Source of the DNA: Fimbriimonadaceae bacterium
GTDB taxonomy: Bacteria; Armatimonadota; Fimbriimonadia; Fimbriimonadales; Fimbriimonadaceae
Assembly: GCA_019638835.1 (NCBI GenBank)
Contig: JAHBTC010000014.1
Coordinates: forward strand, 1 to 36,888
Direction of reading: 5' to 3'
Length of the DNA stretch: 36,888 nucleotides
Shown: positions 1-36,888 of the stretch, one piece after another
How positions within the stretch are numbered: position 1 is the stretch's first letter
Layout: each line of letters starts with the position of its first letter
Program-made: the position numbers and the translations under genes
The notes under the pieces: model-generated
What the model was told of the DNA's origin: nothing
The model's input: the letters and a program-made list of their open reading frames with translations, nothing else
The model's database searches: none

Positions 1-545
1 CGGGATCTGTCCTCGCCACGGTCGAAGTGTCTGGGGAACCCGTTTTGATGACAGTTCGTCCGGCCGGATTCCCGAAAGCAAATGAAGCCACCAACGGCCC
101 AACTCAAGTCGCCGCACTTACACCGTCGGGGCGAACCGCCAGAATCTCAGTAAGCGAGAAAGCCGGAGGTCGACCCGATTTGACGCAAGCCAAGGTTATC
201 GTGAGCGGTGGGCGACCGCTGAAAGATGCAGAAACCTTTGAACGGGTGATTGGCGGGCTCGCCGATCGACTCGGCGGTGCGGCAGGTGCAACCCGCGCGG
301 CCGTGGATTCGGGCATTGCATCCAACGAATTGCAAGTGGGCCAAACCGGCAAGATCGTCGCGCCAGATCTTTACATCGCCGCTGGCATCAGTGGAAGCAC
401 GCAGCACATGGCGGGGATGAAGGACAGCAAACTGATCGTCGCCATCAATACCGACGCCGATGCGCCGATCTTTGACATTGCTGACCTTGGTATCGTCGGC
501 GATCTGTACGAAGTGCTTCCGGTGCTTGGCGACGAACTCTCTTGA
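1..545 (+). CDS. etfA: Electron transfer flavoprotein subunit alpha, C-terminal part (5' truncated by window edge)
   Basis: EtfA pairs with EtfB and passes electrons from flavin dehydrogenases, such as acyl-CoA dehydrogenases, to the quinone pool. The frame is open from the first full codon (position 3) with no start in view, so the gene begins left of the window; about 180 C-terminal residues remain. They carry the FAD-binding half of the subunit: VIVSGGRPL, then an LADRLGG segment, then RAAVDSG, and the family signature GQTGKIVAPDLYIAAGISG followed by QHMAGM and a VAINTDADAPIF stretch. The carboxy end (DLYEVLPVL) matches the usual EtfA end, so the stop at 543-545 is genuine. The GTG at 27 is only an internal valine codon. 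No etfB is visible. The gene converges on the serine hydrolase gene, with a hairpin between them. Confidence 0.95.
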   Translation, partial: GSVLATVEVSGEPVLMTVRPAGFPKANEATNGPTQVAALTPSGRTARISVSEKAGGRPDLTQAKVIVSGGRPLKDAETFERVIGGLADRLGGAAGATRAAVDSGIASNELQVGQTGKIVAPDLYIAAGISGSTQHMAGMKDSKLIVAINTDADAPIFDIADLGIVGDLYEVLPVLGDELS

Positions 546-552
546 CGAAAAC

Positions 553-579
553 GGACTGACCAGAATCTCTGGTCAGTCC
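553..579. terminator. Perfect 12-bp hairpin between convergent genes
   Basis: GGACTGACCAGA (553-564), loop ATC, then its exact reverse complement (568-579). It lies 8 nt after the etfA stop and 91 nt beyond the serine hydrolase stop on the other strand. Read on the plus strand it is followed by seven A rather than T. Read on the minus strand it is followed by GTTTTCG, a modest U-tract. It therefore fits a terminator for the minus-strand gene best, and may also act on etfA without a U-tract. Confidence 0.6.
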
Positions 580-669
580 AAAAAAAGAGGGCTCCTCAGC
601 ACGCTTAGGGGAGAGCAAATGCGGCCTTAGAACCCTTGGCAAGTATGACCAATCCTCAAGGGAATTTGT

Positions 670-1746
670 TCACGCAAATGATTGCGATCCTCTTGAATCA
701 GTGGAATCGAGAACTGCAAGTGACTGGATGATGGCATGAGTTCTAGCCCGGTTGATTCCTTCTCCTGTTGATGTAGGATGGATTCGGTTGGAAAGTAGAG
801 CGCATCCTATGCCTCTCACTGGGTCGATCCAAAGTGACGTGCCCGTGAATCCGTGATGCCCAAACGCGCCTCCAACCGTGAACCCGCCCTCGGCTACCGG
901 TCCATTAGGCTCAGCAACATCAAATCCTAGTCCTCGAAATCCTGAGTAACGAGGCTGCGTCCATTCGCGGAAACGAGTCGGTGAACAAACCCCTTCTCCG
1001 TTCTTCAGCCAGCAATGACCAACCTTGACCAGATCTCCGATCGATCCGAAGAGCCCTGCGTTACCGCTCACCCCTCCACGGCAAAAAGCCGCCGGGTCGT
1101 GAACCTCGCTTTGCACGAACGGCCAGGGACGCAATCTTCCTAAAACACGCTCCTCCAGTTCTTCTCGATAAGCATCTCTCTTCTCTGTGGGCGGGATTCG
1201 GTCGAAGTACTGTGAACTAGGCTTGAAAAACGTTGATGTCAATTGTAGGGGTGCTGCGACTCGTTCTTGAAACAAAGCGTCGTACGGTGCACCACCCAAC
1301 TGCTCCGCAATCGTCTGAAGAAGGAGAAAGCCGAGACACGAGTACCGCGTCGTATTGATACCGTCGCACTTCCTTCCTAACGAATCAACGATCCATTTGT
1401 CCTGCGCGTCACGCCCCTTCGGGATTTGATCTTTCGGGAAGTAATCAGGTAGCCCGCTCCGATGTTCGAGAAGGTCTCGGATCGTTACCTGACGGTGTGG
1501 AGACGAAGGAAAGAAATCGGCTATTGGAGCGTCTAAATCAAACGCATCGTCCTCAGCCAGGCTAAGCAGAACCATCGACGTCGCCATCACTTTCGTGAGG
1601 CTCGCCAAATCGAAAATGCAGTCCACGGCCATGGGCATCGCGTCGGTTGCGTATGACATCCGCCCGTAAGTCCGGATGACGGTCTCATTCTTGTCGAATG
1701 CAGCCCAGACCGCACCCGGGAAGACCGAACCCACAAAGGAATTCAT
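670..1746 (-). CDS. Serine hydrolase, beta-lactamase / class C PBP family
   Basis: This 358-residue protein belongs to the serine beta-lactamase-like family (PF00144), whose members act as D,D-peptidases, esterases or beta-lactamases through an acyl-enzyme. Visible motifs are FPGAV near residue 9, the catalytic SxxK as S49-L-T-K52 within FDLASLTKVMAT, LLEHRSGLP near residue 95, and a third-box-like GHHGFTGTS near residue 300. The second motif, normally YxN, reads Y135-S-C137, so Asn is replaced by Cys; relatives often have YSD or YSN. No signal peptide is visible. The start overlaps the stop of the GH20 gene as ATGA, so translation is coupled and the two products probably work in one pathway, perhaps on peptidoglycan or amino-sugar material. 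Substrate cannot be told from sequence. Confidence 0.88.
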   Translation of the reverse strand: MNSFVGSVFPGAVWAAFDKNETVIRTYGRMSYATDAMPMAVDCIFDLASLTKVMATSMVLLSLAEDDAFDLDAPIADFFPSSPHRQVTIRDLLEHRSGLPDYFPKDQIPKGRDAQDKWIVDSLGRKCDGINTTRYSCLGFLLLQTIAEQLGGAPYDALFQERVAAPLQLTSTFFKPSSQYFDRIPPTEKRDAYREELEERVLGRLRPWPFVQSEVHDPAAFCRGGVSGNAGLFGSIGDLVKVGHCWLKNGEGVCSPTRFREWTQPRYSGFRGLGFDVAEPNGPVAEGGFTVGGAFGHHGFTGTSLWIDPVRGIGCALLSNRIHPTSTGEGINRARTHAIIQSLAVLDSTDSRGSQSFA

Positions 1747-4262
1747 TGCACTGACATTCCGTGCAGTCTCAGTCCCGCGTTTGGATTTGCCGCAATGAGC
1801 CGAATCTCCCGCACCGTTTCACCTTTCAGTTTCAGGTTCATAACGGCCAAGCCGTTCTCGTTCGCTGTTCGGTAGGTCGGTCGTTGATCTCGACGCATCC
1901 GAATGTCATGACCATAAAGGATCGGAAACGGCTGCGTTGATCCATCGGAAAGCGCAACTTCAACGACCCCCGCAGTTTCGCCTTCGAACAACCAAGTTTG
2001 ACAATCAAGGAGTAAGTTGATTTGGCTGACTCGCCGTTCAACGGGAACCCGTACTTCTTTGGGTCGGACAAATCCATCGTTTCGTAGTTGATTCAGGAAT
2101 GCTAAGGGGCTTCCGGTCCGGAACTGATAACCCGCCACCTCAGTCGTTTGCTGCCCAAGAGCCCACATCGTGCCCGAGACGTCACGAACGGGTTGGGGGC
2201 CGTCAAAGTACATCCGCTTGAGCACTTCGGTGACCTTGTACGGCAACTGCTCTGGTCGATCTTGCCTGCCACTCCAGGCGTATTCCGCCGCAAGCAGATA
2301 GGCAGCGAACTGCGGGAATCCGCTGATGAACGCACGTTCGTTGCTCTCGTATCCCGCCCATGTTGTCTGGAGCAAACCAGGCGTGCCTTCTCGAATCGCG
2401 GCGTGCGCGAAACCATAAATGTTGTTCGGCTGATTCCAAGTAGCCGCAATCGGTCGTTGACCGAGCCTCTTCCACAAAGCCAAAGATTTGTAGCGATCCG
2501 GATTCGGGTTATTCTCATAGTGCCAGTCGGCGATGAACGTTTCCGGTGGAAGTAGATTCCGACGTGCCGAAGCATTCTCCGCATCGTCACCGTGGATAGC
2601 ATCGTTCGCCTCGCCAGGGGCAAGCATCATATCGCCCCATAGCATCAAATCTATGCGGTTTGCGGTCGCGATCGCCTTGAGTTCTGGGAGCATCGCTTGC
2701 CAAAGCCGCGTCTTCAGGAATCGATCGTTCGGCATACCCCGATTTCCGATTTCATCGAACCCTATATGAATTGTCTTCGGCTGTATGAGCTGAATCGCCT
2801 CAAGCCAGATTGATTTGATCGCTTCTCTGGCCGCTTGCTTCCTAGAGTCAAGTGTATAGGGAACGTCACGGTTGTAAGCGAAATCAAGATTCTTGTTGTT
2901 TGCAAAGAACCACTCGAGATGACCGAGACTCTGGATCAACGGCGTTGGCTCAATGCCATGCTCCCGATACGCAATGACAAGAGACCGCAGATCTTCCCGA
3001 GACATGGTCATCGCCGTTTTGATCCCCGGTTGAGTAGTCCAGTCCGTTCGCTCGCATTGCAAAACCACGTTGTTGAACTTGACCGGTGCGAGCACTTGCT
3101 TCATCAGCCGCGACTGGAAGGTCAACGCTTCCGGGCCGACAAACATGTGTACGCCTCGCCAGCCAAGACTCGGCCAATCCCGAATAGTTGTCTGCGGCAC
3201 AATCAGTTGGCCACTTGACGGCTTGACGAGCCCCGCGAGAGTCATGGCTCCGTTGCGAAGACCCGCCACATCGCGCGCTTCGAGTGTTGCACCGGTTATG
3301 GTGATCGACAATGAGTAGCCGTCGGCGGGGAGACTTCCACCGAGCCTTGTTTGAACAGGGAAAGCGGTGCCACCCGGCACTTGCCACCTTGACTCGATTA
3401 CTTCATCAAAGGCTCTTTGTAAGAGGCTCGCACTTTCGCCCGCGAATCGAACTCCACCAGAAAGATTCACGTTTCCCGCGCCATCGCGGCGATCCTTTGG
3501 TTGGGGGATAAGCGGAATCGCGGCCGCCTCTGCACGCTTCACACGGTTAGAGATCACCGGTTCATGACTAAACGACTCGATCGGCGCGGTGGCGGGTAGC
3601 CGTTTAGGACTGACCTTCCACTCGACTGTGTATGTCAGGATCTCGCCGGGTCTGATCGGCATGTTTTGAAACCCGTACCATGCAACCTCTTTGCCTTCCG
3701 CCCAAGGTTGGGTATGGCCCCGGGCATCGTAAAGAATTGCTGGTTGGGAACTTGAGATGGAGACTCGGGCCCTCGGAGCATCAAAGACCATCTCTTCGGC
3801 TCGCCGACCGATGAGTCGATCTTCAACCGAACTTCCCCGGCGGACCTCGCTACCTATTAGGGCCCCTGCGATCCCATCTTGGGTGATGGGGGCGGCCTCA
3901 AAGAAGGGAGACCATAGAACGGATGCGGTGTGTTCGACCCTTACCGGCTTGGTACCTTTCCACTCGAATTCAAAGGTGCCTTTGACGCCGTCCGCCGTCC
4001 TTGTATAGACCTGACTACCCGAAACGTAATCGGCTTGCGCCTGAAAACGGACTCGCACGGTTTGAGAATTCGGGCGGTCTATCTCGACTGGGTTCCAATA
4101 CGAACTATAGATTCCGCGCGCCCAGTTGTCTTCGTAGTACTGGAAAGAGGAGTTCAGAACGATGGGAACGCCATCCAGTTTGACACTGAGGCCCTGAAAG
4201 GGAACGTAATCGACGGCTAGGCCGGAGGCAGATTGCGCCAAAACGGCCAGTAGCGGGATCAT
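1743..4262 (-). CDS. Exported glycoside hydrolase family 20 (beta-N-acetylhexosaminidase-like) protein
   Basis: The 839-residue protein begins with a short signal-like stretch (MIPLLAVLAQSASGLA). An unrecognised beta-rich region spans about 17-225. A GH20 N-terminal accessory domain (about 248-357, starting IPLIPQPKD and ending PQTTIRDWP) leads into the catalytic barrel (WRGVHMFVG at about 368). The family's HxGxDE motif is present as H499-I-G-F-D503-E504; Asp stabilises the substrate N-acetyl group and Glu is the general acid. WGDMM and ADWHY segments follow as barrel strands. Residues from about 700 on form an extra C-terminal region. GH20 enzymes remove terminal GlcNAc or GalNAc from glycans, chitin or cell-wall fragments; which one cannot be told here. 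An in-frame TAG four codons upstream fixes the start. The gene has no Shine-Dalgarno but a TAGAAT box 6 nt before ATG, and it overlaps the serine hydrolase gene by 4 nt. Confidence 0.88.
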   Translation of the reverse strand: MIPLLAVLAQSASGLAVDYVPFQGLSVKLDGVPIVLNSSFQYYEDNWARGIYSSYWNPVEIDRPNSQTVRVRFQAQADYVSGSQVYTRTADGVKGTFEFEWKGTKPVRVEHTASVLWSPFFEAAPITQDGIAGALIGSEVRRGSSVEDRLIGRRAEEMVFDAPRARVSISSSQPAILYDARGHTQPWAEGKEVAWYGFQNMPIRPGEILTYTVEWKVSPKRLPATAPIESFSHEPVISNRVKRAEAAAIPLIPQPKDRRDGAGNVNLSGGVRFAGESASLLQRAFDEVIESRWQVPGGTAFPVQTRLGGSLPADGYSLSITITGATLEARDVAGLRNGAMTLAGLVKPSSGQLIVPQTTIRDWPSLGWRGVHMFVGPEALTFQSRLMKQVLAPVKFNNVVLQCERTDWTTQPGIKTAMTMSREDLRSLVIAYREHGIEPTPLIQSLGHLEWFFANNKNLDFAYNRDVPYTLDSRKQAAREAIKSIWLEAIQLIQPKTIHIGFDEIGNRGMPNDRFLKTRLWQAMLPELKAIATANRIDLMLWGDMMLAPGEANDAIHGDDAENASARRNLLPPETFIADWHYENNPNPDRYKSLALWKRLGQRPIAATWNQPNNIYGFAHAAIREGTPGLLQTTWAGYESNERAFISGFPQFAAYLLAAEYAWSGRQDRPEQLPYKVTEVLKRMYFDGPQPVRDVSGTMWALGQQTTEVAGYQFRTGSPLAFLNQLRNDGFVRPKEVRVPVERRVSQINLLLDCQTWLFEGETAGVVEVALSDGSTQPFPILYGHDIRMRRDQRPTYRTANENGLAVMNLKLKGETVREIRLIAANPNAGLRLHGMSVQ

Positions 4263-4268
4263 GATCCC

Positions 4269-4274
4269 ATTCTA
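4269..4274 (-). promoter_or_regulatory. -10-like TAGAAT for the GH20 gene (leaderless type)
   Basis: On the minus strand TAGAAT is followed by exactly 6 nt (GGGATC) and the ATG. Transcription would begin at or next to the start codon. There is no ribosome-binding site and no convincing -35. Confidence 0.5.
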
Positions 4275-4316
4275 CTGGCCGAAGGTTGAACCCAATGACT
4301 AACGCAGTTGAGAGAG

Positions 4317-4586
4317 TTAGGAAGCCTTGGCGGCTGCCGCCGCCTTCGCAATTCTTGAGAGGCGTCGTCGGGCTTGGTTCTTGTGAATGATGCCTTTCTG
4401 GGCAGCACGATCAATGTTTTTCTGAGCGCGGACAAGCGTCGACTCGATCGTGGTGGCATCGCCCGCTTCCATTGCCTTTCGGACGTTCTTCACGTATGTC
4501 TTGAGCGCTGTGCGCTTCGAGAGGTTGCGGACGCGCTTCTTCGCGATTCTTCGCAGATCTTTCTTAGATGATTTGAGGTTAGCCAT
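4317..4586 (-). CDS. rpsT: 30S ribosomal protein S20
   Basis: S20 binds 16S rRNA in the body of the small subunit early in assembly. The 89-residue product has the family's usual length and lysine/arginine-rich helical make-up: MANLKSSKKDLRR at the N-terminus, RTALKTYVKNVRKAM in the middle, and GIIHKNQARRRLSRIAK before an alanine-rich tail. The ATG gives the canonical MANLKS start. The gene sits 51 nt after the unrecognised 606-residue protein and 54 nt before the GH20 gene, both on the same strand. A perfect inverted repeat occupies its leader, which may bear on its expression since S20 synthesis is autoregulated in Escherichia coli. Confidence 0.97.
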   Translation of the reverse strand: MANLKSSKKDLRRIAKKRVRNLSKRTALKTYVKNVRKAMEAGDATTIESTLVRAQKNIDRAAQKGIIHKNQARRRLSRIAKAAAAAKAS

Positions 4587-4600
4587 GGGTTTAGTTGGGT

Positions 4601-4628
4601 CGCAACCGCGAATTATGACGCGGTTGCG
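4601..4628 (-). promoter_or_regulatory. Perfect 10-bp inverted repeat in the rpsT leader
   Basis: CGCAACCGCG and its exact complement CGCGGTTGCG flank an 8-nt AT-rich loop, in the 51-nt gap between the upstream gene's stop and rpsT, ending 14 nt before the ATG. No U-tract follows on the minus strand, so a classical terminator is unlikely. A CATAAT box lies across the loop on the minus strand and could be a -10. It could be a transcription operator, an mRNA hairpin for ribosomal-protein control, or an RNA-processing site. Confidence 0.45.
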
Positions 4629-4637
4629 TTATGTTCG

Positions 4638-6458
4638 TTAGTCCTTTTTGATGAACTTCTTCTTGGTCTTGTCGAAGCCTTGCTCGACCTTCTTGTGATC
4701 GTAGTGCCAAACCGGCGAGCCCGATCGTTGATAGAAACAGACGTAACTACTGAGAAGCGAAGCTAGTAAGCGTCGGCTGGTTCGGCGTACCACGTTGATC
4801 TCCCACAAAATCGTGAGGAAGTCGGCGCCCTTGCCCCAGTGCGTCATTACTTCGCGCAGAATGTCAAAGGTGGACATGCCTTCCGCTCGCTCGGCAATCT
4901 CACGCAGTTCTTCCATGCGCTGATTACTGATGTAAACAACGGGATCTGTCTGGTCAAGCCACTGGAAGTCGAACACGTTCGGCTGGCCCGTTTGCGTCAA
5001 CTGGAAGACTGCGCCGGATTCAACGGCTTGATCGAGCCACCAATCGAAGAAACCAAAGATCAGGCGCAACTTCATATTGAGCCAAACCTGAAGTTTGCGT
5101 CCCATGGGATCGATCAAGATCACTTCTTGAATTTCCGGCTTCTCGTCGAACCATCCCGTCGGGAACTGAGCGATAGAGAAAGTACCAAGCTCGCGGTGAA
5201 TCGGCTTCAAGACAAGTCTGATCGTGTCGGTCTTGCTCTTCGGCGCCGGCATGATGTCCTCGTCAAGGACATCTTGGGCCAACGGGTGCACAATGAGCTT
5301 TCGCAGCGACGTGCTCAAGCCGTCATCCATCAATTCGGCGTCCACAGGGTCGCCGTCTTCTTGGAGCAAACCACTATTGACGTATTCAAACGGTTCAGGC
5401 ACCTCTTCGATGTAGTCCGGAGCGGTGCCCGGGACTCGGAATCGGTCGCCTCCAACCCACCAGACTCTCTTGTCTGCGGTGAGGGCCGCTTTCACGTTGG
5501 CCAAGTCATCGGGGAATGTCTTGACTTGGGGAGTGATTTCGAAAATCTCTTCGAGCAACTTGGTCGCGGTAACAGTTTCGTCGCTCTTGACAATCTTGCT
5601 GACCATCGACTCAATGTTCTCTGGCTTCAATTCCAGCGGAACGGCTTCTTCAATCTCTACCGTCGGTGCTAGTTTGTCCGCAAGCTTGCTCGCCGTAGCA
5701 ATCCACTTTTTGGCATCGTCTTCTGGGTGAATGACCCCGTCGGCCGAAAGCACGAAACCCGGAACGCTAAGCAAGTCGGCGTAGAACGACCGCCAATCGA
5801 AGAGATGCGTCACCGTCGGGTCTTGCGGGTTGAGAACTTTCCATGCGGCCGCGCCAATCGCTTTGATGCTTGCAGGAGCCGCCTTTTCGAGCGCCATGAT
5901 CACGGCGTCAGGCGCGAGCCAATCAAACTTTCCGAGCGACTTTTCAACTGCCGCAACCTCGGTCTCGTCGACACCATTCAGGCGCAGGGCCCGGTCAACG
6001 CTCTCATCGGTAGCCCGGAATACGATCTCAGCCGGAGCGACTTGTTCATCCTTGGTAAGGAGCAGCACGGCATCTTCCTGCGCGGTTCGGCGTACCATGG
6101 CCACCGCTTCTTCGTCGGTGAACGCATAGCGGCTACTCATTTCTTGGGCCAGGAGCGCAACGGGTACCGGAGCTCCAAAGCTTCGAGACAAGGAAAGAAG
6201 GGCTTCGTGAGCGGGTCTACCGTCCGAAGCGACCCGCGCCGCGGGCACCCATCGTCGCTCATGGTAAGCGAATGCATGCTCGTTTGACGCGAGCAATGAA
6301 CGCACCGCGCTCAAGCCGAGTCCGGATCCAGAGAGTCGCTCCGAGATTTCACTCGGTTTTACAACCTCTCCGATTTCAACTAATACTTCTAAGATAAGGC
6401 GGTCAGCGTACAGGCGAGCGTTGTGCTCTTCGGGCTTGATTGATACAGTCGTAGCCAA
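4638..6458 (-). CDS. Unrecognised 606-residue protein with repeated winged-helix-like units
   Basis: I do not recognise this protein. There is no signal peptide or membrane segment, so it is probably cytoplasmic. Several stretches share a layout: a hydrophobic helix, a helix-turn-helix-like pair, then a short aromatic or basic wing ending in R/x-x-P. They are near residues 15-75 (LILEVLVEIGEVV to YHERRWVPAAR), 80-145 (LLSLSRSFGAPVPVALL to DAVLLLTKDEQVAP), 280-345 (ESMVSKIVKSDETV to KRVWWVGGDRFRVP) and 540-590 (FDILREVMTHWGKGADF to SPVWHYD). This resembles HARE-HTH or other winged-helix modules, but only weakly. The tail is lysine-rich (KKVEQGFDKTKKKFIKKD). I place the start at TTG 6458, which has GAGGA six nt upstream; an in-frame TTG at 6473 would add five residues but would lie on that Shine-Dalgarno. 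It lies between rseP and rpsT on the same strand. Confidence 0.75.
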   Translation of the reverse strand: MATTVSIKPEEHNARLYADRLILEVLVEIGEVVKPSEISERLSGSGLGLSAVRSLLASNEHAFAYHERRWVPAARVASDGRPAHEALLSLSRSFGAPVPVALLAQEMSSRYAFTDEEAVAMVRRTAQEDAVLLLTKDEQVAPAEIVFRATDESVDRALRLNGVDETEVAAVEKSLGKFDWLAPDAVIMALEKAAPASIKAIGAAAWKVLNPQDPTVTHLFDWRSFYADLLSVPGFVLSADGVIHPEDDAKKWIATASKLADKLAPTVEIEEAVPLELKPENIESMVSKIVKSDETVTATKLLEEIFEITPQVKTFPDDLANVKAALTADKRVWWVGGDRFRVPGTAPDYIEEVPEPFEYVNSGLLQEDGDPVDAELMDDGLSTSLRKLIVHPLAQDVLDEDIMPAPKSKTDTIRLVLKPIHRELGTFSIAQFPTGWFDEKPEIQEVILIDPMGRKLQVWLNMKLRLIFGFFDWWLDQAVESGAVFQLTQTGQPNVFDFQWLDQTDPVVYISNQRMEELREIAERAEGMSTFDILREVMTHWGKGADFLTILWEINVVRRTSRRLLASLLSSYVCFYQRSGSPVWHYDHKKVEQGFDKTKKKFIKKD

Positions 6459-6463
6459 AGGAA

Positions 6464-6469
6464 TTCCTC
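6464..6469 (-). promoter_or_regulatory. Ribosome-binding site (GAGGAA) that sets a TTG start
   Basis: GAGGAA on the minus strand lies about 6 nt upstream of the TTG at 6456-6458. It overlaps the codons that would follow the alternative TTG at 6473, which favours the downstream start. Confidence 0.55.
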
Positions 6470-6513
6470 GCAAACAAGGGGCGAACGTTTATTCTGGCAC
6501 AGACAGGCTCAAT

Positions 6514-6535
6514 CACCTGGTCTCTTGACCGGGTG
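6514..6535 (-). other. Imperfect 9-bp hairpin downstream of rseP
   Basis: On the minus strand CACCCGGTC and GACCAGGTG pair with one mismatch around an AAGA loop, 16 nt past the rseP stop. No T-run follows. It may be a weak terminator or RNA-processing site between rseP and the next gene. Confidence 0.35.
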
Positions 6536-6551
6536 TTGGTTGCCTTTTGAC

Positions 6552-8177
6552 TCATTCTTCGGAATCTGTCTTTTCTGGCGTAATGGAGGACGCTGACTGT
6601 GATGCTTTCGGTGCTTCGTTGTCTTCCGATATCCGCCCCAAATCTAGCGTCGCAGCGCTGAGCATGAGCAACATGATCAACACAAATCCAACGCTTGTCA
6701 CAGCACGCTGGAAACCGATGCTCAATCGTTTACCTTTCGTGAACAACTCCAAGAAGTTGATGACGATCTGGCCCCCGTCTAGGGGAGGCACGGGCAAGAG
6801 ATTCATTACGCCCAAAGTTAGACTGAGCATCGCCGCCAGCAATGCGATGCCCCCAAAACCCGACTGGCTAGCGACATGCGTCACCCGCGCGATAGTCACC
6901 GGCCCACCTACCGTATCCTTCGCGCTTTCCGGCTTGACAACCAAACGAGCCAATCCCTTGACCAAGACGTAAGGTTGCCGCATGGCTTCTGAAAACGCTG
7001 CCCCGACCGTCATGCGGTCGTATTCGAACCCGGGAGCAACTCCAATCTGAGCCCGACGTTCACGCTCGCCGGGGATTGGATCGCCATCGGCGTCCAAAAC
7101 CATCAGCTCCTCCTCACTGAGCTGAGGGGTGAGGGTCATCGTTTGCTGTGTCCCCGCACGATCGACAATTACTTCAACGGGCGTGCCTTCATTACCGCGC
7201 AATGCATCTTTGATCTGTTCGAATTTTTCGATTGACTGTCCATTTACGGATAGGATGAGATCACCTTCTTTCAACCCTGCTTCGGCCGCAGGCATATCGG
7301 GGGCAACCATCCCAACTCTTGCCGCTTCAACCGGCCCGTACCGTCCTTCCGTTGACCAAAGAGCGGTCAGGACAAGCACACCAAACCCAACGCTAAACAG
7401 TGGTCCCGCGAATAGAGCCGCCAATCGTGCCCACGGATGCTTACTGTAAAATCCATTCGGCACTTGAGTTTCACTCCCGTCATCCTTTGGGTGCATCCCT
7501 TTGATGCGCGCAAATCCACCGAGCGGAAGCAGGAGCATCGAGAACTCAGTTCCGTTCTTATCAACTCGATGCCACAATGGCCGGAATCGGACCGGAATGT
7601 ATTCCCCGCGAGCCATGATTTGACCATGGCCCTGTTCGTCCTCGTCACTATTGCTGACTGGAGCGTAATAAGTGATCAGCATCGCAAAGAGTGCCGCCGC
7701 AACGGCGAGACCAATCACAATCTCTGGCTGTGGCGTCTTGAACCCAGTCGCAAAGAGCAGCATGACGATTCCGGCGAGGAACGCTCCTCCGAACCTTAGG
7801 TAGGGTGTGCTCTCCGGCAAGTGATAGAGCCGAGTGAGGTTGACTGCGGCCAGTAGTGGGACGATCACGCCCGCAATGGCCAGGCCGACGTCGGTAATCA
7901 GCGATGAGTTGGCGATTGTGCCGACGATCATCACAATCAGACCGGCACCCGCGCCGTACCAAAGAAAACGAGAAGGAATCGTTGGACGGTCTAGATACGG
8001 AGTGAGATCGGTCTTGCGAACGCCGCCCATCATCACTGCAAACGCTTCGACTTCCATTCCCATCCACCGGGCCACGAGATAGTGTCCCAACTCGTGAACC
8101 GCCACCAGAATGGTGATCACGAGCATGAACTGGATGGCCGTATTTGCCACGCTTAGTACTGATTCCCAGCCACTCAT
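6552..8177 (-). CDS. rseP: RseP-like site-2 intramembrane zinc metalloprotease with a multi-pass insertion
   Basis: This 541-residue M50B protease cleaves transmembrane segments in the inner membrane; the best-known substrate is the anti-sigma factor RseA, giving envelope-stress signalling. H28-E-L-G-H32 supplies two zinc ligands and the catalytic Glu in the first membrane helix. LLPVPPLDGGQ (Asp467) supplies the third ligand. One PDZ domain is clear (about 285-350; AAEAGLKEGDLILSVNG). Two or more C-terminal helices follow (about 440-465, 490-510), then a polar tail. Unusually, residues about 72-172 between HELGH and the LLPLGGF segment contain roughly four extra hydrophobic helices, making the protein about 90 residues longer than E. 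coli RseP. It lies 32 nt downstream of dxr on the same strand, a common dxr-rseP pairing. The upstream AAGGAAAGAGAG is a plausible ribosome-binding site. Confidence 0.92.
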   Translation of the reverse strand: MSGWESVLSVANTAIQFMLVITILVAVHELGHYLVARWMGMEVEAFAVMMGGVRKTDLTPYLDRPTIPSRFLWYGAGAGLIVMIVGTIANSSLITDVGLAIAGVIVPLLAAVNLTRLYHLPESTPYLRFGGAFLAGIVMLLFATGFKTPQPEIVIGLAVAAALFAMLITYYAPVSNSDEDEQGHGQIMARGEYIPVRFRPLWHRVDKNGTEFSMLLLPLGGFARIKGMHPKDDGSETQVPNGFYSKHPWARLAALFAGPLFSVGFGVLVLTALWSTEGRYGPVEAARVGMVAPDMPAAEAGLKEGDLILSVNGQSIEKFEQIKDALRGNEGTPVEVIVDRAGTQQTMTLTPQLSEEELMVLDADGDPIPGERERRAQIGVAPGFEYDRMTVGAAFSEAMRQPYVLVKGLARLVVKPESAKDTVGGPVTIARVTHVASQSGFGGIALLAAMLSLTLGVMNLLPVPPLDGGQIVINFLELFTKGKRLSIGFQRAVTSVGFVLIMLLMLSAATLDLGRISEDNEAPKASQSASSITPEKTDSEE

Positions 8178-8209
8178 TTCGACAACTCTCTTTCCTTACG
8201 CTTGCGAAC

Positions 8210-9343
8210 TCACGCTTGGGGCCCTTTGGCCATCAACTCGTGCGCAACCCGCCTTGCCCACTGATCGGCATCTAGAAGTGAATCGAGCGTGACTTCGCTA
8301 GGGCCATGTCGGCGCATTACTTGCTCCACCGTGTCGGCGATGGCAAGGAACCCACACTTTCCTTCCAAGAACCCGTTTGCACAAGCTTCGTTGGCGGCAT
8401 TGAAAACGCAAGGAAGTGTGCCTCCTCTCTTCATGGCTTCCCGCGCCAGATGCAACGCCCGGAACGTATGGGGATCGGGCTTCTCGAACGAAAGGTCGGG
8501 CGTATCGATCGGATTCCACGTTTTGAGGCCGCTGTCCACTCGCTCGGGATACAGCAGGGCGTACTGAATCGGCAACCTCATATCCGGCCACCCCATTTGT
8601 CCGAGAACACTGCCATCGCGGAACCTCACCAACGAATGGATGATGCTTTGGGGATGAATCACAGCATCAACTTTTGACATCGGAAGATCGAAGAGCCATC
8701 TCGCTTCGATCATTTCCAAGGCTTTGTTCATGAGAGTCGCCGAGTCAACTGTGATCTTGCCCCCCATTTTCCACGTCGGATGATTGAGCGCTTGCTCCCG
8801 AGTGACGGACTTCAAGTCATCGCGGGTCTTGCCGCGAAAGGGACCACCACTCGCCGTTAGGATAATGCTGTCAATCGCATCAACAGGCGCACCTTGGACA
8901 CACTGAAAAATCGCACTATGTTCGCTATCAATGGGCGTTAGCGGTTTGTTTGACTTTCGAATGAGCGGCATGACCAACTCGCCCGCCGCCACCAACACTT
9001 CTTTGCTCGCAAGTGCAATCTGTTTCCCGGCCCGAATCGCCGCCAGCGTTGGAACGAGGCCGATCACGCCCGCAACTGCCACAACAATCGTATCCGCTTC
9101 TGCCTGCGTTGCCACGTCAACGACAGCTTCCATTCCCCCGGGAATTCCAGACTCATTCCCCGCTTTAGCGCTCATCAGCGCCAGATTCTCGACCCCGAAC
9201 TCCTTGGCGAGTTGACGGAGTGGACCTGAACTACTATTCGCGGTCAACCCCACGATGCGAAGTCGGTCCGGAAGTCTGCGGACAACATCCAGCGTTTGAC
9301 GCCCGATGCTGCCGGTCGCTCCGAGCACGACTACGTTTCGCAT
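8210..9343 (-). CDS. dxr: 1-deoxy-D-xylulose-5-phosphate reductoisomerase
   Basis: Dxr catalyses the first committed step of the MEP isoprenoid pathway: 1-deoxy-D-xylulose 5-phosphate to 2-C-methyl-D-erythritol 4-phosphate with NADPH and a divalent metal. The 377-residue chain has the family length. GATGSIGRQT (residues 8-17) is the NADPH-binding loop. Metal ligands are in PIDSEH (Asp139, Glu141) and near Glu210 in MNKALE. The substrate-binding TASGGPFR and HPTWKMGGKITVDSATLMNK segments are intact. The ATG start has no Shine-Dalgarno but TAGAAT sits 6 nt upstream, so it is probably leaderless. Dxr and the downstream rseP are 32 nt apart and probably cotranscribed. The HDOD gene starts divergently 92 nt away. 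Confidence 0.97.
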   Translation of the reverse strand: MRNVVVLGATGSIGRQTLDVVRRLPDRLRIVGLTANSSSGPLRQLAKEFGVENLALMSAKAGNESGIPGGMEAVVDVATQAEADTIVVAVAGVIGLVPTLAAIRAGKQIALASKEVLVAAGELVMPLIRKSNKPLTPIDSEHSAIFQCVQGAPVDAIDSIILTASGGPFRGKTRDDLKSVTREQALNHPTWKMGGKITVDSATLMNKALEMIEARWLFDLPMSKVDAVIHPQSIIHSLVRFRDGSVLGQMGWPDMRLPIQYALLYPERVDSGLKTWNPIDTPDLSFEKPDPHTFRALHLAREAMKRGGTLPCVFNAANEACANGFLEGKCGFLAIADTVEQVMRRHGPSEVTLDSLLDADQWARRVAHELMAKGPQA

Positions 9344-9349
9344 ACGCTA

Positions 9350-9355
9350 ATTCTA
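9350..9355 (-). promoter_or_regulatory. -10-like TAGAAT for dxr (leaderless type)
   Basis: On the minus strand TAGAAT then 6 nt (TAGCGT) then ATG. The hexamer and spacing are the same as in front of the GH20 gene. Confidence 0.55.
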
Positions 9356-9435
9356 TCGTGATTTACGGGTTTGCTCCGGGCGACCTGAGCAACCTCGATT
9401 TTCAAGCCAAGAATCAACAAGGAGAATCGCTGCCC

Positions 9436-10314
9436 ATGTCGTATTCACCTTTGTTCGAGGACCTGCGCGGACGACTTTCGTCTGACAACATCCTGAGGGA
9501 TATGCCGTCCTCGGCACTTCGCCTATGCGAGGCGATCGACAAAGGGGATGCGAGTGCGCAACAACTGGAACGCATCATCATCAGCGATCCTGCTCTCACG
9601 GCCGGCGTACTTCGAGCCGCATCCGCCGCCGCATTCGCAGGCTATAGCCGAGGCGCAACAACCATCCGTCAAGCGATCATGGTTCTGGGCGAGCGGGCAG
9701 TTCGAAGTCTTGCCGTCGCCGTTTGGGTTTCGAGCATCGTCAAGAATGCGACCGCTGCCCAGTTCAGCGCAGCTCTTTTTGCGAATCACTCGATGTTCGT
9801 GGGTTTGACCGCGCGCTACTTGTTTTCTCGCCAACTCAAAGTGCGAGGCGATGAGACGCAACTGATTCCCGACGAAGTCTTTGCCTGCGCCGTACTACAC
9901 GATCTTGGACTCGGTCTTCTTGCCGCCGCTGATCCGGTTACCTTTGACGCCACGATGACGACGGCCCGCGCCCAGATGCGATCGCCCGACGAAGCGTTCT
10001 TTGAGAAATTTGAGCAGTACCCCGGTGCTCTCGCCGCTGAAGTGTTGGGCAGTTGGCAACTCCCCGCAATCTTCGTCCAGGCTCTCCAAGGCTGGCCATC
10101 ACCACTTGACCACAAGCAAGAAGTAACCGCTCTCGCCTGTATCCACTATGCAAACTGGATTGCGGAGCGCAATAAACAGACATTCCTTTCTTGGGTTCCA
10201 GAATCACCACTCAGTCCAGAGTTGAGCGCGTTCTTCGACCTTGCCGAAGACGACCTTGCGACTGTGATCGAACTCATTGATGGCCAAATGCGGGCCTACC
10301 AGTCGGCGGCCTGA
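9436..10314 (+). CDS. HDOD domain protein
   Basis: HDOD domains are HD-superfamily relatives found in bacterial signalling proteins; most lack proven hydrolase activity. This 292-residue protein has a typical HDOD start, with a conserved MPSSALRLCEAI helix (about 20-31), SDPALTAGVLRAA (about 49), and TTIRQAIMVLGERAVRSLA (about 73-91). It also has ACAVLHDLGLGLLA, where an HD pair survives. No CheY, GGDEF or other output domain is attached. The frame is open back to 9220, but that upstream part lies over dxr and does not resemble HDOD. I choose the ATG at 9436 because AAGGAGAA precedes it by about 10 nt. It is followed 29 nt later by lysA, which has its own -10-like box, so the two may be separate units. 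Confidence 0.88.
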   Translation: MSYSPLFEDLRGRLSSDNILRDMPSSALRLCEAIDKGDASAQQLERIIISDPALTAGVLRAASAAAFAGYSRGATTIRQAIMVLGERAVRSLAVAVWVSSIVKNATAAQFSAALFANHSMFVGLTARYLFSRQLKVRGDETQLIPDEVFACAVLHDLGLGLLAAADPVTFDATMTTARAQMRSPDEAFFEKFEQYPGALAAEVLGSWQLPAIFVQALQGWPSPLDHKQEVTALACIHYANWIAERNKQTFLSWVPESPLSPELSAFFDLAEDDLATVIELIDGQMRAYQSAA

Positions 10315-10330
10315 ATCCCGTTCAACTTGG

Positions 10331-10336
10331 CATAAT
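10331..10336 (+). promoter_or_regulatory. -10-like CATAAT for lysA (leaderless type)
   Basis: CATAAT (five of six to TATAAT) is followed by 7 nt and the lysA ATG at 10344. No Shine-Dalgarno is seen. No good -35 hexamer is found 16-18 nt upstream. Confidence 0.45.
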
Positions 10337-10343
10337 CGGGCGC

Positions 10344-11654
10344 ATGACTCGCCCGGCAAACTTGGAGGATCGCTTCGCTCTCAGTGACATGGCGGCGCGA
10401 GAGTTAGCCAACGAGTTCGGAACTCCCCTTTACGTCGTGGATGAAACGCACTTGCGACACCGAATTCGCAAGTACATCGAAGCGTTTCGTTCGGCATACG
10501 CCGTTTCCGAGTTGAGCTTTGCCTCAAAAGCAAACTCGACTCTCGCAATCCTGGCAATCGCGTATGACGAAGGGTGCGTGATTGATGTCGCAAGCGAAGG
10601 CGAACTTGAAGCCGCGCTACGGGCAGGTGTGCCCGCTAACCGGTGCCATTTTCACGGCAACAACAAGAGGGTGGAAGAGATTGCGCGAGCCGTTGAAGTC
10701 GGGGTCGGGCAGATCGTAGTCGACTCGTTCGAGGAAATTGATCGCCTGGCACTATTCCGCGACAGCCTTCCGCCATTGATCATCCGTTTGGCTCCTGGCG
10801 TTGATCCCAAGACTCACGCGAAAATTTCCACAGGCCAAGCCGACACGAAGTTCGGATTCAATATTTCCGATGGTTCTGCGGAACGGGCCGTTGTCCGATT
10901 GATCGAACTTGGCGTCGCACCCATTGGATTTCACTGCCACGTTGGCTCCCAACTGCTTGACCCGGAAGCCCAACGATCAGGCGGGTTCTTGATTGCCGAG
11001 TTTGCCCGTCAAATGCACGAACGGCATCACTTAGACATTAGGTATCTCAATGTCGGTGGCGGCCTTGGCGTTCGGTATACAGAAGAAGACCAGCCCACGG
11101 AGTTGGGGGAATACAACCGAATGATCGTCGAGGCCATCCTCGAAGGACTTGGCCCTCTCTTACGACCAACACTGGGACAAGAGCCAGGAAGATCTCTGGT
11201 GGCTGAATCTGGAGTGACCCTCTATTCAGTGGGGGCGGTCAAACAGGTTGCGGCTCGGACGTATGTCAGCGTTGACGGTGGATTGAGCGACAATCCACGC
11301 CCCGCACTATACGGAAGCGTCTACCCCGTGCGGCACATTGCAACTAAACCTCGGGAAGTGGAGTCTGAATCAAAGTTCCGAATTGCCGGCAAGCATTGCG
11401 AATCCGACATGCTTTTCGACGATGTTTCACTGCCACGAGACGTTCAGGCCGACGACTTGATTCAAGTGCTGTGTACGGGTGCGTACAACGCAAGTATGGC
11501 GAGCAACTACAACCGATATCCGCGCCCGAAAACAGTGCTAATCAGATCAAACGGAGAGATGCAGATCATCCAGCGCTCGGAGACATGGGATGAAATGTTC
11601 AGCCGAGAGACGGTGCCCAACGACCTTCGTACAACCATAGAGGTAGGTTCGTAA
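10344..11654 (+). CDS. lysA: Diaminopimelate decarboxylase
   Basis: LysA decarboxylates meso-diaminopimelate to L-lysine, the last step of lysine synthesis, as a PLP-dependent fold-type III enzyme. The 436-residue chain carries the PLP lysine K62 in SFASKANS. HCHVGSQ follows, then the phosphate-binding GGGLG, EPGRSLVAESG, and the active-site Cys352 in KHCESDMLF, contributed across the dimer. TGAYNASMASNYNRYPRP is near the C-terminus. This pattern separates it from ornithine and arginine decarboxylases. The stop TAA overlaps the ATG of the next gene by 1 nt (TAATG), so lysA, the M50 peptidase and trpS form an operon. Confidence 0.96.
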   Translation: MTRPANLEDRFALSDMAARELANEFGTPLYVVDETHLRHRIRKYIEAFRSAYAVSELSFASKANSTLAILAIAYDEGCVIDVASEGELEAALRAGVPANRCHFHGNNKRVEEIARAVEVGVGQIVVDSFEEIDRLALFRDSLPPLIIRLAPGVDPKTHAKISTGQADTKFGFNISDGSAERAVVRLIELGVAPIGFHCHVGSQLLDPEAQRSGGFLIAEFARQMHERHHLDIRYLNVGGGLGVRYTEEDQPTELGEYNRMIVEAILEGLGPLLRPTLGQEPGRSLVAESGVTLYSVGAVKQVAARTYVSVDGGLSDNPRPALYGSVYPVRHIATKPREVESESKFRIAGKHCESDMLFDDVSLPRDVQADDLIQVLCTGAYNASMASNYNRYPRPKTVLIRSNGEMQIIQRSETWDEMFSRETVPNDLRTTIEVGS

Positions 11655-12301
11655 TGCCTGATCGAGATTTCTCATTCTTCATTGGAATTGCGGTCGCCAT
11701 CTTCTTTGGAATCGGCCTCCATGAATATGCCCACGCCAAGTTGGCCGATATGGCAGGTGACCCAACACCCGGCATTTATGGTCGGGTCACGCTCAAGTTG
11801 TGGACGCACTTTGAGATGCTTGGGACGATCATGATCATCCTGTCTTCGCTCAGCGGCTTCGGAATCGGATGGGGAAAGCCTGTTCCGATGGACCCCCGGA
11901 AGATGCGAAATCCAAAGTGGGATCACTTCGTCGCAGTGATTGGCGGCCCATTGACGAACTTTATGCTCGCGATCGTAAGCGCACTAGTTTTGCGCGGTCT
12001 AAATGCGGGTCAGATTCTTACTGTGGGCGCGTCGCAGTTCTTGACGACGTTTATGATCGTCAACCTTTCGTTGTTCCTCTTCAATCTCTTGCCGATTGGC
12101 CCGCTTGACGGCATGTGGATCATTGGCACCTTTATGCCCGAAAAGATGCGCTTTCAATGGACCCGCTTCAATCTCCAGATTGGCAGTTTCTTGTTCATCG
12201 GCATTGTGCTACTCGGTCAGCTAAACCCTGATTACTCGGTCATAAGGCGGGTACTGTGGCCGCTCCTTGAAAGCCTTGTTCAATTTCTCTTAGGAAGATA
12301 A
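11654..12301 (+). CDS. Small M50 family (site-2 protease-like) membrane metallopeptidase
   Basis: This 215-residue multi-pass membrane protein has the zinc-binding H23-E-Y-A-H27 in its first hydrophobic helix and the third-ligand motif LLPIGPLDG (Asp152) in a later one. Both lie in the spacing seen in compact, PDZ-less M50 peptidases (the Ydj/YwhC-like group). Family knowledge predicts intramembrane cleavage, but substrates of this group are mostly unknown. About five hydrophobic segments are visible, at roughly 7-28, 55-72, 92-114, 125-148 and 168-188. It is translationally coupled to lysA (TAATG) and ends 10 nt before trpS. Proximity of such peptidases to trpS is a pattern I recall from other bacteria; no functional link is established. 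It is distinct from the RseP-like protease at 6552-8177. Confidence 0.9.
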   Translation: MPDRDFSFFIGIAVAIFFGIGLHEYAHAKLADMAGDPTPGIYGRVTLKLWTHFEMLGTIMIILSSLSGFGIGWGKPVPMDPRKMRNPKWDHFVAVIGGPLTNFMLAIVSALVLRGLNAGQILTVGASQFLTTFMIVNLSLFLFNLLPIGPLDGMWIIGTFMPEKMRFQWTRFNLQIGSFLFIGIVLLGQLNPDYSVIRRVLWPLLESLVQFLLGR

Positions 12302-12311
12302 CACTCACGTC

Positions 12312-13307
12312 ATGAACGCAGAACGACCTCGAATTCTTAGCGGTGCTCGGGCATCAAGCCCGCGCATCCACATTGGCAACTATGAAGGTGCCGTCAAGCC
12401 GTGGATCGATCTGCAAGACGACCACGAGATGTATTGCATGATCGCGGACTATCATGGTCTGACGACGCTCGGGGCCACACCTCCCGATCTTGGATACTGG
12501 TCTCGTGAATGCGCGAAGGACTTCGTCGCGTGCGGGCTCGATCCCGAGAAGTGCGCGATCTTCATTCAATCTCGGGTTCCTCAACACGCCGAACTGCACT
12601 TGATCTTGTCCATGTTCACGGGTCTAGGCAAACTCGAGAGAGTGCCGACTTTCAAAGAAAAGAAGGACAATCTTGGCTCGGACCAGCAGGTGAGTTATGG
12701 CCTTCTTGGCTACCCCGTGCTGCAGTCGGCAGACATTCTGCTTTATCGCCCATTTGGAGTGCCAGTTGGAAAGGATCAGGCGGCTCACCTCGAACTCAGT
12801 CGAGAGATCGGTCGGTCATTCAACTCCGCCTATGGGGTGGACTACTTCCCCGACTTCTACACCATCGTATCCACTGACGAGTCCCGTTCGACTCTGCCCG
12901 GGCTGGACATGCGAAAGATGAGCAAGTCCTACGATAACTGCATTTATATCAACGAGACAGCCGACGAAACGGCCAAGAAGATTATGAGCGCGTTCACAAC
13001 GCCGTCGAAGATGAAACTGTCTGACCCTGGCATACCGGAGGGTTGTGCCGTGTGCCAGTACTTGCGTTTGTATTCGCCGAACTGGGAATCGCAATGGAAT
13101 GAAGATCGGCAAGGACTTCGCGGATGCGTCCAAAACAAGCGTGAACTCATCGAGATTCTAAACGAGTTTCTGCGCCCGATGCGTGAACGACGCGCCCAAA
13201 TTGATGACGCGGAGATCGAGCGAATCCTCGCCGATGGCACGGAGAGAGCAACGGACTTCGCGGCGCAAACGATGCGCGAAGTCCGTCAGATCATGCGACT
13301 TGCCTAG
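12312..13307 (+). CDS. trpS: Tryptophanyl-tRNA synthetase
   Basis: TrpS charges tRNA(Trp) with tryptophan using ATP. The 331-residue product is the usual bacterial size and a class Ic Rossmann-fold synthetase. The HIGH signature appears as H20-I-G-N23 in PRIHIGNYEGAV, the HxGN form normal for TrpS. The KMSKS loop is K202-M-S-K-S206 in LDMRKMSKSYDN. The helices between them include YPVLQSADILLY and VGKDQAAHLELSREI, which bind tryptophan and the dimer partner. It is the third gene of the lysA operon, 10 nt after the M50 peptidase, with GGAAG about 14 nt before the ATG. Its stop codon overlaps the stop of the convergent GlsB-like gene by 4 nt, leaving no room for a separate terminator. Confidence 0.97.
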   Translation: MNAERPRILSGARASSPRIHIGNYEGAVKPWIDLQDDHEMYCMIADYHGLTTLGATPPDLGYWSRECAKDFVACGLDPEKCAIFIQSRVPQHAELHLILSMFTGLGKLERVPTFKEKKDNLGSDQQVSYGLLGYPVLQSADILLYRPFGVPVGKDQAAHLELSREIGRSFNSAYGVDYFPDFYTIVSTDESRSTLPGLDMRKMSKSYDNCIYINETADETAKKIMSAFTTPSKMKLSDPGIPEGCAVCQYLRLYSPNWESQWNEDRQGLRGCVQNKRELIEILNEFLRPMRERRAQIDDAEIERILADGTERATDFAAQTMREVRQIMRLA

Positions 13308-13564
13308 CCGCTGGTCTTCCAAAACTTCCGGAAAAGGAAGATCAAGATGCAGGCGCCAATCGTGGCACCAAATATCGTTGGGATTGTCCCGCCTTGTCCC
13401 TGAAATCCCATCAGTTGCATCAGGAACCCAACCAACATCGATCCCGCGATACCGAGAAGGATGGTCATGATGCATCCTTTTGGTTCCCTATCTCCGCCGG
13501 GCATGATGAGCTTTGCGAGTACTCCCGCAACGAAGCCAACGAGAATCCACCAGAAAATGACCAT
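13304..13564 (-). CDS. GlsB/YeaQ/YmgE family membrane protein
   Basis: This small (86-residue) integral membrane protein is of the so-called transglycosylase-associated family (PF04226). Three hydrophobic helices are visible, at about 2-20, 31-52 and 64-80. The first is followed by the family's conserved LIMPGGDREPKG-type loop and then GCIMTILLGIAGSMLVGFL. Members are often induced by general or acid stress, but their molecular role is unknown; the transglycosylase label is historical. It stands alone: its stop overlaps that of convergent trpS by 4 nt, and sdaA ends 49 nt upstream of its start. The intervening gap has a small 6-bp inverted repeat, CATCTC-GCA-GAGATG, with no T-run. Confidence 0.9.
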   Translation of the reverse strand: MVIFWWILVGFVAGVLAKLIMPGGDREPKGCIMTILLGIAGSMLVGFLMQLMGFQGQGGTIPTIFGATIGACILIFLFRKFWKTSG

Positions 13565-13613
13565 GTCACCAATTACGCATCTCGCAGAGATGGGTTGAGG
13601 TGTGGTCCCATGT

Positions 13614-15062
13614 TTAGCACTCGGGGACGGCTACCGGAATCTGAAGCGCAAGACCGCCTTCGCTGGTTTCTTTATACTTTACGTTCATATCCTGCGCGGT
13701 TTCCCACATTGTTTGGATGACATCGTCAAGGCTCACCCGAGCCTGTGAAGGGTCACTGCTCAGCGCGATCTCAGCGGCCGTAATTGCTTTTGTGGCACCC
13801 ATCGTATTCCGTTCAATGCAGGGCACTTGGACGAGACCGCCAATGGGGTCACAGGTCATTCCCAAGTGATGTTCCATTGCGATCTCTGCAGCCATGAAAC
13901 TCTGGGCCGGGGTCGCTCCCATGACGTGAGCAAGACCCGCCGCCGCCATTGCCGAACTAACGCCGATCTCTGCCTGACATCCGCCTACTGCGGCAGAAAT
14001 TGTCGCTCCTTTCTTGAAAAGCGAGCCCACCTCGCCCGCGACAAGTAAGAACTCATCTGCCGCTCGCCAAGGATCTACGGGGCGAGGGGTCAAAAGGGCA
14101 AACATATAGAGTAGAACCGCCGGGATAACGCCTGCGGCCCCGTTTGTCGGCGCGGTCACGACTCGCCCAAATGCCGCGTTCTCTTCGTTCACCGCGAGAG
14201 CAAACATACTGACCGCTTTGAGGTTTGCGCTCAGACCCGTGCCAATCTCCGGAAGGGCGCCGAGCCACCCTTCAAAGTCCTTCGGCGCATTGGGTAGCAG
14301 ATCTTTTTGCAAGCGCGCTGCGCGCCGCGAAACGTTGAGGCCCCCGGGAAGAATCCCTTCCGTATGGCATCCCCGCCACATACACTCGAACATCGTGCGC
14401 GATATCTGTCGTAAACGGCCCCGAATCTCATCAACAGGTCGCCAAGCAAGTTCGTTTTGCATGACCATGTCGGCGATCGTGAATCCTTTGTCGTCGCAGA
14501 ATGCCAATGTCTGATCGGCTTTTTCGGTGTAGTACGGCAAGGTGACTTGTTGCCTTTCAATTGCCTCCTGTTGACCTTCCTTGACAACAAAGCCGCCCCC
14601 CACAGAGAAGTAAGTTGCTTCGTCCACCGAGCCATCCGCGAGCAAGCTCTGTACGGTGACAGCATTGGGGTGACCGGGATGAGTTTCCTTGAAGCGAAAC
14701 TCGATATCGCTTAGCGGCTGAAACTGAATCTCCTTTTGCCCATCGAGCAGTAGCCGCCCCGTCTTCTTGATCTCAGCAACCAAGGGGCCGATTTGCGTAG
14801 TGTCGACAGTTTCGACTGACTCACCCCTCAAACCCATCATAACGGCGATGTCTGTGCCGTGTCCATGCCCCGTTTTGGCGAGTGACCCAAACAGAATGAC
14901 TCTGACGCCCACAATCTGGTCAAACCAACTATCTCGGTGGGCGCGCGCGATGTTTCGCTGCATGGCCCGCCAGGGCCCCATGGTATGGCTGCTACTCGGG
15001 CCGACCCCAATCTTGAAGATGTCAAAGACGCTAATGCTTTCCACGAAGTTGAAGGGCTCCAC
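13614..15062 (-). CDS. sdaA: L-serine ammonia-lyase (L-serine dehydratase), iron-sulfur type, single chain
   Basis: This enzyme deaminates L-serine to pyruvate and ammonia with an oxygen-sensitive [4Fe-4S] cluster in place of PLP. The 482-residue chain has the small beta domain first, with ISVFDIFKIGVGPSSSHTMGP at about 10-30. The alpha domain with the catalytic core follows (about 185-475). The three conserved cluster cysteines are Cys362 (GGCQAEIG), Cys404 (GMTCDPIGGL) and Cys415 (VPCIERN). TAPTNGAAGVIPA is also intact. The start assigned is a GTG at 15062, 32 nt inside the aminotransferase gene; a second in-frame GTG at 15044 would give VESISVFDIF and is a possible start. The overlap points to coupled translation with the aminotransferase. 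Confidence 0.95.
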   Translation of the reverse strand: MEPFNFVESISVFDIFKIGVGPSSSHTMGPWRAMQRNIARAHRDSWFDQIVGVRVILFGSLAKTGHGHGTDIAVMMGLRGESVETVDTTQIGPLVAEIKKTGRLLLDGQKEIQFQPLSDIEFRFKETHPGHPNAVTVQSLLADGSVDEATYFSVGGGFVVKEGQQEAIERQQVTLPYYTEKADQTLAFCDDKGFTIADMVMQNELAWRPVDEIRGRLRQISRTMFECMWRGCHTEGILPGGLNVSRRAARLQKDLLPNAPKDFEGWLGALPEIGTGLSANLKAVSMFALAVNEENAAFGRVVTAPTNGAAGVIPAVLLYMFALLTPRPVDPWRAADEFLLVAGEVGSLFKKGATISAAVGGCQAEIGVSSAMAAAGLAHVMGATPAQSFMAAEIAMEHHLGMTCDPIGGLVQVPCIERNTMGATKAITAAEIALSSDPSQARVSLDDVIQTMWETAQDMNVKYKETSEGGLALQIPVAVPEC

Positions 15063-16152
15063 TGCCCTTGATCGCTTCTATGATACGCCCGTTTGAGGCT
15101 TGATCTTTTACTGCAGTCCGCACATAGCGATCGGAAAAGCGACGGCTGAGTGAAGTGCAGTCGCGAAGAAAGATGTTCTGGGTGCGAAGATCCGCGACGA
15201 GATCAGCCGCCCCTCCGTTCTCCAGTTCGAACAAGATGAAGTTTGTTACGCTTGGAAGGCAACGAATGCCATTGATCTGATCAAGAGCCAGAATCATGTC
15301 TTCGCGGAATTTCCGCGTCTCATGTGCTCGTTGCTTGTAGTATTCCATGGCCTCCAAAGCACGTACGGCCGCCACTTGCCCCATCAATCCGACCGACCAC
15401 GGAGGGCTAAATCTCTCCCAGTCCGCTACCAATGCCGGGTCCGCTGCAAGATAACCGATCCGGAGTCCGCTCAGTCCAAAAAACTTAGAAAGTGATTTGC
15501 AAACGATCACTCTCGGGTCTTCTCCCACGTATCGTTCCACTGATGGACGGTCCTCAACGAAGTCCACATAAGTTTCATCGACCCAAATGCGACAATGCGG
15601 ATCGAGGTGCTCGAGCAGAATCTCCCATTCTCCGTGGGTTAGGCTTTGACCAGTTGGCGAGTTCGGATTCACCATCACAAGCAGCGAACATCCTTCGGCA
15701 GCATTGGCCACAGCAACCGGGTCCGGGAGAAAATCGCGAGACGGATCAAGGTCTGCGTTCACGACTTCTGCCCCGATCACATTCTCGACCAAATGTCGGT
15801 ATTCGCCGTACATCGGGTCGAGAAGGCAAACACGGTCACCGATCGGCACCAAACGTGGGAAAGCAAGGAACATCAGACTGCTGGTTCCTCCACCTACGAG
15901 GATGCTCTCGGGCGACATGCCCGTGTGTTTTCCGATCACCGATCGAAGCCCATCCCCGTGGGTCGGCGGACTCGTTTTGATCAACCATTCCAGATTCGCC
16001 TGTAGGTCTGCCAAAACAGTGGGCGCAGGCGGGTACCAGGCGTCAAGAACGTCCGCATCAATCACCTCGCTTCGATGGTCTAGGTCATCGAAGCTCGAGC
16101 CAATCGCATCGAAGGACGCACCACCATGAATTGCATGCGTCGGGCCGTCCAT
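15031..16152 (-). CDS. Class I/II PLP-dependent aminotransferase, HisC/CobD-like
   Basis: This 373-residue fold-type I PLP enzyme has the usual motifs. They are LVGGGTSSLMF (about 85), VNPNSPTG (Asn163 region), the Asp of WVDETYVDF (Asp192), the Schiff-base lysine in CKSLSKFFGLSGLRIGYL (Lys223), and a C-terminal FLRDCTSLSRRFSDRYVRTAV with the carboxylate-binding arginine. Closest families by motif are histidinol-phosphate aminotransferase (HisC) and L-threonine-O-3-phosphate decarboxylase (CobD). The N-terminal HAIHGGASFD resembles the HGG start of CobD proteins. I cannot separate them. The 32-nt overlap with serine dehydratase suggests amino-acid metabolism, while the B12-dependent reductase nearby would tolerate a cobalamin role. 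The start ATG follows TAGGAGAC closely (short spacing). No his or cob genes are adjacent. Confidence 0.85.
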   Translation of the reverse strand: MDGPTHAIHGGASFDAIGSSFDDLDHRSEVIDADVLDAWYPPAPTVLADLQANLEWLIKTSPPTHGDGLRSVIGKHTGMSPESILVGGGTSSLMFLAFPRLVPIGDRVCLLDPMYGEYRHLVENVIGAEVVNADLDPSRDFLPDPVAVANAAEGCSLLVMVNPNSPTGQSLTHGEWEILLEHLDPHCRIWVDETYVDFVEDRPSVERYVGEDPRVIVCKSLSKFFGLSGLRIGYLAADPALVADWERFSPPWSVGLMGQVAAVRALEAMEYYKQRAHETRKFREDMILALDQINGIRCLPSVTNFILFELENGGAADLVADLRTQNIFLRDCTSLSRRFSDRYVRTAVKDQASNGRIIEAIKGSGALQLRGKH

Positions 16153-16199
16153 GTCTCCTATTACGTTTCTCGTCAGCCAACTTACAGCGAATTTCGGAG

Positions 16200-16205
16200 T
16201 AGCAT
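16200..16205 (+). promoter_or_regulatory. -10-like TAGCAT before a GTG start (leaderless type)
   Basis: TAGCAT, then 6 nt (CCGTTT), then the GTG at 16212. Its TAG is also the in-frame stop that makes this GTG the first possible start. A GGAG at 16196-16199 is too distant to be a good ribosome-binding site. Confidence 0.4.
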
Positions 16206-16211
16206 CCGTTT

Positions 16212-17189
16212 GTGCGGCCTACTGCCGAGCAAGATCTGCGGCCCGAGGGACCATCCCTCCCGGAAGCCACTTGGCGGGTTCCCCCCCAACACGTTGAGCG
16301 ACGCTTGTCGATCGGTACCGACCTGCTGTGGCAGCGGGTGGCCACTTTTGGGTTCCTGTTGCTAGGCGTGATCTATCTCGTCGGCATCGCCCGAACTACG
16401 ACGAACCCTGATACCTTTATGGGTGCCCACTTCAAGTCCCTCGCGCTTATCGCAATCACGCAGGTAGTCATCGCAATCATTTACCGCCGGATCTCAACTG
16501 TTATCGAGAATGGTGTCGGACTTGGTTCGCTGAAAGCAAAGTTGCCCGTTCCTGACGCCATCCCCGTTCGATTGGACGTACTGCACAAAGGGACCGTGAC
16601 CGGTAGCGATGAAGGCTTTTTCTGGATCGCTGACGACGTCCTTACATTCAAGGGAATGCACACCGCATTTCGAATTGCTCGCCATGATCTACCTCCGGTT
16701 GCAATGTGGCCGAAAGGAGTACGGCCACGCGGCGATGCCCCTGCGCAAACGAGATTCGTGCCCGTGCCGGACCACGAAGAAACAACGCTTATTCGCCTTG
16801 TGTTTATTGACCCGTTTGAGGATTACGATGCACGACGCCGGACGACCAAGGCGGACCGACTCCTGAAGGAATGGATGAGCATGATGCCAACAGGGGAAAG
16901 CTCGTCCCTCCTACCCCCACTCAGTCTGCACCCCGCGTTCGCCCTCGACCAGAAGTTGAATCGGCAAGGGGTTTGGGCTTGCGGAATCGTTACTTTGCTG
17001 AATCTCGCTTTATTGGCAACGACCCGATTCACCAGCGCAGAGTTTGTCGCCCAACCAATCGTTTCTTTACTCAATGCCGCGATTCTTCCTATCCTCGCCG
17101 TTGGTATGGGCTACATCACTTGGCTGGAAGTCCGCGATCAGCGTCATCGGCAAGAAGTAACCCGGAAGCCGCTCGATGTGATGGCGTAG
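16212..17189 (+). CDS. Unrecognised membrane protein, 325 residues
   Basis: I do not recognise a family. Two hydrophobic helices lie near the N-terminus (about 46-62 and 75-92) and two near the C-terminus (about 252-272 and 283-305). A soluble middle part of about 150 residues is beta-rich (AIPVRLDVLHKGTVTGSDEGFFWIA, residues about 118-142) and includes a patch rich in charged residues (DYDARRRTTKADRLLKEW). A C-terminal charged tail (EVRDQRHRQEVTRKPLDV) is probably cytoplasmic. The hairpin-soluble-hairpin layout looks like an inner-membrane protein with an internal soluble domain. The start is uncertain: the GTG at 16212 is the first after an in-frame stop, but the first 30 residues are proline- and arginine-rich and a TTG at residue 32 (about 16305) is possible. 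It is divergent from the aminotransferase and 41 nt before the next gene. Confidence 0.7.
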   Translation: MRPTAEQDLRPEGPSLPEATWRVPPQHVERRLSIGTDLLWQRVATFGFLLLGVIYLVGIARTTTNPDTFMGAHFKSLALIAITQVVIAIIYRRISTVIENGVGLGSLKAKLPVPDAIPVRLDVLHKGTVTGSDEGFFWIADDVLTFKGMHTAFRIARHDLPPVAMWPKGVRPRGDAPAQTRFVPVPDHEETTLIRLVFIDPFEDYDARRRTTKADRLLKEWMSMMPTGESSSLLPPLSLHPAFALDQKLNRQGVWACGIVTLLNLALLATTRFTSAEFVAQPIVSLLNAAILPILAVGMGYITWLEVRDQRHRQEVTRKPLDVMA

Positions 17190-17212
17190 GTCCTCGTAAC
17201 CCGCTTCTCGCT

Positions 17213-17218
17213 TAGTGT
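17213..17218 (+). promoter_or_regulatory. -10-like TAGTGT, 12 nt before the DUF4349 gene
   Basis: TAGTGT ends 12 nt before the ATG at 17231, so a transcript would have a leader of only about 5 nt. No Shine-Dalgarno is present. The next two promoter entries that share this 12-nt spacing are at 18155 and 25045. Confidence 0.3.
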
Positions 17219-17230
17219 CTCCAAAGCGAC

Positions 17231-18151
17231 ATGCAAGCGCCGCGTATTCTTCGCATCGCCCTTTTCGCAATTCTTGTCTCTTCGCTAATGTTTGGCTGCA
17301 GTAGCAGTCCACAAGTGGCATCGGAACGAACAAGCCAATCCGCCAGCCCTGCTCGTGGAGCGTCCGTAGCCGACGCATCCTTGAAATCCGCGACGGAAGA
17401 AAGGGTCTCCGCCGAGTCTATCGCCCGCACCATTTTGAACGAAGTAAAAGTGGATACGCGCATCATTATCCGCACCGCAAACATGCGGATCGGGGTGGAA
17501 GACGCGGATCGAGCCGTGAAGGACGCCAAGGAAATTACGAACAAAGTTGGGGGGTACACGGACGGAGACAATCTTTCGGGACCGCCCGAAATTCGAACTG
17601 GATCGCTAACGTTACGGGTTCCGGTTGGTAAGTTTGAAGACGTACTTGATCAACTGAATCAACTGGGCGTGCCCATTTCGCAATCTTCCAACGCTGACGA
17701 CGTAACGGACCGTATGGTAGACCTCACGGCCCGTCTTCGATCCATGAGGGCAGAGGAACTTCAGTACCTTGAAATCATGCGACAGGCAAACAAAATCACA
17801 GATATCTTAGCGGTCCGCGACCGGCTCGCCAGCGTTCGTCAGGAGATTGAATCGCTCGATGCCACTCTCACGAACATGTCGAAACAAGCCGCATATTCCA
17901 CGATTCATGTGGAGTTTGTGCCATCACCACTTCTCAATGCCGGCACCCAAGAGAACTGGGCGAAGCGGTCGTTTGTCGGGGCAACAGACTCGCTTTTTGG
18001 GTTCGCGCGAGGAATTGCATCCGCCGGGATACGCATCTTGGTCTTCGCTCCGGTATGGTTACCAGTGATTTTGCTGTTCGTCTGGGCGCGGGGTCGGTGG
18101 TTCAAATCGGGTGAAAAGCCGGTGACAACTTCGCCTTCGCATCCGTCTTGA
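17231..18151 (+). CDS. DUF4349 domain lipoprotein
   Basis: The 306-residue protein starts with a lipoprotein signal: basic start, hydrophobic core and lipobox LMFGC with Cys23. A low-complexity Ser/Ala linker follows, then the DUF4349 region (about 75-285). Its features are RIIIRTANMRIGVEDADRAV, VGGYTDGDNLSG, GSLTLRVPVGKFEDVLDQL, and a long helical coiled-coil-like span (about 155-220) ending AAYSTIHVEF. A C-terminal hydrophobic helix (about 267-290) is followed by ARGRWFKSGEK, so both ends may be membrane anchored. Function of the family is unknown; members are envelope proteins. It is followed after 21 nt by another exported protein. Confidence 0.88.
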   Translation: MQAPRILRIALFAILVSSLMFGCSSSPQVASERTSQSASPARGASVADASLKSATEERVSAESIARTILNEVKVDTRIIIRTANMRIGVEDADRAVKDAKEITNKVGGYTDGDNLSGPPEIRTGSLTLRVPVGKFEDVLDQLNQLGVPISQSSNADDVTDRMVDLTARLRSMRAEELQYLEIMRQANKITDILAVRDRLASVRQEIESLDATLTNMSKQAAYSTIHVEFVPSPLLNAGTQENWAKRSFVGATDSLFGFARGIASAGIRILVFAPVWLPVILLFVWARGRWFKSGEKPVTTSPSHPS

Positions 18152-18154
18152 CGT

Positions 18155-18160
18155 TACAAT
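18155..18160 (+). promoter_or_regulatory. -10-like TACAAT, 12 nt before the next gene
   Basis: TACAAT ends 12 nt before the ATG at 18173, within the 21-nt gap after the DUF4349 gene. The gap also holds GTAGG, a weak possible ribosome-binding site. It could be an internal promoter. Confidence 0.3.
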
Positions 18161-18172
18161 AAGTAGGTTCCT

Positions 18173-18838
18173 ATGCCAGTGATCACGTCTTTGCTCGCCG
18201 TCGCTGTTCTCGGTCAGCAGTCCGTTTCCTCTCGATCTCCGGTCATGACCGGAGATATGGCGCAATCCATTGTCTCGATGGGGTTCGATGCTTATTACCG
18301 CACTTATCGCGGCAATGATGCGCCATCAGAAGCCCTGATGGCCGGTGCGAACCAGAATTATGCGGACGCGCTTCGCGTCGTAAACGATAAGCGCTTAGTC
18401 GCAATTGATCAGAACGACGCAGTTTGGTTCCGCTATGCCCGCAACGAGATCGAAGAGGCGACAGAGATGGCATTTCGGTTGGCCCTTGACTACGCAAACG
18501 ACTCCCCCACAGTGGATTGGCGACGCGCGGAAGTCTATCGGCAGAACGAGCAGACACTGTACACATTGATTCATGGTCGCCGAGGCGTTGCGTCGGCATC
18601 CCAGAATCGCGTCTGGGATTCGTGGTGGAAAGGCGAGTATCGGCTGCGACGGCGATTCGACGTACCGGATAACACGGTGCCGGATCGTGAACCTGCCCGG
18701 GGAATCATGATGCGCTATACGTGGCTGGGAGACCAGTTCTATGCGTTCATGTCGCACTCCATTTCGATCCCACAAGAGCGGCGAGGGGCATACTTCGCGG
18801 CGTACGATCGCGTTTTCCGTCTCGCGACGATGCAGTAA
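18173..18838 (+). CDS. Unrecognised exported protein, 221 residues
   Basis: No family recognised. The N-terminus (PVITSLLAVAVLGQQSVS) is a short hydrophobic stretch compatible with a signal peptide. The mature part looks mostly helical and is rich in Tyr, Trp and Arg: MGFDAYYRTYRGNDAP, AVWFRYARNEIEEATEMAFRL, and RRGVASASQNRVWDSWWKG. It has no cysteine and no metal-ligand pattern that I can see. It is 21 nt downstream of the DUF4349 lipoprotein on the same strand and is followed by a clear terminator, so the two may form one unit. The product is probably periplasmic or surface located. Confidence 0.7.
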   Translation: MPVITSLLAVAVLGQQSVSSRSPVMTGDMAQSIVSMGFDAYYRTYRGNDAPSEALMAGANQNYADALRVVNDKRLVAIDQNDAVWFRYARNEIEEATEMAFRLALDYANDSPTVDWRRAEVYRQNEQTLYTLIHGRRGVASASQNRVWDSWWKGEYRLRRRFDVPDNTVPDREPARGIMMRYTWLGDQFYAFMSHSISIPQERRGAYFAAYDRVFRLATMQ

Positions 18839-18858
18839 TCACGCGCAGAGCATCTATC

Positions 18859-18897
18859 AACCCCGGACGGCTTCGGCTATCCGGGGTTTGTTGTATT
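18859..18897 (+). terminator. Rho-independent terminator
   Basis: AACCCCGGA (18859-18867), a 12-nt loop, then TCCGGGGTT (18880-18888) followed by TGTTGTATT. A perfect 9-bp GC-rich stem with a T-rich tail, 20 nt after the stop of the exported protein at 18838. Confidence 0.8.
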
Positions 18898-19082
18898 GAT
18901 GCTGCCCTGTTGACAGTCGTCTCTACTTGCTCGTCCATGTTTTGGGCCGGAACATTTCCACACCACGGGTCTATCCGCGCGTTTGTCCTAGCCAACTTTT
19001 CCCCATTGACAGCCGTTTGAGGCGGGAAAAACGTAGGAAAACCAGGGGCAAAACAAAAGGGAAAAGAATTTCTGCGAAACCC
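18898..19082 (+). other. Non-coding leader region upstream of nrdR with A-tracts and repeated TTGACA
   Basis: No gene is supported here. TTGACAG-T/C-CGT occurs twice, at 18910-18920 and 19006-19016, differing at one base. From 19027 to 19065 five A-tracts of 4-5 nt lie at roughly helical spacing (19027, 19038, 19050, 19055, 19062), just upstream of the best -35 at 19083. This suggests bent DNA or an UP-like element for the nrdR promoter. Confidence 0.4.
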
Positions 19083-19112
19083 TTGACACCCCATAGGTGG
19101 GGGTGCTACAGT
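19083..19112 (+). promoter_or_regulatory. Sigma-70-type promoter of nrdR-nrdJ
   Basis: TTGACA (19083-19088), an 18-nt spacer, then TACAGT (19107-19112). The -35 is perfect and the -10 matches four of six. Transcription would start near 19119, giving a leader of about 23 nt with an AGGAG ribosome-binding site at 19131-19135 and the nrdR ATG at 19142. Confidence 0.6.
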
Positions 19113-19119
19113 CGCTGTG

Positions 19120-19135
19120 GCCCCATATCTAGGAG
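19120..19135 (+). promoter_or_regulatory. Possible NrdR box overlapping the nrdR ribosome-binding site
   Basis: GCCCCATATCTAGGAG shares 9 of 16 positions with the NrdR operator consensus (acaCwAtATaTwGtgt), mostly in the core. It sits right at the predicted transcription start. The usual second box about three helical turns away is not obvious, so this is tentative. Confidence 0.25.
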
Positions 19136-19141
19136 TAAATC

Positions 19142-19705
19142 ATGAAGTGCCCGTTCTGCGACAGTGAAGACCTGAAGGTTCTCGAAAGTCGCGCGGCGCG
19201 CGATGGGGACGCAATACGTAGGCGACGCGAGTGTGCGTCTTGCCGACGTAGATTCACGACGTTTGAGGAGATCGAAAGGCCTCGCCTTTTGATTGTGAAA
19301 AAGGACGGCACCCGCGAGGAGTTCAATCGCGAGAAGGTGCTCAACGGTCTCATCATTTCGTCAGAGAAGCGTCCGATCACCTTGGAGCAGCTTCGGGATG
19401 CGGTGGATCATATGGAGCGTGACCTCTTCGAACTCGGGGTGGACGAAGTGGAATCGCGCGAGATTGGGGAAAGAGCCATGGCGGCTCTCTGGAGGCTCGA
19501 TAAGGTGGCGTTCATTCGATTCGCGAGTGTGTATGCACGTTTCGACGATCCCACCGAGTTTGTGCGACTCGTGGAAGAGGTCCACGGTTTGCAGTCGCTC
19601 ACCGAAGCCCCCGCACCGACTTTGCGTCGTCTCAGCGACCGTGAAGGCGGTCCCCAATTCCAACTTGAATGGGAAGATAGTATACTTCCGTCTACTAATT
19701 CCTAA
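19142..19705 (+). CDS. nrdR: Transcriptional repressor NrdR
   Basis: NrdR represses ribonucleotide reductase genes when its ATP-cone senses dATP. The 187-residue protein has the N-terminal zinc ribbon, Cys3-x-x-Cys6 and Cys31-x-x-Cys34 (MKCPFCDSEDLKV and CASCRRRFTTFEE). It then has an ATP-cone (about 49-139) beginning RLLIVKKDGTREEFNREKV and ending VAFIRFASVYARFDDPTEF. The C-terminal tail of about 40 residues (after EVHGL) is longer than in E. coli NrdR (149 residues) and of unknown role. The ATG has AGGAG 6 nt upstream and follows a good promoter. It is 24 nt before nrdJ, the expected target, so the operon is probably autoregulated. Confidence 0.97.
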   Translation: MKCPFCDSEDLKVLESRAARDGDAIRRRRECASCRRRFTTFEEIERPRLLIVKKDGTREEFNREKVLNGLIISSEKRPITLEQLRDAVDHMERDLFELGVDEVESREIGERAMAALWRLDKVAFIRFASVYARFDDPTEFVRLVEEVHGLQSLTEAPAPTLRRLSDREGGPQFQLEWEDSILPSTNS

Positions 19706-19729
19706 AACCCCATCACGGATGAATCCCTC

Positions 19730-22700
19730 ATGAAAATCGCTCGATACTTTACGCAGTCCGGCAAGGACCCTTACTCGGGAATCGAATTTGAACCCCGCAC
19801 CAGCGAGATCCGCAATCCTGATGGCTCGGTCGTGTTCCGCATGGATGAGGTTATGGTTCCGAAGCAGTGGTCGCAGGTTGCCACGGACATCCTCGCCCAA
19901 AAGTACTTCCGGAAGGCAGGTGTTACACAAAAGGATGGGAGTGACGGGAGCGAAACTGATAGCCGTCAAGTTTTCCATCGCTTAGCTGGATGCTGGCGAT
20001 CATGGGGAGAATCGTACGGCTACTTCAGTGACACAGACAGCGCTCAGGCATTTGAAGACGAACTGAAATACATGCTCGCCAAGCAGATGGCCGCCCCGAA
20101 CAGCCCGCAATGGTTCAACACCGGACTTCACTATGCGTACGGGATCACGGGCTCGGCGCAGGGACACTACTACGTCGATCCGGTCAGCGGGGAATTGGAG
20201 CGGAGCACCAATGCGTATGAGCGACCACAACCCCATGCCTGCTTCATTCTGAGCGTCAAAGATGATCTCGTCAATGAAGGCGGAATCATGGATCTCTGGA
20301 CTCGGGAGGCCCGCATCTTCAAGTACGGCTCGGGAGTTGGCACCAACTTCAGCCAAATCCGGGCCGAGAACGAGCGACTCAGCGGTGGAGGCAAATCGAG
20401 CGGACTGATGAGTTTCCTCCGCGTGGGAGACCGAAGTGCCGGGGCGATCAAGAGCGGCGGAACAACCCGTCGTGCCGCCAAGATGGTTTGCCTTGATGTT
20501 GATCACCCTGATATCGAGTCATTTGTCAATTGGAAAGTTCTCGAAGAGCAGAAAGTCGCCTCGCTTGTAACGGGGAGTCAACTCAACAATCGGCATCTGA
20601 ACGCGATTATGAGGGCCGCTCACGAGAGCGAGGTGCCCGAAAAGTTTAATCCGCGACACAATGCACGGCTTGCGGTGGCAGTGGCAGAAGCCAAACAAGC
20701 GGGGATCAGCCCGAACTACATCCAGCGCGTGATCCAACTCGCGGAGCAAGGCTACACTTCCATTGAGTTCCCCACTTTTGATACGGGATACGAAAGCGAA
20801 GCGTACGTCACCGTTTCCGGACAGAACTCCAATAACTCGGTACGCCTGAGCAACGATTTCCTTCGCGCTGTGGAGAACGATGAGGAATGGGTTCTCCGGC
20901 ATCGCACGAACGACAACACAAAGACGATTCGGGCGAAGGATTTGTGGGATGACATCTGCTTTGCAGCCTGGTCTTGCGCCGACCCCGGAACGCAATACGA
21001 CACCACAATCAATGAGTGGCATACATGCCCCGCAGGCGGTCGTATTAATGCCAGCAATCCCTGTTCGGAATATATGTTTCTGGACGATACGGCGTGCAAT
21101 CTAGCCAGCATTAACCTCGTAACGTTCTATGACGCGGCGAGCGGCAAGTTCGACATCGACGGCTACCGACACGCCATCCGGCTATGGACGGTCGTACTGG
21201 AAATCAGCGTCCTCATGGCTCAATTCCCGAGCAAAGAGATCGCAAAGCTGAGTTACGATTACCGAACCCTTGGTTTGGGATACGCCAACCTCGGTGCGCT
21301 TCTCATGCAAATGGCGATCCCCTACGACAGCGCCCAAGGGTTCGCGATTGCGGGTGCCCTTACGGCCATTCTCGGAGGTGACAGTTACGCCACCAGCGCG
21401 GAAATGGCGGGTGAGCAAGGTCCATTTGCACGGTACGAAGAAAACCGTGACTCAATGCTTCGGGTCATCCGCAACCATCGTGCGGCGGCCTACGATTCCA
21501 CCGAATACGAAGGACTTGAGATCAAGCCCATGGGCATCAAGGCAACCGAATGTCCAGACGACCTGCTGACGACGGCTCGTCTTTCTTGGGATCGGGCATT
21601 GGAGTTGGGTGAAGCCAACGGGTTCCGCAACGCCCAAGTGACGGTGCTTGCGCCGACGGGCACCATAGGCTTGATCATGGACTGCGACACAACAGGTATT
21701 GAGCCTGATTTTGCCCTGGTTAAGTTTAAGAAGCTATCCGGTGGTGGTTACTTCAAGATCATCAACCAATCGCTGCCGGCGGCCCTGGATCGTCTCGGTT
21801 ACTCAACGTCCGAAACCGATGACATCATCAACTACGCGGTTGGACATAAAACCTTGGTTGGCGCTCCTTTCATCAACCATGAGACGCTTCTGAGTCGCGG
21901 TTTCACTGCGGAGTCTTTGGAGAAGATCGAAAAGGGCCTGCAGAGCGCTTTCGAACTCAAATTCGCCTTTAACAAGTGGACCTTAGGTGAAGATTTCTGC
22001 CGCGAAGCACTTGAGTTCACGGATGAGCAATTGAACGACTGGTCGTTCGATATGCTCACTTCCCTCGGTTTCTCGAAGTCTGAGATCGAAGCCGCCAATG
22101 ACTATGTGTGCGGAACGATGACCATCGAGGGTGCACCGCACCTGAAGGACGAACATCTTCCGGTCTTTGATTGCGCCAACAAGTGCGGACGTCGCGGACA
22201 ACGTTACATCCACGCAAACGGACATATCCACATGATGGCGGCAGCCCAACCGTTCCTAAGCGGGGCGATCAGCAAGACTATCAACCTTCCGTCCGACGCC
22301 AAGATGAACGAAATCGGCGACGCCTATATGCTCTCTTGGAAACTCGGGTTGAAGGCAAATGCCCTTTATCGAGACGGAAGCAAGCTCAGCCAACCACTCA
22401 ATGCCAGTGCTGACGATGCGGCCGCCGCAATCCTAGAAGCCACCCTTGACGGCCCGGCACTTACGGTGGCGGACGATCGAATGGACGAGGTCGCACAAAC
22501 GGCGCAACGCCTCGTCTACCGATACATCGCCCGACGGCGACTGATGCCGGCCCGAAGGCGGGGTTATACGCAGAAGGCCCGCGTCGGAGGTCACAAGGTG
22601 TACTTGCGCACTGGAGAGTACGAAGATGGCACTTTGGGCGAAATCTTTGTGGATATGCACCGAGAAGGTGCTGCCTATCGCTCACTGATGAACTGCTTCG

Positions 22701-23278
22701 CGATCGCGGTGTCTCTCGGTCTCCAATACGGTGTGCCACTGGAGGAGTACGTTGAAGCATTCGTCTTCACCCGATTCGAACCGAACGGGTCAGTTCAGGG
22801 CCATGACAATATCAAGATGGCTACATCAATGATTGATTACGTTTTCCGCGAACTTGCGATGACGTATCTCGGTCGTTATGATCTGGTCCAAGTTGCTCCT
22901 GATGACCTTCGAAGCGACACCGTGGGTGACGGTCACCAACCAGGGTTCGAGTTCGAGGATGAAGAAGAGGCACCGAGCGGAGGCATGTTGCCAACGAGTC
23001 GTGAGAACCATGACTCTATGGGTTTCAACAAGAGCCGCTCCCCTTTCGAGGACACCCCCCTCTCGGATCTGGTGACACCGAAACCGGGGACAGCGGTTGC
23101 TGCGGTGATTGATCGCCCAGCGACAGCGCAGGTCTCGGACCGATCGGCAGAGATTCGGGAAGCCCGAATGAAGGGATACGAGGGTGATCCCTGCGGTGAC
23201 TGCGGGGCCTTCACCCTCGTTCGAAACGGCGTCTGTCTGAAGTGCGTGTCGTGCGGTTCAACGAGTGGCTGTTCATAG
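19730..23278 (+). CDS. nrdJ: Adenosylcobalamin-dependent (class II) ribonucleoside-diphosphate reductase
   Basis: NrdJ reduces ribonucleotides to deoxyribonucleotides using coenzyme B12 as radical source, so it needs neither oxygen nor a small subunit. The 1182-residue chain has the length of the large class II enzymes. Visible parts are [18 protein letters not shown] (about 120) and [19 protein letters not shown] (about 198). The barrel strand N443-P-C-S-E447, with catalytic Cys445 and Glu447, is followed by [31 protein letters not shown] lies near 640, then [17 protein letters not shown] and [17 protein letters not shown]. The end has a Cys-rich segment ([19 protein letters not shown]) of the kind that serves as the redox shuttle for the active site. 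No intein is apparent. It needs a cobalamin supply; no B12 riboswitch is seen upstream. Confidence 0.97.
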
Positions 23279-23306
23279 CCACGAAATATCAACGAGACAA
23301 TGACAG

Positions 23307-23346
23307 GAATCCGGTGCCGCAATCGCGGTACCGGATTCAGTTTTTT
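23307..23346 (+). terminator. Strong rho-independent terminator after nrdJ
   Basis: GAATCCGGTGCCGC (23307-23320), loop AATC, GCGGTACCGGATTC (23325-23338): 14 pairs with a single G-U wobble, then AG and six T (23341-23346). It lies 28 nt after the nrdJ stop. The convergent DUF5658 gene ends at 23372, so the stem could serve both directions. Confidence 0.92.
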
Positions 23347-23371
23347 GCCGTACAAGACTTGATAGCGGCAA

Positions 23372-23755
23372 CTAGCCGCCGGCGGTGAACCAAACCGTCC
23401 AAATCAAGACGTATGCGAGCGAACCGCAGACGCACGCGTGACGAATGAATACGAGGTGCGACTTTGAGTAGTGCAGCATCACGAGCCAAGCCGCGATGAG
23501 GGTCATCCCTTTCACGGCCGCAAACAGCCACTCGCTTTGCTCGATCACCGGTCGCATGATCGGATTCAACTCCACAATCAACCCGTTCGCGTGCAACAGG
23601 GCGGTCACGACGAGGTCAACAAAGCCAATGGCAAGTAACAGGAACAGGGCCCTTGTGGGAAACGATTTGCTGAGCGGATAGCGGCGAGGTGTCTTGCGAT
23701 ACCAGTCGAATCGCACTCGATTAATCCACTTTGGCAAGTTCCCGGACAATGTCAT
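23372..23755 (-). CDS. DUF5658 family membrane protein
   Basis: This 127-residue membrane protein has about three hydrophobic helices, at roughly 35-54, 75-95 and 105-123. The first helix and its loop carry the DUF5658 pattern: an Asp in the membrane (FVDLVVTALL) followed by GLIVELNPIMRPVI, where the ELNP motif is typical. The N-terminal 30 residues are basic and probably cytoplasmic. No function is known for the family. It begins 35 nt inside the 3' end of dacB in another frame, so its translation is likely coupled to dacB. The start ATG has AGG 7 nt upstream. The stop faces nrdJ, with the terminator between. Confidence 0.8.
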   Translation of the reverse strand: MTLSGNLPKWINRVRFDWYRKTPRRYPLSKSFPTRALFLLLAIGFVDLVVTALLHANGLIVELNPIMRPVIEQSEWLFAAVKGMTLIAAWLVMLHYSKSHLVFIRHACVCGSLAYVLIWTVWFTAGG

Positions 23756-24971
23756 CTTGAAGCCTACGTATTTCCACGGCGGGAGCGACCGTTTGGTTCA
23801 TCAGCAGGCTCACAGTCCACACCGATCCGTCCGGTCGTCTCAAGTATCCGCTCAATGCATTCACTGCATTAAGCGTGCCAGTCTTACCTGTAAAACGTAC
23901 AGTCTGCAACCGATTCGCAAGGGTTCCCTCCCCTGAATCCGCTAAAGCCGTAAAAAATACCGGCCCCCAAGACTGCTTTCGCGCCCAATTCAACACCTTA
24001 GTAATGGCAAGCGGAGTGATCTGGTTGTGCCGACTCATCCCTGACCCGTCATAGAGTTGCATGTCAATAGCAGCCAATCCCACTTCCGTCTGATAAAACT
24101 TCATCATCCGTTCGCGCGCATCGGCGTATTCGTTTTGCGAATTGAGCGGAGAATCCTTCCCTGCCGCCATCAAAAACAAATGCTCGGCAAGATAGTTGTC
24201 GCTTGGTTCCAGACACTCCTTGGCCAACTCACCGATCTTCGTCCCCTCAATGATCACCTCCGGGCTGCGGTTCGGAAGAGGTTCTATCGTCTGCGTGACA
24301 ACAGATCCGGGGCTGAGATACTGGGCGGCAATGTGGGGGGGCTTGGGTTGGGCGAACCTCCCGAGTGAGGTGCGACTTCGCGGCATTGTGCCGATGATGA
24401 AACCGACGCCGGTGACTGGATTGAACTGAAAATCAAGGGCACCTGATGAAAAGCCTCGACGAACAATGACGGAAGCAAGCGCAGTTGGGAGTGCCTCGGC
24501 ACGTCCGTTTTGAACGAACAGTTCGAAATATCCCCCGTCGCAGGAAAATGAGTGAATCGCAGGCGCGTATCGGTGCGGTAAGTCGTCCCACTCCCAAGTG
24601 GATGGCCACCCGACATCGTATGCACTCTTGACCTTGACAACCGACGATGTACCAAGTCTTCCTGCCGCCGATTTCAGTTGTCCTGATGTTAGATCTGGGT
24701 GCCCTGATGCGTCCACTAGAATGGCCGTCTCTGACTTCCAAATGCGTGTTTTTGGCGTGAATTCTGGGCCCAGTACAGCAAGCGCATACGCAACGCTTAG
24801 GATTTTCTCGTTACTCGCTGGGGTGAGACGCTGATTGCTGTTTCTCTCGTAGATCACCCGACCGTTGTCGTCGGTGACGCAGACACCCACACTTGCTCCG
24901 CGAAGAATCTCTCGCTGCAAGATTGGATCAATGCGCGCGGCTATCGAGGCTGCCAAAAGGAAAGCGATCAT
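23721..24971 (-). CDS. dacB: D-alanyl-D-alanine carboxypeptidase/endopeptidase, PBP4 (DacB) family
   Basis: DacB-type PBPs trim or cut peptidoglycan stem peptides in the periplasm. The 416-residue form starting at ATG 24971 has a short signal sequence (MIAFLLAASIAAR). It carries all three penicillin-binding motifs: S53-N-E-K56 in LTPASNEKILS, S257-D-N259 in EPSDNYLAEHLF, and K363-T-G365 in RFTGKTGTLNAV. The intervening region (about 90-240) is the family's inserted domain. The frame is open upstream to a TTG at 25031, which would put 20 polar residues ahead of the signal, so I reject it. TACATT ends 7 nt before the ATG with no Shine-Dalgarno. The downstream DUF5658 gene overlaps its 3' end. 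Confidence 0.92.
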   Translation of the reverse strand: MIAFLLAASIAARIDPILQREILRGASVGVCVTDDNGRVIYERNSNQRLTPASNEKILSVAYALAVLGPEFTPKTRIWKSETAILVDASGHPDLTSGQLKSAAGRLGTSSVVKVKSAYDVGWPSTWEWDDLPHRYAPAIHSFSCDGGYFELFVQNGRAEALPTALASVIVRRGFSSGALDFQFNPVTGVGFIIGTMPRSRTSLGRFAQPKPPHIAAQYLSPGSVVTQTIEPLPNRSPEVIIEGTKIGELAKECLEPSDNYLAEHLFLMAAGKDSPLNSQNEYADARERMMKFYQTEVGLAAIDMQLYDGSGMSRHNQITPLAITKVLNWARKQSWGPVFFTALADSGEGTLANRLQTVRFTGKTGTLNAVNALSGYLRRPDGSVWTVSLLMNQTVAPAVEIRRLQDDIVRELAKVD

Positions 24972-24978
24972 GAGGGGC

Positions 24979-24984
24979 AATGTA
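24979..24984 (-). promoter_or_regulatory. -10-like TACATT for dacB (leaderless type)
   Basis: On the minus strand TACATT, 7 nt (GCCCCTC), then ATG. This supports the start at 24971, because the alternative upstream TTG would lie before the transcription start. Confidence 0.5.
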
Positions 24985-25044
24985 TCAGACGAAGTAGGCA
25001 GGCAGTTCGGATGAGCCTCTTCGCGCCACAAGCCACTGCCGATT

Positions 25045-25050
25045 CATAAT
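25045..25050 (+). promoter_or_regulatory. -10-like CATAAT, 12 nt before a lipoprotein gene
   Basis: CATAAT ends 12 nt before the ATG at 25063, predicting a leader of only about 5 nt. It shares the 91-nt divergent gap with the dacB -10 on the other strand. Confidence 0.35.
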
Positions 25051-25062
25051 CCGACGTATTCC

Positions 25063-25551
25063 ATGAAGCAAGTTTCCCTCCTGCTCATTGTCACTCTCTT
25101 TCTCGTGGGTTGTTCCGGCCCCGCCGAACCCCAAGGTGACCCCAATGCCCAGTCCACCACGACGACCGGAACCGCTTCAGAGCCTGAGAACATCGGCGAC
25201 GGCGGAGCGATCGCTTTTGAGGAATGGAACGACGGAGTTCGCAAGGGTTCTGGCACATTGATATCGGGCGAGACCGAAACAAAAGTGGAACTCGCGACTC
25301 TCAAATTGGAAAAGGACGGCTCATTTATGCTCTCATTGGGCAACACAGAATCTGGAATCACTGAGGTTGCAAAGCTCTCAGGCACATGGGAGAAGAAGGA
25401 TGACCAATCTGTTGGATTGACGATCAAGGAAGGCGCTACGGAAGCCACCGGTACCGTAACGTTTATGGACCAGATGAACCCGTCGGAAATCGTGGTCAAC
25501 GGCATGCAAGATGGTAAGACGATGGCGTTCACCTTCGACGTCGCCGAATAA
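25063..25551 (+). CDS. Putative lipoprotein, 162 residues
   Basis: No family recognised. The N-terminus is a lipoprotein signal peptide (KQVSLLLIVTLFLVGC) with lipobox LVGC and Cys17, followed by a Thr/Ser/Pro-rich linker to about residue 45. The rest is beta-rich: TKVELATLKLEKDGSFML, KLSGTWEKKDDQSVGLTI, TGTVTFMDQMN and GKTMAFTFDV. The repeated GSFML ... SGTWEKK ... VGLTI pattern looks like the lipocalin-like small domains that often read 'GTWKxxGDxL'. That is a fold impression only. It is divergent from dacB and convergent with the next gene, separated from it by a perfect hairpin. Confidence 0.8.
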   Translation: MKQVSLLLIVTLFLVGCSGPAEPQGDPNAQSTTTTGTASEPENIGDGGAIAFEEWNDGVRKGSGTLISGETETKVELATLKLEKDGSFMLSLGNTESGITEVAKLSGTWEKKDDQSVGLTIKEGATEATGTVTFMDQMNPSEIVVNGMQDGKTMAFTFDVAE

Positions 25552-25564
25552 GTGTGGCCATAAC

Positions 25565-25600
25565 GGAGCCGCCTGCCTCGATATTGAAGCAGGCGGCTCC
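25565..25600. terminator. Perfect 12-bp hairpin between convergent lipoprotein genes
   Basis: GGAGCCGCCTGC (25565-25576), a 12-nt loop, and its exact complement GCAGGCGGCTCC (25589-25600). It lies 13 nt past one stop and 19 nt past the other. Neither strand has a T-run, so it is a bidirectional hairpin without a U-tract. Confidence 0.6.
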
Positions 25601-25619
25601 TACGATGGTCTCGTGATGG

Positions 25620-26696
25620 TTACTGACGGACGATCGTGATCTTCATGTCTTGGTTGCCCATCGCTGGGCCACCCTCGGTCTTCGTCGCGATCGAATAGTT
25701 TGCGGTTCGGGCAACCCCATCGGCAAGGCTAATCGTTACAGAACCAGTCAAGGTCATCGTAAGTTTGAGCTTGATTTCCTGGGCTTGGGGTGCAGAAGAT
25801 CCTTCGCCACGGCCGGCTCCGGACATGCGCATGGTGATTTCCGGAGCACCCGACATCTTGACGTCAATCGTCGCCGTTCCGGCACCACTGTTCACCGACT
25901 TCAACGTGTACGTCACGCGCGTCTCGCCATTTGCGACGCTCGCCCCGGGCATCGCAGGAAGCATCTTAGTGAGGTCAATCGTGTTGTTCCACGTCTCCCC
26001 TGCCTTAACTCCGTCGGTCGGGAAGACTAAACCCATGAACCCGGCCATGCTAATCGCCGAACTCGCCATCATCGAGGCTCCCGTCGTCGCACCGGGTTGA
26101 CCCAAAGAACTGAAGGTAGATGTTGTAACCACATCCTCGGTTTGGTTGCCACCCATCATCCGCGCGATCTGACTCGCCGACTCCGGAACAACCGTTACCT
26201 GGGGCACTTTGTTGGTGTACTCAACATCAAAGACATCATTTTTGACGTCCGTGATTTTCACAATCTGATCCTGAACGCTCGTCACCTTCACGGTTTCGGC
26301 ACCGCCTTGATTGGCTTGTGGATTGCGAACTTCAGAAACCGACGTTTGCTTGAAGCGGAAGGAATCACCCTTCTTCACTTTTAATCGAAGCGCGACTTCT
26401 CCTGATTGCACCTGGGCCGCCGGGGCTTGCACCGCAGTTCCATCTGGGGTGCTACTGACGGGGGCGCTTGCGCTCGGATTTGCGCCGGGTGTGCTGGGAG
26501 TGCCAGGACTTCCGGGATTCGTGCCACCCGATCCTTCACCCACGCTTGCGGTAGGTGAGCCAGAGGTCGAACCCGTCGTGTTGTAACCGTCGGGCGCAAC
26601 ACCTGCCTGACTCGGGTCGTCGTTTTGGTTACAAGCGACAGCCGAGAAGAGAACGACCGTCATCAGCGAGGCAATGCCCCAAGGCAGTTTGCGCAT
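25620..26696 (-). CDS. Putative lipoprotein, DUF6263-like, 358 residues
   Basis: The protein has a lipoprotein signal (SLMTVVLFSAVAC, Cys22), then a long Gly/Ser/Pro/Thr-rich linker (about 30-95). The remaining roughly 260 residues are beta-rich: VALRLKVKKGDSFRFKQTSV, VKVTSVQDQIVKITDV, a methionine-rich SMMASSAISMAGFMG, VFPTDGVKAGETWNN, and ETRVTYTLKSVNSGAGTATI. The 'FP.. VK.GETW.' and 'YTL..V....ATI' pattern is that of DUF6263-type secreted proteins, an assignment I make with moderate confidence. Function unknown; the envelope location follows from the lipobox. TAGGAT lies 6 nt before the ATG and there is no Shine-Dalgarno. It starts 44 nt after the stop of the lipoyl ligase-family gene on the same strand. 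Confidence 0.78.
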   Translation of the reverse strand: MRKLPWGIASLMTVVLFSAVACNQNDDPSQAGVAPDGYNTTGSTSGSPTASVGEGSGGTNPGSPGTPSTPGANPSASAPVSSTPDGTAVQAPAAQVQSGEVALRLKVKKGDSFRFKQTSVSEVRNPQANQGGAETVKVTSVQDQIVKITDVKNDVFDVEYTNKVPQVTVVPESASQIARMMGGNQTEDVVTTSTFSSLGQPGATTGASMMASSAISMAGFMGLVFPTDGVKAGETWNNTIDLTKMLPAMPGASVANGETRVTYTLKSVNSGAGTATIDVKMSGAPEITMRMSGAGRGEGSSAPQAQEIKLKLTMTLTGSVTISLADGVARTANYSIATKTEGGPAMGNQDMKITIVRQ

Positions 26697-26702
26697 AGTT
26701 CC

Positions 26703-26708
26703 ATCCTA
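26703..26708 (-). promoter_or_regulatory. -10-like TAGGAT for the DUF6263-like gene (leaderless type)
   Basis: On the minus strand TAGGAT, 6 nt (GGAACT), then ATG at 26696. It lies in the 44-nt gap after the ligase-family gene, so the lipoprotein is probably transcribed separately from the gcv operon. Confidence 0.5.
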
Positions 26709-26740
26709 TCCGACGCGAGCAGGCGTTGATAAGTGGCAGG

Positions 26741-27376
26741 TCAGAGGTCCGATGCCCTGTTCAGGGCCAAGACCCAGTCGTCGAAAGTTGCCTGACAAGG
26801 CGAAAACATCGAAACTCCGCCCAATCCCAGAGTCGCAGGATCAACTAATGGAGTCCGTACAGGAACACTCGCCTGGAGCAGTACCGCGCAATTCCGAATG
26901 GCGAGGGCACATCCACAAACCTTTTGTCCGGTTGCCGGATGAACTATATCATTAGGACTCACGTGGGCGAAGCAGTCGGCGACCTTTCCCGCGCCACGCA
27001 CAAAAGGAGTTTCCTCGGCGAGGGTTGCTGGGATGCCCACTTCATTCAGAGCGCGGATCAGTGGATTTGCCATCGCGCGATACGCCACTTTCACACTACG
27101 CGAGTCTGCGTTGAGGCCCAAAGCGGTCAAAGGCATTGCGAGCGAAAGCGTTACGTCATGGCCGTGGAGAACGGCCTTTCCACCGGTAGGTCGCCGAGTC
27201 CACCCAATGTTCGCTTTGTCCATGAGTGCCGTACTTTGGTTGAATCCAAGAGTTACATGGGCATCATTCCACTCATAAACGCGTCCGGCGGACGCGCCCG
27301 ACTGAGCCGCCCGCCAGAGGTCTTCGTCTCGGGCCATCTGGGTGCCCGGGGTCTGGTCGGGATCAGCCCGCCACAT
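26741..27376 (-). CDS. Lipoate-protein ligase / octanoyltransferase family protein
   Basis: The biotin/lipoyl ligase fold is shown by RRPTGGKAVLHGHDVTLSL (about 61-79), the family's RRxTGGxxVxH signature. D-C-F-A (Cys135) followed by GQKVCGCALAIRNCAVLLQAS (about 151-171) holds the lysine that binds the acyl-adenylate or acyl group. About 211 residues is shorter than E. coli LplA and lacks its C-terminal accessory domain. The retained CF pair recalls LipM-type octanoyltransferases, so it could either ligate free lipoate or transfer octanoate to GcvH. Position as last gene of the gcvH-gcvPA-gcvPB operon supports GcvH as target. I choose the ATG at 27376, overlapping gcvPB by 14 nt; an ATG at 27406 would add ten residues unlike the family. 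Confidence 0.85.
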   Translation of the reverse strand: MWRADPDQTPGTQMARDEDLWRAAQSGASAGRVYEWNDAHVTLGFNQSTALMDKANIGWTRRPTGGKAVLHGHDVTLSLAMPLTALGLNADSRSVKVAYRAMANPLIRALNEVGIPATLAEETPFVRGAGKVADCFAHVSPNDIVHPATGQKVCGCALAIRNCAVLLQASVPVRTPLVDPATLGLGGVSMFSPCQATFDDWVLALNRASDL

Positions 27377-28844
27377 CTGCCGTCGACGCTGGAGTCCAAC
27401 GGACATCTAGGTTTTTGACTGCCGCCGCTTCATCCAACCGTCCCACAATGGCCGTGAAAGGTGCGTCGTGCAGTTTGTCAGGCTCAGAACGTGCTTCCTC
27501 ACAGATTGCGATCAAAGCATCGCAGAACTTGTCCAACGTCTCTTTCGTTTCTGTCTCGGTAGGCTCGATCATGAACGCTTCCGGAACAATAAGCGGGAAG
27601 TAGTTGGTCGGCGGGTGGAAGCCGTAGTCAATCAGTCGCTTGCTCAAGTCTAGGGCTCGGACACCGAGTTTCTTGTACTCCTTCGCCGTCAAAACGCACT
27701 CGTGCATGCAAGGACGGTCATGCGCCGCCGGTAAAACGCCCTTGAGTCTTGCTTTGACGTAGTTCGCATTGAGGACGGAGTACCGGCTGATCGCACTCAT
27801 TCCCTGCTTACCGTAGGCCAACAGATAGGTAAGCGCACGGACTGCCATCAACGACTGCCCAAAGAAGCCACTCACCCGGCCCACACTCAAAGGTCGGTTT
27901 CGATCCAGATATGGCTCACCGTCTTCACCTCGCTTGATCGCCGGACCAGGGATGAACGGCTCTAAGTGACTCTTGAGACCAATCGCGCCGCATCCCGGGC
28001 CACCTCCACCGTGCGGTGTGCTGAACGTCTTGTGCAGATTGAGGTGCATGCAGTCGAAGCCGTGATCACCGGGACGCGTTGTACCGACCATCGCGTTCAT
28101 GTTCGCGCCATCACAGAAGACTTGACCACCAACCTCATGGACTAGCCGACAGATCTCGGAGATGTTCGGCTCGAACAAACCCAGCGTGGATGGGTTCGTC
28201 ACCATGAACGCGGCAACTTCATCGTTGAGCATTGCTTTCAGGGCCGCGATATCGGTGTTTCCATCAGCACCGGTGGGAATTGTCTTGACGTCGTAGCCGC
28301 ATCGTGCTGCTGAAGCCGGATTGGTGCCATGTGCGCTATCCGGGCAGAGCACGTACTTCCGCTTCTCGCCTTCCCCGTGAGACTCGTGGTAAGCCTTGAT
28401 GATCATCAAGCACGTCATCTCGCCGTGGGCACCGGCTACAGGTTGCATCGTGATCTCATCGAACCCAGTCAGTTCACGAAGGATATCCATGCAAGACGCA
28501 TAGACTTCAAGGAAGCCCTTCGCGGTCGCTTCGGGTTGCATGGGGTGGGTGTTTGTGAATCCGCTCAACCCGGCCGTTCGCTCGTTGATCTTTGGGTTGT
28601 ATTTCATCGTGCAGGAACCGAGGGGATAGAAACCCACCTCAATCCCGTAGTTGATGCGGCTCAGATTTGTGAAGTGACGAAGCATGTCCAGTTCACCGAT
28701 CTCCGGCCAAACGACTTCTTTTCGGACCGGACCGACGGCCTCGCTGAGATCAACTTCAGGAGTATCTGCAACGGGAAGGTTGCATCCAATGCGCCCAGAT
28801 ACAGACTTCTCGAAGATCAATGGTTCTTGGGTTTTGGTAATCAT
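27363..28844 (-). CDS. gcvPB: Glycine dehydrogenase (decarboxylating) subunit 2 (P protein, C-terminal half)
   Basis: With GcvPA this forms the two-subunit glycine cleavage P protein, which decarboxylates glycine on PLP and passes the aminomethyl group to lipoylated GcvH. At 493 residues it is of normal size. FYPLGSCTMKYNPKINE (about 72-88), the SAHGTNPASAARCG loop and DGANMNAMVG precede the PLP lysine K272 in HLNLHKTFSTPHGGGGPG. HECVLTAK and DYGFHPPTNYFPLIVPEAFMI lie towards the C-terminus. The start ATG overlaps the gcvPA stop (ATGA), and a perfect AGGAGGT Shine-Dalgarno lies about 9 nt upstream inside gcvPA. This is the strongest ribosome-binding site noted in the operon. Confidence 0.97.
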   Translation of the reverse strand: MITKTQEPLIFEKSVSGRIGCNLPVADTPEVDLSEAVGPVRKEVVWPEIGELDMLRHFTNLSRINYGIEVGFYPLGSCTMKYNPKINERTAGLSGFTNTHPMQPEATAKGFLEVYASCMDILRELTGFDEITMQPVAGAHGEMTCLMIIKAYHESHGEGEKRKYVLCPDSAHGTNPASAARCGYDVKTIPTGADGNTDIAALKAMLNDEVAAFMVTNPSTLGLFEPNISEICRLVHEVGGQVFCDGANMNAMVGTTRPGDHGFDCMHLNLHKTFSTPHGGGGPGCGAIGLKSHLEPFIPGPAIKRGEDGEPYLDRNRPLSVGRVSGFFGQSLMAVRALTYLLAYGKQGMSAISRYSVLNANYVKARLKGVLPAAHDRPCMHECVLTAKEYKKLGVRALDLSKRLIDYGFHPPTNYFPLIVPEAFMIEPTETETKETLDKFCDALIAICEEARSEPDKLHDAPFTAIVGRLDEAAAVKNLDVRWTPASTADVAG

Positions 28845-30175
28845 CGGGCCAGTACCTCCTTCATCGCGGTAGCGAACGAATCAATCTGTTCCTTCGTACG
28901 GACCTCGGTCACCGCAACGAGCAGCTCATTCTCCCGGCGAGGGTCAACTTCGCCCAATGGCAGCCCCGCTAGAACCCCTCTGTCCAAGAGTGCATCACGT
29001 ACTGGACCGGCGGGCCGCCCGAGATCCACGACAAACTCGCAGAACACCTTCTGGTTTGGATACTTCCGTTTGGCTCCGGCCTTTTCCAGTTGGTCGATGG
29101 TGTATTGGGCGTTCCGAACGCTACTCTCTGCGACGCTTCGGATCCCGTTTTTGCCCACTGCGGCCATGTAAACCGTACTTGCCAGAGCCATGAGGGCTTC
29201 GTTCGTGCAGATGTTGCTTGTGGCTTTTTCACGGCGAATGTCTTGCTCACGCGTTCGCAAAGTCATCGTATAACCGAGGCGACCTTGAGCGTCCTTAGCT
29301 CTCCCTACAATACGACCGGGTATGAACCTCGCGTACTCGCGCTTACAGGCGAAGAGGCCAAGTACAGGTCCACCAAATCCCATGGGAATGCCGAGAGGTT
29401 GCCCCTCGCCAGTAACGATATCAGCCCCGAATGAACCGGGAGGTGGAAGGATTCCGCATGCGGTTGGATCAGCGCTCACCACCATCTTTGCACCCGCAGG
29501 GTCGGCCGCCTCGCGAACAGCCTTGAGGTCTTCGATCACTCCGAAGAAGTTCGGATACTGAGCGACCACGGCACCTACTTCGCCAATCTCAGCGTTCCAA
29601 TCGGTTGCCCCGTCTCGTTCCGGCATTTCGACCACTTCCATCCCTAATGCCCAGCAGTAGGTGTGAATGACTTCTCGGTAATGAGGGTGAACGCAGGCAC
29701 TGACGGCGATCCGGTTGCTCTTCTGCAGACTCGCGCCCATGATTGCCGCCTCGGCCAGGCTTGTCGGGCCGTCGTACATGCTCGCATTTGCGATTTCACA
29801 GCCATAGAGTTCAGCGATCCCGGTCTGGAACTCATAAATCGTTTGCAGGTACCCCTGACTGACCTCCGGCTGATAAGGGGTGTAGGAGGTCAAGAACTCG
29901 CCCCGGCTAATTACCGCACCGATGGATGCCGGAATGTAGCGATCGTACATGCCCGCGCCGAGGAAGCAGGCAACGCGGCTCAAATCAAGGTTGCGTTCGC
30001 TGAGCATCCGCAAGTGACCGAGTAGTTGATGCTCGTCCATTTGGTCGGGGATGTTCAGTTCGCCTTTGAGTTTGAGATCGTCCGGGATCTCGATGAACAG
30101 ATCATCAATGGACATTGCGCCGATGGTCGCGAGCATCGAGCGCACATCGTCTTCGGTGTGGGGCACGTAGGTCAT
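28841..30175 (-). CDS. gcvPA: Glycine dehydrogenase (decarboxylating) subunit 1 (P protein, N-terminal half)
   Basis: This is the partner of GcvPB in glycine decarboxylation. Family motifs are MTYVPHTEDDVRSMLATIG at the start, FLGAGMYDRYIPASI, LTSYTPYQPEVSQGYLQ, NASMYDGPTSLAEA, VTGEGQPLGIPMGFGGP and RTREQDIRREKATSNICTN. All match the subunit-1 proteins of split P-protein bacteria. I choose the ATG at 30175 because relatives begin at M-x-Y-x-P-x-T. An in-frame ATG at 30214 would add 13 residues (MTRKIAFLAGHPA) across a perfect inverted repeat; it has AAGG about 8 nt upstream, so the longer form cannot be excluded. gcvH ends 109 nt upstream of the chosen start. Confidence 0.95.
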   Translation of the reverse strand: MTYVPHTEDDVRSMLATIGAMSIDDLFIEIPDDLKLKGELNIPDQMDEHQLLGHLRMLSERNLDLSRVACFLGAGMYDRYIPASIGAVISRGEFLTSYTPYQPEVSQGYLQTIYEFQTGIAELYGCEIANASMYDGPTSLAEAAIMGASLQKSNRIAVSACVHPHYREVIHTYCWALGMEVVEMPERDGATDWNAEIGEVGAVVAQYPNFFGVIEDLKAVREAADPAGAKMVVSADPTACGILPPPGSFGADIVTGEGQPLGIPMGFGGPVLGLFACKREYARFIPGRIVGRAKDAQGRLGYTMTLRTREQDIRREKATSNICTNEALMALASTVYMAAVGKNGIRSVAESSVRNAQYTIDQLEKAGAKRKYPNQKVFCEFVVDLGRPAGPVRDALLDRGVLAGLPLGEVDPRRENELLVAVTEVRTKEQIDSFATAMKEVLAR

Positions 30176-30189
30176 GGCGGGGTGGCCGG

Positions 30190-30210
30190 CGAGGAAGGCT
30201 ATCTTCCTCG
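30190..30210 (-). other. Perfect 8-bp inverted repeat upstream of gcvPA
   Basis: CGAGGAAG, a 5-nt spacer and CTTCCTCG. It lies between the two possible gcvPA starts (30214 and 30175). If 30175 is the start, this is an intergenic hairpin that could act in mRNA processing or translation control. Confidence 0.35.
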
Positions 30211-30284
30211 TCATTCATTTTGCCTTGTCCTACGCGATTGGCGGGCCGCCCGGCTCAAATGGGCATAGGCACAATTTTGAACCG

Positions 30285-30665
30285 CTAGCCCTCGAGTGTG
30301 GACTCGTATGCGTTGGCATCCATAAGGCCGCCCAGTTCTCCGTCATCCGCCATTCGGACGCGTACCAACCATCCACCCTCGTAAGGGGCTTCGTTCACCT
30401 GCTCCGGTCTCGCGCCGAGGGTCTCATTGACTTCGGTAACTTCCCCACCCACCGGCGAATACAGGTCGCTCACCGTCTTCACGCTTTCGACCGTACCAAA
30501 CGAATCGCCCGCCGAAAGCATCCGGCCCGGCGTCGGCAAATCAACAAACACCACGTCGCCGAGCTCGCTCTGCGCATGATCTGTTATTCCAATTGTCGCC
30601 ACGTCGCCGTCGACGCGGACCCACTCATGAGACTTTGTGTATTTGAGGTCGCCTGGTACCGCCAC
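30285..30665 (-). CDS. gcvH: Glycine cleavage system H protein
   Basis: GcvH is the lipoyl shuttle of the glycine cleavage system, carrying the aminomethyl group from the P protein to the T protein. The 126-residue chain starting at GTG 30665 has family length and begins AVPGDLKYTKSHEWV. The lipoylated lysine is K63 in FGTVESVKTVSDLYSP. GDVVFVDLPTPG and the C-terminal GWLVRVRM and DANAYES segments are normal. The open frame continues 65 codons upstream over trmD, but this part is unlike GcvH. TATTCT sits 6 nt before the GTG with no Shine-Dalgarno, supporting a leaderless mRNA. It heads the gcvH-gcvPA-gcvPB-ligase operon; gcvT is not in the window. Confidence 0.96.
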   Translation of the reverse strand: MAVPGDLKYTKSHEWVRVDGDVATIGITDHAQSELGDVVFVDLPTPGRMLSAGDSFGTVESVKTVSDLYSPVGGEVTEVNETLGARPEQVNEAPYEGGWLVRVRMADDGELGGLMDANAYESTLEG

Positions 30666-30671
30666 GACCGA

Positions 30672-30677
30672 AGAATA
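30672..30677 (-). promoter_or_regulatory. -10-like TATTCT for gcvH (leaderless type)
   Basis: On the minus strand TATTCT, 6 nt (TCGGTC), then GTG at 30665. It shares a 40-nt divergent gap with the trmD promoter. Confidence 0.5.
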
Positions 30678-30692
30678 CCAGCGCAGATACGC

Positions 30693-30698
30693 TACTCT
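30693..30698 (+). promoter_or_regulatory. -10-like TACTCT for trmD (leaderless type)
   Basis: TACTCT, 7 nt (GATAGCG), then GTG at 30706. With a 17-nt spacer its -35 would fall at 30670-30675, on top of the gcvH -10 on the other strand. Confidence 0.45.
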
Positions 30699-30705
30699 GA
30701 TAGCG

Positions 30706-31419
30706 GTGCGGATCGATTTTGTAACTCTTTTTCCGGAGATGATCCAGGATGCGGTGCGACCCAGCATTCTCGGTCGCGCGCAATCTTCCGGTGCCGTGCA
30801 GTTTAGAACGTCGAGCCCCCGTGACTTCGCAACCGACAAACATCGAACCGTGGACGACACGCCCTATGGTGGCGGGCCCGGCATGGTCATGCGCGTGGAT
30901 GTGGTTGCTGATGCCTTGCGGTTCCTCGCGCCGCCGGAGAATGCGCGAATCATTCTCACCGATCCTCGAGGAGAAAGGTTCAACCAAAAAGCCGCCGAGG
31001 AACTGGCCAATGCAAACCACATCATCTTCCTTTGCGGACACTACGAAGGGATTGATGAGCGCGTCCGAGTGCACCTTGCGACTGACATCTTCACGATTGG
31101 TGACTATGTATTGACTGGAGGCGAACTCCCGGCACTCGTGATGTGCGACGCGGTAGTGCGTCTGTTACCTGGCGTGCTGGGCGACGAAGAAAGTCACCGT
31201 GATGACAGCCATAGCAACGACGGTCTTCTCGGATTCCCTCTCTATACTCGCCCTGCAGATTGGGAAGGTCATGGCGTGCCTGAAGTTCTGAAGCAAGGCG
31301 ACCACGGTGCGATCGCGAGGTGGCGCCGGCGGGAACAGCTTCGCGAAACGCGGGTACGACGGCCTGACCTATTTGCCCGCGCGGACCTAACCGCCGACGA
31401 TATTGAAGTGCTATCCTAA
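30706..31419 (+). CDS. trmD: tRNA (guanine(37)-N1)-methyltransferase
   Basis: TrmD methylates N1 of G37 next to the anticodon using S-adenosylmethionine, preventing frameshifts; it is a SPOUT enzyme with a trefoil knot. The 237-residue chain from GTG 30706 starts RIDFVTLFPEMIQDAV. It has VDDTPYGGGPGMVMR (about 44-58), FLCGHYEGIDERV (about 107), the knot motif TIGDYVLTGGELPALV, and DSHSNDGLLGFPLYTRP (about 167-183). All these are conserved. The frame runs 23 codons further upstream over gcvH but the conserved N-terminus fixes the start. rplS and lepB follow closely in a conserved trmD-rplS-lepB order; rpsP and rimM are not adjacent. Confidence 0.97.
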   Translation: MRIDFVTLFPEMIQDAVRPSILGRAQSSGAVQFRTSSPRDFATDKHRTVDDTPYGGGPGMVMRVDVVADALRFLAPPENARIILTDPRGERFNQKAAEELANANHIIFLCGHYEGIDERVRVHLATDIFTIGDYVLTGGELPALVMCDAVVRLLPGVLGDEESHRDDSHSNDGLLGFPLYTRPADWEGHGVPEVLKQGDHGAIARWRRREQLRETRVRRPDLFARADLTADDIEVLS

Positions 31420-31455
31420 CCCGCTTCTATTCCTGACATCGGGAGTCTGTGCGTT

Positions 31456-31806
31456 ATGTCCAAGCAAGCCATTCTTGACAGTGTGATCGCCCCTTACTTG
31501 AAGGGCGACGTGCCGGAGATTCGACCCGGCGATACGGTTCGCGCTCACGTGAAGGTCCGTGAAGGCGGCAAAGAGCGAATCCAGTTGTTCGAAGGCATTG
31601 CGATCGCGGTGCGGCACGGTGGCATCGCTAAGAATGTGACCATCCGTAAGATGAGCGGAGGCATCGGCGTGGAGCGCACGTTCCCTGTCCACTCCCCGAA
31701 CGTCGCGAAGTTTGAAGTTTTACGCCACGGTAAAGTCCGACGCGCGAAGCTCTACTACCTCCGCGATAAGATCGGAAAGGCCGCTCGCATCGAAGAGAAG
31801 CGCTAA
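31456..31806 (+). CDS. rplS: 50S ribosomal protein L19
   Basis: L19 sits at the interface of the 30S and 50S subunits. The 116-residue chain has the family length and motifs: [19 protein letters not shown] near residue 20, [17 protein letters not shown] near 40, [20 protein letters not shown] near 62, and [20 protein letters not shown] at the end. A CGGGAG sequence lies about 13 nt before the ATG. It is 36 nt after trmD, and its TAA overlaps the ATG of lepB by 1 nt (TAATG), so lepB is translationally coupled to it. Confidence 0.97.
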
Positions 31807-32717
31807 TGCCATTTGTAGACCTGTCGTTGGTGTCCCTTCCTTGGGAAGGGGCATTGGCTCAGGCGTCGGCGACCACAACGTTTGTCGACAAGTTAGCTCG
31901 GACTCCGCTGAGTGTGATCCTAATCTTTGCGGCTGTCTGCACATTCGTTCGGTTCGCTGTTTTTCCCGTCATTAGGAACACTCCGGTTCATCGGCGTACT
32001 GGAGGATTTGGCTTTGCCAAGTTTCTCAACGAAGCAGGCGATGCGCTGGTATACGCGGCGATTTTGGTCTTCTTCTTAGTCCGCCCGTTCGCAATTCAAA
32101 CTTTCACCATCCCCACGGGCTCAATGATTGATACTCTCAACATTGGGTCGAATATCGTGGCCAACAAGTGGGTGTATCGAACCACCGATCCAAAGGCCGG
32201 GGAGATCGTGGTGTTTAGTCCGCCGGTTGAGGGCCGCATTCCACCTGAGAGTGAGACGGACTACATCAAGCGATGCATCGGCGTTCCGGGAGATCTGATT
32301 GAGATCAAGGACGAGAAACTCTATCGTAACGGGGTTGCAGTGGACGAGCCTTACGAAACCCGAACCTCTGGCATGGACATGAAAGTTCTGCCTAAAGAAC
32401 AGTGGGAAACAACTGTCATTCCGGACTTCAAACTGATTGAACACAACGGCAAGGTCATTCCGGTTCAGAAGTACGGCACCATGATCAACAATGGGCCAAT
32501 GACCGCTCCCGCATATCAATCACAATCGCGCGCAGATGCAGAAGCAATGTGGGCATCTCCTGCCGTCGAGATTCCAGCAGGCTATTACCTTATGATGGGT
32601 GACAACCGCAATGGAAGTTACGATGGACGTTCTTGGGGGCTTGTTCCACGAGACTCGATTGTCGGTAAGTGCGAATTCGTTTGGTGGCCCTTCAGTGCGA
32701 TCGGCAAGCCTCAGTAA
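31806..32717 (+). CDS. lepB: Signal peptidase I
   Basis: LepB removes signal peptides of exported proteins on the outer face of the inner membrane by a Ser/Lys dyad. The 303-residue chain has two hydrophobic helices (about 36-56 and 79-97). They lead into the catalytic Ser106 in FTIPTGSMIDTL and the general-base Lys155 in DYIKRCIGVPGDLIEI. Box E is MMGDNRNGSYDGRSWGLVP near residue 276. The region between Lys155 and box E has an insertion of about 60 residues (DMKVLPKEQWETT onwards) compared with minimal Gram-positive forms. It is coupled to rplS by a 1-nt overlap. The convergent EI24-type gene ends 13 nt away and no terminator fits between them. Confidence 0.96.
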   Translation: MPFVDLSLVSLPWEGALAQASATTTFVDKLARTPLSVILIFAAVCTFVRFAVFPVIRNTPVHRRTGGFGFAKFLNEAGDALVYAAILVFFLVRPFAIQTFTIPTGSMIDTLNIGSNIVANKWVYRTTDPKAGEIVVFSPPVEGRIPPESETDYIKRCIGVPGDLIEIKDEKLYRNGVAVDEPYETRTSGMDMKVLPKEQWETTVIPDFKLIEHNGKVIPVQKYGTMINNGPMTAPAYQSQSRADAEAMWASPAVEIPAGYYLMMGDNRNGSYDGRSWGLVPRDSIVGKCEFVWWPFSAIGKPQ

Positions 32718-32730
32718 ATCACTTTCGTGG

Positions 32731-33405
32731 CTATTGAGGATGGCGTCGGGCGACAATGATCGTTGCCGTGGATAGCAGCCCGGGCAACAAGAAGATATTC
32801 AGTAAGGGCACGAGCGCGATCAGTCCGGCCAAAGGGACAAACCAAACTTTCTCCTTTAGCGCAAGCGCGGCGAACACCTGGCGCGGAAAGCGTACGCCAC
32901 GTCTCGCGAACGCCGGTGCCGTGAGGTCAATAAATGCCAATGACCCGGCAAGAATGACTCCCACCACGCCTGCCAGCCACCAGCCAAAGAGGAGACCGAC
33001 CAAGGCGATAAAAAGAGCGAATACCAGGCGCATAGCAATTTCAAGCACCAATCGAGCGAGGGACATTCCCTCCCTTGGTGCATTGCCCATCACGCGTTGC
33101 TCCACCCGGAAGGAGAGTTCATCCCAGTAGTGCCCACCTGCCATGAGGGCGAAGTGGATGAATAGTGATGAAGCAAGGAATAGGAGTCCAATTCCTACGA
33201 TTAGGCGAGCAATCAATGTAGATGCCCCGCCAGCCCAAGGGATGAAACTCGCGGCCCAAGCTCCAAGTGCTCCCCCGCCCCAGGCCACGGCGACGACCCA
33301 CACGACGATAAGCACGAGCCCGCTGATCAAGAGCGGGGCTATCGCAAGGCCACGAAGGTCTCGATTCTTGGCAATCACGCCAAACCCTTCTCGCAAAAAG
33401 GTCAT
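32731..33405 (-). CDS. EI24/CysZ-type integral membrane protein
   Basis: This 224-residue multi-pass membrane protein is of the EI24 superfamily (PF07264), which includes the sulfate-uptake protein CysZ. The N-terminal FLREGFGVIAKNRDLRGLAIAPLL is the family's characteristic start, with a re-entrant-like amphipathic piece before the first helix. About five to six hydrophobic segments follow (roughly 22-46, 62-86, 120-150, 155-172, 190-215). SFRVEQRVMGN after the second helix matches the cytoplasmic loop pattern. Substrate cannot be inferred, since many homologues are not sulfate transporters and no cys genes adjoin. The start lies inside an 8-bp inverted repeat and lacks a Shine-Dalgarno. It is downstream of the pilus operon but probably separate. 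Confidence 0.83.
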   Translation of the reverse strand: MTFLREGFGVIAKNRDLRGLAIAPLLISGLVLIVVWVVAVAWGGGALGAWAASFIPWAGGASTLIARLIVGIGLLFLASSLFIHFALMAGGHYWDELSFRVEQRVMGNAPREGMSLARLVLEIAMRLVFALFIALVGLLFGWWLAGVVGVILAGSLAFIDLTAPAFARRGVRFPRQVFAALALKEKVWFVPLAGLIALVPLLNIFLLPGLLSTATIIVARRHPQ

Positions 33406-33435
33406 CCCGAACCAGATACAGGGCTGATTCGGGAT
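33404..33435 (-). promoter_or_regulatory. 8-bp inverted repeat covering the EI24-type gene start
   Basis: On the minus strand ATCCCGAA, a 16-nt spacer, then TTCGGGAT, whose final AT is part of the ATG. An mRNA beginning upstream would hide its own start codon in this stem. It could equally be an operator. No U-tract follows, so it is not a normal terminator for the pilus operon. Confidence 0.4.
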
Positions 33436-33465
33436 GCGTTGCGAGGCCCTAAGGTCGCCTTCGAG

Positions 33466-33903
33466 TTACCAGACGATTTTGCTGTTTTCACTTGGCGGAG
33501 GAGGAGCATTCTTGTCGGTGTACTTCTTCATTGCCATGAAACTTCCTCCAATGACGCAGCTAACTCCAAGTGCGCCGAGAAGATACGTCCACCAAGGTGT
33601 CCCACGGCTCTTATCTGCCTCAACCTTCTTGAGAACTGCTGCGCCGGTATCGCTATCCTTTTGCGCGAGCACATCGGCGGCACTTTGCTCCTGCATCGGT
33701 CCCTCGGCGCCAAGATTATCTCCGCGAAGGTTCTCCTCACCGACAACATCGAACGTACCGTTCGACTGTTGTTGTTGCATCACCTGCTCCTGCCCTTGCT
33801 CTGCATGGAACTGGGAACCGGCGGGCTTATCTTCGATGAATCCGAAAATTGTCGCCGACGTGAAGAGCGCAGCCGAAATCAGTAGGAATCGCATTGTCGT
33901 CAT
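33466..33903 (-). CDS. Small exported, membrane-anchored protein at the end of the pilus operon
   Basis: No family recognised. An N-terminal signal-like segment (MRFLLISAALFTSATIFGF) precedes an acidic, Gln-rich region (EQGQEQVMQQQQSNG, residues about 37-51). A charged alanine-rich helix follows, then one hydrophobic helix (WWTYLLGALGVSCVIGGSF, about 103-121) and a short tail with four prolines. It would be anchored near its C-terminus with most of the chain outside the cytoplasm. The ATG at 33903 has AGGA 8 nt upstream and is my choice. An ATG at 33918 overlaps the preceding stop (TAATG) and would add five residues. As the last gene of the pilin-like operon it may be an accessory pilus protein, a guess from position only. 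Confidence 0.7.
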   Translation of the reverse strand: MTTMRFLLISAALFTSATIFGFIEDKPAGSQFHAEQGQEQVMQQQQSNGTFDVVGEENLRGDNLGAEGPMQEQSAADVLAQKDSDTGAAVLKKVEADKSRGTPWWTYLLGALGVSCVIGGSFMAMKKYTDKNAPPPPSENSKIVW

Positions 33904-33917
33904 GGGTTCTTTCCTCA

Positions 33918-35867
33918 TTACTTAGCCCTCACGAATCCGCGATCTTGCCAGGTGCTTCGCAGCAACGTTGGACTACGCGGCAGGTTGAGGTCAATCAACG
34001 GTTGTCGAGACGGACCACGCTCACGGATTCGATTGTCGTAGTTCATCCGAATCGGAAGTGACCACGTAACGATGGCTTCGTCTCTCGCAATGAGAGTTCC
34101 ATTGAGAGCCATCCCACCACCAGAAGTGCCAACGTTTCCTCCTCCGCAGAAGTTGGTATAGATGACCGCGTCAATCTGGTTTACGCCTTCGGCCGCACCA
34201 TTGATGACGGAGTCCGGCAGCGTAGATTGATACTTGCGACGTCCGGAGGAATCAATTTCCATCGCGTTAAACGCAGGGATGTAGTTTCCTTGCTCATCAT
34301 AGCGACCCTTCGTAAACGGTGGCTGCATATAGTACAACGGGTATGGGTTGCTGAACGTTGTCGGATTGCCAAGAATGACGGAACCGCGGGCGGCGAGACC
34401 AAGCATGTTCTTCTTTTCGTTGGCGTTTTCAATCGTTTGCGCGTTCGCTCCAATGAATGAGGGCGGGTCAACGTAGCGGACTGAACCGATGACGTGAACG
34501 TTGCGGCCAGTGTAGATTGTTCCCTGACCAGAGACATAGCCCTTGATCGCGACGTCTTGCGTGAAGACCACCGGGCCGTGTATCCGAATTGGGTTTGCCG
34601 CTGTTCCCACGAGGAGCGCCGATCCGTTATAGACTCCGTTCGTGGTCAGTCGGACCCATTGCACGGGCTTCGGGCCGGCTCCATCAGGATCAGTCCAAAC
34701 GTCTACGTAGGCACCTGTGTAGTTGACATTCGGAGTGCCATCGCCATTCAAGTTGTTTGTGGCTCCGGCGCTTCCTGCGTAATTCGGATTGGCTGACCCA
34801 TCAGCCCAGGTTGCACGGGTGTCGGTATAGGCGTTTGCCATCGTCTGGTAGCGCGTGATGTCGCTCAGATCAGGCATGACCAGTTCATCGGTGGGCTGCG
34901 TATCAAGCGTGCCAATCACTGGAGCCATTCCTGCAGAAGTCTTCTGCCAACTCTGGGTACCGTTGGCGCTCTGCAGTGCCGCTCCGAACGCACGATTGCC
35001 TTCAATCTGGGCTTGAGAAAAGAAGACCAAATCACGCCACTTTTCGAACTCCGAAGAACCAATCGCACCATGCTTTGACGGATCGTATGCTTGGCGCATT
35101 CGAGTGCGATGCGGAGTCGCCGCATTGTTTACTGTCGCGGCGTACGAAGCGTCGGTCTGCTTCACTGCCGGGTTGTTGATCAGTCCGGCGGCAGGTGGAT
35201 CCAACTTGGTATTGTTTGCCGCCACCATCGAGCCATTGATCATTCCGGTGCCCGAAATGAACTCGAAATTTCCATTGGCGCGCATGTCCCCGTTGACAAT
35301 CAGGTTTGTCTCATTGAATCCGGACATCCAACCGTAGTTGTTGATGAAGTACGTGTAGTCAAAGATTCCGGATCGGGCGAGCTCGAAGTTAGCCGTAACG
35401 TCCACGGTCATATTCGGCTCACCGGTATCTAGCAGCCCGTTGTTATTGCGATCAATCCAACCGACTGACCGGACAATCGCGGCTCGCCGATAGGGATCTG
35501 AATCTGGTGTGAAATAGCTGATCACACCTGCCGCATATCGGCCCACTCCAGGCAGTTCGCCAGAGATCGTAGATCTGGGACTGCCGGGAGAAGCACTCCC
35601 ACATGCCGCGTCCATCGAGTCAAATAGCTGATTTTGCTTGAAGGGCTTCCAGAGCGATAGCAAAACATTCTGCACACCTGCTTCTGTCAGATTAGAAGCT
35701 TGGAGTTCGGTTGTTTGCGCCCTTGAGTCTCGGATGGCTTGGGTCGAATAATCAATGTAGCTGACGCTTCCGACGGCCAGAATCAACATCAGGCCGAACG
35801 AAGTGACAAGGGCATTGCCACGTTGCTTTCGCATGCGTCGGACGAAGTTTTGGCGGAATTTCTTCAT
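33918..35867 (-). CDS. Very large PilX-like pilus assembly protein, 649 residues
   Basis: The N-terminus (RMRKQRGNALVTSFGLMLILAVGSVSYIDY) is the PilX-type start: basic residues, QRG-x-ALV and one hydrophobic helix. An amphipathic helix follows (QAIRDSRAQTTELQASNLTEAG). PilX minor pilins are usually under 200 residues; here about 500 more follow. They are rich in Asn, Gly, Thr and Tyr with beta-helix-like stretches, for example NLIVNGDMRANGNFEF at about 188 and GPVVFTQDVAIKGYVSGQGT at about 430. GRNVHVIGSVRYVDP follows. This part is probably an exported adhesive or structural domain. No calcium or protease motif stands out. It overlaps the PulG-like gene by TAATG, and the gene after it overlaps its stop. 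Confidence 0.82.
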   Translation of the reverse strand: MKKFRQNFVRRMRKQRGNALVTSFGLMLILAVGSVSYIDYSTQAIRDSRAQTTELQASNLTEAGVQNVLLSLWKPFKQNQLFDSMDAACGSASPGSPRSTISGELPGVGRYAAGVISYFTPDSDPYRRAAIVRSVGWIDRNNNGLLDTGEPNMTVDVTANFELARSGIFDYTYFINNYGWMSGFNETNLIVNGDMRANGNFEFISGTGMINGSMVAANNTKLDPPAAGLINNPAVKQTDASYAATVNNAATPHRTRMRQAYDPSKHGAIGSSEFEKWRDLVFFSQAQIEGNRAFGAALQSANGTQSWQKTSAGMAPVIGTLDTQPTDELVMPDLSDITRYQTMANAYTDTRATWADGSANPNYAGSAGATNNLNGDGTPNVNYTGAYVDVWTDPDGAGPKPVQWVRLTTNGVYNGSALLVGTAANPIRIHGPVVFTQDVAIKGYVSGQGTIYTGRNVHVIGSVRYVDPPSFIGANAQTIENANEKKNMLGLAARGSVILGNPTTFSNPYPLYYMQPPFTKGRYDEQGNYIPAFNAMEIDSSGRRKYQSTLPDSVINGAAEGVNQIDAVIYTNFCGGGNVGTSGGGMALNGTLIARDEAIVTWSLPIRMNYDNRIRERGPSRQPLIDLNLPRSPTLLRSTWQDRGFVRAK

Positions 35868-36433
35868 TAGCGTGTGAGTTCAGGAATGTTGCGGAGAAAG
35901 ATCACTTCTCGTTTTCGTGCTCTGGCCTTCGCAGCCGGGTCGGCGTTGGTTCGGGTAACGACCTGTACGGTGACCTGGCGAGTGATCGCTCCGGGGCCCG
36001 GAGTGAAAATCCGGTACGGCAGATTTGTGCCGCCAACATCGGTCGTCATGACATTTCGCACGATGACTCGATCATTAGTCCCCGTATCATGTCGGATCGT
36101 GTTGTTCGTGTAGTAGAGCCGCCGAGTTACGCCATCCCATGTGGCGGGATAGACGAAGTCACCGGCCACATTCTTCTGCGGGAGCCTATAAGTAAGGCTC
36201 ATCCCGTCACCAGCCACCGTAACGGCCATTGCTTCGCGCAAGTAGTCGGATACCATCCGCACTCCCTGTCGACTTTGGGTTTCGGCGTTGATTCGCTCAC
36301 TACCCCGGAGCCAACTGGACATCCCGGATAGGTAAACACTCAAAGAACCGAATATCACCATCGTCGAAAGCAACGATGCGACGACGACCTCTACAAGGGT
36401 GAGGCCAGCGCGTTTAGAGCGAATTCGTTTCAT
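35867..36433 (-). CDS. Type IV pilin-like / pseudopilin protein with N-methylation motif (PilW/PulG type)
   Basis: This 188-residue prepilin has the class III signal: basic leader MKRIRSKRAG, cleavage after Gly10, then LTLVEVVVASLLSTMVIFG with the conserved Glu at +5 (Glu15). It would be processed and methylated by prepilin peptidase and enter a type IV pilus or type II secretion pseudopilus. The globular part is beta-rich (MSLTYRLPQKNVAGDFVYP, GVTRRLYYTNNTIRHDT) and the end is basic. Size and position, after a PilV-like and before a PilX-like gene, suggest a PilW-type minor pilin. It overlaps its upstream neighbour by ATGA. Confidence 0.85.
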   Translation of the reverse strand: MKRIRSKRAGLTLVEVVVASLLSTMVIFGSLSVYLSGMSSWLRGSERINAETQSRQGVRMVSDYLREAMAVTVAGDGMSLTYRLPQKNVAGDFVYPATWDGVTRRLYYTNNTIRHDTGTNDRVIVRNVMTTDVGGTNLPYRIFTPGPGAITRQVTVQVVTRTNADPAAKARARKREVIFLRNIPELTR

Positions 36434-36882
36434 AGGTTTGCAATCAAGGTGGCGATGGAGACGGAACGGGCTTGGCCACGCTCTGTCCAGTTGACGGTGA
36501 TGGTGACCCGGCGCAGATCATTGGCGGCATCTTCAATGCGAACGCGACCCGTGCCCGCCGTCAGGACCGTTGCCGGGCTGTCTACGGCGGGAGAGTCAAT
36601 GTTCGTGAAGCTCCACGTATTCGTGGCAACGGGAGTCGTGCTGTCAAGAAGGCCCTTAGAGGCCAATTGCGTCGCCGTAACATTTGCAAAGCCCAGAGAT
36701 CGGATGGCTTCCATCTCTTTCTGGGCGAGGCTCAGGGCCCGGTTATTCAGGTCGGCTTTGACCCGGCTCGTGTTCGCGGTTGGCATCGTCGCGGCGAAGA
36801 TCAAAGCACTCGCCAAAGCCACGAAGGACGCGATCAAGACCTCGATCAGCGTGTGTCCTTGAATTCGTTTGCGTTGTTTCAT
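36430..36882 (-). CDS. Type IV pilus modification / minor pilin protein, PilV-like
   Basis: This 150-residue prepilin begins MKQRKRIQG, then HTLIEVLIASFVALASALIF. Cleavage would follow Gly9 and the Glu at mature position +5 (Glu14) is present. The conserved hydrophobic helix is followed by an ADLNNRALSLAQKEMEAI segment, typical of PilV proteins, and a small beta-rich domain ending in VTITVNWTERGQARSVSI. The stop overlaps the ATG of the PulG-like gene (ATGA). Only six bases before the ATG (TTTGAG on the minus strand) lie in the window, so its promoter and any earlier pilus genes are outside. Confidence 0.88.
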   Translation of the reverse strand: MKQRKRIQGHTLIEVLIASFVALASALIFAATMPTANTSRVKADLNNRALSLAQKEMEAIRSLGFANVTATQLASKGLLDSTTPVATNTWSFTNIDSPAVDSPATVLTAGTGRVRIEDAANDLRRVTITVNWTERGQARSVSIATLIANL

Positions 36883-36888
36883 CTCAAA

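Follow-up and report, generated by a model that had tools for sequence, protein, structure and literature searches.

Locus and Gene

What is encoded by the 606-residue open reading frame (ORF) that lies between an rseP-type protease gene and rpsT in the window, the whole 36,888-nucleotide stretch of DNA that was analyzed? A sequence-only reading had placed an unrecognized protein of no known family here, with tandem winged helices and a possible regulatory or nucleic acid-binding role. The ORF list and the Pfam-named genes on either side agree with that placing, the three genes sharing one strand (Table 1), and the protein still belongs to no named family: no Pfam or NCBIfam entry is matched above its curated cut-off. 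Among open-license PMC papers, no title about this protein was found. A weak Pfam match to an enzyme family, 3-PAP (E = 0.22 and 0.027), falls far under the cut-off and was taken as chance. Elsewhere in the window, a 649-residue ORF (33918-35867, minus strand) has no Pfam match at E = 1e-5.

Table 1. Positions of the gene, its signals, its neighbors and the predicted parts of its product
Feature	Residues	Window position	Strand	Basis
Whole gene		4638..6458	-	606 codons plus stop, TTG start at 6458; 606 aa
Shine-Dalgarno-like GAGGA		6465..6469	-	Sequence; start position kept in close relatives
Extended -10-like element TGCCAGAAT		6491..6499	-	Comparable element, similarly spaced, in Fimbriimonadaceae-like relatives
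rseP-like M50 protease gene, upstream (context only)		6552..8177	-	Pfam (Peptidase_M50 plus PDZ)
rpsT (ribosomal protein S20), next gene downstream		4317..4586	-	Pfam PF01649
WH1	9-80	6219..6434	-	AlphaFold2; VIA Z 7.6 to TtgV 2xro, 7.5 to Zbp1 9j89
WH2, HARE-HTH-like	83-146	6021..6212	-	RNA polymerase delta profile match; repeat of WH1
WH3	183-246	5721..5912	-	AlphaFold2; weak in-register profile match to WH2
WH4	279-343	5430..5624	-	AlphaFold2; VIA Z 7.3 to 5fyw chain X, transcription initiation complex
Acidic connector, net charge -13	344-408	5235..5429	-	Conserved motifs in profiles A1 and A3
Predicted B3-type pseudobarrel	about 409-505	4944..5234	-	VIA Z 9.9 to NGA1 5os9; repeated in L051
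Region equated with B3 N-arm	419-434	5157..5204	-	Hand placement
Region equated with B3 C-arm	457-470	5049..5090	-	Hand placement
C-terminal winged helix	509-593	4680..4934	-	AlphaFold2; fold matches via L051 model
RRTSRR turn and recognition helix	558-571	4746..4787	-	Among the protein's most conserved parts
C-terminal tail, basic	594-606	4641..4679	-	Charge count

Five Predicted Winged Helices

An AlphaFold2 model computed from 69 sequences (mean pLDDT 91.8, pTM 0.61) contains five winged-helix (WH) units, each arranged as helix-helix-helix-strand-strand; because of the pTM of 0.61, the relative placing of the domains is not fixed. The tandem winged helices proposed earlier are thus present in the model. 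The repeats are real as well, by profile-profile comparison and in the model, but the earlier count of three, perhaps four, was wrong: each of the four landmarks then named falls in a winged helix (RRWVPAAR in WH1, LTKDEQVAP in WH2, GGDRFRVP in WH4 and SPVWHYD in the C-terminal unit), and WH3 had been overlooked. Neither of the outcomes that the sequence-only reading had named as speaking against it, a model devoid of winged helices or a clear match to a characterized enzyme family, was obtained. Profile-profile comparison relates WH1 to WH2 with 92% probability and WH2 to WH3, in register, with 30%. WH2 reached 11% with the C-terminal unit and 7% with WH4; WH1 stayed below 5% with WH3, WH4 and the C-terminal unit, and the other unit pairs, together with all pairs that include the middle β segment, stayed below 10%.

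The resemblance to HARE-HTH proteins that had been noted earlier is echoed in one unit, WH2, by a weak profile match. By profile, WH2 matches best in the PDB to the N-terminal domain of RNA polymerase delta, which is of the HARE type (E = 0.0012-0.0077 with profile A1 and 0.0045-0.016 with profile A3), and by fold it matches 8x6g_E, a chain of an RNA polymerase-promoter complex (VIA Z 6.6). Pfam HARE-HTH (PF05066) itself has no match with E ≤10 in the window protein, nor anywhere in the window's genome, and is listed for one of 24 family members (E = 0.0035). Separate HARE-HTH matches occur at G009:C84:5246-5455, G012:C29:3005-3202 and G065:C1:2706149-2706337.

The delta match raises the question of whether the protein is an RNA polymerase-associated factor like that of Bacillus, acting through WH2 and the acidic connector while its C-terminal half stabilizes the DNA contact. 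The connector is conserved, and the place for such a role is not taken by a separate delta, since HARE-HTH is unmatched in the window's genome; it was found in only 3 of 21 genomes searched. However, the E-values are weak, some proteins with HARE domains do not bind polymerase, and delta is a small protein in which a single HARE domain is followed by a disordered acidic tail, quite unlike this mostly confidently modeled, multidomain chain of 606 residues. We regard this role, which overlaps with the DNA-regulator reading developed below, as distinctly unlikely.

A Predicted B3-Type Pseudobarrel

Between WH4 and the last winged helix, the model places a β domain of seven strands, which the earlier architecture had missed and which was recognized by fold only. 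The B3 pseudobarrel superfamily fold has seven strands in about 100 residues. NGA1 (5os9) leads the structural comparison (Z 9.9, rmsd 2.7, 95 residues aligned), followed by VAL1; the best 20 PDB matches are B3 domains, counting 1yel and 4i1k, which we take to be such; 19 are plant domains and the other belongs to the restriction enzyme LlaJI.R1. Restriction-enzyme B3 domains score Z 6.5-8.2 against this model, LlaJI.R1 reaching 8.2.

A second model covers the C-terminal half of a homolog, L051, with 28% identity to the window protein along its length; the input of 32 sequences, all less than 40% identical to the window protein, gave a mean pLDDT of 91.2 and a pTM of 0.85. Its top matches are VAL1 and ARF1 (Z 10.1; rmsd 2.8 over 96 residues for 6j9a), and the LlaJI restriction B3 reaches Z 9.1, so that in both models plant B3 domains match at least as well as those of restriction enzymes. 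After B3 come matches to its C-terminal winged helix, namely Zur-DNA (4mtd, Z 7.9), Fur and histone H1x (both Z 7.3), with FoxP3 and KAT6A also present; winged-helix Z scores of 7.3-7.9 are a level that common arrangements reach too. As both models share the family, L051 is a repeat and not a wholly independent test. On the two models, residues about 409-505 are predicted to adopt the B3 DNA-binding pseudobarrel fold.

Other searches gave a fainter signal. Foldseek ranks B3 first (best E = 0.01 for the window model and 0.002 for the L051 model), with no match at E = 0.001 or better for either, and a search of viral structures gave nothing at E ≤0.001. With the limit set at E = 10, Pfam B3 is absent among the families listed for the B3 segments of 69 members, and profile A5 retrieved no B3 chain from the PDB. 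Profile-profile comparison with plant B3 gave a probability of 7.8%, as high as which came 1 of 150 column shuffles; 81 columns were aligned, against 33 in the longest alignment among the shuffled controls.

The two B3 arms were equated with regions of the window protein from the profile alignment and the ABI3 arm positions given in an excerpt of PMC8398556, not by residue-level superposition. In profile A5, H421, G425 and T426 are invariant in the N-arm region, and N461 and L466 are nearly invariant in the C-arm region. The arm regions carry 3.24 and 2.87 bits of information vs. 2.55 elsewhere in the domain, a difference that is partly circular because the arms were set by hand with the conserved positions already in view.

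Conservation and Charge

Along the whole protein, mean information peaks in the last winged helix and the tail (3.50 bits for helix 562-571) and is lowest in WH2 (1.78 bits) and WH3. Four arginines, R558, R559, R562 and R563, precede or begin helix 562-571 and form an RRxxRR turn. The two halves of the protein differ in charge: the last 67 residues (540-606) have a net charge of +8, and WH1 through WH4 each carry a mild negative charge (-1 to -5). The B3 region has a net charge of -4, which is unexpected for a DNA binder.

Distribution of the Family

Homologs are present in 95 of the 101 genomes searched, the window's own included, and in 77 of the 78 among these with at least 90% completeness and at most 5% contamination. 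A profile search over 205 genomes from the phylum, each at least 90% complete, recovered the gene in 194, with a single match in 190 of the 194 carriers (read by eye from the table). The family is thus a core gene of its phylum, mostly in single copy; it is not strictly universal, since all six searched genomes of family f40 (G221-G226) are among the 11 without a match. The single-contig genome G043 yields two overlapping matches for the family gene (contig 1, 1919666-1921476), which points to a frameshift or sequencing error.

Judging from the named loci that carry the family, the phylum of the surveyed genomes is presumably Armatimonadota. A contig scan, which sees only proteins with either of two short motifs, confirmed 93 stretches, 80 of which were kept as loci; their names are Armatimonadetes lineages or simply "bacterium," and the named carriers include Fimbriimonadaceae, Chthonomonas and others. 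Identity to the window protein drops to 20% at the family's edge. No homologs outside the phylum were found in a limited search comprising this two-motif scan, viral contigs (profile A2), plasmids (homolog L041 as query) and phages (window protein as query), the last three giving no match.

This distribution bears on a restriction or defense function, the one suggested by the bacterial B3 domains of the literature. LlaJI.R1 (Z 8.2 and 9.1), BfiI, NgoAVII, UbaLAI and EcoRII are all among the structural matches. Yet no nuclease domain is found in the AlphaFold2 model or by Pfam and NCBIfam profiles, and the gene is core, mostly single-copy and set among housekeeping neighbors. At E = 0.01 the window protein has no match in PADLOC or PHROGs, PADLOC gives only two single-member matches (E = 0.003-0.008) among 24 members, and neither phages nor plasmids gave a match to the respective query. 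We rejected such a function, on architecture, distribution and neighbors, as very improbable.

Neighboring Genes

Neighbors were counted at 95 loci, called close at 40% or more identity to the window protein and distant below 40%. L065, L066, L067, L081 and L088, measured at 32-35%, were assigned to the distant group and five further loci at 55-63% to the close group; the fragments L113 and L128, the loci L031, L038, L039 and L050 (same places as kept loci) and L001-L030 were omitted. Counts of rimO, gltX and rpsT used profiles built from neighbor clusters, and NCBIfam naming was applied to representatives only, with RimO (three representatives), GltX (one) and S20 (one) over the cut-off.

The ribosomal gene beside the ORF, to which the sequence-only reading had drawn attention, recurs in the close group, where rpsT lies downstream at 33 of 42 loci; the distant group has rimO and gltX instead. 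There, among the 49 loci whose upstream flank reaches at least 400 bases, 37 have rimO in that stretch and on the strand of the family gene, and gltX is found downstream within 500 bases at 25 of 47. At 11 distant loci the rimO frame ends where the frame of the family gene starts (gap 0, stop codon not counted), which suggests that the two genes are coupled. Neither rimO nor gltX is present at L034-L037, which belong to the distant group and are of the same order as the window. The gene downstream of these four encodes a coiled-coil zinc-ribbon-like protein in place of S20, with CxxC pairs in L034 and L035; that of L034 resembles CdsZ (62.8 bits vs. a cut-off of 275).

The hint drawn earlier from the in-line envelope-stress protease did not hold. 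Upstream rseP is confined to the window, L101 and L106 (3 of 95 loci), and we accordingly treat the link as local and reject a connection with envelope stress through rseP. At two distant loci, L117 and L127, an rseP-like gene lies downstream.

The recurrence of rimO, gltX and rpsT speaks for a factor that binds RNA or ribosomes in translation or in ribosome assembly, with tandem winged helices like those of the SelB C terminus and a β domain for RNA or protein. A weak Foldseek match to a SelB fragment (1lva, E = 0.077, probability 0.30) and the Egalitarian-RNA complexes among the fold matches of WH1 (Z 6.6-7.0) are consistent with it. Housekeeping neighbors say little about mechanism, however, and we know of no need of RimO or GltX for such a partner. 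Searches with Pfam and NCBIfam detected no RNA-binding family by sequence in the window protein or in 24 members, and B3 domains, in the excerpts of the literature available, bind double-stranded DNA. A translation role, the chief rival to the DNA-regulator reading given below, is in our judgment unlikely.

Start Codon and Upstream Signals

Under one start-choosing rule, 60 of 69 members start with a codon other than ATG: TTG in 28 and GTG in 2 of the 32 close members, and GTG in 19 and TTG in 11 of the remaining 37. The aligned position of the window gene's TTG is conserved among close relatives. For neighbor genes in the same loci (rpsT, gltX, rimO, dxr and one further motif) the figure is 14 of 74, these controls being genes found by five short motifs and not a genome-wide sample. 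Fisher's test returns P = 5e-17 for the excess, a value that is overstated because the sequences are related. The excess suggests a constraint on translation.

Upstream of the start codon, 17 of 32 Fimbriimonadaceae-like regions contain TGCCATAAT with at most one mismatch, vs. about 0.1 in shuffles, this -10 consensus having been composed after 12 of the 32 regions had been viewed; the best sites start 41-55 bases ahead of the start codon in 23 of 32. In the window, the element and the short leader after it occupy 6459-6499. Word enrichment upstream is explained at least partly by the shared coding start and TTG context. Taken together, the -10-like element and the non-ATG start make it probable that the gene is transcribed from a promoter of its own and has a weak start. 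Low-abundance regulators often have a weak start. A structured mRNA leader was considered and rejected: across 25 folded leaders, including one mis-chosen 11-base leader (L085), the mean z is -0.8 vs. mononucleotide shuffles and the structures differ, although a short hairpin ahead of the Shine-Dalgarno sequence can be drawn in many of them.

Proposed Function

Given its core distribution and its predicted B3 domain and five winged helices, the protein probably acts throughout its phylum as a core regulator of genes or a binder of the chromosome, and the nucleic acid-binding role once offered as a possibility becomes probable on the predicted folds. The reading that we favor, at a rough probability of 0.55, is a chromosome-encoded housekeeping factor that binds double-stranded DNA, as a global transcription regulator or in chromosome architecture. 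B3 (about 409-505) and the last winged helix (509-593) would pair up as a bipartite reader of double-stranded DNA, B3 gripping the DNA by its two arms, and the RRxxRR turn, the recognition helix and the basic tail would belong to the same half. The mildly acidic WH1 through WH4, with the HARE-type WH2, and the acidic connector would serve as a protein-contact arm, perhaps toward RNA polymerase, and the weak start codon may keep the protein at a low level. The gene, its conservation, its start codon, its neighbors and its predicted folds are the computed basis from which we infer DNA binding, the division of labor between the halves, the regulatory role and the low abundance. The translation-related neighbors, the faint B3 signal at the sequence level and the acidic B3 domain count against reading the protein as a DNA regulator.

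A more specific version is tentative and, in our view, somewhat doubtful: as a hallmark of the phylum, the protein would act globally on transcription or on the chromosome, read DNA by B3 and thereby represent a cellular, non-restriction lineage of bacterial B3 domains. If the B3 assignment is true, the fold would have a new use in bacteria, in a core, mostly single-copy protein that is not a restriction enzyme; if DNA binding is true as well, bacteria would have a B3 lineage outside restriction. The model-based probable DNA-binding factor, lineage-wide in a little-studied phylum, is a concrete target.

Comparison with Known Systems

The individual folds are known; the combination of B3 with five winged helices, and its setting, were not found described in the parts of the open-license PMC literature that were covered. 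SelB is an EF-Tu-like GTPase with four added winged-helix domains. The serial winged helices are alike, and the weak match to 1lva covers the winged-helix part of SelB only; the window protein has no Pfam or NCBIfam match to a GTPase family. The C-terminal winged helix shares its fold with those of Fur/Zur and linker histones (4mtd, 2xig, 2lso; Z 7.3-7.9, a level common arrangements reach), yet differs in its RRxxRR turn, in lacking a metal-binding dimerization domain and in being fused after B3. With RNA polymerase delta (2krc, 6zfb, 7f75; E = 0.001-0.016) the alignment spans residues about 87-160, WH2 being one of five such units in an overall architecture that is not delta-like.

B3 domains have been described, in the excerpts available of PMC6599366, PMC4081073 and PMC4267653, in plant transcription factors and restriction enzymes. 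The pseudobarrel resembles that of the restriction enzymes (LlaJI.R1 6c5d, BfiI 3zi5, NgoAVII 4rd5, UbaLAI 5o63 and EcoRII-N 3hqf; Z 6.0-9.1), whereas the window protein has no nuclease partner domain, a housekeeping setting and the status of a phylum core gene. It is likewise similar in fold to the plant domains of NGA1, VAL1, FUS3, LEC2 and ARF1 (5os9, 6j9a, 6j9b, 6j9c and 4ldv; 93-96 residues, Z 9.5-10.1), and its conserved polar positions fall roughly at both of the DNA-contacting arms, as placed by hand. Identity to the plant domains is 6-17%, with no significant sequence match, and, in contrast to them, the window protein is bacterial, carries five winged helices and has a shorter C-arm region. 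A bacterial B3 domain of this kind, if true, would bear on the origin of the plant B3 transcription-factor family and provide a further setting in which to test it.
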